Shown one piece after another: positions 1 through 64,000 of a stretch of 64,000 nt of DNA (its first letter is position 1; each line of letters starts with the position of its first letter). The position numbers and the translations under genes are program-made. This DNA is from Litoditis marina (lineage: Eukaryota > Nematoda > Chromadorea > Rhabditida > Rhabditidae): positions 9,559,904-9,623,903 of the forward strand of contig OZ038439.1 in NCBI GenBank assembly GCA_964036275.1, written 5' to 3'. The notes under the pieces were generated by a model that did no database searches, had not been told where the DNA came from, and saw nothing but the letters and a program-made list of their open reading frames with translations.

Positions 1-389
1 TAATATAGCTTTTTGACGAGGACCTTGTCTCAGATTATGAAAAAACTACTGAAATACAAAATTAAAAATGTAAAAAAAATGGTACGTAAAGCAGCAAACC
101 TAAAACTCCTTGCTGTATATACATGGAAAAAATGAAACTAGTAAAACATGAAAACAATAATATTGATGGTTTGTAAAACAGAAGTAAGTTTGCAGAGAAC
201 TCGTGGTTTTTCGCAGGAAATGTCATTCATCTTTGTAATCTGGCCTGATAAGATGCTCAATTATCGTCACGCTTTTCCTGATTTACGAGTCTTTTTATAG
301 ATAACGAAAAAGTACAGTCTATACCCCAATATAGCTTGTTCGAATGGAAAAACGTCACTAGTTCGGAATGAAAATTGGCAAACTTCCGG

Positions 390-516
390 TTAAAGAAGGA
401 CGATTATGTGGACCAATCCCGACGCATCGGTCCTTTAAACCGCAACTGAAAAATGTATTGCGGTTTAAAGGACGGAAGCGTTGCGATTGGCCCACACAAT
501 CGAGCCTATTTAATAC
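390..516. mobile_element. Palindromic MITE, copy 1 of 3
   Basis: Inverted arms begin TTAAAGAAGGACGATTATG and, on the other strand, TTAAATAGGCTCGATTGTG. They meet at a short loop around AAAAATGTATT, between CCTTTAAAC and GTTTAAAGG. Near-identical foldbacks occur at 12,132-12,253 and 19,499-19,617. There is no coding capacity beyond ORFs read through the hairpin. Confidence 0.75.
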
Positions 517-765
517 TTTAAATACTTGTTTTAAAAAAGTAGGCGCGACACGCAGTATTCAAGTGTTTATGTTTTTGTACGGTAATACTTTGGGTTGACT
601 TCAGAGGCCTAACTCAATAGTATCCCGTTTCTTCATGCAAACCTGCGGCTCCTCAAACACACACTATTTCTCTGGTCTCACATCTCGCCGAGATACGAGT
701 GTCGCGAAACAGTGTGCAAGGCGAGAGACGCAGGATGCGGCGGGGAGTTCTGGCATACGTACTCA

Positions 766-932
766 GGCGAGGTAGCAAACCCGCCAATCTCATGAGAAGT
801 TCATATGAGTTTCTCATGAGATACCTCATGAGCTAGTCATGAACTCTCAATGTTATAGCATAGCAATCAATAGGATTTCATGAGAAGCGCATGAGGTATC
901 TCATGAGATTTCTGAGGAATTGCTACGGCGCC
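766..932. mobile_element. CATGAG-rich palindromic MITE, copy 1
   Basis: The ends read GGCGAGGTAGCAA and TTGCTACGGCGCC, an imperfect inverted pair. The interior consists of repeated TCTCATGAG-type blocks in both orientations. A second copy is at 5470-5645 in the opposite orientation, nested in another element. The CAGGCG-like tips resemble hAT ends, but I could not find a matching target duplication here. Confidence 0.7.
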
Positions 933-1404
933 AGGTAGATAGAGACAACAAACATGAAATAGATTGAAATAATGTGTCCGCTTATTAAAAAGTGTTTTAA
1001 AGTTTTCATTCACAATAAATAATAATCTATAAATACACAATGGTTGGTCTTTAAAGGCCACGATACAATATAGTAAATTAGAGAAGAAGAATGATAGAAA
1101 CACTAAGGAGGATTCGTTACATTTTTACGACCCTTCTTGCTATCAGTTGCACTAATCAATCGAAAAAAAGAGCAGAAATCGACGGAATCAGTTTGGTCTT
1201 TTTAGTCTTCTCATCAAAACTTATTATTATTCTCTAGGTAATAATATTAATTTAGATAAATACAAAAATGTTGAAAATCAGTAAAAGTGTGGGAAAAACT
1301 CGTTGAAATACACAAAAACTTTCAAAAGTCAGGAAAGGGCAAACTAAAATGAAACAACATTTTGATTCTCCATACAGCTAAGCTATCACACACAAACAAA
1401 TTAT

Positions 1405-1641
1405 ATAGTGATCACATTTCCCAACTGGACTCGTTGGCTGCGTGCCAAAAACTTGGAAAGACTGTTATTTAGAGATAACATATATTTTACAGAACGTTTC
1501 TTCGAATACGAATTATAACGAAGGGAAAGAACCCTTCACATACATTTCTATCGGTTCGAAGTATTTCAACATATTTAAAAACTGCCTTGAAATTTGATTG
1601 GCAAGCTGCCCAAGTCCAGTTGGGAAATGTGCGAACTATAT
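1405..1641. mobile_element. TATA-flanked inverted-repeat element
   Basis: Inverted repeats contain CACATTTCCCAACTGGACT (about 1413-1431) and its reverse complement (about 1613-1631), both bordered by TATAGT/ACTATA. This looks like a Tc1/mariner-type MITE with TA duplications. The right border runs into a (TA)n microsatellite, which blurs the exact end. Confidence 0.6.
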
Positions 1642-1841
1642 ATATATATATACAGTATGATCCTAGTTTCTAGCAGATGAGGACTGAAGGGATGACTGAA
1701 ATTGGGTTGTAGCTCGACCTAAAACACAGCAGACCTCTAATTTAGCCTGAAGTGTACCTATACCAAACTACAAACACAGAAGAACGGAAAGCCTTTACAA
1801 AAATTTAGGTTGAACGCATCAATACTGTTCATGAAGCTAGC

Positions 1842-1918
1842 TTATATACTTATATATACCTATATAACTACATATATACCTATATAACTACATATATAAA
1901 TTATATACTTATATATAA
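1842..1918. repeat. AT-rich tandem repeat
   Basis: Several imperfect units of about 26 bp built on TATATACCTATATAACTACA follow one another. This is simple tandem repetition about 50 bp past the stop codon of the first sulfurtransferase gene. Confidence 0.7.
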
Positions 1919-1969
1919 CTACAAACACAGTAGAAAAAAGCCTGATTCGGCCTGAACGACGATATTTGT

Positions 1970-4900
1970 TTATGCAGCTGGGTTGGAGGGTCCCTCCGAA
2001 ACCTTTTCTGGCGCACGCAGCTCGATTTCCTTCAGGGATCCCTGGAATATAATAAACAACCAATTAATAAAGACAAACTATTTATTTATTGTTATTATTA
2101 TTATCATGACGATGAACTATACAATGCAGCAGTTCACATAGGTATGAACGCTGAAATAATTCTCATCAACACAGATGTGAAATCATAGTTTTTGTTTGTA
2201 TCAACTTTATTGAGTTATTTTTTCGCGGATTCAGAAAGCGAACTTCACTGAAAGTGGAAAAAAAATTCTGTTTTAACCAATAAAACTTCAGAAAAAAGTT
2301 TTGCTATAGATTGGAAAATATGGAGATGATGACAAAATCAAAAAAAACTATCGTCTCGCATCGCCCAAACTACGTTGCTCTCAGATAGAAAACATAATAC
2401 AAATTAGGCCACGCCCACTCAACTCACATTGTAAAGTCGTGGTTTTCCCTTCTCCTTAATCAGTCCCTCCATAACATAGGACAGCAGAGATGCCTGCAGT
2501 CCCAGGTTACAACTAGTGACGGTAGGTTTACCAGCCACGTAGCCGTTGGATGTCAACCCTAAAAAAGCGGGGTAATTTTGATCTACCGTAAACGAATTAC
2601 TGGCTTTCAGGATGTTACAAGGTGTATTGTAGTTTGATCTCGATACACACCGTAACCAACAGGTAACCGTTTAAGGTTTAACCTGAAGAATTTGTAGTTT
2701 GAACTTCATTAGGGATTTTACCGGAAAATGCCGAGATGAAACTACATGCACTGTTAGTCTTCTAGAAACATGGCCGTTGTCAACCCTGGAGATGAATACT
2801 TGAATACCATACATATGATGTACATTCTAGGTTTCGCTCTTTCTAAAACAAATCTTGACGATCTGATCCACCCCCCCCCCCCCCCCGTGTTTCTAGTACG
2901 ACCCCGTTGCGTGTCGGTCGCAATTCGAATACACGTTGTGACGTGTGTCGAAATCAAACTACAACATTTGGTCGCTACCTAGATAACGCAACGTAGTGCA
3001 GTCTACGTCTTCTTACGTGTACGTCTTCAATCAATGGAAAATTCACAAAACTGGTAAATAAGAGGTATTTAGGAGATATTTTACATTTCTCGGGCATGTT
3101 TTGTTAGCGGTATGAGAAATAGTCTAGATTACAACTGTTTCTGAACAGATTTCAACATAGATTTCAGTTTTTTCCTAGATATAAATGTTTGCTTACATTT
3201 GCTAATTTCTTCCTCCGACTTCAGTGTGTTGTCCTCATTGAGCATCTCGATGGAAGGGAGGTTATTGAAGCCAGGGATAGAACTACCGGGCACTACTGCA
3301 AATAACTATTGTGCTGTAGAATATAAATTATTACACAAATAAAAATTTCGTGCGCTATTTGTTGAAAAACCAGCGAAAGTCGGTTGACGTTCAAATGTTC
3401 TCCCAGCCTAGCTCGCAGCAGCGTCCTGGATATCGTTTTGCTCCTGGAACGGAAATTTTTGCTCACAAATACATTTGGAACTAACTCACCTTTAGGATCA
3501 AGAGTTGTGTTCTGTCTTCCCTCAAATTGACCACGAATTCGGGTGTCCAAGAAATTGTACTGTAAATACAGCTATGCAGTCATTACTTTCTCTTGGGTTT
3601 TCGAGGCAATCTTGGAAGTGTGAGAAATTTCTCAGAGTGTGACTCTGCGGTCTCTAATCCCTCGCCACTCAATCCAAAATTTGACAGATATTCAATTTAG
3701 ATCCTTTCTTAGAACACGCGCTGTGTTTTACGGAAAGCCATTTATAGTCGAAACAGTTCAGGAACCGAACAATTTCGTTCAAACGGCATATTCGTTGCAA
3801 CACGGTAATTATTTGTGACGCTTGTTACTAACTGTAACGCTGGAAAATGAACGCTTTTTCAATGAGATTGGGAAATTACTGAAAAAACTGTGCGGAACAG
3901 AACAGTAACTGCAACAACTTCTGTACGCAACGTTGTGTTACAGTAAAGCAACAACCCATGTCCTGAGTTACCGTTTACTATTCAAAACACTGGGCCTGCA
4001 CTGCGAATTCGAAAAAAGACGGGCGACAAAACATTAATAATCCGTATAGTCGTCGCCAACGGAAACGCGGGAGGGTACTGTATATCTCACTTTCCGCTGT
4101 GTACGCACACATGTCTTCGATCCCAAAGCTTGCCGGTTATGTGTACCTATAGCGCAGTGGTTAGCGCCCTGCTACGAACATTTTGCTCGCAGGTTCGATT
4201 CCGGCGATTCCGACTTGTCACTCGCGCCTTCATAAATTGCGCAATCTGGCTTTGCTCAATTTTTTTGCGCAGTCTGGTTGTGGCGGATCGTGTTTTGGCC
4301 AACCATCCTAGAATCTATAAACTTGGCACCCACTATACGGTGTCAATTTATGTCGGCCGTTGTCTGAGTTAACTCACCTGATCGGTCTTTTCCATCATTT
4401 GTTTTCCATTCGAATCTTCTTTTGTCAGTTCCTCAAAAGTGATATTGTGCTCCGGAAACTGGTCATCAGCCACCCAGTTTCCTTTCTGAAAAAAACTTTT
4501 CTGAAAATTTCTCTGAAAAAGAACTTTTATAAACTCAAAAATGTGTGGCTCAGGGAGGACGGTGGATAAAAGCCCAAACGCCCGACTCAACTGTTTTTTA
4601 TTATGTTGAATGAATTTTTGAATTTAAATCCATGCGTTACATACGGTAAACTGAATAGAAATGTTCAATCAGTTTGTCGTAAAAAATCGTTAAGAAAGCC
4701 AACTGATTACTGTAGGACGTCACGAACGAATTGAACAGAGTATACTATATACTGTTAGACAACTGCACAGTACGTGAACAATGTTAAACACAGCAGAACT
4801 CAAATACGTGCGATGACAAAGTACACGATTCTTAATTAGAATACTAATTTCACGTGACTATTCAATTTCCTTCTAGTGTACCCACTCTTTTCAGTTTGAA

Positions 4901-7900
4901 GTCGTCGGTAGCTACTTCGAATCCTTCCCTTTTCCACTGTTCGAATCCTCCGTTGATCACGGACACCTTGTCGTGACCGTACGACTGGAAATAATGACTG
5001 TTGGAGTCAAACTCGCAACTCGACTCGACTCGAACAAACTTGAACATTTTCTAGTCGAGTCAAACTCGAGACTGGGTTTTTCCCGAAACTCAAAACCTTT
5101 GAGGATCAATATGTGAAAATTCGAATTTATGGCTTCAAAAAATCGAAAAAAAAACTCAAAATGTGTATACTATTGACTTGAAAACTTGAAAACTCCATTT
5201 TTCGAACCCGATTTCGCTCAAAACTATTGAGCAGCTCTGAACTCCTCACTGGTATTGTAATTCAAAAAGTTATGGGTTTGAAATAACGAAGAAAGTAGGA
5301 GAACACAAAACACTAATATATCCAATGGGATACTGATTCCCCAACATTTACGCTTTATTAGGTTATTTTAATTGAACAAAATATAATTGTGTCACTAGGA
5401 CTTTTGGATGGTGGTATGATTAGGTTAATGTGCTCAATAAGAGATGTTCTCTCAAACTGTTTCGATCCAGGCGGCTTAGCAATCAAAAGTTCATGAGATC
5501 ACCTCATGAGCTATTGGCACGAATTTCTCATGAGATTCTATTGATTTCTATGCTACAACATCAAGAGTTCACGAGTAGCTCATGAGGTATCTCATGAGAT
5601 ACTCATATGAACTTCTCATGAGGTTGGGCGGTTTGCTACGCCGCCTGATTCAAGACGGTTTTGGGTTTTCTCGGAGGGTTGGATCATTGCACTGCGAACT
5701 CTATACTTCTAACAAATCAACAACAGCTTGATAAGGAAATCCAAAACCGTCTTGAATCAGATTCGAAACGGTTTGGAGTACATCTCTTACTGAGCACATT
5801 AACTTAATCATTTACGTTTTAGTTTTTACAATAATGTTTCGTGATAAAAGCTTTCAGTCACACCTAAACCAGCTAGTGTTCTCACATTACGTTTCAAATT
5901 TTTCAGAGCATTAAAATAGGTTCTTGAAACCAACATATTAGTAATTTTGTGTCAATACAAGGTACCTTGAATAGCCATGCCAGTTTTGCTGGGAACACCA
6001 TTCCCCATAGTGGATTTCGTCCATAGAAGATCAGATGCTCGCCCTTATCAATTCCGAGAAGCTGAATGAAATTGTTGAAACAGTTATATGTAATACATAA
6101 CAAAACAATACAATGCAATGCAAGTTTTATTTCACTCTCTTCCCGATTCTCAAAACAATGACTTTTCCTTATTTTCTTAAGTTCCGAATGTAGAATAGTC
6201 TGCCCGTCACAGAAAAGAGTGGACTGTTCAATTCCGCGAATGGAGGAAATTGATGGTGACACAGAAAAACTCATAGCTACCGTACCTGTACGTATTTCCT
6301 TCCGTTCCGGTGGGTATTGGGCAAATCGTTGATATCTTTCAAAGTTACAAAGCTGAGTTGAACAAAGTTTCAGCATGACGAAGTTAAAGTGTACGCTTCA
6401 ACTTTGTTAGTTCAAAATAGTTCGTTACACAGCCTGACTAATAGCTACAGTACTTACACAGCAAAAGCTAATAGCTACCGTACCTGCACATATTTCTGGA
6501 ATAGCTCCGGAGGATATTGGGCGAATCGTTGATATTGAGATGGGTACATGGCGGCGTCGAGGCTCATGTGAACCGCTTCCGGGATGTGACCAGAGAGGTA
6601 CAACTGTTTTGATCTGAAGCTGTTTCGTTACATTTTCAAGGCTTTTTTTAGGTCTAGAATTTTCACTGGATATTAAAACGTTTTAGAGGTTCATCTGTAG
6701 TGTTTTACAAACTCAAGTATAGTTTTTCTACAATTCGATCGCAACTCACGGGCTATCAATTGTACTGAGAAGTTTGAAGTTCTCGTATCTCTCCTTTTCG
6801 AATTGCATTAGAAATTTTATTGTTATAAGGGTTTAATCTGTATTTTAGTTGAAATTATTCAGCTCAAGTCGTGTAAATTGTATAGATAGTAAAGCCAATG
6901 ACAGACTCAAACGGTACATGTTGGTATATGTTGCTGTTTTTGTAGTTTGATCTCGTTTGATCAAAAACTCACGGGCTATCCATTGTAGTTAGAAGTTTGA
7001 AGTTTCCGTATTTCTCCTTTTCAAACTGACGCCATTCCGGTTTCGGACCTACCGTATACGAACAGTCGAGCAGACGAACTCCATATCTGCAATGGAAATG
7101 GTCAAGGAAATTTTTTGAAATATGTAGTTTGTAGCGTAAAGGGAGTAATGTAGTTTGAACTCGATACTTACCATAATTTACGAATTTCGACCGATATAAG
7201 TAACGGGACAAAACTAAATACATTGTACAGGCTGCTCTAGAAAGAGCGAACCGTATACTGTTAGTCAATTGCACTGTCACGTGAAACAGGTTAAACACAG
7301 CAGAACTCAGAAACGTGCAACGACAAAGTGCACGATGCCTCATTGGAACGCTTACTTTACGTGACTATTCAATTTGCTTCTATATGAGGTGACCAGAGCA
7401 GAGTTGTACTTTGATATGAAATTTGACCTCTTTGCGAATTTCGAAAGCAAGGAATCTGGATCAAACTACAAACAAAGTGGGGCACATGCCGTGAAAAAAT
7501 GCTTCCGGATTGTATAGTTCACACCATTCCTACCGAGACTCCTACAGTAATCTTACAAACTTTCCGAAGGCTGTTGTGAAGCTGAAAATGGAGTTCATGG
7601 AAAATGGTCTCGTATGTTTACTCTACGTGAGAAGGAGAATGTGGTACTAGAATCTTAAATTTCTCCGATCAAAAGTAAGCGAGCAAAACGGCTTGGAAGT
7701 TTCGAAATCCTACTGTAGGAGTCTCAGTAGGAATGAAAAAGACTATAGCCCCTATTTATGCAGAAAACAATCATTGTTTATTTTACGATTCTATCTCCTG
7801 GGACCATTCTGTGACCACTCCACTCTTGATGTTTACATGAATCTCTCGTTTGATAAGGAGACCGCGAGAATTTTCGTTGAAGTTCAGAGTGGGACCACCA

Positions 7901-8314
7901 CGTGAACCAAAACAAATATTAGTAACAAGACGTGGATTAAAATAGAATGAATAATTGAATGAATAAACATAATGAAGTAGTGAAAGTTTTCCACCACATT
8001 CCGAGCGATTCCCATATTTGAACACTACCAGCAAACTCGAAATAGAATTTATTAATTAATGAATGAACACAAATAGTGTTAGTTTGTTGCCATAGTCCCC
8101 GCAAATCCCAGGCAGCCTCCTACGGTAAGAATTGTAATTTGGCGTCTAAATACTTTTCCAGAACTGAATCACAGCACACAGTTCGGTGAATTTTCTTGTT
8201 ATTTTTCCAATTAAAAGTTTTCTAACTGTGAACAATCTGAATTCACCTATTTACGATTCCTTTCTCCAGAAGATTCGCCACTGTAGACACATCGACAAAT
8301 CGCTTCAACACCAT
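1970..8314 (-). CDS. Rhodanese-family sulfurtransferase (mercaptopyruvate sulfurtransferase type), paralogue 1
   Basis: I assembled ten coding exons in frame on the minus strand: 8247-8314, 6973-7086, 6484-6613, 5966-6061, 4886-4984, 4378-4485, 3490-3559, 3197-3295, 2428-2558 and 1970-2041 (987 nt, 328 aa). All introns are GT-AG. The protein has the two-domain rhodanese plan. The N-terminal half shows RLLDCSYTVGP, SGHIPEAVHMSLDAAMYP and the FPAKLAWLFKSYGH...NGG block. The C-terminal half shows FLDTRIRGQFEG, then SCNLGLQAS, where Cys278 stands at the position of the persulfide-forming cysteine. Enzymes of this family move sulfur from mercaptopyruvate or thiosulfate to thiols or cyanide. The CNLGLQA loop differs from the textbook CGSGVTA and CRKGVTA loops, so substrate choice is open. 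Start: MVLKRF, preceded by an AG a few bases upstream. Introns 2 and 3 carry partial copies of the preceding exons. Confidence 0.93.
4045..4337 (+). mobile_element. tRNA-promoter-bearing SINE-like element, copy 1
   Basis: The element starts TATAGTCGTCGCC and ends GGCACCCACTATA. Inside is a polymerase-III-like A box (TAGCGCAGTGGTTAGCGC) and B box (GGTTCGATTCC) about 40 nt apart. This copy has an extra segment of about 90 bp after the B box. It lies in an intron of sulfurtransferase paralogue 1. Confidence 0.75.
4741..4880 (+). mobile_element. TIR element with CACGTGA ends, copy 1
   Basis: The left end resembles TATACTGTTAGTCAATTGCA and the right end, reversed, reads CTAGAAGTAAATTGAATAGT in the family. 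Both continue into a CACGTGAA motif. This is a Tc1/mariner-like MITE by TATA borders. Its right end touches the 5' splice site of exon 5 in sulfurtransferase paralogue 1. Confidence 0.65.
5416..5811. mobile_element. Long-TIR MITE hosting a nested MITE
   Basis: The terminal inverted repeats are about 65 bp. They start ATGATTAGGTTAATGTGCTC on the left and ATGATTAAGTTAATGTGCTC on the reversed right, and run through to GATTCAAGACGGTTTTGG. The left arm is interrupted by the CATGAG MITE at 5470-5645; without it the arms align. Confidence 0.72.
5470..5645. mobile_element. CATGAG-rich palindromic MITE, copy 2 (nested)
   Basis: Ends GGCGGCTTAGCAA and TTTGCTACGCCGCC. It is the reverse orientation of the copy at 766-932 and sits inside the left arm of the 5416-5811 element. 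Confidence 0.75.
6282..6335 (-). pseudogene. Exon echo: 3' half of sulfurtransferase 1 exon 3
   Basis: YQRFAQYPPE is shared with exon 3 (6484-6613). A 2-nt difference then shifts the frame before a GTACGG donor identical to the real one. No acceptor. Confidence 0.75.
6744..6807 (-). pseudogene. Exon echo: 3' half of sulfurtransferase 1 exon 2
   Basis: Reads QFEKERYENFKLLSTIDSP followed by a GTGAGT donor, against QFEKEKYGNFKLLTTMDSP in the true exon (6973-7086). The 5' half and the acceptor are missing. Confidence 0.78.
7252..7384 (+). mobile_element. TIR element with CACGTGA ends, copy 2
   Basis: Best-preserved copy: GTCAATTGCACTGTCACGTG at the left, ACGTGACTATTCAATTTGCT at the right, with a shared interior around GACAAAGTGCACGATGCCTC. 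Confidence 0.7.
7513..7747. mobile_element. TATAGTTCACACC inverted-repeat MITE, copy 1
   Basis: Left end TATAGTTCACACCATTCCTA; the reversed right end is TATAGTCTTTTTCATTCCTA. Both continue into a GAGACTCCTACAG-like block. A related copy lies at 31,068-31,304 and a fragment near 32,293. Confidence 0.65.
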
Positions 8315-9570
8315 TTTACTAAATAATAGAGTTTAATAACCATAATAATTATAATTATAATACAAAGATTATACATAACACCATAAACATTTCACAGTTC
8401 TAGTAATTGGACTGGCTTGGATATTACATTAATTATTGGGATAATAAAGGGAAACAATAAAATATAGACCGTCCTTTTGGCCAGACCGCTTTTATTCCGA
8501 GAACAACTAGAAAGGGAAGAATGAAAAAAGCGAGTCAAGCCATCTGGTCAAAAATAACAAAAAGTGATTACGTATAATAATATAATTATCACTAAATGGA
8601 TAGTAATCAACGAAAATGCTAAAAACTAGAGAAACAACTGTCCATGTGGCAGCCTATGTGTTTTGTATGCATGAAGTAGAAAGTATTTTGCCCAAATAAA
8701 TATAACTTATTTAGCTGAATTACATAAATTATTATAAACAAATGCCATGATTCGAGGAAAACATGTGGCAAGCAAAGTGTTTTGTGTGTCAATAAAGTGG
8801 GAAGACAGCCGGTTTCCCCCTATCTTTTTATCAGATCAAAAATCAACTTCGTTTGTTGTGTAAAACACGGATCAGAACGAAATGTGGCGATTGTCACGTT
8901 TTGACCTTTATAACCTTTTTATTTAATACTAGAAGGTTTAGGGTATAAAACTCCTCGAAACTTTGTGCAAATTTCATAGTTACCAAAGTACGTGAGAGAG
9001 AGGGAGAGAGAGAGAGAGAGAGGGGGGGGGGGGAAGAGAGAGAGAAAGAGAGAGAGAAAGCGAGAAAGAGAGAGGGGGGGGGGAGAGAGAGAAAGAGAGA
9101 GCGAGAGAGAGAGGGGGGAACGATAGGAAGTTAGGAAGAGAAAAAAAATGAGGAGGGAAAAAAGTTGGGAAGGAATAAAAGAGCGATGAAAAAGATCCCA
9201 CTTCTTTTCACATCATTCGTTATTGTAATAGTCTAGCGTTCAGCTCATCTTTTCAAAATACGATTGTTGTAATTCTGTTTTATTTCCTGGTCTTTGTTTT
9301 ATTGTTTAGTACCAACCGAATTTCGCAGTTTATCACTTCATTGTACAAAATTCGATCACAAGCAAACATATCGATGAAGAAACCTGAACCTTTAAACCAA
9401 CAAAATAACAACTCAACAATCTATTAGACTAATTGTTTTGAAACATACCATTCAAAATTTATCATCACATTGAACTATTTAGTTTTTAATCAATACAACA
9501 CTGATATTCTATCTTTGTACTAAATTTCTAATAAAAATAATAAATGACCCCCCACGGCGGAAACTGTCAT
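8315..9570. other. Spacer between the two sulfurtransferase genes
   Basis: AT-rich, no exon seen. It holds a purine microsatellite at about 8,995-9,140 and two TTTTATT motifs near 9,277 and 9,296 that would be AATAAA on the minus strand, possible poly(A) signals for the upstream gene (paralogue 2). An ATTATTTAG about 5 nt before the ATG of paralogue 1 could be a trans-splice acceptor. Confidence 0.55.
8995..9140. repeat. (GA)n / poly-G purine microsatellite
   Basis: An unbroken purine strand of GAGAGA runs interrupted by G stretches of 9-13. The reverse-strand ORF through it is pure Ser/Leu/Pro low complexity and not a gene. Confidence 0.9.
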
Positions 9571-12500
9571 TTAGACAGGCAAGTGGGCGTGGCCTCCGGA
9601 AATCTTTTTCGGCGCGCGAAGTTCCATTTCTTTCAATGAACCCTGCAAATGATGACAAATTGTTAGTGAGAATTGAGAGAATCTATCGAATTTACGTGAA
9701 ATGAATGATTCGTAGCAAACAACTACAGAAAAAGTTCGATGAAACGGAAATACGGTTATGTAATCAAACTGCATCTCACAGGAAATTGACACAGTTACTG
9801 TCTAGTTGCATCTATCACTATGAGCGCGTAACAGGGCCACTTTACCCTTTTTCATCTTTTTCACATTTCCCCAATGGCTGTCGCACATCTAACAATGTGG
9901 AAAGTCAAGAGTTCAATCGCGAATGATAAAATGTATCTATCTTTCTGATTAGAGGCATTTGAATATCTTAAACTTAAACCTCCCCACTTTCTTTTGCGGT
10001 TCTATAATCATCGGCATTTGAAACATCTACAGACATTTGACAATTTTAAACTAAGCCCCGCCCCTTTTTAACTCACATTGTACAACCGTATTTTCGAGTC
10101 TTCCGCCACATCCTCAATCACATAGGATAGAAGGGAAGCCTGTAGACCAGTGTTGCAGTTGGTCACAATCGGCTGGCCGCTCTTCATTCCATTATCTAAC
10201 AGCCCTGGAAATTGGAAAATGAAATCTACAGGTCGTAGTTCAGAAATAACAGAGGTTGTAGTTTGATCTCATACTGTTAGGTTGTAGTTTGCGACTAATT
10301 CTAAGATGATAGTGTGTCTCTGCCGAGTCTATGCGAAAAAAATTATATAGAGAAAAATTATATCAGAAACTCGCTCTTCATTGCTTCACCAGACAGCCCT
10401 GTGGCCGTATATTTGAGCAAATTTTCAATATGGCACCATATAAAGTTCCTTCACTTCTTTTCAAAGTTTGTTGCCTTTTTCGCTGAATTAGGCAAAACAT
10501 TTGTGTACATATCAGATATTCCAATGAATCAGAGATCGAACTACAAACATAGCAGAACAACATGCATCATTTCAACGTCCCCTGATCAAAACTCGACAAA
10601 GGGGGCAACCATTCACCATACTAGGTCAATCACAAAAGTAACCGACGACAAAAGTAACCATGAAGTAACCGACGACAAAAGTAACCGACCTCAAAAGAAT
10701 TGGGGGTTGGACACCTATGGTGACCTCGGTTACTTTTGTCGTCGGTTACTTCATGATTAATTTTATCGTCGGTTACTTTTGTGATTGGCCACCACACTAT
10801 AGTTGTAGCGAGAAGGTACTCCCGGAGCAAACTAAAAATCAGCATATTACCCCAAACATAAAACCCTTTACCTACATTGTCTGATCTGTTCCTTAGATTT
10901 GACGGTTCCATCTTCATTTAGAAGTTCGACGGAGGGCAGATTCTTGAATCCGGGGATGTTACTGCCGCTCACCACTGTAACAGTCTAATATTAGTTAAAC
11001 AAAAACAAGGTTGAATGCATATTCACTTAATTATCTACATTTGAAGAACGTGGCACTCGCTCACCAGAGAAAGAGGAAATTAGGCTTAAGGGAATGAAGG
11101 AATACATTTATATAAAAAATAGACAAATTTAATCGTTTTTGGCGAAAAAGTAGTCTTTCTGTTCGATTTTTCCAAGGCAGGACAAGGCTATTAGGATTAC
11201 GGAGGTATGCCAACCAAAATCCAGCACACTCAATAAGTCGCTTCTCACAAACTCTGTAATTAAATGCAAATAACATTTGAAGCTGACTGTATAACGGAAG
11301 AGCCGGAACTTACTGTAAGCATCGAGACCAGTGTCCTGAGTTCCTTCGAATTGAGCTCGAATCCGCGCATCCAAGAAGTTGACCTGTAGAAAGTTTAATA
11401 TATCAAACTACAAAAATGAACAGACAAAACCAATACTACTGCGACATATCGATTCGGTGAGCCAGAATAAATTACGACCAGAAACTTGGTTTGATTGCAC
11501 AACTAAAAACATCAACCGGAACAGTCGAAAAAATTTACTCCCCCCCCCCGTACAATCGCAGCCCCGTGATAGTTTGGCCCCCCACCTGTACTAGTTTCGC
11601 CAGAAAATGGTGGCGGTTAAATGCAAATGTATGTCAGGGTGAGGAGCTAAAGTTAAACGCCGACATACTGTGCTCATTCCCCACTCCACTCATACACCAG
11701 TAAGGTCCGACTAAGCGACAAAAAGTAATCCGTTTTTAGATGTAAACACGTGAAAATTAAGGATTTTTCATCAAAGGTAGATCGATTTTCATCTTTTCGG
11801 CTGAAAAAGTAGTCCGTATTTCGAACTGTTCTGACTATTCGGAAAACCTTGCTGGTGTATGACTCCACTCTGTTCTATTTATAATTTCACATTTTCCACG
11901 TTTTTACCTTTTGCCCAATAAATAGATCAAACAACCACCTCATCCGTCTTTGAGATGAATTCCTTGTCCTCTGAGTCCTTCGCCTCCAACTCTTCGAACG
12001 TGATATTGTGCTCGGCCACGCAGTCCCTGCCCTCCCAATTTCCTACCTGAAACGTGTTTTTACGTGATTTACACGTAAATAATGTACATTTACATCATTT
12101 TCACGGGACCTAGACTTGAATGAGGGGAGTTTTGAAAGAATGACGATTATGTGCTCCAATCTCAACGCTTCAGTCCTTTCAACTGCAATACATTTTTCAA
12201 TTTCAGTTTAAAGGACTGACGCGCCGAGATTGGACCACATAATCGTCCTACTTTAAACGCAAATAACTCGGGAAACCCATCTTCCAATAGAAAAAACAGC
12301 GTGCACCAAAAATGTATTACCGAACTGAAAAATCATTAAACTCGAATCCCTCTAGTGTGGAAAAGGAACATGTTCCGAATAACCAGAAAAATTCCTATGG
12401 TTAACGGTGAATTCTAACGATAACTAACCGGGTTTTTTTCTGTACCCATTTTTTCGGTTACCTGAATAGGTAACCGATTCTTAACCAACGACTACGGTTA

Positions 12501-15327
12501 TAACTAACTCGATTCAGTTTGAAGTCGTCCGTAGCTATGTCTAATCCCTGCTTGTTCCACTGCTCCAATCCGCCATCAACCAGCGACACTTTCTCGTGAC
12601 CGTACGACTGAAAAATACATAAAATCATAATGTCAAAACAACTTGATAATTTGAAAAAAAAAATAATTCATCAACTAGGAGGCAACGCGACACAAAGATC
12701 TGCTGAAGTCCCCTTCTGAACTTGAATTTCTCGATGAAACCAATAGACGAGTTTTGAATAACGATTCCGTTTTGAAACAAAATTTTCTCTACTTTCAATC
12801 AACACTTTCGTTACATTACATAACACAGGCATACTGTATGAACACCACACACACATTCTAAACTATGGATTCACGAATAACGAACAAACCATCCTTGAAT
12901 ACATTGAATATTTCATACTGTATGATTTATGATAACTTGCTCATTGTAAAATATAAAACGTTCATAAAAATGATGGTTTAGTTTTTAACCAACCTTGAAC
13001 AGCCAGGCGAACTTGGCTGGGAACATCATTCCCCCCAGGGCGCCCCTTCCGTAGAAGATCAAATGCTCGTCCTTGTCGATACCCAAATACTGAAAACATA
13101 AATAATAATTATTATAGTAATACAATAACAACAATGATAATGAAATAATAGGTCGGAGGTCGTAGGCAATATTCACACCAAAATGAGAGACTACAAACAA
13201 CAAACTAATGATTTGTAGTGGAGTCGAGCAAACTACAAACTGATGATTTATGAAACTTAGGTCATTTGAATCATCAAACGCAATTAGGAACTATAAAGTA
13301 CAAACTACAAATTGTTTATGTTTGTTGGTTATCGCGATCTTCATTTCGGATGGACTGAAAACTAACTAATGCACCCATACTGGAGAACTTCAAGAAACAG
13401 TCTCATTTTGGCTACATTTGATATTGCAGGCAACAAACGCCCAAACCGAATTTAACAAATACAATATAGATATTTGAGAGATCGGAATTGAGAAAACAGG
13501 TTACTTTTTGTAGTATGGTCCCATCTTACCAGTGTTTTACGGACAATTGATAACTATCGCTATAATAACCACTTCGGTGATAACTATAATAACCACTCCG
13601 GTGTGTCAAAGTTCTGTTAGATTTGAGTTAGTCATGCTCTCTATGCACTATTTGGAATACTTTTGAGTTGAATTCCGGCGCGACTGTATCGATTTTGTTG
13701 TAAATAGTTGACTGATGCCTTTTTCAGGCTCTGGAGACGGCGAACCCGCCGAAACGTCAGCACTAAATAAACAACATCATGTCACCTCGTGTTCGGTCTA
13801 ACAAGAAAACCAACATTGCCACAAATGCCAAATGCCGAGGTTCAAAGACGATAGGACATGGAAAAACAGGTTACTTTTTGTAGTATGGTCCCATCTTACC
13901 AGTGTTTTACGGACAATCGATAACTATCGTACCAGTACATACTGTTGGAACAACTCAAACATTGAAACCTCCCACGAAATTCTCGAAACTAACTCACGTT
14001 CACACGTGAAAGACCAGATAAACTGACAATTGATAACTACCGTACCTGTACATACTGTTGGAACAACTCGGGGGGATATAGGGCAAATCTCTCGTACTTT
14101 GATGGATACATAGCCGCATCCAGACTCATATGAACTGCCTCAGGAATGTGACCAGAGAGGTATAGTTGTTTCGATCTGGAAACAAAGTAATTTTGTTGCT
14201 TTCATGCTGATGTAATGTTGTAGTTTGTAGTTTGATCATGGGGTGATGAATGCTTTGGTCAGGTTACCAAGGCATTTTGGGCTTTCAACGCAACGTCTAG
14301 AAGCCGGTATATATTCACTTTTATTTAGCACGCACTACGTATGGGATACCTAAGTTAGTATCCCTTTCTCTTTCAACCAAATGATCTTTTAGTTTCATCA
14401 AAAAAGTACTGACTGTGTGGGTGCATCGGCTAGAACCTGGAATTTCCCATACAATTCCTGCTTGAACTGTTTCCAGTCTAACTTCGGGCCTATCGTATAC
14501 GAGCAGTCCAGTAACCGGACGCCATCTCTGAAGAAAAACAAATCTTACAGAAACAAAGTTACCAATTACACCATACGTGGGGCGACTTTGTTGTCAACAG
14601 AGATTTTTTGGAAATTAGGTGTTTTATCTGGGTGAAGATACTACAAAACTAGATTTTCACCAGTAAATGTGACATTTTTGGGACTGGATCAGTTCAAACT
14701 ACTGATTTTGAAGAAAAACGGGTGATTCAACTTCCAATCCAACAAAGTCACCCCATGTTTGAATTACACACTCCACTAAACTACAAATACACTTAAAGAT
14801 AGTATGATAGGTACCGAATCTCGTGCCTTGCGCTCCACGGTTGATTCTGCGCCCCAAAGCAAATGCGCCCCAAAAATCAAGTTTTAGAATATCCGCAAAT
14901 GAATTGTAAGTGAATTTTTCAGAAAAAAAAATCAATAAATTAAGTTTTGTAGCGAATTTCCATTGGAGCGACGGAATTAACTGTAGGGCACGAGATTCGC
15001 TTTCTGTCAAACCACCTTTAACAACCAATAAGCAGAGAGATGAAGTAGATAGAAACCATTAACAAAACTGTTCCATAGCCAAGAAAGCACTATGAAACAG
15101 TGAGCGAGCATCGAATAACTAACACTCTTGCACTGTTCAAAAATAAGCAAATACTTCCAAACTAGACAATGAACTGACAATTTTCAGACCGGTTAACCAC
15201 AAAGGTAACCATGAAGTAACCGATACTCACAAAGTAACCAATACCAAAAAGCAACCCACCTATTTATGATTCCCTTCTTCAGTAGTGAGGAGACGGTAGG
15301 AACATCTACCAGACGTTTAAGAGACAT
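9571..15327 (-). CDS. Rhodanese-family sulfurtransferase (mercaptopyruvate sulfurtransferase type), paralogue 2
   Basis: Ten in-frame coding exons on the minus strand: 15260-15327, 14414-14527, 14046-14175, 12994-13089, 12509-12607, 11939-12046, 11314-11383, 10876-10974, 10077-10204 and 9571-9642 (984 nt, 327 aa). Exon sizes match paralogue 1 exactly except exon 9, which is one codon shorter. The two are a recent tandem duplication. Landmarks are RLLDCSYTIGP, SGHIPEAVHMSLDAAMYP, KDEHLIFYGR, FLDARIRAQFEG, GSNIPGFKNLP and TNCNTGLQAS with the catalytic-position Cys278. An acceptor (TTTACAG) lies about 22 nt before the ATG and could take a spliced leader. Possible poly(A) signals lie near 9,280-9,300. 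The loop CNTGLQA differs from that of paralogue 1 by one residue. Intron 3 holds a partial exon-3 copy and direct repeats. Confidence 0.93.
10624..10785. mobile_element. Foldback element built of GTAACCGACGACAAAA units
   Basis: The left end GGTCAATCACAAAAGTAACC is inverted at the right (GGTTACTTTTGTGATTGGCC). The interior has repeated GTAACCGACGACAAAA on one side and its complement on the other. A degenerate relative lies at about 15,185-15,262. It sits in intron 8 of sulfurtransferase paralogue 2. Confidence 0.65.
12132..12253. mobile_element. Palindromic MITE, copy 2 of 3
   Basis: TTGAAAGAATGACGATTATG and the reversed right end TTAAAGTAGGACGATTATG flank a CAGTCCTTTCAACTGCAATA stem. Same family as 390-516. 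Confidence 0.75.
13911..13962 (-). pseudogene. Exon echo: 3' end of sulfurtransferase 2 exon 3
   Basis: Copies GTTGTTCCAACAGTATGTAC and the donor region of exon 3 (14046-14175). It belongs to a direct repeat whose intron part occurs at 13,497-13,560 and 13,863-13,925. Confidence 0.72.
14575..14759. mobile_element. MITE with GGGCGACTTTGTTG ends, copy 1
   Basis: Left end ACGTGGGGCGACTTTGTTG; the reversed right end is ACATGGGGTGACTTTGTTGG. It lies just upstream of exon 2 of sulfurtransferase paralogue 2. The interior (GTGTTTTATCTGGGTGAAG) recurs at about 23,241-23,396. Confidence 0.65.
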
Positions 15328-16277
15328 GCTCTAAATTAGACCTGTAAATGTCAAATTTTACAATTGTAAAAAAACCAGAATTGAACATAAAATAATACTT
15401 AAATATAAATACGGTAGGTAAATATTCACGTAAGCGTGTACTTTATAGCCAACGAATTCTGCTGTGTTACGTTTTAGAAAGAGTATATTTATAAATACAG
15501 GCTGTGCGACTGGTTTCACTAGGGTGCAACCCCCTTAAAAACAGCTGGTTGACTTGTAGAAAATCACGCATATTGGCGCAGTTCACCCCAAAGAACGATC
15601 ACATTTTCTTACAAATCCAAAACTGCACGTTAGCACGTAGGCTCACGGAAAGAAAGACACTTTCCACTATTATTCACCTTTTTAGCCTCAATTTCGTTGC
15701 AAAAGTCGAAAAATTCAAAGTGAACCCGTCTCAAAACCGTGAAACAAGTAATCTATCAGTATTACTCAACTGATCAGAGATCAAAAACCAGAAACCAATC
15801 GAACCGAACACATTCATATAATTGGTAACCTGACAAAGTCCAAGAGACCACATACTTTCAAATCGGAACAAAAGTTACAAAAGGACGACGACAATACGAA
15901 AAAACACTAGATAGCTACACAGCGGCAAAAGACACACAAAACAGAATCATTTGAGAACCGTTTTCCGATTTTCAAATGGGAAAAAACCGGAAACTTTGAG
16001 AACAATTTCGGGGAAAACAAGTAGTAATGGACCATGTTATAGTGGCAGTAAGTGCGTGGGAAACAACATAGAGAGAGAGGTATATTAATACATCTGAGAG
16101 GGGGTTACACAAACAACAACAACAATACATTCAATAACAGCCGGAAACCATCTTTGGCCTGTAAAGGACTACGGTAATTGATAGGAACTTAGACCTAGAA
16201 GATTACGGTAATTTATAATGGGTTACGGTAAGGACCTAAAGGATTACGATAATCGATAAAGGGTTACGGTAGCGTGA
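15328..16277. other. Spacer between paralogue 2 and the RCC1 gene
   Basis: About 950 bp with no exon. The end nearest the RCC1 gene carries repeated GGTTACGGTA-like motifs (about 16,140-16,280), which recur in the RCC1 3' introns. Confidence 0.55.
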
Positions 16278-19200
16278 TTATTCCTCCTTCTTGGCCAGGA
16301 ACAAACAATGCATGTCGGCGATGGAGGCCTGGATGATCTGATATCCAACCAGATGGGCAGATTCCAACTTCTGTGGTACGGGCACCATCTAAAATACAAT
16401 AATAATAATAGTATTAGGTAACATCTGGAAGGCTATTCATGAATTGGCACTGGGCAGAAAGTTGCACATTCTAAACGGTTCCACAAAAACAACCCCGTTT
16501 TTAGATTTAAACACGTGAAGATCTGTTTGTGCACCAACATAGCCAACAACGTATATCAATGATGAAAAAAAAATTGAAATAACAGCCGAGGCGCGAAAAC
16601 CATCTTTGGCCAGTAAAGACTACCGTAATTGATATTCGCTTACGGGTTACGGTAGTGGAGAACGATCTCACCTTATCATCATCATCCTTAAGACCGAGTC
16701 CCAACTGTCCACTAGTGTCGAATCCCCAGGCATGAGCCGAACCTAGAACACACGGCATTACAGCAAGGTAAATGATAGGTGTGTACAGCAAACTAGTTAC
16801 GGTAAGGTAGGTGGGACGTGGGAGTAAGCCCGTATTCGTGAAAATTTAATTCTTCTTCCAAAAATAAGCCGAGTTTACCGATTTCGATGAAAAAAATTCT
16901 GACTGTCCGCGGACAAGTTTACTGAAGTGTCCGAATAGTCAGGAACACAGGAAATCAGCACGCACGACATTTTCGTTTGACGCCCACAATTCCTTTTTCA
17001 CACAACACCCAATAACAAAATAAATCTTGTATTGTATTGAGTATTGTATTAGAACAGAATATTATTCGCGATTAAACACGTGACTTTCCACATATGTGGC
17101 ACTCCAAGAGGGTAAATGCAGAGGAAAGTTGAAAAGAAAAGGATATTGTATACCCTTTTCTTATTACTGTAAGAGTTATTATTGTAAGTGTGTACCCACC
17201 ATCTTGGGTCCATGCCACTGAACTTGCCAATTGAGCGGTGACCCCCACAACGTCCTCCACATTCACCTTCTCTAATTGGTCGTATCTGAAATAGGCTTGT
17301 TCATTATTCATTACATCGCACGATTTAACACTTTAATCAATAGTACTGAACGTAAAACAAATACTATTCAACTAGAAGAGCTCTCCCACGTCAATGAGAC
17401 GACTATCCTACAAAACATTCATGATTTTCCATCAAATGTAGACAACATTCCTCGTTTTGGCGTTTTTCTGGCTATTCGGACAAATTTGGTGAATTTAAAA
17501 TAGAAATGAAGAAAAACCCGCCTCCAGTGCACCTGATCATCATTTCCGGTCCAAGTTCCCAATCCCAAGGCGTTGTCCGTGTTCTTTCCCACAGCCATCA
17601 CGTCACCTGGAAAAGAGTATAATAATAATAATACAAGTTACATTTATTGTCTTTTCTCGTTAAAGCATGTAGCTTGCGATAGTTTTCATTGATATTCTCC
17701 TATCTTATCCAAGGAAGATCACACACTAGTAAGATGTGAAATGTTTTATGAAAAGCAACCTGTTTTTCAAGTTACATACGTGAAAGTTCTCGATTTCTTA
17801 TCAAAAATCGAAAACCCCTTTTTCAATATTTCTCGACTAATCGGACAACATTATTGGAGAATGGCACCAACCATTCTCAGCGAGGGCGATAATATGCTGA
17901 ACTCCCTCCATCTGTTTCCACACAGTTCCACTGAAAACGGGCGACTCCTTCGGCAGGGGAATACGCAACTCGCGTGAATCCGCGTCTGGAAAAAGATGGT
18001 CGAATAGATTCGTTATTTGTATACATACACAACAGTAAAAGTGACTTTTTTTCCAAGAAGAAACAACCATTCTTTGATTCAAATACGTGAAACTACATGA
18101 TTTTACATCAGAAATAAGCAAATTTCGACGACATTGGTGGGCAGGGAACTTGTTTTCTAAATTTATATCTTAACTGGGTACACAATAGTAATTATGGTAA
18201 TTCATACACATGGTGAGACAAACTGTAAACGGTAAACTGGTATATTGCAACTTTGTAGAATAGATTGTAACCACAGATCACATGTTCGAAGGTAAAAGTT
18301 ACAGGTTATTCTGCAAAAAAGTTTAAATCACACCATCTTGTTGCTCCCTTCCTCCTTTTTCTATTGAAACGAGCAATTTTCTCCAATTTTGACCAAAAAA
18401 CGCCCCTTTTTATCAATTTTCTCCAATTTTCACAAAAAAAACTCTTTTTCATTTATTTTTTAAACTAAATGCATATAAAACTAACCCTGATCTCCCTCTC
18501 CCTCCTGCTTTCCCTCTCCTTCCTCCTTTTTCTCCTCTTCTTCAATTGCGATTCCCAGCTGACCAAAGTTGTTGAGACCACACACGAAGACCCGGTTGTC
18601 TTCCGACTGCATGGCCGTCCAGTAGCCACCGGCGAAGATGTTCTGTAAACAACAACAATACAAAATAATAAAAATACTTGTGTTCTGTAACAAATAACAA
18701 TTCACGTTTTATTGATGGCTATTGACTATTTGTAAATAATACGTTGCATATATGAATGAATAAATAATATACATGACAACAACAATAGTGCGTCTATGAT
18801 TGAATGGCAACTACTGGCTGGTTTCAGTTGGCAATTAAAACTCGTAAAGCCTCGCTACAATATCATATATCTGCCAAATTTTTCAAAATTTGGTTGATAT
18901 ATAATGGAAATCAGTCCTCTATCTCAAATTCACTGATTTTCCGTCCAAAAAATACGTGTAAAACGTGTATTCTATATTAATACAACCCCCAGCGTACCTT
19001 GATGAATATTCTCTTGTTTCCTCTTCTCTCTGACAAATGAACCAACAATGATGCAGAAGAGTCGGCAGCCATGTACTCTGGAACAAGAGAATACTACAAG
19101 ACAAAAACCAATAATGGAGACTGAGCTTAAACCCTAAAACTTTGATCTACTCCGATACAACATAAAATAAAGTACCAAAGTTAGTAAATGTTTTGGGAAC

Positions 19201-22200
19201 CAAAGTTCTCTTTTTTTTTGAAGAAGAAGCCAGTGCAGTGAATTTTCGTTATTTACTAGACAAGATTACCAAAACAACATATTGTTGACAAACAAAACAA
19301 AACTAACGTGATCTGATTCTCTCGACGCGACTCGATCTGCCCAATTGTCCCATGGAACAATCACCGAATGTGTACACACGACCGTCCTGCAAACAAATAA
19401 TCGATTGGAGTTGGAGGGAAATGTTTATATGTTCTACGAACCCTCTTGGAACCCTTGTTCACAACGTCATTTCGGTAAAATTTGCGGTCAACAGAAGGGT
19501 TGAAGAAGGACGATTTCAGGGTCCAATTCCAACGCTTCAGTCCTTTAAACTGCAATACATTTTTCAATTGCAGTTTAAAGGACCGTTGACACCGGATTGG
19601 TCCACATAATCTTGCTTTAACCAGGAACCCGGTTAAATAGGGAATTCGGCCCTTTTTCTTGTTATACGGACCGCCAGGCCATGGTAATCTGCAGGTGAAT
19701 GCAAACGTGAACAGTTCAACTGATGAGTGACGAGCAAGGGTCACGTTCACATTCTATGAACGTAAATGGTAGCTCCATAAAGATACACACGGCATGTGCA
19801 TGTGACGCAGCGGATTTGAACTGAGGCCTGAGTGCCACATTATTTAATCTTCGAACTTTGAACGTAGATCAAACAATATGTAAATAATAATACCTCAGTG
19901 AGCATGACCAGGTGGTTCTCTCCAGCTACAATCTTGACCACAACGAGATCCTTTTTATGGTGGATGACCACTATGGGAGACTCCTGCATTGCCGTCAGCT
20001 GGTCGTGCACATCTATCTTGCCACCAGCATCCTAAAAACAACATCTTGTGTTTTTGTACGTTTTCACTAATAATTTGGAACTTTTTCCAATTTTATCGGC
20101 ACTCGGCATTTCTCAGTACAGGAAGAATGAATATTCAGTTTCTCAGATTCTCAGTTCAATCTAGAGAAACTGGAAAACTGATACTGAATAAGCATTCTTC
20201 CTGTACGTGGCTATATGTGAAAAGATGTGCAGTTGTGCACATCCTTTTTATCCAGAAACACCTGAAAATCAGTGAGAGCACACGCGGTCTTTTCATACAC
20301 CGCCAAGGTCTCTTATAAGATGTAGCGTTGCGAACGAATGTTTACGAAAAGGGGATCACGAGTTCAAAAACGGCGAAATGCATTCAAAACTACTGGAAAT
20401 TAAACCAACAATTGATGAAAATCAACAATTTTGAAGGGGTCGCGACTCAAAAAAAAAGGAGGTATCGGAACGGCAAAACGAGAATAAAACAATACTAAAA
20501 ACATAAAAGTATGAACGAACTCTCAAATTGCCCCAGGCAATGACTGATCCCTTGTCGGTGAGAGCGGCGGCAAAACTGGCACCAGCAGCCAACATGACTA
20601 TCTGAAACGGGTAACTACAAAGCTGTAAGCTGAAGAAAAAAAAGACCACTCGAAGATATTATGCATACCCAAACAGACAAGTAGTGATCATTCTGAAGCA
20701 GGAGCGCGTTTTCCGATTAAAAAATGCTGAAACGTCGGAATAACATGTTGAACAGTCGAATTTTCCCACAATAACATTGTTCATGTAGGATATTCGAAAC
20801 GTTTTGAACAATTTATCGACCAGTGTGACCAAAATGTCGAATATTCTGCAGAAATGAGTCTTAAACAACAAAGCTACCCACCTTTCCCTCCGATTCGATG
20901 CTGTCAGAGAAGATAATCTGGGAAAACTCATCGGTACTTCCCTCCTTCTCAACTCCTGAATACAAAAAATGAAAAAAAAAATACATGTTTTTCAAATTGA
21001 GATTCATTCATTCACGTTATATTGTTGGCAAATGTTGCTGCTTTAACACTCTCTGGAGATTTTCAACGAATATAAAACTTTCAACAAAACTAAATACAAC
21101 AAATATCCTGTGGTTTTGGATGATAAAAGATAAAACTAAGAACAAACAGCAAAATAGTGGAGACGCGGAAATTAATGAATACAAACTAGAAACCTTCTAC
21201 GCATACCCTAAATGCTCAGCGTTTTGAGAATAACCCCCCTGTTTTTGGTCCGAAGATTTGGGCAAAACCCCCCTCAAAAATTGTCTGATTTAGCGATTTT
21301 CTAAATTGAGGCAAAACCCCCTTATAATGGCTGAGGGGAAGGGCAAAACCCCCCTGTTTGAAAAGTCACAACTCTGAGGCATTTAGGGTATGCTTCTACG
21401 GACTACCTTTTTTGATCAACAGTCAAGGCAGATCAAATGTGCACCGAATACACAATACAAAGAACAAAATACAAACCTTCGAAGGACTACTGTTTTTCTG
21501 ATCAACATTCATTGCAGATCAAATGTTCACCGACCACCGAATACAAAGATCAAAGTACAAACCTTCAGCGGGTACGGTTCCCTTCTCGTTAATTCCACAC
21601 GAATACACATTGCCGTCTTCGGTCAGGAACAAAGAATGAACGCCGCCGGCCACAACCTGCGAAGTTTTACAAGTTTTAATAATAGTAATAATATAAAGTG
21701 TATTGTATTGCGCATGTTTTACATAGCAAATAGTGTTAAAAATTAACCAGTGGCAAAACGTATTTTTCAAGTCCAAATCCAGAAAGATTGAAAAGAATGA
21801 TCACACAACATGGAACATGTCATGTAACATGGTGGGTAAATGTACAATGCATCAAAAACTAGAGAAAAATTTACAACGTTCAGCCATATTAGGCTGCAAC
21901 CCTCCACAACGTTCACCTTGTATTAAAAAACTCGTTCTGTTTATCGTTCAATCTCAGTATTTCGTATCCACCCACCAATAGAGTGACTATGTATGTTTAA
22001 AATGTTTAGAGTGCCGTCTAAGTAAGGCGTTTACTGGAGTGTGGAGTATGTTCCGTATCTGTACAACCACCATCTCCTCCTCTTCTACCAGGTCGACCTT
22101 CCGCCTTCCGCGGTTTCTTGGCCAAAAACTACCCGCTTTCCATTATAGAAGACTTGTAAAAGTCATAATTCGCATCGAAAATACGTCGACTCTCCATATT

Positions 22201-25200
22201 TTGATGAAAAAGTTCCTATTTCCCACCTGCACATGCACAACCACCTTGGGCAAAAAGTACCCGTTTTCAATCATAGAATACTCCTAAACGCCATAATTTG
22301 CTCCCAAAATAGGCCCAAACCAACCTGTACAACCACCATCTCCTCCTCCTCTACCAGATCGACCTTCCGCGGTTTCTTGGTGGTCGTTCTTCCGGGGTGT
22401 CCCAGCTGCTCGCCCTCCCCACACGAGAGAACTCGACCTCCGGGCCCCGACAACAAGAAGTCGCCCAGAGAAAGGGTCAGCTTGGCCGTCTCTGGAAAGA
22501 AACAGGTTACAATAAATGAATGAATAGACATTTTTTAAAGTAACTTTGTATGTATAAACGCAATGTTTCACGTAATCTAAAGTTCCAATGGCAGATCACT
22601 TCTCGAAACAACTTCTTCCTGGATCATTTCTGTAGTTCTGTGGCCGTATTCACTAAGCTCAAACAGGCGGGTAAGCTATTTGAGCAAATTTTCAATAGAA
22701 GTTTTCTCAATGGTTTATTCAAAATTTTAGTAGTTTCCGATCATGCGTTAAAATGTTCCGCCTAACTTGACTGAAAACGTAATAAACTATCCGAACAAAT
22801 GAACAAACGTTCTTTAAATCTGCATTGAAAATGCACTCAAATAGCTCACCCGGCTATTTGAGCTTAGTGAATACGGCCACTCACCCTTTAAGGAAGATTG
22901 ACCATGTATGGAGTACGGTCACAGGGCACAAATCTGGACACTACACACTAAGGGAACTCTTATTCCATTTTGTAACAGCTTGAATCTAGTGAAAAGTCAC
23001 AAACTACATATAACACTGATTCAAGTTCCTAATCCAAACTGGTAGAATATATATATTCGACTCACTTCCCCTCTTGACGGTGCTTTTGGGGGCCGGGGTG
23101 GGCGCGTCGTCTCCACGTCGCTTACGACCACGACCGCTCTGAAAATTAAATATGTTTGTATATATATATACATATATGGAACCGAACTTTCTCATTCCCT
23201 TCGTACATAAACATTAAGCGAGTTTATTGTCCACAAAAACTTATTGAAAATCAAGTGTTTTATCTGGGTGAAGCTACTACATAACTGAGTCGAAAGTGTG
23301 GGTTGGGACATTTATTTGAAACTAGGTCAGTTCAAACTCTCAATTTTGGAGAAGAACGGGTGATTCAATCTCCAATACAACAAAGTCGCCCTACGTTGAT
23401 TTCCTTCACTTTCCTGCAATGACATCAAGTGAATTTAACGGCTTTACATCAAAAATCGCCAAATTTTCTCAACTTTCGAAGAAACTTGGTTCCTAAGCTA
23501 TTCAGACAGATTCTGGACCTAACTATGAAATAAACTTGAAAGTTACCCTGTACCGGTGTAGCATTAGGAGTCTCCTTTGCAGGTTGCAGGGGGCGGGGCG
23601 TTCTTCTTTGCTCGACCCCGCCCTCCTCTTTTTACCAAAGTCTAATATTTACCAATTTTACATCAAAAATTGCCAAATTTTCCCAACATTCAGAAAAAAA
23701 CTTGGTTGTCAAGCTAATCAGACAGATTCTGGGCATAACTATGAAGCATATTTGAAAAGTAACCCTGTAATTAGGAGATAAATTCGAAAAGAAACCCCCG
23801 TACCGGTGTAGCCTTGGGGGTCTCCTTTGCGGGGGGCGGGGCGGCGTTCTTCTTGGGTCGCCCGCGACCTCCCCTTTTCGCCGGAGTCGAAGGGACCACC
23901 TCTTTTTCATCCTCCTCTTCCTTTGCTGCCTGAAAACACAGAAGAATTCATGAACAATTTTAAATTCTTTAATTATTTCTATATCCTTTTCTCCTATTTT
24001 TCTGATGAGCGAAAGCCAGTATATTTGAATGATAAATGAAGAATAAAATAAAACCACACCGGTAAAGATAGTTATTCTACGGAAAAATCTGAAAAAAACC
24101 TGCAGAAAACTGTTTTCGACATTTCAGAAGGACAAAGACGAGAAACACGTATTTTCCTCACAATTGTAAGAATTCTCTTCAATAAATGAAGTGGATTCAA
24201 AAGTAGATTCAAACTGTTACCTCCTCTTCTCTTTCTTCATCCTCTTTCTTTTCCTCGTTTTCTGACTCGGGGATTTCCATTACGTCATCACTTGGAGAAG
24301 CATCTGCAAAATCAAAAAGTCATTTATTCACATGTTAGGATGTGAGACGTGATTTCGACTTAAACAAGTGAAAATTGATGATTTTGCAACGGAAATAGAC
24401 AAATATTCACCATTTTCGGCTAAAAATTAGTCCGTTTTTCAAACTTTTTCCAATTATTCACTATAATACGCCTACCTTCTTTAGCCTCCTCCTTTTCCAC
24501 TTCAGTTGGCTGCGAAACCTCCATAGTTTCCTCCGGTTCTTCTACTTGTTCCGGCATTTCCGGTTCCTTATTTTCTTCCGGTTTTTCCTTTTCATCCGGA
24601 ACTTCCTTCGCCTGTTCAACGGAAGAATCTTCCTCAACTGGTAGGGCTACTTCAGCATCAGTCGCGTCATCCTGGAAACAGTTGAATAATACACTCATAA
24701 TGAACATTATTATGAAAAAAGGATGAAAATATCCCGAACGTTTTCGAACTGAACAAAAACGCTAGGATGTGATACGTAAGAGAAATCATTACCGGTGAAA
24801 GTATGTACCTGAGTTGAACCGTTGAACGCATGAAAATTCATGATTTTAATTTTGCATCAAAAATGGACCCATGTTTTCGTTTTCAATTTCAACGAGAAGG
24901 GCGCCGTTTTTTCAATGTTTCTGCCTTGATCGGAAACTGTTTTACGTACTATGAGCATGACCAACCTGCTCCTGCTCTTCCATAGACTCATCCGCGCTCT
25001 CGTCTGTAGCTGTGTTGGCCATATTGGGAAGGGCTCCTTCCACATCTGACACAGTACCAGACAGGCTCTGTAAACAATGGGTTCAAGAAATCAATACTTC
25101 AAGAATCAATTAAACACGGTTTCATTAATTTAGTGGGTTATACTTATTTGTATAACCCTTGTTGCCGACTCACAGAATAACTGTGCCAACAAAACAAAAT

Positions 25201-25588
25201 CAAACTAATCCGAAAGTACCACTTGTCCGTTTCTGTAGATTTGTGAAATGGTTTGCTAAAAACTGTTTAGCTCATCTATGCACACCAGTAAGTTTTTTTT
25301 CACAGAAAATAGCAGGTTTTGTATCTAGAAACACCAAAACGATAATTTCCAAAACAAGCTGGAGGGAAGCAAGCAGTATTCTCCTCCTTGTGTGTAGTAC
25401 CTCCTTTTCCTTCCGTTTCTGTGATTGTGTGGTGTAAATAAGGTTGCACTATTTCCTGTATAAAACTGTGCAGCTTACCTCCTTATTTGGTGAGACTTGT
25501 TGGCTGGCGTTTTGCTCAGAAATATCTGAAGATTGCATCACAACGGGCTCCGAAACTGGAACCGCCTGAGGGAGATCTGATGACATTC
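16278..25588 (-). CDS. ran-3: RCC1/RAN-3-like Ran guanine-nucleotide exchange factor
   Basis: Nineteen minus-strand exons join in frame (2,025 nt, 674 aa): 25479-25586, 24966-25067, 24476-24671, 24221-24303, 23804-23929, 23066-23138, 22325-22491, 21563-21656, 20882-20955, 20521-20601, 19894-20031, 19308-19386, 18998-19077, 18486-18642, 17872-17985, 17522-17606, 17200-17285, 16672-16742 and 16278-16388. Residues 1-163 are strongly acidic. Residues 164-229 are basic, with an AT-hook-like [10 protein letters not shown] and GRGRKRR. From about 230 come seven RCC1 blades, marked by [70 protein letters not shown] and [18 protein letters not shown]1 loads Ran with GTP on chromatin. The acceptor CTTTTCAG lies 2 nt before the ATG and suggests trans-splicing. 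The tail is much longer than that of vertebrate RCC1. Blade 5 carries an E/K/G-rich insertion. The junction of exons 16 and 17 needs a GC 5' splice site. The symbol is by family resemblance. Confidence 0.92.
19499..19617. mobile_element. Palindromic MITE, copy 3 of 3
   Basis: Same foldback family (TTGAAGAAGGACGATTTC ... CCACATAATCTTGC) in an intron of the RCC1 gene. Confidence 0.75.
21202..21392. mobile_element. hAT-type MITE with perfect 8-bp target duplication
   Basis: The TIR CATACCCTAAATGC is inverted at the right end (GCATTTAGGGTATG). Both ends are directly bordered by CTTCTACG (21194-21201 and 21393-21400). An 8-bp duplication is the hAT signature. The interior has repeated GGGCAAAACCCCCCT units. 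It lies in intron 8 of the RCC1 gene. Confidence 0.82.
22058..22118 (-). pseudogene. Exon echo: 3' end of RCC1 exon 7
   Basis: Repeats the end of exon 7 (22325-22491), including TCTACCAGGTCGACCTTCCG and CGCGGTTTCTTGG on the plus strand, plus about 150 bp of following intron. Its 5' splice site has changed from GT to AT, so it cannot act as a donor. Confidence 0.7.
23241..23396. mobile_element. MITE with GGGCGACTTTGTTG end, copy 2
   Basis: Shares GTGTTTTATCTGGGTGAAG, GGGTGATTCAA and the right end AACAAAGTCGCCC with 14575-14759. The left end is degraded. Confidence 0.55.
23562..23640 (-). pseudogene. Exon echo: AT-hook exon 5 of the RCC1 gene
   Basis: Repeats the KRGGRGR..KKN coding part of exon 5 (23804-23929) with its GTAC-type donor and the following intron. 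It has a stop in the original frame (GACTCCTAATGC) and no acceptor. The duplicated unit is about 230 bp. Confidence 0.75.
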
Positions 25589-25598
25589 CTGAAAAGAG
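25586..25598 (-). promoter_or_regulatory. Probable spliced-leader acceptor of the RCC1 gene
   Basis: CTCTTTTCAG directly followed by GAATG on the minus strand. With only 2 nt between the acceptor and the start codon, the upstream exon is most simply a spliced leader. Confidence 0.55.
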
Positions 25599-26264
25599 AG
25601 AACTATTTAATGATTAAATTGATTGAAAATTATATTATAGAAGGTGAGATTAACAAACATAAAATTTAATCTACGTAACTACATATGCACACAAGCTGTC
25701 AGATCACCACTTCACAACCAACCCAAGCCATCTTATTTCTAATTCAGAAGCATTGGCTGTTTTTTTTGATTGGGAAGATAGGAGCAGGCAGTATGACAAA
25801 ATGGCTTTTCATTTTCGCAATTGTTCGAAATGTAAATGTAATGCAATCAGGGGACAGCCCTTAACTGTGACAGTGAGTAGTGAGTATGAACAAGAAATGC
25901 AAAAATGAATTTTACCCGTCTATTTAGTGAAAAACCTAATCAGTATGATGGTATTATGTGAAGAAAAAACATTAATCCCTGCTGGCTCATCTTGAGCTTA
26001 AGGGAATGAGCAATTCTCATCCGATATATTCTCTAGGTCGTGTTTCAAGAAACTTCCCGAATACCGGGAATATATTACTTTCTATAGAGTGATTACTTTT
26101 CCGGAAGGTCCTAGTATTTAAATTTAAAAAACGTCATTTTGTGATAAATAGCAGTCAAGTAACTTTTTGGTTAATTCCAGCGATTATGTGAATGAGCGGC
26201 ACTATGTAATAGGTTCTTGCCAGAGTAGATGAGACACGGAAATGTGGAAAAAAGAGTAGCAGGA

Positions 26265-26430
26265 TACTCAGCCAAGTGACGATCATTAGCGAGCGACTTA
26301 AAGATTTGTAGCGCGCGAATTAGCATATTTGTTGCGAATTGCTTGCAGGCGACAAATGCTTAATTCGCGCGCTACAAATCGCCAAGTCGCCCGCGGTTAA
26401 ACATTTCAATGGCTTGCTACAAATCGTTTA
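26265..26430. repeat. Foldback repeat with TTTGTAGCGCGCGAATTA arms
   Basis: TTTGTAGCGCGCGAATTAGC at the left is inverted as TTAATTCGCGCGCTACAAAT at the right. A diverged relative with CGCGCGCTAGAAA motifs lies at 29,235-29,410. Confidence 0.65.
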
Positions 26431-26940
26431 ATCGCCAGAATGAACAGAACGCCGGTTAGGGCAGGAAAAAAAACGTATTTTCTCTTTTCACTTTTCAATT
26501 CCTGTTTTGAATGAAAACAATGGTTAAATACTGCAATTTTATTCAATTAAATATCACAGAAATACAATATAAACCACTTAAACATGAACAAAAGGAACAT
26601 ATTCTTATTTAACATAGAAATCGCACACAGAATGGAGATTAGAGTGATCTTCATCTTCTACTCGGCTGTCTTCGGGTCTCTTCAGAATCTAATCGAGTTG
26701 CTTGATTGTAAAGCTCTTGGACCATATCGACCATCGCAAGCTGAAACTATGCAATTTTTCAAAAAGTATTGGACGAATTCGAATCACTGTCGCTCAACTT
26801 AACGACATTTCAACAAACAAACGAGCATATATTACGTGCGAAACCCGGATCAGTTTGCATTAGCACGAAAATCTGTTTGAAACGTTGTAGGAACCACTGA
26901 AAAACTATTATATAAAACCATATTCAACGGTTTCCATACA

Positions 26941-27137
26941 ACAGTAGTCTAAAAGGTCTGAAAACTTCGGAACCGGAAGTTAAACAGCCAGTATATAATA
27001 ACGGAACGTATTTCATCATTGAATCTAGTTTGCACGTAGTCATTGAACATAGACCGCCGGCAAGGGTAGCACCATAACGATTCCGTTATTATATACTGGC
27101 TGTTTAACTTCCGGTTCCGAAGTATTCAGATCTTTGG
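26941..27137. mobile_element. MITE with long, 43-bp-identical TIRs
   Basis: The left repeat from ACTTCGGAACCGGAAGTTAA to AACGGAA is exactly inverted at the right end (TTCCGTTATTATATACTGG ... CCGAAGT). Imperfect matching extends about 14 bp further outward (AAAGGTCTGAA against AAAGATCTGAA). The long identity implies recent activity. Confidence 0.8.
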
Positions 27138-27582
27138 TGACAAATTTGGGAAAATTGAAGTATTGCCCCCCACTTTAGTTGAGTTCCCCCGTAGCACTTC
27201 AACCCCCACCCAAGCTAAAACCTGAAAATCTAAGAGAAGGGGGGGGGGGGGGTCAAAAATAAACTTCGACATTTACTATTCAATACCGGAAATGTTTACT
27301 TTTCACCCCCCACCCTCAAACTTTTGTATTGCAGGTGATAAATTGAATTATCACCCCCCGGTGAGGGGGGGGGGGTCAAACTACAATTCCCCAAACGCAA
27401 TAGGATTTCAGAAAGGTGTGGGGTAGAAAGTCAATGTTCCCACAAATTTTGACGTTTATAAACATCCAAATAGGAAAAAACATCTTAGTTGTGTGAAAAT
27501 TAACGGCGAGCGAATTCTTCCTCTACCTAACTACTGAACAGATTTTTGGTGAACCTGAAACTATCTCCAAACGATGCAACCA

Positions 27583-27725
27583 GGTTGCATGTGTAAAGAA
27601 AATTCGGTTGCTTTCGGTTGATTTTCAAATGCAGCCAAACACAATTGTTGGACATTTTCCTGTTTTTAATGCAATTTTGTTGCTTTGGTTGCATTTTGAA
27701 AGCAACCGAACTGTCTTCACATGCT
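27583..27725. repeat. Foldback repeat with TTCGGTTGCTTTC arms
   Basis: GCATGTGTAAAG...TTCGGTTGCTTTC recurs in inverted form (GAAAGCAACCGAAC...CACATGC). The minus-strand ORF across it is produced by the repeat. Confidence 0.55.
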
Positions 27726-28774
27726 GAATTAGCACATTGGTTGCATGTGTAACTGGCCCCCTTTTCACATGTCACACACATAATTTGGTTTTCACAGTTA
27801 GTTCTGAGAAGGTTTAACGAAAAGGTTGGGTTACCTGTCCTTCAACAATGTTGTTCAATAGAAGCCAAACCAACCTGCTCTAAGTAAAAAGATGTTCTTC
27901 CGTGAAGATTCCGGTACCGGTACGTTTCTTCTCGTCGTACCTGTCGATCATCAAGACAAGCGCATTTAGGAGCCGATAGAGCACTGTAAAAACATGATTA
28001 ACGTTTTACTAAGAAACTGTTATTGGTCAACATAGTATTCCTCAATCTAGATTAGGGCAGGCCCCCTATAGTCCAGCGAAGTGGTCTAAGCGGCCGGAAA
28101 AAATCGAAAACGGGCTACTTCTGCCCAAAAACAGGAAAATTTGTCATTTTGCTGCAAAATCATCAATATTACTTGCTATTTGAATGGAAAACTTTTTTAT
28201 CGCACAGTTGGACCTTACTCGTCGTCTATTCGAAAGTGGTCGTTTTCCTGAGCTGGATGTTTATAAACGTCAAAATTTGTGGGAACATTGACTTTCTGCC
28301 TTAAGTTCTAAGTGAGCATTAACTGGTATGTTAAAAGAATGTTGTATGAGAATATCAAAAAAGATCGATATTACTAAACTCCCCGCTTTGACTTATCTGT
28401 GTCGCTTCTGCGACTGAGTTAAAATTAAAAACATAATGTAAAACATGGATATTTGTAACGAAATTATCAAAAAATCTACAAATACACGTATCAATCCTCC
28501 TAAAACTCTGAATGACATCCGCTTATATTCTATATCCCTCCCCGGTTTGGCACAAAATAGGAAGTTTCGATTTGTGACAGCCAGAATATAAGGCGATTCG
28601 AAGTAAAAAGCCAGTTAGAAGAGAAATTCCATTGAAAGCCATTGAGTAAACGTTCACGAAACCAGAGAGAGAGAAACTTTAATAATTCTTCAGGATGACT
28701 AAAACGTACTTTCTTCACAAATTTCCACTTTCATTACAATAGTTTATTACGGGATCAGAATCTGTACACTTCGT

Positions 28775-28840
28775 AGAATCCACTTCATAACAATGTAGAA
28801 TCCACTTTATTCAATGTAGAATCCACTTTATAACAATTAA
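28775..28840. repeat. Tandem GTAGAATCCACTT repeat
   Basis: Three units of about 22-25 bp, AATGTAGAATCCACTTTAT-like, in direct order. Confidence 0.75.
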
Positions 28841-30010
28841 CAAACGTTTTTTGAGCCTTGTCAAAATACACAGCATCTTTGGAATCGGTACTCCTTAATC
28901 ATTCTCTAATTGCAGGCAGAATAAGGTTCATGAATGGGCAAAACTGCCATATTTCTGATTGAACTTCTGAAATTTTTCTGTGAACATACCTAAAAATTCG
29001 ACTTCGACGTTTCTCACGAATAAGAGTCAATCCTATTTCGGGCGAAGGGAGAAGAACATCAGTTCTGAGTGTCTGAAATTACGTTCGGAAGCTGAACATG
29101 GAAAAGAATGAACAACAAGAAAATAACAATAAAAAAGAAAAAAAATTTAAAAATAGAGAGAGAAAAATATGCGAGCAATTGCATAATACGAAGTACGCCG
29201 CTTCACATTACGATTCACGTAAAAACTGTGCAGCGTATAATGTTCAGTAGCGCGCTAGAAATCGGCGCGAAATCTTTGAGCCGCCGCTATAAATTTCACG
29301 CAGTTTTTTGTCGCCGTCTAATAGCAGACCATTGAAAATTTCCATTTTTTTGTCGCGCGCTAGAAAAAAAGTGAAAATTTTCTGTTGAATTGTCGCTGGC
29401 TAATGATGGGCATTTGTCTGAGAAGTTTTATTAGCATAAATAGCACAAATTTTTAAAAATAACGCAGTGTAAATTTTGAAATTTACGGCGTGTAACGAAA
29501 AATGGTGTTACGTACGACGCTACACTTGTGACGATATCTGCTCTTTGACGCGCGAAACCAAAATATTCAAATCTTGTGGTCCCGGGATGGATGGATGTTA
29601 ATTATTAAAACATAACCCAACCGTGTTTCCTGTCTGGTGAATCACAATCACGACATTAATGGCGTTGATGAGTATTCATATAAAACTGTATCAATTTTTT
29701 CTCAATTAATAGTAGACAGTAATTTTTCCCTACTAATCTATCTAGATCATTTTGTAAACTACTATGCCTACAAACTGATATCAGAGAGTAGTCGAAATAT
29801 ACTGTATCACTCAAACGCAAAACCAAAGTTTACCTGTTTCGGATGATAGTTTACTACTTTCTCACCGAAGCAATGAATCACGACTAAGTAGGTTAACAAA
29901 CAAAACTGGATTCACATGAGATATCAGATATCTCACAATGTTATGAACTTCATCAAGTTGGTCAGTTTTTGTTATGTTGTTTGCTTTGTATCTAATCGCT
30001 GATTCTCAAC

Positions 30011-30440
30011 GAGAACATGAACAATTTTCCGGCCAATTTCTTCCCGAATCGAGGCAACCAGAATAAGTTATTCAAAATTAAAAGTCATTAAAGTAAAAGT
30101 CATTCGAAAGTAAAAGTAATTAAGTATAGAAACAGTTGAGAATCAGAAATAAAGTTTTTAGATCCTGACTAAAAGTGAATTAATGACTTTTACTTTTGAA
30201 TGACTTTTATTTTAATGACTTTTAATTTTGAATGACTTTTTCCTCGTACCCCGAATCGTTTCTTCTCAAAAAAGAGGTTCGGTAAGCAATCGAACCAGTT
30301 CCGTACTCGAACCGGTACGAAACCAAACCAAAGTTTCTAGTTTGAAAGGTTTTAGTTTTTTGGTTCACATCTGGGACAAACCACCTGGTTCAGGAAGAAC
30401 CGGTTCGCTTTCGGCTAGTGGAGAGTCGGTTTGGTGATGA
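30011..30440. mobile_element. GGTTCGG-rich inverted-repeat element, copy 1 (interrupted)
   Basis: Starts near GGCCAATTTCTTCCCGAA and ends near GAACCGGTTCGCTTTCGGC. A foldback at 30,069-30,236 splits it. Better copies lie at 55,148-55,437 and 58,836-59,082. Confidence 0.6.
30069..30236. repeat. Foldback nested in the GGTTCGG element
   Basis: TTCAAAATTAAAAGTCATTA at the left is inverted at the right (TAATGACTTTTAATTTTGAA). Arms are about 50 bp with repeated AAAGTCATT blocks. Confidence 0.7.
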
Positions 30441-30742
30441 AGTTCATTCAATTTTTCTCTCAGAGAACGTTTTCTGTTATAAACTTTTTTTTCTCGAAAC
30501 AATAAATGTATTTAGTACCGTCTACTTGAATTGGTTGGCCTTCCAGTGGTTGGCGCCTGTTTTCAACGTAAGTTTTTTCAGCTCCACGGTCACACTTTCG
30601 TACAAGATAGTCCTAATCATTCAAACGTGAACTCCACGTGAATTGAGTTTATCTCTAGTTTGTGCCGTCAGGATTTTTCTCCTGTGCAATCAGTTCACGT
30701 GAGAACGGTTGGAACTGGAACTTTTTTATCCAACTTTTTCAG

Positions 30743-33700
30743 AAGAACCTACATCATGGAAAGCACCAAAGGGTCAACGTTCGTGTACACCAACGAGTTG
30801 TGGTCCCAACTTCAAATGTTTCCAGCCAGCTCCCAACAAAGTGAATAGTTACAGCGAGGATGGACTCAATTTCAATTGTAGTTTGATTTTTGATCTACAT
30901 AGAAATCGATATTTAGTGGGTCAACCAACAGACATAGAAATGAGATCAACACCCACGCCTAGTGCATGTGCAGGTGCGTTATTTGGTGTTTGCAACTAAT
31001 TCAAAACATCCCAGAGTGATTCAAAAAGATGTGGTTACTGGAGAAGGGGTATATTTGACGAAGTATGTATAGTGCTTGCCATTCCCACTGAGACTCTGGC
31101 AGCGTGCCAACGAAACTTCGAATGAATACATTTCATAGAAACAACGGATCTTTTGGGAAGAATTTTCATATACGTACTGTAACAAAGGTCATCTGCCGCT
31201 CAGAAAACTTTTTAGTGTTTCGGAAAACATTAACTTGGTTAAAAACCGCCTGAAAATTTTGTTGGCACGTTACCGAGGTCTCAGTGGGAATGATTGGAAG
31301 TATATGTGACTAGGAACTGTGATGTATTAAGTTCTTGTCCGCAAGACCTTCAAAACAGAACTCTATTCCAGGCTATTCAATGCATTCCCACGCGAAAGTG
31401 TACCCAGCTGAATTGTCTACCAGGCCAAAGGTGAGATCATTGAAAAATGTTTTCCCTTGATGGAATCATAAACTTGACACTTTTGACCACATCCAATTTT
31501 CCGTTAGTAAATAACTTAGTGAACTGGCAGCAAAGATTACAATCCGGTTAGATTTTCTTCCGATGCTCTAATTTTAAGGTAGTTTAAAGTTTAAACCCTT
31601 CAATTCAAACTTTCATTTCTTTCGAGAAAAATAAATAGATGACAAAATGTTTCATATTTATAATATTGTCTAGAGTGGTCGCTTCAGGTTAGGGGGTACT
31701 GTACATATTGATCTGGGTCGATCAACTGCAGCCATAGTGACACTCTATTTACTTGAGATTTCGGAGGTTATGTTTGATACTCTTCTAGAACGTTATTTTT
31801 AAAACTAAAAGCCTTTGTTTCACATCTTTTATAGATGTTTCAACTATCTCTTATTTCTTCGCTCTATAAAACAGTTAGAGATCATAAGCTTTTTCAGATG
31901 TGTACCCGGCGCTCCTCATGAGCACGCGAGATGCGTGAAAAATACGTGTACCAGCTTGAAATGCAACGCTCTACAGAAGTTGGTTGAATTTGGCATAGAA
32001 ACAACTTTACTGCTAGAAGGAAGTGAAATGCATGCTGAACGCGTAAAGATACATTACAGTTTGTGCACGTAAAAAAATTGGTTGTATATGTTGATGTTTC
32101 TTAGCGTTTTCCTATTCGCTCACGTTTTCAATATAATTCTTGTTTGAAGATGTCAAATAGTTTCTTCTGGTGCTCGATGTGTGAAGACCAAATCATGTGC
32201 GCAGGTCAAATGTGGCCCCGCCTTCAGATGTGTACGACCCAGTACGAGAAAGGTATATATTTTTTATATTTTATGAAAATTTATTTAGAGGACTATAGTT
32301 CACATCATCCCTAATTGAACTCCTCAAGTGAAAATTGAGGGAAACTGAGCTTTCACCCCTGCAGCTGGCTCTTCACCCCGTGGCACATTTTGGGCCAAGC
32401 TGAAAATCAAAATTCTAGAAGAGGGCGGGGTCAAAGTTTACGTTTACTATCCCCCCCCCCTTTCACCTGAGTAGTAGGCTTTCTGACAACGTCCAGTTTG
32501 TGATCTATAGTGATCACATTCTCTGTTTTGTACCATCGTGCCTTTTGATGCACATAGTTATTCTTGATCATTTTTCAGGATGCTCGTTGTGTAGCTACAA
32601 GAAAATGTCGCGATTTGAAATGTCTTCCTGGCCAAAAGTAAGATTTGTGTTCGGTCACTAGAAGATCGACTAATGTTCTTAGAACTCTGAAAATCCACTT
32701 CACTCACTTGTCGTCACTGAACGAGCATTTCCCACGTGAGATGACGCGTGATAGTGATTAACTCGTGACCCCTACCCCTACAAATCGCAAAGTACAACTA
32801 GTATCTAGTTTTCAGTTATCATGTTCACAAATTTTGTAAACTTGTTACTCAAGGACACGAGATTGAACAGTCTTTGGGTAGGAAATTGCATTGCTACACT
32901 GATCAAATAAAGTTTTGAAATACATCTGAGAGACTTTATAGTTTATAGATGTATCCCTGGCGCGCCCCACCAACACGCCAGATGTGTGAAAAACACTTGT
33001 GCGAGTTTGAACTGCAACCCAGCACAAAAGTAAGTTTCTTTGGTTATAGTGTCAGTATTTCTATGAGTCCACATCCACAAAACTAATCTTTTTTTTCTTT
33101 CCTTCAATTTGCCAATCTAATATTGAAGTGCCACAGCTCCTAATGTGGAAAATGACGTGTTGAATCGCGAATGAATTATTCTATTCTACTCTCTGTTCTA
33201 TTCCACAGTATTCTCTCGACACTATTTTTGTCAGGCGGTTGTGGACTACAGACCAGCTGTGCGTGAAAAATCTATTATACTCTATGTGGAAAATTTTCAT
33301 GAGTTCACTCAAAATATACATATTTTTCTGTTGTTCTCGTGATTTTTTTTCGATACTCACAATAATGTAGTCATTCAATTTTTGCTAAGTTTTCAACTAG
33401 TTTAGGCCAATTTTGGGTGTTTTCGAAAAAATTCGAAATTTTGGAAAACTTGGTAATTTCAGCATTTTCAATAAGCTGAATGGAAGGAAATCAATTGGAT
33501 GCGGAATTTGTTCATTTCTGAATTAAATCAGAACAATTAAGTTTATTAACGGGTTGGGTGAACTCGGCGTAATTCAACGCGTATTACGCTGCGCGTATTC
33601 AAATCAGGACGTTTTTACATGCTTGTTGGCGTATACGCGGGCGTAATACGCGCGCGTAAAAAGTATGGACTCTGCCTAAAACGGACTCTCCAAAAAAGAC

Positions 33701-36699
33701 TAAAATTTTCGGTACTTCCAGATGTGAAGTACTTTCGTCCGGCGCGAGATGTGTAAAAACAATGGTTTGTTCGGATTTCGATCCCCCCTGCGGGAAGTTT
33801 TTCGGCTTTCACTGTGTACCAGGGAAACCGCACCAGGACGCAACTTGTGATGGATGTGGGTTTTTTCATACTATTTGTATGCTCATAGTCTCAATTCGCA
33901 GATGAGAGAGTGTTTGGAGCAGAGAGACGCAGACTGCGTGCTCTCTCTATGTTATTGCTCTTGTAGTTTTGTGATAGAAGAGATTCACTGCAAATGTTTA
34001 TAAAATTCATTCGAAACTATGTTGACTCTATTGAGAACTCTACACATTGCAAGCGGGGAAACTCAGTTGACGAATCTATTAATTGAAATAATGTATAGGG
34101 CTCGGCCAGGCGAAATTGGATGAATACCGTACATCTATCTCCGAACCAGTGTGATTGTCATTTGGTTTCTTCATATTTCGGCCCTAATTCAAAAACGATG
34201 TTGGTCATGCAGAACAAACTACAACTCATAAACTGCCATTTCCTGAATAGGCAGTCAGAGTCACTGGACCTTCGTTGGAGTGTACGTCAGTTGAGCGGAT
34301 TCATTTTGGCGAAACCAGCTGGGCAGGCAACTTAGAGCGAGGGTCAAATGCGCGATGCGCTGTTTGAGCGAGAACCATAATAGCAGACAATTTGATGCAT
34401 ATATACACTACCGCACCCGTTCAATTGCAGATACGCGGGCAACAAATTCATCGGCCGCAGGCCGATGAATTTGTTGGAACAGGGGGGTACTCGTTTTTTT
34501 CGAGAAGGTTTTCATACATTTATTGACACATGTTCAGTTTCAAAAGTACACGTTCAGTTTTATTAGCACACGTTTCGATCAAGATACACGCCGTAAAACA
34601 CCGAAGTTGGACCGAAATGTATCGAGATTTGTATAAAAAACGAATGTAAAGTGAGAAACGATTAGCTTTCGAGATTGAACTGCATGGAATGTAGAAAAGG
34701 TGGTCAATAACTCAAGAGGTAAATGAGAAATCTATTCTCACAATTTTCATGGGTCAAAAACATTTTGGTTTTCTACTGAGAAAGAACTTGCAGCTAACAT
34801 ACATTAGTTGAAACGTCCGAATATGATAATTTCTCACCACTGATTCGAAACTGTTAACAGAACATAGTATACTAATGAATTGAACAATCACGTGAAGTTA
34901 GCATTCTAATGAGGAATGATGCACTTTGTCTTTCTCTTCACATTTCTGACTAGATTGATAAAGTTGAGCACTTATTTTCTGATTTAGTTTGTCAAGATGA
35001 TCATAAAAATTGCGAGATTAGATTTTTCATTCACCTCTTGAGTTATTGACCTCCTTTTCTACATTCCATGCAGTTCAATCTCAAAAGCAAATAGTTTCTC
35101 ACTTTACATTAGTTTTTCATACAAAATGACCTCTTTTTCTACATTTCCGAAAGAAATAATTAATTCATGGATTGGGATAAAAACATCTAATCAATTATCG
35201 CTTTTTGAACGTTTATTCAACTCAACAGGTAAAACTAAGTTGATGTTTAAAACACAAAAACTGCGCTACAAGTTTGGTTAGTAAGCACCCTCTCAGAAAC
35301 CGCGATCAATCCTTGATTTCGGGCAGCGCAGGTGTGGCGCCGTCCATTCCTTCTTTTCTTCCAGCGATTTGGCTCAATCGGCAGAGCAGCGCACTACAGA
35401 CCAGTAGGCCGAGGGTTCGAATCCTGTCACGGACATCATTTTTGTTTTTGTTCGATTAACCTTTTTATGTAGTCAGGAACTCTACAGACTAACACAATTA
35501 CTTTTACAATATATTTTGATCTTTTCAAACTACCAAAAAGCGAAACAACAGCTCACTGCGCACACTCCACACATCTAGAAGTAATTATCAAAGCAGCTAA
35601 GAGCAATGTTTCCAGGGCCATAAAATGGCTCAATGTTAACCGATTGGTCCACGATTTCAGATTTACACATAATTCTGATGTTCTTAACTATATTCTAAAC
35701 TTCAGACAAATCCGTTGAGTTCGTCGGTTTTGCGCCACGCCGCGCGGCCGCTGTCGGAAGCCATTTTCGCGAGACGATTTGTAGAATAACTGTAGATCAC
35801 TCGGCGCACTATAAATATCAAATAGCTCAATGATAGAGCCTTTCCTCCTCTATCTCTCTCTATCAAAATCTCAACAATCCGTTCAGGAGTTTTTGAGAAA
35901 ATGGCATAAAACCGCTTTTGAAAGTCCGCAATGTTGTGATCGAAAACTAATCTGCGCAGCGCTCCGCGCTGCGCGCGATAAATCAATAAAAACAGCGAGA
36001 TAGACGCCCTATACCGTATAGACTCGATTTAGAAAAAGCGAATCCTTTAACTAGTGTATTCTAGGTGGTATTCAGGGAAATGTGGTGTGGAATCCCTGCG
36101 GCGGTTGCGAAAAGACGTGCGCCGAACCGAATCCGCCCTGCAACAAGCCGTGTACGCCAACGGAACCGAATTGCCTGTGAGTATTAGAAGATTTTTTGAA
36201 CTGGGATCTTGTTATCTTTATATGTTCGCCTCAAAGAGTTTAAAACTCGAGAACCGGGCTTTGCGTTGAACTCGAAAACTAGTTTTTTTTCTGAAGTCGT
36301 TTCAACAAAACTCACGGAATCATCAAAAAAGTAGACGACGAACAACATGACGAAAAAATAAATAGCTAGAAGGATTCAGGAACGGTTCTGGAAAGTTTTT
36401 AAAGTTCAGCGTTAACGCACAGACAGCGTTTTAAAGGAGAAGTTCTTTCCATGTCTGTAATTCGTAAAAAGTAAAGTTCAAGAGTCCATAAAGAAGCAAT
36501 AAAAACTATAACTTTGAGATTTGTTTAAGTTTCAAAACTTCTCACTATGTTTGCTTGAAAAATAAATAAGTTACACATTCAGGTAGGTTTATTTGTAAAA
36601 CTAATAAAGTGTTTAAAATAAAGTTTTTCCAGGTGTTTTCCCGGTCTGGTTCGCGCCCCCAACGGAGAGTGTATTCCATTGGCCAACTGTCCTTCCTAG
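30743..36699 (+). CDS. Secreted multi-cysteine-repeat TIL-domain protein, paralogue A (first exon not found)
   Basis: Nine in-frame exons: 30743-30840, 31372-31430, 31898-31978, 32150-32252, 32579-32637, 32949-33029, 33722-33855, 36065-36176 and 36633-36699 (794 nt, about 264 residues). The phase matches paralogues B and C, whose preceding exon encodes a signal peptide. I found no convincing equivalent here, so the 5' end is incomplete in this annotation or lost. A three-exon cysteine module occurs twice: CGPNFKCF..., then CIPTRKCTQLNCLPGQ, then CVPGAPHEHARCVKNTC. An exon with CSDFDPPCGKFFGFHC follows. The last two exons form a TIL domain (CGGCEKTC ... CNKPC ... CIPLANC). TIL domains are small disulfide-rich folds, often serine-protease inhibitors. 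The target is unknown. Intron 8 (2.2 kb) contains a tRNA-like sequence and a 500-bp inverted-repeat element. Confidence 0.8.
31068..31304. mobile_element. TATAGT inverted-repeat MITE, copy 2
   Basis: TATAGTGCTTGCCATTCCCA and the reversed end ATACTTCCAATCATTCCCA share CATTCCCACTGAGAC. It lies in an intron of paralogue A. Confidence 0.6.
33550..33676. mobile_element. Probable Tourist/Harbinger-like MITE flanked by TAA
   Basis: TAA trinucleotides border it at 33547-33549 and 33677-33679. The reversed right end GGCAGAGTCCATACTTTTTA resembles the MITEs at 40,273-40,440 and 54,366-54,530. The left end is poorly matched. It lies just upstream of exon 8 of paralogue A. Confidence 0.5.
34440..34476. 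repeat. Perfect 16-bp hairpin
   Basis: CAACAAATTCATCGGC, loop CGCAG, then the exact inverse. GC-rich relative to its surroundings. No function assigned. Confidence 0.75.
34618..35130. mobile_element. Inverted-repeat element with arms of about 130 bp
   Basis: The left arm (AATGTAAAGTGAGAAAC ... TCAATAACTCAAGAGG) is inverted at 35,020-35,125 (CCTCTTGAGTTATTGA ... CTCACTTTACATT). A partial CACGTGA element sits in the middle. Confidence 0.68.
34866..34955 (-). mobile_element. TIR element with CACGTGA ends, copy 3 (partial)
   Basis: Reverse-oriented 3' half only (AATCACGTGAAGTTAGCATT, ATGCACTTTGTC), inserted in the middle of a larger inverted-repeat element (about 34,618-35,130). Confidence 0.55.
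35363..35440 (+). other. tRNA-like sequence (pseudogene or SINE head)
   Basis: It has an A box (TGGCTCAATCGG), a closed D stem (GCTC/GAGC) and a perfect B box (GGTTCGAATCC). The acceptor stem does not pair, the T stem has a mismatch and wobbles, and no 5+7+5 anticodon arm forms. I therefore do not call a functional tRNA. It lies in intron 8 of paralogue A. Confidence 0.45.
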
Positions 36700-37348
36700 A
36701 TGATCTACATATTTTATATTTACATATTTAATGAATTAATTTATTAAGCAAGTGATAAAAATAGTATGTAAACTAAACATAATTGGAAATGTGAATGCAG
36801 TAGTGCTCATTCAACTCGCTTTGTCACGAGGCGGTGATTATAACACGCCACAGATTTTAGTACAGCTTCTTATGAGTAGCATTACCGTCCTAAAAATTGA
36901 ACCTGATGTAGCACTATGAGGGTAATCTATACTTAATTGTATGAAATAGCTTATTACATTCGTTCTACATTTCTCGGGAATTGGCAATAGTGACGTAAAA
37001 TTGTTCCATCTTATCAACCTGTTTCTCTTCGCATATAAAATCACGGTTGCATTTTCTGCTAAAAATATTCAGTAGCATTTATTGGTTTAGATTTGCTTGA
37101 GATTTTTTAGTCGCTGTTTCAAGTGTACTCACGCGTGCGTTCACGATGCGTTCTTCATTTTTCAAACATGGTTTTTCAATATTAAAACAAGGAGAGCATA
37201 TTATCGATACAAATTCAGTTTTCATTTGTTCACTCCAAAAAATATGAAGACTACAAATTACAACACTACAAGAAGAATTGTTTCATTGAGTTTGAATGGA
37301 ACTTTTTCATGAAATATTAGTCTGACACATTTTTTGGCGGGGTTACCT

Positions 37349-37460
37349 TATATTATTAGTCAATTGCACAGTCACGTGAAACATGTTCAACACAGCGTAA
37401 CTCAGCAACGTGCAATGACAAAGTGCACCATGCCCCATCAGATTGTCAACTTTACGTACT
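37349..37460 (+). mobile_element. TIR element with CACGTGA ends, copy 4
   Basis: Carries GTCAATTGCACAGTCACGTG and an interior with GACAAAGTGCACCATGCC. The right end is degraded. Confidence 0.6.
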
Positions 37461-37961
37461 ATTCAGTTGACCTGACACCGAACGCATGATAACAGGAAAC
37501 TTTACTATCCGACAGAATAGTAAACATTATTAAGCCGATACAAATCTACTGTTTTTAGTTCGAAAACCATCTGTTATGACTTTGAAGTCGAACAATGAAC
37601 AGTTTATGAATGTTTTCCAATTCAAGAACATTCATTGAAGGTGTGTGAGCTAGAGAAATATACAATTTTATAACAGATTATACATGAAAAAAATTGAAGG
37701 GAGATTTTTTTTCATTTGGGATAACTACAATCTACAGACAGAGAGAGGTTATAGAATTTGGGGAAATAGTTGTTTCCAGGTACTTGTAACTCAGTATGAG
37801 CAGACTGAGAAGTCCCAGAAAAGTTTTCGATAAATGTTATTATCTGCAATTACTTTTACAAACTATCACAGCTAAAAAAATTTTCTAATTGAGTGATTTC
37901 CGTTCCGACCTACTGTACGGTGATGTAGATGAATGAAACAAAATATACTGACTAGGGTTGT

Positions 37962-38090
37962 TAATCGAGTTTCCGATATTTCGAGTTTTTCGAGTTTCGA
38001 GTTTTTCGAGTTTTGAAAATGTTCGAGTTTTTCGAGTTCGGAAATTTTCGAGTTTTTCGAGTTCGAGTTTATTTTTTAACAACCCTAATA
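37962..38090. mobile_element. GGGTTGTTA-ended element with (TCGAGTTTTT)n interior
   Basis: GGGTTGTTAA at the left and TTAACAACCC at the right, each followed outward by TA. A diverged copy with the same ends lies at about 62,054-62,148. Confidence 0.62.
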
Positions 38091-38124
38091 CTGACATGAT
38101 CATATAGTTGTCGCTTGGAGAAAA

Positions 38125-38325
38125 GCGGGGTATACTGTATACCTCATTTGGTGCTGTGTAAGAACAAATATAAGATTTTCCAAAATCTTTCAGTTTGCCA
38201 GGTCTTATTCACAGTTCGTCCGCGCTGCTTTGGGCTCAGTTGGTATAGCGGGTTCCCAAATTCTGTGCCCGGTTCGAGTCTCAGATTAGGTGTATATTTT
38301 ATAAATCTGGCACGCAATATAATGC
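38125..38325 (+). mobile_element. Related SINE-like element with a different tRNA-like core
   Basis: The head (GGGGTATACTGTATACCTC) and tail (TTTATAAATCTGGCACGC) resemble the TATAGT SINE family. The promoter core differs: GGGCTCAGTTGGTATAGC and GGTTCGAGTCTC. This suggests a sister family whose tRNA-derived segment was exchanged. Confidence 0.5.
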
Positions 38326-38872
38326 GAGTTGTATATGGAATATGTATGAATTCCATGTGCATATGGCCAATTTATGCCAAAACGAAAATATCAAATTGTT
38401 TTTGTTTTTACAAAAGGGTAATAATATTATGGTTTATCTGACATCTGACATCATGTTATTCATTTATTAACTTCATAAAACCCGGAGAACCACTATGAAA
38501 ATATACTTTGATTTATGGATGTTTTCGACTATTTTCTCCGAATTTGTTATAAAATGTTCACGGTTTGCCTATTCTCACAGTCGTCAAAGGAAGTTCTCGG
38601 TTCACATTGGTTCATTATGTTTATTAATAACTTGATTACTAATAATTTTATGGTATCATGCGATCATATGGGTTTTATCAATGTTTTACTAACATTGATA
38701 AAACCCATATGGAAATGCGCTATAAAGAATAAAAATAACTGAAAAAGATGAATGTTTCGAAAAGTGATCAGGTTAAAAAACCTACTTGATGGAATATGTT
38801 TTTAGTAATGTTGTTTAAACATCGTACTTTTTTTGTGGAGGAATCCTTTTTATCTTGAAAATATTATTTCAG

Positions 38873-41800
38873 ATGTTATCTGTGCTTTTTCTGTGTTGTG
38901 TACTATGTATTTGTTTTGCGGATACCCTAGAAGAAGGTGAGATTTTCAATAAAACTTTAAAGAGGTTGTAATAAATATTGTATTGTAAAACACCCAGTCA
39001 CGATCAGATTTGTGACTTAGCCTTCCTTTTTTAATTTTTACGTTATTTTTTTATAGAAAACCCAGAAGCTATCGTGGCCCGTGCCCCAAGGACGTGTTCC
39101 CAACTGAACTGTGGCCCCAACTGGAAATGTTTCCGAGCGGCTCCCAATCAGGTACGACTTCTCTAAGAAGTATAAACATATAATCAACTGTAATTCTTGA
39201 GTTTTTCTTGAGTTTCTGAGTTTGATCTACTTTTCGTAGAGTCAAAACAACCTGGGAAAGTTGAAAGATCGCGGAAAGAAATTTGACTGGATTTGAGCAG
39301 AGAAGTAGCGTATGTTTGCGGAGATGCAGGCTAGGATCTCAAAGTGTTCTCTTCTGACTCAAAAAGATCGCTACTGTACAATAAATTTTAGATTCACGTG
39401 ATGATGTGTAGAATATAAAGGTACACGTAAAGTCTGAAATGCTGTGTTTGCAGCTTCATCCCATTCTTTTGTAGTTGGGAAAAGTAAACTCAGCTTTGTT
39501 CAAAGTAGCCCACTTAAAAACCCTTCTAGGACGCTCGCTGTGTTCCAACCAAGAGATGTTCCCAAATAAAATGCAAGATTGGTCAACGGTGAGGGAAATT
39601 CATAATATACTAGTAGTAAATTGAATAGTCACGTAAAGCTAACATTTTAATGAAGCATCGTGCACTTTGTCATTGCACGTTTCTGAGTTATGTGTCACGG
39701 TACAGTTGACTAACAGCCTTATTCTGACTGCTTTTCAACTTGGTTATCTAGATAGTTTCTAATATACCATTTGGTCCATTTGGACTATTTGCTTAGTATA
39801 GATTAGTGCGAGTTGATAACAGTTTATAAAGATTAATCATCATAATTTATTTTGCGAATGCTGCGTTCATTTCACGTATTTGAGACTTTACGAATAAATA
39901 TCAGATATCAGAAAAATGCTGATTGTCGTCGTTACGCGTTTGTTGTTTCAGATTTGCTCATCCATTGAATTTTTTATGGTTACCTTCACATTCAATGAAA
40001 CAATTTTTAACTATAAAAAGGTAAAGTTTCAATCGTTCGCATATTTTAATCTGAAATTAAAATATTTCCAGTTGTATTAATGGAGGTCCCGGAAAGGATG
40101 CCAGATGTCAGCATCAAACGTGTCAAGCACTCAAATGTTTCCAGAAATCGCTAGTGTGAGTCTTCCTTTCATCAGTAGAAGTTTACTTGTATATTTGTTT
40201 TCTTTATTGATCGATTTATTATTTATGTGTTGGTACTGAAAGTGGATGACAATGGAACGGAGAAAACATCTAAGGGTGCGTTCATACTTCGAGCCTCCAG
40301 ATCGGGAGGCAGCGGCCCGAAAGTGCAAACTATGCGTATCGATTGCGCATCCCAAGCACCTGGGTGCTCAATCGATACGCATAGTTTGCACTTTCGGGCC
40401 GCTGCCTCACGATCTGGAGGCTCGAAGTATGAACGCACCCTAAACGTACCACGTAAACAGCCTCAAAACATAAGTTTGTGATTATGTTCAAGAACGGCTT
40501 CAAAAGCGAACATGTTCAGTTTTGGATCGTGCGGAGCGTGAAACGATGTTCGGGCATTGAAAAAAAATCTATTAGAGTTTCTCCGGGATTTTTGGACCGT
40601 TTTTCTATTAAAAAAAGGAAAATAGAGAAAATAAACTGTGGCTCTAGACCGATTTCCAATAGGTGTAGTTTCCCACCCAAGAAAGTGTCTGTGTTTAGAT
40701 GTCAAAAACTATCTACCGGTGCTCGATGTCGGCAACCCAAGTCATGTTCGCAAGTCAAATGTGGGCCCGCCTTCAGATGTGCGAGACCGAGTGTGAAACA
40801 GGTAGTTTTGAGATTCTTACATACTTTATTTAGATAATATTACTCTCTTTTCTTAATTCCTAGTTTGACGACGGTAGTTTTGAACACATTGTATACTCCA
40901 TTTACACAATACAACCTCTTTTCTTACTTCTGAGTACGAGTGTTAGAACATACCGGTACCTTCATCCTATCCTGCGTCTCTCGCTTGGTGCACTATTTCG
41001 CGACATCGCAACGTGGTGTGAGAGCAGAAAATAGCGCATGTTCGAGGAGACGCAGATGGTGATAGAAATATCGGGATGTTTATGAATCGATCATGAGTAT
41101 AGTCGTCGCCAACGAAAAGGCGGGAGGGTACTGTATATCTCAATTTCCGCTGTGTACCGACACATGTTCCCTATTCCGAAGCTTGCCAATTAACGACTAT
41201 TGTAGCGCAGGGATTACCGCCTGGCTACAAAACTTTTGCTCGTAGGTTCGAGTCCGGCGAGAGACAACAATTTATACGTTTGGCACGTCCTATATTTCAG
41301 GATGCTCGTTGTGTGGCTACTAGAAAATGCCGTGATTTGAAATGTCTTCTCGGTCAGAGGTCAGTTTTTTCATACAAAATCAATTTTTATGAAAAAAAAA
41401 TTCGATTTTAAGGTTTATTGTGTTTGTAGTTTGATCAATCCGAAATAGTTGGTGAATGACGATTGAACGGCTACAAATATTACATTATATCTATTTCAAG
41501 TTATATCTATCAACTCACAAACAGTTCAAAAGTCAAGTCATCGCACGTGCGAGGTCTCATAAATGAATTTCTCTAGGTGTAGCAATGTTCAGACAGAGGG
41601 GGGTCGTAGTAACACGTTGTTCATTTCAAATCCCTTTCTTCAGATGTGTACCTGGTGCTCCCCACAAACATGCCAGATGTGTGAAAAACACCTGTGCAAG
41701 TTTGAACTGTACCAACCCCGCTTATAAGTGAGTTTCCTAAACTTTTTTGTATCTGTCTTGAAGTTGTGTGTAGAGGTTAACATCAATGACTGTGTACGAT

Positions 41801-44800
41801 TTGCTCTATTGATTGTGTGTATTCCTGCTCATTTCACCTACTGTGAAGTGTACAGTTACTACAATAGTGACACCAAGAGTGAAACTAAACCAAAAAGTTG
41901 AGCATTACATTTTCAAAGACGTTGACCTCCACATTTTTCCTAATAGTTTTATGTTGTGAACCGCAATTTGCAGCTTCAGAGAGCATTCTAAACATGATAA
42001 TATCTGGGTTATGCTTGATTCCCACGAGTGCTCAGCAGAAATTCCAAATAGGGACTGGAAAGATCTGTAATAAAACTACAAACTCAGCAGATCAGACCAA
42101 CGTATAGCGTTGTCTGCCTTTCCCGATGAAGAATATAGCAGATTTGTCAAATTCCCATCAACTAATATAAAAAAAGGATTTGTTAGTCTAGTCAGAATAG
42201 CGCTTCTGTATTATGTTCATCAACTTTTCACCACGTTCTCTTTTGACAATCTTTCACGTTGTGGTTTCATTATTACACACTGTGTAACGATAGTTTGATT
42301 GACTTTATTTGTAAATTTTGCCGTATCCACCGAAACCAAACTCCACCGAAATGTCGCCACATCCAATTAAACATCTTGCCACTTCGTGTTTGATTCAAAC
42401 AATAAAACCAACAATGTTAACTTTCAGATGTGTAGTACATCCTTCTGGTTCGATATGTAGAAAAACGTTGGTTTGTTCTGACTTCGACCCTCCATGTGAA
42501 CATTTTTTCGGCACCCATTGCGTCCCTGGAAAACCACACCAAGATGATCATTGCGATGGGTGTGAGTTCACTTTTCAAATTAATATAATTTCTAATATAG
42601 TTTTTGTTGCACCGTGGCGGACACCGTACGGTCAATTTGGTAGGGGATGGGCTTAGGTAGGTGATCAGCTCATCTGCGCATCCTTGAGCTACACACTGTC
42701 TCGTCTGCTGGCAGATAATCAACAACCACTCCCCCGCAAAGCTCGATCAATAGAGCTCATCGCAGTCTTTCTTGGAGATTTAGAGAGTAAGGCCTGTTGT
42801 ATATGAAGGTTTCTTTTACCCCCATATGCATCCTTTTGCCACTGGAGGAACCAGCAAACATCGGAATGCATGCATTAGAATGTCACGCAACCGGTTGTCA
42901 ATCAGCATGAATTTTTAAGCATCGCATAACCAGACAGGAGATTTCATAACGAGTTGACAACAAAATTGGAAAACATCAATACACATTTGAAAACATTTGT
43001 CTTTGAGTGTTGCGGACTGCGATTCTAACAGTCGACGTCAGATGTTGATGTTTCGCAGGTCACAGGAATATTAAAATAGGAGGTATCCCTGGGGACGCGT
43101 AAAATAAACATTGTATTCGGCTTAAACAAATGTGAGCATAAATAAGAACAGATACTCGCAGAGCATCAATGCATTTCAAACAAAAACAACGCAGAATATC
43201 TTCGGCACATCTATTAATAGCAGTTACACAATTCCATGAAATATTAACAGATCTATTCATGAATGCAACCAGATAAGTTTGAAAGTTTGAATCGAAGGTC
43301 GGTGATAATTGAATGCTAGGATAACTACTCTTTCATTCTCAGACCAATTTTTCGTGGACTTTTCTTATAATTTTCCCATTTCAATTTACGGTTCCATAAA
43401 ATACAAAATTCGCAGATAGCCATAAAAGAAATTTTGCGAAGAGTTCACGTGGTCAACCATCTGACATAAATAAGCAAGATGAGCTTCCAGCTGACGATCT
43501 GTCATTTTGACATGTATTTTTGTTTTCCTACACATATTTCTGAACCGCTAAGTTCAAACGAACTGGCATCAGCACCATATTTCGAACTTGAAGAAGTGAA
43601 ATTTCAACTACAAGTCAATTCATTCTCATTTATGATTATAATGCAGACAGATTTATCTTTATGAAGTTGCTGGTGAGGTAGCCAAAAAAATAGAATTTCC
43701 GTCAAATCAGACTGCAAAACGCGCATCGTATGCATTTCTTCTCAGGCATGACGCGTTTATTATTAACCACAGTATAATAACTCAATCATACTTTTACATT
43801 TTGAAATTTTGAAAAATGGAAAAGTCATGTATTTAGTTCCGAGTTAGGGGTTTTACACCTTACATACACAACGTTCAAAAACGCATAAATACTAAGCAAA
43901 AATGGAACCAACAAAATTTGGGTTACTGTTCTCGTGAAATGTACAAATCTTTTATCACAGATTCAGTTGACGTAAATTGGGGGGTGTTTTGAATAGGATT
44001 TCGTAAATTTGTCGAGATTCTTGAAATTTAGTGTGTAGGTAAACTCACGTGTTTCTGAGGTAACGGAGCAACACAAGAAGTTGATACTTAGATGAATGAT
44101 TGTGGTTTTTGAATGTTTACAGAGTCGATTAATCAGCTCAAACCTCCCTATTTAAGAGAAACGGTCCATTAAAATATCTCTGAATAAGTGAAACTATGTC
44201 TCATTGTGACCAAATTCTCGTCATAGCCTGTTCTCCTACAACAGCAAAATTTTCGAATATGTCCGTTAACGCATACATCAAACACAGCTAAGTGGAATGA
44301 ATTGTTTGTTATTACCTTCTTTTCGTAGAGCGCTTCAGTTTGTAACACCAGAAAAGCAGTACTTAAACTGGGTATAATCATGTGAAAGCTTTCAGACATA
44401 GTTTACTTAACAATACACTGCCTTAACGTTTCCTATCCGCGCGGAAGAGATTGAAAACATTTTGTCCAAAATTTCTCCGAAAACTGATCAAATTTGTATT
44501 TTGCGAAGCTGTACATCAATTCAGAGAACTACCAACTCTTGTTCCAATTCCGAAGATTCAAACTGACTGATTCGTAGAATACCATGAATAGACCAAAAGA
44601 AGATAGCTACGTTACTCGTTTACAGAATAAAGCTAACAGTCTTCTTAAATTTGCAGTGAACGAACACAACTACTACATGTACGATTCTGATTTTATTTTT
44701 ATTGTATTTATTCTACACAAAATGTACAACGGGATAAATTGCCAATCTTTCCCAGGTCTTTCTTGCATGTTTCAATGTCGGAACATGAGATTTTTTTTGC

Positions 44801-47800
44801 GAACGTAGCAGATTTATAGTTTTCGCAACTTGACCCGATCAGATCGACATTTATTATACCAAAACTTAGAAAGCTCCCATCAACCGGCACAGAGTAACGA
44901 CAAGGCTCTGAGCATTGTGGAATCACCATCTGTATATGATACGATGTCTGGATAAATTGGTATTCATACAAAAGTGCTGAACTATCATGGAGAGACCTAA
45001 CCCAAAAATTATGAGAGTTTGCGTGAATTCATTGAACCGGGAGTAAATAATGTTTGACGCCACCTTCACACGCTGCTTCGCTATGACGAATTTGATATAA
45101 CCAGTACCTGCGCGACAAGCTGCGCGGATCTGTTTTCAGCGTAACATGGCCAAATTTAGATTTTCAATCATGTTGGAATACAAATCTAACGAATATGCAT
45201 CAATCAAATCGAGATCTAATCAGTAATACGGCTAGGCAAAGTCATGACACGACTTTGTAAATCAGTTTCGCCACTCTAAATGTCATGATACAGGTTTCGA
45301 GAAGTTTCAAACCAAATTTAAACCAAACAGTATTACATCTTGATAGCCAGGGAATGCCTTTGCGTATCAGTTCCGCAACTTATAATTGACAATGACAAGG
45401 GATTTATTCGATTTAAAACCTGATTGATAGTTGTTATAAAACGACCAAAACCTTCTGAGCCACATCGGTTACACGTCTTACAACATTTTCATGTCATGAT
45501 AAACCGGTCCATATATTAATTGCTAACATGGAGCAGTATAAAACTCAGAACAATATAAACTTTCACAGAACAACTCAAGTCCAACTAGTAAAGACAGCTT
45601 CCTAATGTTTTCGACGATTCGTCGTTCAATATTGAGTTCCAGCGAATTTTAGGCAGAAATGTTCAACAACAGAAACATGCCAAACACTAAAGTCAGGTTG
45701 TCTCTCATTGGATATAGCGATTCACCCCTATTCAGGTTTTGAGTTGGTCTTTAACCCGATAGGTTTTGGAAAAACGAATGACTTTTGCTTTTTATCTTAC
45801 ACCATATTCTCACAAAATTAAACGAAAAAAAAAGGTAATTTTCATACTTCGAATTAGTGACTCGACTTCAATTTCCGTGGAAAGCGAAATATTTATCTAT
45901 TGTGCTTCCTAAATTTTGATGGTGAGAAGTGAGACGATGGTGACTAGATAGACCACCTTCAAGGTGATCATTCTAACATATTGATTTAGTGTCTAATCAC
46001 AGTCGAGCTACATAGTTGCCAACTGCCTAAGCATAGTGTTAATGATTGACACGTAGGGCTGGTGATCACAACTGGGTTCAGTGACATGATGTTTAAACTC
46101 GAAAGTAATATTTTTATCAAACCTCGCTAATGGAAACATTGATGAGTTGCTTGTATTTAATCGTTCTTCTCGGTAGAGAACTTCGACAGTTTCGAAAATT
46201 AGTGTAGACACTTAAAGAGACATTCACCCTGTATTTTGTGCGCCTCACATCAATGCGCCTCATAGTCAGTTCCATGCATGGTAGATAAATCACGGTGTCC
46301 ATCTGCGTAAAGAGCTGATTTTTATCTTCCAGTCTCATAGAAAAAAGTACTAAAATACTTGCTGAGTATATAAACTTTTATGATAAGAAAACCGGCGAAA
46401 TACCAGAAAAAGCCGAAACTGCTAGCATCACAGCGATCAAACGCAATTCATCTATTATTCGTTAAATTGTTGTTGAGTTTCTAAGTCGAATCTTCAAAAT
46501 GCATAGAACTGAGACTGAATAGACCACGGTTCCTCAATTCTCTCTCAAAACACATTGTACTGTAAGTCTTCGCACATCATCAGCACGATCCAAGCTCAAG
46601 TCACGTGACAGGAACGTGTGTTTAATACAGAACAATGTAGAGTTCTATAGTATCTGCTCTATAACAACTCTAGTCTCCTCATTTGAGTTATTCATCTCTG
46701 ATCCACTAATTGTTTTCACTCTTTCCATGCGTAATGTAGGTTGTTCCCGGGTAGTTTATCTCTAAGTTCAGAGTTGATGCCGACTGTCCGAATAGATGGA
46801 GAACTTGTCGAGAATAGTTAGCCCTATCTCCATAGATATTTGCAGAACGCCAATAAAGCTGGAATAAGTTTTGAACATGTTGGATTTTTCGAAAACGTCA
46901 AATAGTCTGATAGCGACATTTGTAGCAGAACGGAACAGAAACAGAGTAGAACTATATTTTTTCTTGGTAAGATGCCCATGCAAAACCTGCAGCAAGCTGC
47001 CAATAAGCCTACTTGGAAAATTTGGGAGATACCATGCCTTAACAATCAATTTTGCTTTTTTCACAGCTGGTGTTGTATCAATGCTGGAAAATGTGAACTC
47101 ACATAACACATTGAATTACTTCAATAATGTGATTTCTTTCAGTGTACAATCAAAAATACTCATCCCGCTCTAGCTCATGCAGAGTGAATAGCTCGGGCAC
47201 TGGTACATCGTTGAGAAATACGAAATAATCGAGTTTCGATTATTAAATTTCGGTATTCGATCTCTGTGTGTGATGCGAATGAAGCCTGCCAGCATATTTT
47301 GAACCACTACAGGGGTTGAAGCCAGTTTTCGGTTGAAAGTTTGTCAATCTACTCACCGAATTAGTCGAATATCGAGACTTACTACCATTACACTAATCGG
47401 GCGGAACACCCCTAATGAGTTTCATTCGATACGCATCACGTGAATTGTTTTACACCAGCGCTACAAGTCGTGTTGAACGAAAATGTTTTAATGTTTGCTT
47501 CAAGAGTGCGAGATTCCGGTAACGTTGATTCTTTTGTAGTGAGAGAGACCATTAGTTTTGACGAGGTTGTAAAAATCCTGTCCTCTCGGGGGTTTTCTAC
47601 GGTTGCACAATGGTATCGCGCAAGAAAGCGTTCCACAATGTCTCCACTCAGTAATGGTCACCCACCAGTGACACTTCCGAAATATTGATTTCTCGAGTTT
47701 CGAAATCGAATCTCACAAAGAAAGAATAGATAAGGTAATTGAATTTCTTCCTCCAGACACTTTCAAGTGGGCCAAGAAAGCCAATTGAAAACTCTTGAAA

Positions 47801-50800
47801 GCCAAAACTTTTTTACCCGGTCACTGGGAGAGTCGAGAGCAGTTTACATAATGCTCATGACTGTTAGAAACTGTAAATACAGCATAATATGAATGGTTTG
47901 AAATATTGACATTGAGCTCTTCGTGAGTATCGTAAAGATCAAACTACAAACAGTTGAAAAAAGGTGTGTTCTGCAATATATGTGCTAGAGTATAGAATTA
48001 TGCTCAACTCTAGAAAAACAAGTTCATGTCTTGATAGATGTTATAGAAACTTGTGATGAGATAAGAAAAAAGCCTAATATCACAAGTGCAAAGGAGGTAA
48101 AAACTATTTTTTACCCTATCACTGAGTACGATCACTTTCGAAATATCGATTTCATATAAAACACAATGAATGACCACGACTTTAGCAAATGCGAAAACAC
48201 ATGTGTTCATGTTTGACACGTTTAACACGTTTCGTCATTCTGCGAGACGTTCTAACACCTCTTATTGAGGCCGCCCAGAGTTCGTTTAGTTGGATTAGTT
48301 CATCAACTTGAGGGGCGAAATAGAGAATGACCATCTAGTTCGAAAATATTGGAGAGACAGTGAATAATAGAGCGTGATATATGCACGCTGAAAATGGTAG
48401 AAATATGCTACGACGAAATTGTTACGGACTTAATTCGAAGTTCATGGTCAAAAATACTGAAGAGAAAGTGAATATTACTCGTGAAATATGCATGAGTGAT
48501 GGAAAAATACGTTTCAATAGCAGTCTTATCTGGTCGAAACTCCTCTCAGTATGCTTTCGGGCCAAAATTTCTGCTGTGTAGTAGGGGCGGGGCTCACGCG
48601 AAAGCATACTGAGAGGAGTTTCGACCAGATAAGACTGCTATTGAAACGTATTTTTCCATCACTCATGCATATTTCACGAGTAATATTCACTTTCTCTTCA
48701 GTATTTTTGACCATGAACTTCGAATTAAGTCCGTAACAATTTCGTCGTAGCATATTTCTACCATTTTCAGCGTGCATATATCACGCTCTATTATTCACTG
48801 TCTCTCCAATATTTTCGAACTAGATGGTCATTCTCTATTTCGCCCCTCAAGTTGATGAACTAATCCAACTAAACGAACTCTGGGCGGCCTCAATAAGAGG
48901 TGTTAGAACGTCTCGCAGAATGACGAAACGTGTTAAACGTGTCAAACATGAACACATGTGTTTTCGCATTTGCGAAAGTCGTGGTCATTCATTGTGTTTT
49001 ATATGAAATCGATATTTCGAAAGTGATCGTACTCAGTGATAGGGTAAAAAATAGTTTTTACCTCCTTTGCACTTGTGATATTGGGCTTTTTTCTTATCTC
49101 ATCACAAGTTTCTATAACATCTATCAAGAGATGAACTTGTTTTTCTAGAGTTGAGCATACTTCTATACTCTAGCACATATATTGCAGAACACACCTTTTT
49201 TCAACTGTTTGTAGTTTGATCTTTACGATACTCACGAAGAGCTCAATGTCAATATTTCAAACCATTCATATTATGCTGTATTTACAGTTTCTAACAGTCA
49301 TGAGCATTATGTAAACTGCTCTCGACTCTCCCAGTGACCGGGTAAAAAAGTTTTGGCTTTCAAGAGTTTTCAATTGGCTTTCTTGGCCCACTTGAAAGTG
49401 TCTGGAGGAAGAAATTCAATTACCTTATCTATTCTTTCTTTGTGAGATTCGATTTCGAAACTCGAGAAATCAATATTTCGGAAGTGTCACTGGTGGGTGA
49501 CCATTACTGAGTGGAGACATTGTGGAACGCTTTCTTGCGCGATACCATTGTGCAACCGTAGAAAACCCCCGAGAGGACAGGATTTTTACAACCTCGTCAA
49601 AACTAATGGTCTCTCTCACTACAAAAGAATCAACGTTACCGGAATCTCGCACTCTTGAAGCAAACATTAAAACATTTTCGTTCAACACGACTTGTAGCGC
49701 TGGTGTAAAACAATTCACGTGATGCGTATCGAATGAAACTCATTAGGGGTGTTCCGCCCGATTAGTGTAATGGTAGTAAGTCTCGATATTCGACTAATTC
49801 GGTGAGTAGATTGACAAACTTTCAACCGAAAACTGGCTTCAACCCCTGTAGTGGTTCAAAATATGCTGGCAGGCTTCATTCGCATCACACACAGAGATCG
49901 AATACCGAAATTTAATAATCGAAACTCGATTATTTCGTATTTCTCAACGATGTACCAGTGCCCGAGCTATTCACTCTGCATGAGCTAGAGCGGGATGAGT
50001 ATTTTTGATTGTACACTGAAAGAAATCACATTATTGAAGTAATTCAATGTGTTATGTGAGTTCACATTTTCCAGCATTGATACAACACCAGCTGTGAAAA
50101 AAGCAAAATTGATTGTTAAGGCATGGTATCTCCCAAATTTTCCAAGTAGGCTTATTGGCAGCTTGCTGCAGGTTTTGCATGGGCATCTTACCAAGAAAAA
50201 ATATAGTTCTACTCTGTTTCTGTTCCGTTCTGCTACAAATGTCGCTATCAGACTATTTGACGTTTTCGAAAAATCCAACATGTTCAAAACTTATTCCAGC
50301 TTTATTGGCGTTCTGCAAATATCTATGGAGATAGGGCTAACTATTCTCGACAAGTTCTCCATCTATTCGGACAGTCGGCATCAACTCTGAACTTAGAGAT
50401 AAACTACCCGGGAACAACCTACATTACGCATGGAAAGAGTGAAAACAATTAGTGGATCAGAGATGAATAACTCAAATGAGGAGACTAGAGTTGTTATAGA
50501 GCAGATACTATAGAACTCTACATTGTTCTGTATTAAACACACGTTCCTGTCACGTGACTTGAGCTTGGATCGTGCTGATGATGTGCGAAGACTTACAGTA
50601 CAATGTGTTTTGAGAGAGAATTGAGGAACCGTGGTCTATTTAGTCTCAGTTCTATGCATTTTGAAGATTCGACTTAGAAACTCAACAACAATTTAACGAA
50701 TAATAGATGAATTGCGTTTGATCGCTGTGATGCTAGCAGTTTCGGCTTTTTCTGGTATTTCGCCGGTTTTCTTATCATAAAAGTTTATATACTCAGCAAG

Positions 50801-53800
50801 TATTTTAGTACTTTTTTCTATGAGACTGGAAGATAAAAATCAGCTCTTTACGCAGATGGACACCGTGATTTATCTACCATGCATGGAACTGACTATGAGG
50901 CGCATTGATGTGAGGCGCACAAAATACAGGGTGAATGTCTCTTTAAGTGTCTACACTAATTTTCGAAACTGTCGAAGTTCTCTACCGAGAAGAACGATTA
51001 AATACAAGCAACTCATCAATGTTTCCATTAGCGAGGTTTGATAAAAATATTACTTTCGAGTTTAAACATCATGTCACTGAACCCAGTTGTGATCACCAGC
51101 CCTACGTGTCAATCATTAACACTATGCTTAGGCAGTTGGCAACTATGTAGCTCGACTGTGATTAGACACTAAATCAATATGTTAGAATGATCACCTTGAA
51201 GGTGGTCTATCTAGTCACCATCGTCTCACTTCTCACCATCAAAATTTAGGAAGCACAATAGATAAATATTTCGCTTTCCACGGAAATTGAAGTCGAGTCA
51301 CTAATTCGAAGTATGAAAATTACCTTTTTTTTTCGTTTAATTTTGTGAGAATATGGTGTAAGATAAAAAGCAAAAGTCATTCGTTTTTCCAAAACCTATC
51401 GGGTTAAAGACCAACTCAAAACCTGAATAGGGGTGAATCGCTATATCCAATGAGAGACAACCTGACTTTAGTGTTTGGCATGTTTCTGTTGTTGAACATT
51501 TCTGCCTAAAATTCGCTGGAACTCAATATTGAACGACGAATCGTCGAAAACATTAGGAAGCTGTCTTTACTAGTTGGACTTGAGTTGTTCTGTGAAAGTT
51601 TATATTGTTCTGAGTTTTATACTGCTCCATGTTAGCAATTAATATATGGACCGGTTTATCATGACATGAAAATGTTGTAAGACGTGTAACCGATGTGGCT
51701 CAGAAGGTTTTGGTCGTTTTATAACAACTATCAATCAGGTTTTAAATCGAATAAATCCCTTGTCATTGTCAATTATAAGTTGCGGAACTGATACGCAAAG
51801 GCATTCCCTGGCTATCAAGATGTAATACTGTTTGGTTTAAATTTGGTTTGAAACTTCTCGAAACCTGTATCATGACATTTAGAGTGGCGAAACTGATTTA
51901 CAAAGTCGTGTCATGACTTTGCCTAGCCGTATTACTGATTAGATCTCGATTTGATTGATGCATATTCGTTAGATTTGTATTCCAACATGATTGAAAATCT
52001 AAATTTGGCCATGTTACGCTGAAAACAGATCCGCGCAGCTTGTCGCGCAGGTACTGGTTATATCAAATTCGTCATAGCGAAGCAGCGTGTGAAGGTGGCG
52101 TCAAACATTATTTACTCCCGGTTCAATGAATTCACGCAAACTCTCATAATTTTTGGGTTAGGTCTCTCCATGATAGTTCAGCACTTTTGTATGAATACCA
52201 ATTTATCCAGACATCGTATCATATACAGATGGTGATTCCACAATGCTCAGAGCCTTGTCGTTACTCTGTGCCGGTTGATGGGAGCTTTCTAAGTTTTGGT
52301 ATAATAAATGTCGATCTGATCGGGTCAAGTTGCGAAAACTATAAATCTGCTACGTTCGCAAAAAAAATCTCATGTTCCGACATTGAAACATGCAAGAAAG
52401 ACCTGGGAAAGATTGGCAATTTATCCCGTTGTACATTTTGTGTAGAATAAATACAATAAAAATAAAATCAGAATCGTACATGTAGTAGTTGTGTTCGTTC
52501 ACTGCAAATTTAAGAAGACTGTTAGCTTTATTCTGTAAACGAGTAACGTAGCTATCTTCTTTTGGTCTATTCATGGTATTCTACGAATCAGTCAGTTTGA
52601 ATCTTCGGAATTGGAACAAGAGTTGGTAGTTCTCTGAATTGATGTACAGCTTCGCAAAATACAAATTTGATCAGTTTTCGGAGAAATTTTGGACAAAATG
52701 TTTTCAATCTCTTCCGCGCGGATAGGAAACGTTAAGGCAGTGTATTGTTAAGTAAACTATGTCTGAAAGCTTTCACATGATTATACCCAGTTTAAGTACT
52801 GCTTTTCTGGTGTTACAAACTGAAGCGCTCTACGAAAAGAAGGTAATAACAAACAATTCATTCCACTTAGCTGTGTTTGATGTATGCGTTAACGGACATA
52901 TTCGAAAATTTTGCTGTTGTAGGAGAACAGGCTATGACGAGAATTTGGTCACAATGAGACATAGTTTCACTTATTCAGAGATATTTTAATGGACCGTTTC
53001 TCTTAAATAGGGAGGTTTGAGCTGATTAATCGACTCTGTAAACATTCAAAAACCACAATCATTCATCTAAGTATCAACTTCTTGTGTTGCTCCGTTACCT
53101 CAGAAACACGTGAGTTTACCTACACACTAAATTTCAAGAATCTCGACAAATTTACGAAATCCTATTCAAAACACCCCCCAATTTACGTCAACTGAATCTG
53201 TGATAAAAGATTTGTACATTTCACGAGAACAGTAACCCAAATTTTGTTGGTTCCATTTTTGCTTAGTATTTATGCGTTTTTGAACGTTGTGTATGTAAGG
53301 TGTAAAACCCCTAACTCGGAACTAAATACATGACTTTTCCATTTTTCAAAATTTCAAAATGTAAAAGTATGATTGAGTTATTATACTGTGGTTAATAATA
53401 AACGCGTCATGCCTGAGAAGAAATGCATACGATGCGCGTTTTGCAGTCTGATTTGACGGAAATTCTATTTTTTTGGCTACCTCACCAGCAACTTCATAAA
53501 GATGAATCTGTCTGCATTATAATCATAAATGAGAATGAATTGACTTGTAGTTGAAATTTCACTTCTTCAAGTTCGAAATATGGTGCTGATGCCAGTTCGT
53601 TTGAACTTAGCGGTTCAGAAATATGTGTAGGAAAACAAAAATACATGTCAAAATGACAGATCGTCAGCTGGAAGCTCATCTTGCTTATTTATGTCAGATG
53701 GTTGACCACGTGAACTCTTCGCAAAATTTCTTTTATGGCTATCTGCGAATTTTGTATTTTATGGAACCGTAAATTGAAATGGGAAAATTATAAGAAAAGT

Positions 53801-56413
53801 CCACGAAAAATTGGTCTGAGAATGAAAGAGTAGTTATCCTAGCATTCAATTATCACCGACCTTCGATTCAAACTTTCAAACTTATCTGGTTGCATTCATG
53901 AATAGATCTGTTAATATTTCATGGAATTGTGTAACTGCTATTAATAGATGTGCCGAAGATATTCTGCGTTGTTTTTGTTTGAAATGCATTGATGCTCTGC
54001 GAGTATCTGTTCTTATTTATGCTCACATTTGTTTAAGCCGAATACAATGTTTATTTTACGCGTCCCCAGGGATACCTCCTATTTTAATATTCCTGTGACC
54101 TGCGAAACATCAACATCTGACGTCGACTGTTAGAATCGCAGTCCGCAACACTCAAAGACAAATGTTTTCAAATGTGTATTGATGTTTTCCAATTTTGTTG
54201 TCAACTCGTTATGAAATCTCCTGTCTGGTTATGCGATGCTTAAAAATTCATGCTGATTGACAACCGGTTGCGTGACATTCTAATGCATGCATTCCGATGT
54301 TTGCTGGTTCCTCCAGTGGCAAAAGGATGCATATGGGGGTAAAAGAAACCTTCATATACAACAAAGGCCGCATTCATACTTTCTACGTCGGCGTTCAACG
54401 CCGGCGTTAATAGTGAAGACAACATACGTATTGATTGGCGCCGGCGTTAACGCCAATAAAATCGATGCGTATGTTTTCTTTACATTAACGCCGGCGTTAA
54501 ACGCCGACGTAAAAAAGTATGAAAGCGGCCTAAGTCTTCATAGAGCAACGAAACTCATATATAATTTTTGTTTCTATGTGTACTCTTGGCGTCGTAGTTC
54601 TACCCAAACCGGAAAGATCTCAGGTTACTATCTTTGGCAAACTCCCAGAATTGTTTATGTGCATAGGATTTGCACGATATTTCCTGAATTCAGATCACCA
54701 GGCAGCTCATAAGAGCATCTCACAAGTTGTAGAGCTTGCTGCCCCGCCTAATTGTATTTATGACCGCAAAGAAAGACGGAGGTTTGGGTATGATATCACC
54801 AAACATTCATTCTAGTTTAATTTCGATACACGCCGAAACAACGGAAATGAACTACAATGACAGTTGGATTGATCAACATACTTCGAAAAGAGCGAAGCCT
54901 ATATTTGCTCTCAACAAAGAACCATGTCATAGTGAGCTCAACTGGGATTTGGTTTTTAAAAAGTTAGAGTACTTTTTTTAACGGTTATTTGAGTTTACAA
55001 AGTATGGTCATTGGTTTTCTCAGGTGACATCCAGGTGGATGTTGTGTGGGACTTCTGTGGCGGTTGCGAGAAGACGTGTGAAGAGCCGAATCCGCCCTGC
55101 AATAAACCGTGTACGCCGACGGAACCGAATTGCCTGTGAGTGAAAGACAGGGCAAATTTCTTCCCGAACCGACTCTTCTCGAACCAAAACCGAACCGATT
55201 CTTCCCGAACCAGTTGGTTCGGTAAGTAACCAATTTGTTTGCGTACTCAAACCGACATGAAACCTAACCGAACCCCAATAAACGTTACGCAGTCGACCAG
55301 TTTCCGCATTAATTACATGAATTGGTTCGGTTCCAACTTTGTTGGCCCAAATTTGGTTCGGTTCTAGAACGAACCAACTGGTTTGGGAAGAATCGGTTCG
55401 GTTTTGGTTCGGGAAGAGTCGGTTCAGGAAGGAATTCACCAGTGAATTTTTCTATATAAAGTCTTCATGACCCCGAAAAAGGCAATTTGATTGAGCGATG
55501 TGGGGCGAACGGTCGAGTATTCGCCAGCAGACGAAATAGTGTGTAGATCAAATATACGCAGACCTGCTGGCCGCTCGCCAAATCCGCCCCCTACCAAGTT
55601 GATCGTACGCTGTCCACAACGGTTTGACAAAATCTATATTGCCCGCGTACTCGTCGACAATTATAATGTGATTTTGGAATTTCAAGTCAGTTCTGAGAAT
55701 GTGAGGTTATGAGATTTTATTGACCAACTCAAGGAAATGTAGTTAATTACAAAACAGTGATTATAAAGTAGACTGGTGTGTACAGATATGAAATCACGAG
55801 GAAGGTCTCATGTCATTTGATGAACCCTCTGTTTACTGTTTCATTTTTGATGTGAAATGACTTTTTTCCATAACTTTCTAAAAAAAATTCACGCAAAGAC
55901 TAACATTTTCTGCCTATTTGCGCAATCCATTTGAGAACTGCGCTGAAATTCACTTATTTTGATTCTGCTCTGACAGATCTCATGGGACTTAGCCGAGGAA
56001 AATCTGGTACCAAGCCTTGCGGTAACAAACTCCGGACTAAGTACCCCCCTAAGTGCCAAATTTCAAAAACAAAAATTCTTCATCTTTCAACAAAAAATGA
56101 AGAAATATATGTATTTAGATCAAATTTTCTCATGAATTTTCATTTCTTCACTCAAAATTCAGTTTTATCAACTCAAAACCTCAGTTTTGTCGCATTGAAG
56201 ACTCAAAAACTGGCACGTGGCAATGATTCTTCGAGCCGGGCCTGAGCCAATAAGCCACGCCCCGTTATATCTCCCTCTAACTATCCCAGGTTCTGTCTGA
56301 GTGTAACATAAATAGCATATTGTGTTTCGGAAAAAAATATTTTCAGGTGTCGAGAAGGCTTCGTGCGCGGTCCAAACAGCCTCTGTATTCCATTGGCCAA
56401 CTGTCCTCCTTGA
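38873..56413 (+). CDS. Secreted multi-cysteine-repeat TIL-domain protein, paralogue B, with a giant intron
   Basis: Ten in-frame exons: 38873-38936, 39057-39151, 39530-39588, 40072-40155, 40699-40801, 41301-41359, 41644-41727, 42428-42561, 55024-55135 and 56347-56413 (861 nt, 286 aa). Exon 1 encodes a signal peptide (MLSVLFLCCVLCICFA). Its ATG directly abuts an ATTTCAG acceptor, suggesting SL trans-splicing or a 5'UTR intron. Two rounds of the Cys module follow: CGPNWKCF / CVPTKRCSQIKCKIGQR / CINGGPGKDARC, then CGPAFRCA / CVATRKCRDLKCLLGQR / CVPGAPHKHARC. Then comes CSDFDPPCEHFFGTHC and a C-terminal TIL domain (CGGCEKTC ... CREGFVRG ... CIPLANC). Intron 8 spans 12,462 bp and contains the 11.57-kb foldback element; the same intron is 2.2 kb in paralogue A. 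The flanking exons are intact and in phase, so the gene still looks functional. Confidence 0.87.
39604..39722 (-). mobile_element. TIR element with CACGTGA ends, copy 5
   Basis: Reverse-oriented copy (AGTAAATTGAATAGTCACGT ... GTTGACTAACAG) just after exon 3 of paralogue B. Confidence 0.65.
40273..40440. mobile_element. Tourist/Harbinger-like palindromic MITE
   Basis: TAA target duplications at 40270-40272 and 40441-40443 enclose TIRs of about 70 bp with one mismatch, starting GGGTGCGTTCATACTTCGAG. The overlapping ORFs on both strands come from the hairpin. It lies in intron 4 of paralogue B. Confidence 0.85.
41098..41294 (+). mobile_element. tRNA-promoter-bearing SINE-like element, copy 2
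   Basis: Same layout as copy 1, with B box GGTTCGAGTCC. Its 3' end (CCTATA) lies 6 nt from the start of exon 6 of paralogue B, so the element supplies most of the sequence just upstream of that 3' splice site. Confidence 0.75.
42590..42745 (+). repeat. Dispersed repeat, left member of an inverted pair
   Basis: TAGTTTTTGTTGCACCGTGG through GTCTCGTCTGCTGGC is found inverted at 55,490-55,650 with about 75% similarity by eye. The pair frames the giant foldback inside intron 8 of paralogue B. Confidence 0.55.
48560..48598. other. 39-bp asymmetric centre of the foldback
   Basis: GC-richer spacer (GTAGGGGCGGGGCTCACG) between the two arms. It would be the hairpin loop. No protein motif. Confidence 0.8.
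50049..50390 (+). other. Longest ORF in the foldback arm (113 codons), also present inverted at 46768-47109
   Basis: An open frame with hydrophobic and basic stretches (for example KAKLIVKAWYLPNFPSRLIG) and no family I recognise. The opposite strand is open over 100 codons across the same stretch, so neither is clearly coding. It is identical in the other arm. It could be an exon of an unknown element protein or chance. Confidence 0.25.
52187..52450 (+). other. Cysteine-containing ORF in the foldback arm, also inverted at 44708-44971
   Basis: An 87-codon frame with seven cysteines (CSEPCRY, SSCENYK, SCSDIETCKKD, SRCTFC). The start would be TTG or upstream splicing. No family recognised. It does not match the Cys modules of the host gene. 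Conserved by arm identity only. Confidence 0.25.
54366..54530. mobile_element. Tourist/Harbinger-like MITE split by the giant foldback
   Basis: TIRs of about 45 bp start GGCCGCATTCATACTTTC on the left and GGCCGCTTTCATACTTTT on the reversed right. The right TAA is at 54531-54533. The left TAA plus GGCC is at 42788-42794, on the far side of the foldback. Joined, they give a TAA-flanked 165-bp MITE. Confidence 0.82.
55148..55437. mobile_element. GGTTCGG-rich inverted-repeat element, copy 2
   Basis: CAAATTTCTTCCCGAACCGA at the left mirrors AGTCGGTTCAGGAAGGAATT at the right. Arms of about 70 bp consist of AACCGAACCGATTCTTCCCG blocks. In intron 9 of paralogue B. Confidence 0.7.
55490..55650 (-). 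repeat. Dispersed repeat, right member of an inverted pair
   Basis: Reverse complement of 42,590-42,745 (GCCAGCAGACGAAATAGTGTG region). In intron 9 of paralogue B, so the pair straddles exon 9. Confidence 0.55.
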
Positions 56414-57879
56414 AGGGGAACAGAAAGGAAAGTTAATATGAAAGAACTGCTCAAGAGAAACTGATATATAACTTTTTTACTTAAACTAACAAACCTAATT
56501 TGCATACGGTTCACATGTTTTAGTCTGTTTTGGCGAGCGCAACGTTATGTTTAGGTACCCCGGGGTACGTAAACTAGCTTTCCATTCTGTCCTCCTTGAC
56601 ACGAAATTCAAATTTAAACAATATTGAAAACAAATGAAAGGTTAGAATTTGACGGGATATTGAAATAGGTTGAACTGTACGTGGTATGTGTTTGCTTTTG
56701 TTTACTCATAGGTTAGTTTGAAAATATTGTTTGTATTTTTTGCTGTGTTTTCATTTGAAATTGCGCTAATTTAACTTTCATTCTCTGCTAATGAAGGTAA
56801 TACAGGTTAAACTTTATTCGGTAGTTTTCTAACGGTACTTTTAGTCATCTCAAATCACTGATTGTTGTATGTATTTGTACACTCTTTTTATTTTGTTATA
56901 AAAATAAACACTCTGATAACTGTAATATCTGTCAAACTATGTATAGGAAGTGACCGAATTGTAGTTTGATCTCGATATTTCATATATCTAGAGTTTGACC
57001 GTGAAGCCGTGGAAGATCAAACTACAAAAACAGTGAGATAGAGAAAGATTCACCGTATATAGTGGGTGCCAAATTTATAAATTTCTGTCTCTCGCAGGAA
57101 TCGAACCTGTGAGCAAAATAGTCGTAGCAGGACGCTAACTACTGCGCTATGAGTGCACGTATCCGGTAAGCTTTGCCATCGAAGACATGTGTGCCTACAC
57201 AGCGGAAAGTGAGATATACAGTACCCTGCCGCCTTTCCGTTGGCGACGACTATATGTTTGCTTTGGAAAGAGCAAAACCAATATAGTTGGTGTCCATTTT
57301 GACTAATCGCACCAAACTTCATGGTCATCATCAATAATTTAGGGCAATGACCTCTGTGAAAAACTTAAATCATTTGATAAGTTAAACCTTGTAACTATAA
57401 GTCGGAGATAGTTGATTCAATAATGTTTATTGTTATCATGCGCTCAATGGTGGGTTTTATCAAGGTTATTATGGGAAATAATGCGATAAAGGAAAACATA
57501 AGTTGAATAAGTTGAATGTTTTGTTCATAATTCGCAATAAAACAGACAAACTCCTATAAAAGTGTGTTTTAGTGTTTTTTTAATAAATAGGGAACACATG
57601 CATTTGGAAATTGTTCACCTCTTCTTGAAGAACTGAGAAGTACTAGCGTTCCGATGCAAAACTGCGATTATTCAACTTCTTTACAAATACAAATGTTTAT
57701 TTATTGTATGATTTTTTAAACTATTATCCCTCCCCTTTTTTCATTCTCGCTGAAAAATGAGCTGTGCTTTCATATTTGTAGTTTTTTTTACTGACTATTA
57801 CTTTGGTTCATAAAATGTATTTGTAACGAGATGAATTTCGTTGAACTAATGTCCTCATTGAAGTATACTTTTCATTCAG
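56414..57879. other. Spacer between paralogues B and C
   Basis: No exon seen. It contains SINE-like copy 3 and AATAAA near 56,904, a possible though distant poly(A) signal for paralogue B. The promoter or trans-splice region of paralogue C lies at the end. Confidence 0.55.
57058..57254 (-). mobile_element. tRNA-promoter-bearing SINE-like element, copy 3
   Basis: A full-length 197-bp copy in reverse orientation. It is delimited by TATAGTGGGTGCC and GGCGACGACTATA on the plus strand, with the B box as GGAATCGAACC. It lies in the spacer between paralogues B and C. Confidence 0.78.
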
Positions 57880-60800
57880 ATGTTTTCCGTGTTTTTGTTG
57901 ATGTCTGTGCTGTGCACTGCTTCGGCAGAAACCTTCAACAGAGGTAAGATTGTAGAGAAATAAAGGTGAAGCTCGGAGAAGTAATACAAACTAGAAAAAC
58001 GAAGAGAGAAAGAGTATAGAAAGTGGCACGTTCCGCCTCTACTCCAGACGTAACCACTTTTCAGGATACTTCCCCCCTGAGGCATCCTCAGTGAGGTAGG
58101 GGAAAATTTTTTTTGGACTATAAGAATAATAATAACCAATAATCAAAAAGAGAAACCTGAAGAAGATAAAACGAGCGTGTCTTTCAAAAAGGGAGAAAAA
58201 CGACAGAAAGAGTTTGGTTTCGTACTTTGGTTGGGTTCCGGTCCACATTTTGAGCTTTTACCATCTTTCAAAGATGGTTTTCTGCTGTAAAGAAGAGCCC
58301 GAACTACGCTCAAACTTGGTCAATAACTTGATTGGAAGTGAGGATTTTACAAATTTTGACAAGAATTAGTTTTCACACCTACCACCCTAGTAACCGCGGT
58401 CCCTCTTCATATAATGGTTATAAATTTGTCTTTCCAAATGCCAAGTTTGTGATGAATTACCGCACTTCCAGGAAATCTCATAAACCGAGCCCCGAGGCGG
58501 TGTTTCCAACTCAAATGTGGCTCAAACTTTAGATGTTTCCAGCCGGCACCCAATAGGGTGAGGTTTCGTTTGCCTAGGGTCTGATTCTCTACAGTTTGTT
58601 CCACCCACTTATAACCCTCTACAGTAATCTGCTAACACTTCCAGATCAAAGTTTGGTATATAAGCGTATTCAGAACTCCTCAAAATGTTGATAGTGTCTT
58701 CTACATGTTTACTACTACTAACTCTGAAAAGTTGAAAACCAATTCATGACTTTTCTATTAGAAAACACCCTCTTGAATAGTTGACGGGTACTATAGGAGT
58801 ACATCGATTGGTAAAACAGACTATAAACATGAAATGCCTTACAAATTGTTCTCCAAACCGACTCCCAAACCAAAATTGAACAGATGCTTCCCGAACAAGT
58901 TGATTCGGAAAAGCCATTTGTGTACTCGAACCAAAACGAAGTCGAACCAAGTTTAAGCATAAACTACTTGAATTTGTTTGATTCCACCTTTGTTGGCCCG
59001 AATTCTGTTCGGTTACAAAACAATCCAATTGTTTCGGACTCATCGATTTAGGAAGAGGCAGTTCGGGCAGAAGTTCATCCAATTTCCTATGCCCAGTTGT
59101 CCCATTGTCCCGATTATTTGTCCCATTTCTTTGTTCTCATGAGTGGCTTGGTTGATTCTAGAACACGTTAGAGGTTATATAATAGGCAGAGAGTGCGAGA
59201 CAACAGAGTGAGAGAGTGTGTAGACGTGAGAGAGGAATAGAACGTTAAAACACTAAGACAGTCAGAGAGGGTTAAAGTTTGATATACTGGCGTTTGCCTC
59301 CTGAGACGGATTAGTGTAAAAAGGAATCGATTGGTGAAACAGATAACCAAAAATACAGACTACTTGTTGAAGTTAGTTTCGGTTATTCATAACGAACTAA
59401 CCACCTTTTCTTCTAGGATGCTCGCTGTGTTCCGACCAAAAAGTGTTCGCCTACTAGATGTAAGGTTGGACAACGGTCAGTTGATTAGCTCAATTTCAGT
59501 TGTTATTGTAGTAATACGAATTTCTTATCTATTTTTATTTAAAAAAAAAACTTATAACAGCCTAGGAGGCTTTCAGACTGGGGATTTCTATAGTTAGTTC
59601 TACGTGCAAACTGTTATTATACCGTTAGTCAATTCCACCGTCACGTGAAATGTGTTGAGCACAGAAGAACATGGAAACGCGCAATGAAAGTGCACAATTC
59701 CTTCCTTATTCCCTTATCAGAAGCTAACTTTAAGTGACTATTCAATTTACTTCTAGTTTAGCTAGGGTCCTGGTGCAACGACAAAGTACACTGGAACTCA
59801 GGAGCTCTGATGTTTTTCTGATCAAAAGTTCGGTAAAAATCATTTTTCAGTTGTATCAATGGCGGTCCCGGGCAGGATTTCAGATGTCAGCGTCAAACGT
59901 GTCAATCACTCAAATGTTTCTCTAGTAATCAAATGTGAGTCTTGTCTACGGTATGCATTCGTTGAAAGCACATCTCTACAACTTCCGTTGAGTTTCAACT
60001 AACGCTCTTTACGTCCATAATTACGTTTCGTATACAAAGTTCATGTATGCAGATTTTGCGGCATTTACAATGACTCCAATTCGGAATAAAAACATGTGAA
60101 CGGCGTAACAACCTAAGCAAGGTGACCATTAGTCTGTTTTCACCTGGAATTGAAATCCATTTGCTTTTGTTTGTTGGTTTGTCTGTTGTTTACTTCTTCC
60201 ATTCCCAGCTGCCAAGTGGTGCGTACGGGCGCCTTCTGTCGCCGGTCGCGCGTGTGTGCGAACTTGCGATGTGCTGCTAAGCGGGGACATTGTATACCTG
60301 GAAGATTTGGGAAGGACGCTAAATGTGTACCGGGTAGGTCAAACAGTTTTATAAATGCGAAAACAACAAACAAACAAAATAATACAACAAATAGGCAACA
60401 ATCAAGAAACAGGGACATTGCATTCCTGACAGATTTTAGAAGGGCGCTAAATGTTTACCAGGTAGGTCAAATAGTTTTATAAATGCGAAAACAACAAACA
60501 AACAAAATAATACAACAAATAGGCAACAAATAAGAAACAGGGACATTGCATTCCTGACAGATTGGGGAAGGGCGCTAAATGTGTACCAGGTAGGTCGAAT
60601 AGTTCTAATAAACAGATGACAACAACCAACCAACAGCAACAAGACAACAAATAAGTGACAAATGAATGACACATATAAAACGGGGACAATGCATTCGATT
60701 AAGAAGCAACATTGAGAAATGTGTAAGTGTACTGTGAACGTCGCAATACAAGTGCTGCCAACTATTCGTTCAATTTTTCTACCATTACAAACATGTCTTC

Positions 60801-63153
60801 GTGAGCGATTACAGCAATAACCGACACTACAATCTACAGGATGAAAGACAAAATAAACCTACGTTTACGAACTATTGTTTTAGTTTTACTAAAATAACAT
60901 GATTAATGTTAAATGGTTACAGGTTGTAAGTCGGACGAGATCTGGAACAGATGTGGTGGCTGCGATGGAAATTGTCAGGATCCGAACTTCGCCTGTCCCG
61001 GAAGATGTTCCCCGTTTGAGGCCAAGTGCAGGTATAGCCCGAGGAACAGAATTCCTGCGTCTCTCTTCAGCGCTCCCTCTCTCCCTCTCTTGTCTATCCC
61101 TCACTCTCTGTCTATCTTCGTTTCCCTCAAAACACGTGAGTAGAGTTCAACAAACTTCTGCTGTGTGGATTACGGATCTGCCGACTACACTACAACTTCT
61201 ATGAATTTTGGTATGTTCCGCAAGTAAACACGCTCTATATCGACTCAATATACGTGTTTCAGGTGCAAAGTTGGAAAAGTGCGCGGACCGGGCGGAAACT
61301 GCGTTTTTCCGGCCATGTGTGCAGGTGTGTTTTAGAATTAACTTTCTTCAGTACACACCCTTCCTTTTCAGTATTAGATCATTAACTAAACACTTTCTCA
61401 GGTTTTTAACAACTACAAATAATGTAAAATATTGTTAGACAAGTATGACAAGTGACAAGTTGGAATGCAAATGTACTGGGTGCTAAATTTATAAGTTACC
61501 GTCTCACGCCGGAATCGAACCTGTGAGCAAAAGATTTGGAGTTGGGCGCGAGCCATGCGCTATCAGAGAGGAGGCTTTGGCATCAAAGACATGTGTGCGT
61601 ACACAGCAGAAAGTGAGATATACAGTCCCACCTTTCCGTTGGCGTCGAATATAAGTAACTTGCTTACGTATCATTCGGTAGCTCCCTCATGAAATACATA
61701 CAAGTGAAATATTTATCAATTCGCTACGTTCAATAATCTGTGCTATTTTAGGTTTCATTCCGATAGAGGATTGGTATCCAAAGTGTTCGACGATCGATTG
61801 TAAAACGACTGGTAGAGATTGTTGGGTGAATCACGGACAAATGCAGTGCAAGGAGGATACGGGTATAGTATTGGTCAATTCCACAGTCACGTGAAACATG
61901 TTAAACACAGCCAAACTCAGATCGTGCAATGATGAAGTGCACGATGCCTCATTAAAGAATGCTAACTTCACGTGACTATTCAATTCACTCTATAATTATA
62001 ATTAAAAAAATTATAGTATAAGGATTCGAATATGGGAAGAAAAATGTCGATAGGGTTGTTATAGTCAAAACCAAAACTCGACTCTCGAAAAGACTCGAAA
62101 AATTTCGTGAACTTCGAAAGCTCGAAATTTTGCGTCTAATCAACAACCGGTCAACCGGTCAGCGTCCGGCTGTCACTCCACATGACCTTGGCTCGATCCC
62201 CGCTTGCAATCGAACCAATTTCGTTTAAACAGTATGCGTTTTCTACTGAAAACTGACCTGAATTCACGTGATACCCATATTCTCCAGGGTTTCATAAAAA
62301 AAACATATCAATTAAAAGCCATTCCAGACAGTCTTTGTAATTGCAATGCGAACGAGTTGTGTGTTCTTCGAAATCTGCCCTGTTCTGGTAGAGATTGTCC
62401 ATTGGATGCAGTGTGCACGTATAGAGGTCGGTGGGTTTATTTAGTTCAAAAATATACTCGGAATGGTAAATATGGAGATGAAATACAGAACAGAGAGAGA
62501 GAGAGAGCAATAAACATTCTGTAATAGAGACAGTTTGTAATTATTTTGTAATACTGATGGAATGTCTGGTGAGCGGGAAAATTACGAAGTCAATATAGCG
62601 TTCGGTGAACTCTGTTGTGTGTCTTTGTTGAAGTTCGAAATATCGGATGTACATGCAAGAAGGAAAAGAAAGTGAAAGTGAACCATTTTTTCAGGTTTGA
62701 AGGCGCGCTGCAACATAATGGTCTGTCGCCAGGGACTTTTCTGTAAAAACACGGCAGCCGGACCGAAATGTATCCCGACTATTCAAGGCAGACAACAGGG
62801 TGAGATTAAATAATACAAATGCAACACAAACAGTATTTTATGTTCAAATTGTGAAAAACAGATACTTTGTGTACTCTAAACTTTTCAAGAAAGATTTCAA
62901 GAAGAGAAATGTACTCAAACCTGAAAGAGAGACCAAATGGCCCATGTCATGTGCTAGGAATAACACATTAGTACGCTCACCTTTTATCAAAAAATGAAAC
63001 ACAAAGACTTTTTTCTAGTATGAAATAATATCAACACATGTTTTTTTTTCAGTTACCGCTGATTCTGGAAATGCTACGCACTCAGCAGACGCTTACGTAT
63101 TTCCCGCAAAATGCGCTTGGAAACAGAAAAACCAGAAAAGCGGCGATCTTTGA
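57880..63153 (+). CDS. Secreted multi-cysteine-repeat TIL-domain protein, paralogue C (diverged C terminus)
   Basis: Eleven in-frame exons: 57880-57943, 58472-58557, 59417-59475, 59851-59934, 60209-60333, 60923-61031, 61263-61324, 61752-61862, 62328-62426, 62695-62799 and 63053-63153 (1,005 nt, 334 aa). The signal peptide starts MFSVFLLMSVLCTASA, with the ATG abutting a CATTCAG acceptor. Only one Cys module precedes the TIL domain (CGSNFRCF / CVPTKKCSPTRCKVGQR / CINGGPGQDFRC, then CRRSRVCANLRC). The TIL exons read CGGCDGNC ... CKVGKVRGPGGNC. Unlike A and B, the protein continues past the TIL domain with three more Cys-containing exons and a tail rich in Lys, Gln and Ser. An AATAAA at 63,195-63,200 follows the stop. 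The exon 9 start was chosen at ATTCCAG|AC because the earlier CCAG would put a stop in frame. Confidence 0.86.
58836..59082. mobile_element. GGTTCGG-rich inverted-repeat element, copy 3
   Basis: A diverged copy with CTCCAAACCGACTCCCAAAC at the left and AAGAGGCAGTTCGGGCAGAA at the right. The middle TTTGTTGGCCCGAATT is shared with copy 2. In intron 2 of paralogue C. Confidence 0.65.
59618..59757 (+). mobile_element. TIR element with CACGTGA ends, copy 6
   Basis: GTCAATTCCACCGTCACGTG at the left and AAGTGACTATTCAATTTACT at the right, in intron 3 of paralogue C. Confidence 0.65.
60284..60735 (+). repeat. 128-bp tandem repeat of exon 5 end plus intron in paralogue C
   Basis: Units start GGGACATTG at 60,284 (real exon), 60,412 and 60,540, and a partial one at about 60,683. 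Each of the first three contains the last 50 nt of exon 5, a GTAGGT donor and an AACAACAAACAAACAAAA tract. Units 2 and 3 carry a TGA in the original frame. Confidence 0.85.
61473..61653 (-). mobile_element. tRNA-promoter-bearing SINE-like element, copy 4
   Basis: A diverged reverse-oriented copy. The B box is GGAATCGAACC on the plus strand and the tail region is shared with copies 1-3 and 5. It lies in intron 7 of paralogue C. Confidence 0.7.
61867..61992 (+). mobile_element. TIR element with CACGTGA ends, copy 7
   Basis: GTCAATTCCACAGTCACGTG at the left and TCACGTGACTATTCAATTCA at the right. It starts within 10 nt of the 5' splice site of exon 8 in paralogue C. Confidence 0.65.
62054..62148. 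mobile_element. GGGTTGTTA-ended element, copy 2
   Basis: TAGGGTTGTTATAG at the left, TCAACAACC at the right, with CTCGAAA-type repeats inside. Relative of 37,962-38,090. Confidence 0.5.
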
Positions 63154-63194
63154 ACTGTTATAAGATTAATGATTTCACACAAATAACTAGTTTT

Positions 63195-63200
63195 AATAAA
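63195..63200 (+). promoter_or_regulatory. Poly(A) signal of paralogue C
   Basis: AATAAA 42 nt after the stop codon. Confidence 0.6.
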
Positions 63201-63285
63201 GATGACGACAAAAATTCTTGTTGTTGGTTCGAAAAAAAGGTCCATACGTTTTCACAATGATTGGTGTTGCTATCAAAAATTTACT

Positions 63286-63405
63286 AGAAGTCAATTGAAT
63301 AGTAACGCAAAGTGAGCTCTAATAAGGCATCGTGCACTTTGTAATTGAACGTTTTTGAGTTCAACATATTTCACGAGACTGTGCAATTGACCAACAGTAT
63401 ATCTC
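63286..63405 (-). mobile_element. TIR element with CACGTGA ends, copy 8
   Basis: Reverse copy (AGAAGTCAATTGAATAGTAA ... GTGCAATTGACCAACAG) downstream of paralogue C. Confidence 0.6.
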
Positions 63406-63817
63406 GTTTAGTAATCATTACACTTTATGGTAGAAATAATTAAACTTTAAAGAGCAAAATGGGTTGTGTAGTAAGTAACAGTAACAGTCATATTTCGTTT
63501 TCATGGTAAATATACATTCATCTAAAATAATACATTTGTACATAAGTAAAACATACATTTTGTATATCCATACACATGAACAATTGGTCGATTGACGAAC
63601 TTTTCTCTCTCCTATTTTCAGAGGAATTCAAAAAAAAACTACTGAGATTATTAAATTTAATAAAATGTTTGTTCGAACCATTTCTAAAAATTAAACATCA
63701 CAAATCATCACTCGTTTGATTGTTGTACATTTTCCAATCGCTAGGAATGACATGGGCGTCAGATGCATCACCAACAAAAGCAGCATCATCGAAAGTAACT
63801 GAAAAAAACACGGTGTG

Positions 63818-64000
63818 TATAGTCGTCGCCAACGGAAAGGCGGAAGGGTACTGTATATCTCACTTGTCGCACACATGTCTTCGATTACAAAGTTGCCGGT
63901 AATGTGCACTAATAGCGCAGTGGTTAGCGCCCAGTTACGAATCTTTGCTCGCAGGTTCGATTCCGCGGGAGACAGAAATTTATAAGTTTGCCACCCACTA
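63818..64000 (+). mobile_element. tRNA-promoter-bearing SINE-like element, copy 5 (cut by window end)
   Basis: Starts TATAGTCGTCGCC and runs to CACCCACTA at the window edge. It has an A box (TAGCGCAGTGGTTAGCGC) and B box (GGTTCGATTCC). Confidence 0.78.

Follow-up and report, generated by a model that had tools for sequence, protein, structure and literature searches.

A mobile element that is almost entirely palindrome in Litoditis marina, and its possible kinship with Polinton/Maverick-type elements

The window, a 64,000-nucleotide stretch of the genome of the nematode Litoditis marina, contains a palindrome of 11,569 bp at positions 42795-54363. Ungapped comparison of its two arms (42795-48559 and 48599-54363, 5,765 bp each) revealed exactly six mismatches, at arm positions 860, 3723, 5204, 5234, 5281 and 5390, so that the arms are 99.9% identical and inverted repeats make up 11,530 of the 11,569 bp. 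The features of the locus are:

42789-42794, no strand: left target site duplication AAGGCC, directly flanking the palindrome; a second copy (C17, 8.46 Mb) has ATTATT instead
42795-48559, + strand: left arm of 5,765 bp, starting TGTTGTATATGAAGG (arm comparison, repeat finder)
43804-44177, + strand: copy of a dispersed repeat (arm positions 1010-1383), present in both arms (mirror 52981-53354), with 65-84% matches elsewhere in the genome
44407-44410, + strand: TTAA without insert in the left arm (mirror 52748-52751); copy 2 carries a 468-bp insert here in both arms, and the right arm in the window is identical here
45833-45949, + strand: 117-bp block (arm positions 3039-3155, mirror 51209-51325), 87-90% identical to related palindromes
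46925-48559, + strand: core of the left arm (arm positions 4131-5765), common in whole or in part to nine other palindrome centres at 84-91% identity
48560-48598, - strand: non-palindromic spacer of 39 bp, with a 21-bp core CCTACTACACAGCAGAAATTT on the - strand
48599-50233, - strand: core of the right arm, mirror of 46925-48559 (arm comparison and genome matches)
48599-54363, - strand: right arm of 5,765 bp, ending CAACA (arm comparison, repeat finder)
54364-54369, no strand: right target site duplication AAGGCC, directly flanking the palindrome
54370-54530, no strand: remainder of a 165-bp TAA-flanked inverted-repeat sequence (GGCCGC...GCGGCC), probably a MITE, split by the palindrome; its first GGCC lies at 42791-42794, and the flanks were joined to show the empty site

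An independent repeat finder recovered the same arms. Between 38000 and 60000, just two other inverted repeats of 60 bp or more were found, with arms of 80 and 67 bp, so the palindrome lies far beyond chance expectation. These two (40273-40441, 96% identical arms, and 55155-55436, 94%) are probably MITEs. The large palindrome ends in TGTTG...CAACA, with AAGGCC directly on either side. It is real: equal arms of 5,765 bp with six differences, the 39-bp spacer, the termini and the flanking duplication had all been described in the original prediction and were reproduced by the ungapped comparison.

The arm holds little that resembles a gene. Among the stop-to-stop frames listed for the arm, none is longer than 115 codons; the original prediction had given 113. 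A Pfam profile scan of all six frames of the left arm returned no family at E-values up to 0.001 or up to 0.1, in agreement with the claim that the element has no recognisable transposase; no polymerase, integrase or other known family was found in the arm. Likewise, no Rfam family reached its gathering score within 42700-54500, and no tandem repeats were found in the arm.

We searched the genome (261.8 Mb in 522 contigs) for further copies. The first 400 bp of the element have five matches: the two ends in the window, the two ends of a second copy, and a locus on C3 at 1694402. Copy 2 (C17:8459623-8473632, 14,010 bp) lies on the same contig, 1.13 Mb from the window copy, and has the same ends, but its flanking duplication is ATTATT. 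Of the third copy, on C3, one degenerate arm is present, which reaches arm position 4101 in pieces of 95-97% identity; an array of 41-bp repeats (C3:1685864-1688724, L009) abuts the point where this arm stops. Since the two full copies carry different 6-bp duplications (AAGGCC and ATTATT), the element is mobile: it inserts as one unit and duplicates 6 bp of its target. Further support comes from the insertion site in the window, where the element sits inside the left end of the 165-bp MITE-like sequence, and joining the flanks restores GGCCGC...GCGGCC with TAA on both sides. The prediction of a single mobile unit consisting almost wholly of inverted repeat is thereby borne out, and copy 2 excludes one of the outcomes named as its refutation, that there is no second copy anywhere. 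No autonomous partner with TGTTG...CAACA ends was found in the genome; the terminal 120 bp were found only at the three loci of the element itself. A 1.45-kb insert in the left arm only of copy 2 was considered as a coding core and rejected, because further copies elsewhere, and an apparent 4-bp flank, AGTT, mark it as a dispersed repeat in its own right.

The two arms of the element change together. An alignment of the four arms of the window copy and copy 2 contains 18 variable ungapped columns, nine of which distinguish the copies while pairing the arms within each (aabb) and nine of which are private to one arm; none of the 18 pairs arms across copies (abab or abba). In copy 2, an insert of 468 bp plus TTAA, with ends AGGGACCG...CGGTCCCT, occupies the same place in both arms, and in both arms of the window copy the TTAA is uninterrupted. 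Two separate insertions or two precise excisions are possible, but a single event copied to the other arm is the simpler account. Simple chromosomal gene conversion, without extrachromosomal copies, also explains the identity of the arms.

The inner part of the arm is not restricted to this element. All or part of arm positions 4131-5804, the inner 1.67 kb comprising inner arm and spacer, recurs at at least nine other pairs of inward-facing arms at 84-91% identity, mostly about 85% (the best 39 of 722 first-look candidates were scored). These centres lie at C3:13.457, C3:23.456, C16:20.970, C181, C163, C18:6.630, C4:29.831, C4:29.843 and C473, which with the window element and copy 2 gives 11 palindrome centres. 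Short second arms occur at C163, C4:29.843 and C473, and some of the centres may be related to one another as haplotypes or tandem duplicates (C181/C163, C16:20.970/C473 and the C4 pair). Arms were compared with each other at five of the centres: the window element, copy 2, C3:13.45, C3:23.45 and part of C16:20.97. The 117-bp block at arm positions 3039-3155 is also common to related palindromes.

The spacer is conserved together with the inner arm. Its core CCTACTACACAGCAGAAATTT has 21 matches in the genome at up to two mismatches, compared with none for the reversed control. Twelve of the matches are exact and fall at nine of the 11 centres, the window included, with three tandem copies at C16:20.970 and two at C473; C3:23.456 and C18:6.630 have no match at up to two mismatches. 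Six cores differ by one base (C3:16.379, C4:14.699, C16:31.411, C16:31.413, C16:35.092 and C16:35.135) and three by two (on C2, C17 and C19). At C16:20970292-20970374 (three units) and C473:6509-6560 (two units), the loop is repeated in tandem with 31 bp per unit, as if it slips.

One of the related palindromes, palindrome A (C3:13451755-13464170, 12,416 bp), has ends of a different kind. Its arms differ by 12 mismatches and 3 gap columns in 6,191, its ends are AGT...ACT (AGTAGTATACTACC), and the 6-bp duplication AATCGA flanks it on both sides. With the window element it shares, in the outer ~3 kb of the arm, only the dispersed repeat and short matches. Four of the nine centres (A itself, C18, C181 and C16:20.97) have matches to the terminal 400 bp of palindrome A on both sides, and four more (C3:23.45, C163 and the two C4 centres) on one side only; C473 has no match. 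Four left ends (A, palindrome B at C16:20.97, C3:23.45 and a one-armed locus on C126) begin with AGTAGTATACT in four different flanks, the 6-bp duplication having been checked among them for palindrome A. The original prediction had set the element apart from Polintons on the ground that they have far shorter arms relative to their length or carry long coding cores, a contrast that does not hold in this genome: 6-kb arms occur here in an element with Polinton-type ends. Its picture of a mobile unit with long inverted repeats holds but is incomplete, given that the element is not isolated and its inner arm recurs, wholly or partly, at no fewer than nine other centres.

The longest frame listed in palindrome A does not exceed 124 codons, and its alignment with the core of the window element showed gaps of mixed length and, by eye, no coding pattern. 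A small acidic frame (MEILKDPLRF...) is open at C16:20965377-20965799 (L048 and L045) and has no indel in either L055 or L056; palindrome A and the C4 copies have it in broken form. Intron-split genes, which had been suggested as an alternative content, find no support in the window element; the related palindromes carry this one small open frame. A pair of core fragments 12 kb apart (C16:22622290-22635641) was considered as an autonomous element and set aside: it offers no proof of a parent, and its first 6 kb (L057, L058) yielded no Pfam match above the cut-off. Adjoining one of these fragments, about 4 kb from an RVE match, is an intact Cys-rich frame of 252 amino acids (L057:827-1585, C16:22623026-22623784), 196 residues of which have one unnamed homolog among the 23 length-similar candidates scored (89% identity over 53%).

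The terminus of palindrome A leads to loci that carry polymerase sequences. About 110 bp of it match at C16:36390110 (+ strand, 86%) and at 36399273 (- strand, 89%), with a PF03175 (PolB) match in between; the enclosed frame has 931 amino acids with one stop in its second piece. A second, shorter match to the terminus lies at 36399321, and the right end of this element (C16:36390110-36399273) is uncertain. Palindrome A thus appears to share its terminus with an element, known from such matches, that encloses a polymerase. Genome-wide, PF03175 has 111 matches, several per gene (91 of 123 candidates scored), compared with none in the 14 control genomes, and open frames bearing it reach 1,271 amino acids. 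C16 has three sites where RVE integrase and PF03175 matches occur on the same strand, 7.9-8.9 kb apart (150 of 242 RVE candidates scored); the RVE profile also matched in 6 of the 14 control genomes. It does not single out Polintons, and LTR retrotransposons typically give RVE matches too.

Three loci have PF03175 matches in inverted pairs, whose centres coincide exactly at C3:21336455 and C1:3488007 and almost do so at C4:52934744. As judged from these profile matches, by which the polymerase loci are known, the palindromic form is probably not confined to elements devoid of genes. The core of the window spacer has no match at up to two mismatches at the centres of the three pairs, so these may be palindromes of another origin.

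Two further spacer-bearing relatives, L059 and L060, allow a view of the junction between spacer and second arm. When L059 and both sides of L060 are aligned with the window element, 146-156 of 210-215 columns match to the left of the spacer and 28-29 of 32 within it, and identity falls to 44-51% just past CGAAA, where the second arm of the palindrome starts. Random 100-mers give a mean identity of 0.49 and a maximum of 0.56. The spacer is bounded by an inverted microhomology, TTCG/CGAA in L060 and TTTCG/CGAAA in the window element. The drop in identity and the microhomology at the edges look like the signature of fold-back copying, for which we infer the direction of change. Both relatives are themselves located within wider inverted repeats, a 99% inverted copy of L059 lying ~42 kb away, and they could be derived rather than ancestral. 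Moreover, their sequences diverge from one another past CGAAACACC, and the boundary may therefore be the end of a module. L060 (C16:31411650-31413650) contains two spacers facing outward around a 1.2-kb insertion-like segment, all within an inverted repeat that extends up to the edge of the segment analysed.

Linear viruses such as adenovirus can form snap-back or symmetric recombinant genomes, which are analogous to fold-back inverted duplications. A limited search of the open-licence PMC literature found nothing on symmetric adenovirus recombinants. Fold-back inverted duplications among human CNVs, according to PMC3907307, likewise consist of inverted copies around a unique spacer with 2-8 bp of inverted microhomology at its edges. 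The human spacers that were sequenced measure 766-70,466 bp, in contrast to 39 bp here, and here the product is a transposable unit that has spread and kept its symmetry.

How does the window element compare with known transposons? Polintons end in AG...CT, and a non-autonomous member would lack the PolB and RVE genes. Like Polinton/Maverick elements, the window element makes 6-bp target duplications (AAGGCC, ATTATT); it also has relatives with the same centre and AGT...ACT ends, in a genome with many PF03175 and RVE matches. In contrast to them, it ends in TGTTG...CAACA and is wholly inverted repeat instead of terminal repeats around a coding core. The six frames of its arm contain neither a protein-primed PolB nor an RVE integrase, nor any other Pfam match, and its terminal 120 bp, confined to its own three loci, are not shared with a gene-bearing Polinton. 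Its TGTTG terminus bears a weak likeness to the Polinton-type terminus AGTAGTATA, agreeing at 7 of the first 9 bases; 17, 134 and 46 of 2000 shuffles score as well against three relatives. Because its own ends are not Polinton ends, we do not file the element as a Polinton but regard it as a Polinton-related palindromic satellite that works in a fold-back-like manner. Fold-back elements such as Drosophila FB and Galileo are mobile, with long inverted arms and little or no coding sequence, as in the window element. FB arms are built of short repeat arrays, and the duplications of FB and Galileo are longer than 6 bp, whereas the window element has no tandem repeats, 6-bp duplications and a core in common with Polinton-ended palindromes.

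Taken together, we favour, at a probability of roughly 0.55, the reading that the window element is a non-autonomous whole-palindrome transposon, a satellite of the Polinton/Maverick-type elements of this genome, which arose by fold-back and is moved by an RVE-type integrase supplied in trans. We read it as a satellite of Polintons because core and spacer are common to palindrome centres with Polinton-type AGT...ACT ends. On this model, a single-armed linear molecule would fold back at the inverted microhomology TTTCG/CGAAA around the 39-base loop, and a polymerase would then copy the arm back to its end, giving a full palindrome. The folded-back molecule would carry the same integrase recognition sequence at both ends and so be a complete substrate, whose ends an RVE-type integrase acting in trans would join to the target, leaving the 6-bp duplication. 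Such a duplication is the typical product of RVE integrases according to PMC12220804. The identity of the arms would be restored when extrachromosomal copies form hairpins and are repaired, or else through arm-to-arm gene conversion in the chromosome. Relative to the Polinton-ended relatives, the outer arm and the TGTTG terminus would have been exchanged and the core and spacer kept.

The strongest competitor, which we consider somewhat unlikely, holds that the unit is a fold-back element from an unrelated cut-and-paste superfamily that leaves 6-bp duplications, and that it captured a Polinton-related core, acquired its arms by inverted duplication and gene conversion, and uses a transposase of its own that we do not see. 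The confinement of the TGTTG...CAACA terminus to the loci of the element fits this account, as does the near absence of common sequence with palindrome A in the outer ~3 kb. So does the end pattern, in that TGTNR characterises Ginger DNA transposons, which have an RVE-like transposase, and Gypsy (PMC2836005). However, Ginger duplications are 4 bp according to PMC2836005 (5 bp in TDD-4/5), with TIRs of 40-270 bp in Ginger1, as against 6 bp at both full copies here and no Pfam family in the arm. In addition, a symmetric swap of both outer arms around a kept centre requires a fold-back or conversion step anyway.

It is very improbable that the palindrome is a chromosomal inverted duplication kept by arm-to-arm gene conversion, as in the palindromes of sex chromosomes, and not a transposon. 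Conversion would be expected to give 99.9% arm identity and concerted changes, but a second copy that shares the ends yet has another 6-bp duplication, the MITE-like end as insertion site and the nine related centres refute this explanation as a complete account; conversion may nonetheless be the means by which the arms are kept identical. Least credible of all is an artefact of library or assembly, in which a hairpin adapter was missed or haplotypes were joined in error: artefacts are known to take the form of perfect palindromes, and some of the related palindromes lie on small contigs that may be haplotype copies, but the flanks differ, three palindromes have 6-bp duplications, the arms differ at six sites, the 1.45-kb insert is in only one arm of copy 2, and a fold-back read would mirror the flank as well.

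Returning to the satellite reading, we tentatively put forward a wider version, which is a good deal less certain than the reading itself. The genome may host a lineage of palindromic Polinton satellites in which the displaced strand of a linear protein-primed element snaps back at the conserved loop to give a symmetric, two-ended transposon. Each cycle would reset the identity of the arms and permit swaps of outer arm and terminus; palindromy would then be a replication strategy, and gene-bearing Polintons with inverted polymerase pairs would be its helper version. To our knowledge, the way in which Polintons replicate once they have left the genome and before they re-enter it has not been established. 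In elements that are wholly palindromic, with a fixed loop, paired arm changes and exchangeable termini, a hairpin or snap-back step would have left a trace that can be read, and this genome, with several copies and its pattern of insertions in one arm or in two, could serve as a direct test. If transcribed, such long non-coding palindromes would yield double-stranded RNA and may bear on small-RNA silencing in nematodes. Fold-back transposons and Polintons are known already; a limited search of the open-licence PMC literature, by title and start of abstract and by exact phrases, found no whole-palindrome Polintons, and the combination of a whole-element palindrome, a conserved loop, arms that change together, swapped termini and relatives with Polinton ends appears new within that search.

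Several other arrangements in the genome deserve mention. Two RVE matches with equal 362-amino-acid frames, at C16:3004843 (- strand) and C16:3014874 (+ strand), form an inverted pair ~10 kb apart and may belong to a palindromic element. At C16:35092244 (+ strand) and C16:35135093 (- strand), core arm and spacer are inverted 43 kb apart with a PF03175 match between them (C16:35108926-35109774), possibly a giant Polinton with long terminal repeats. Two polymerase blocks in direct orientation, 25 kb apart, at C2:748393-781513 represent either a tandem Polinton or a segmental duplication. Finally, the genome contains arrays of SL1-like RNA genes, many ~1.36 kb apart (best score 57.7 bits, gathering score 75; 50 of 85,271 candidates scored), compared with none in the 14 control genomes.
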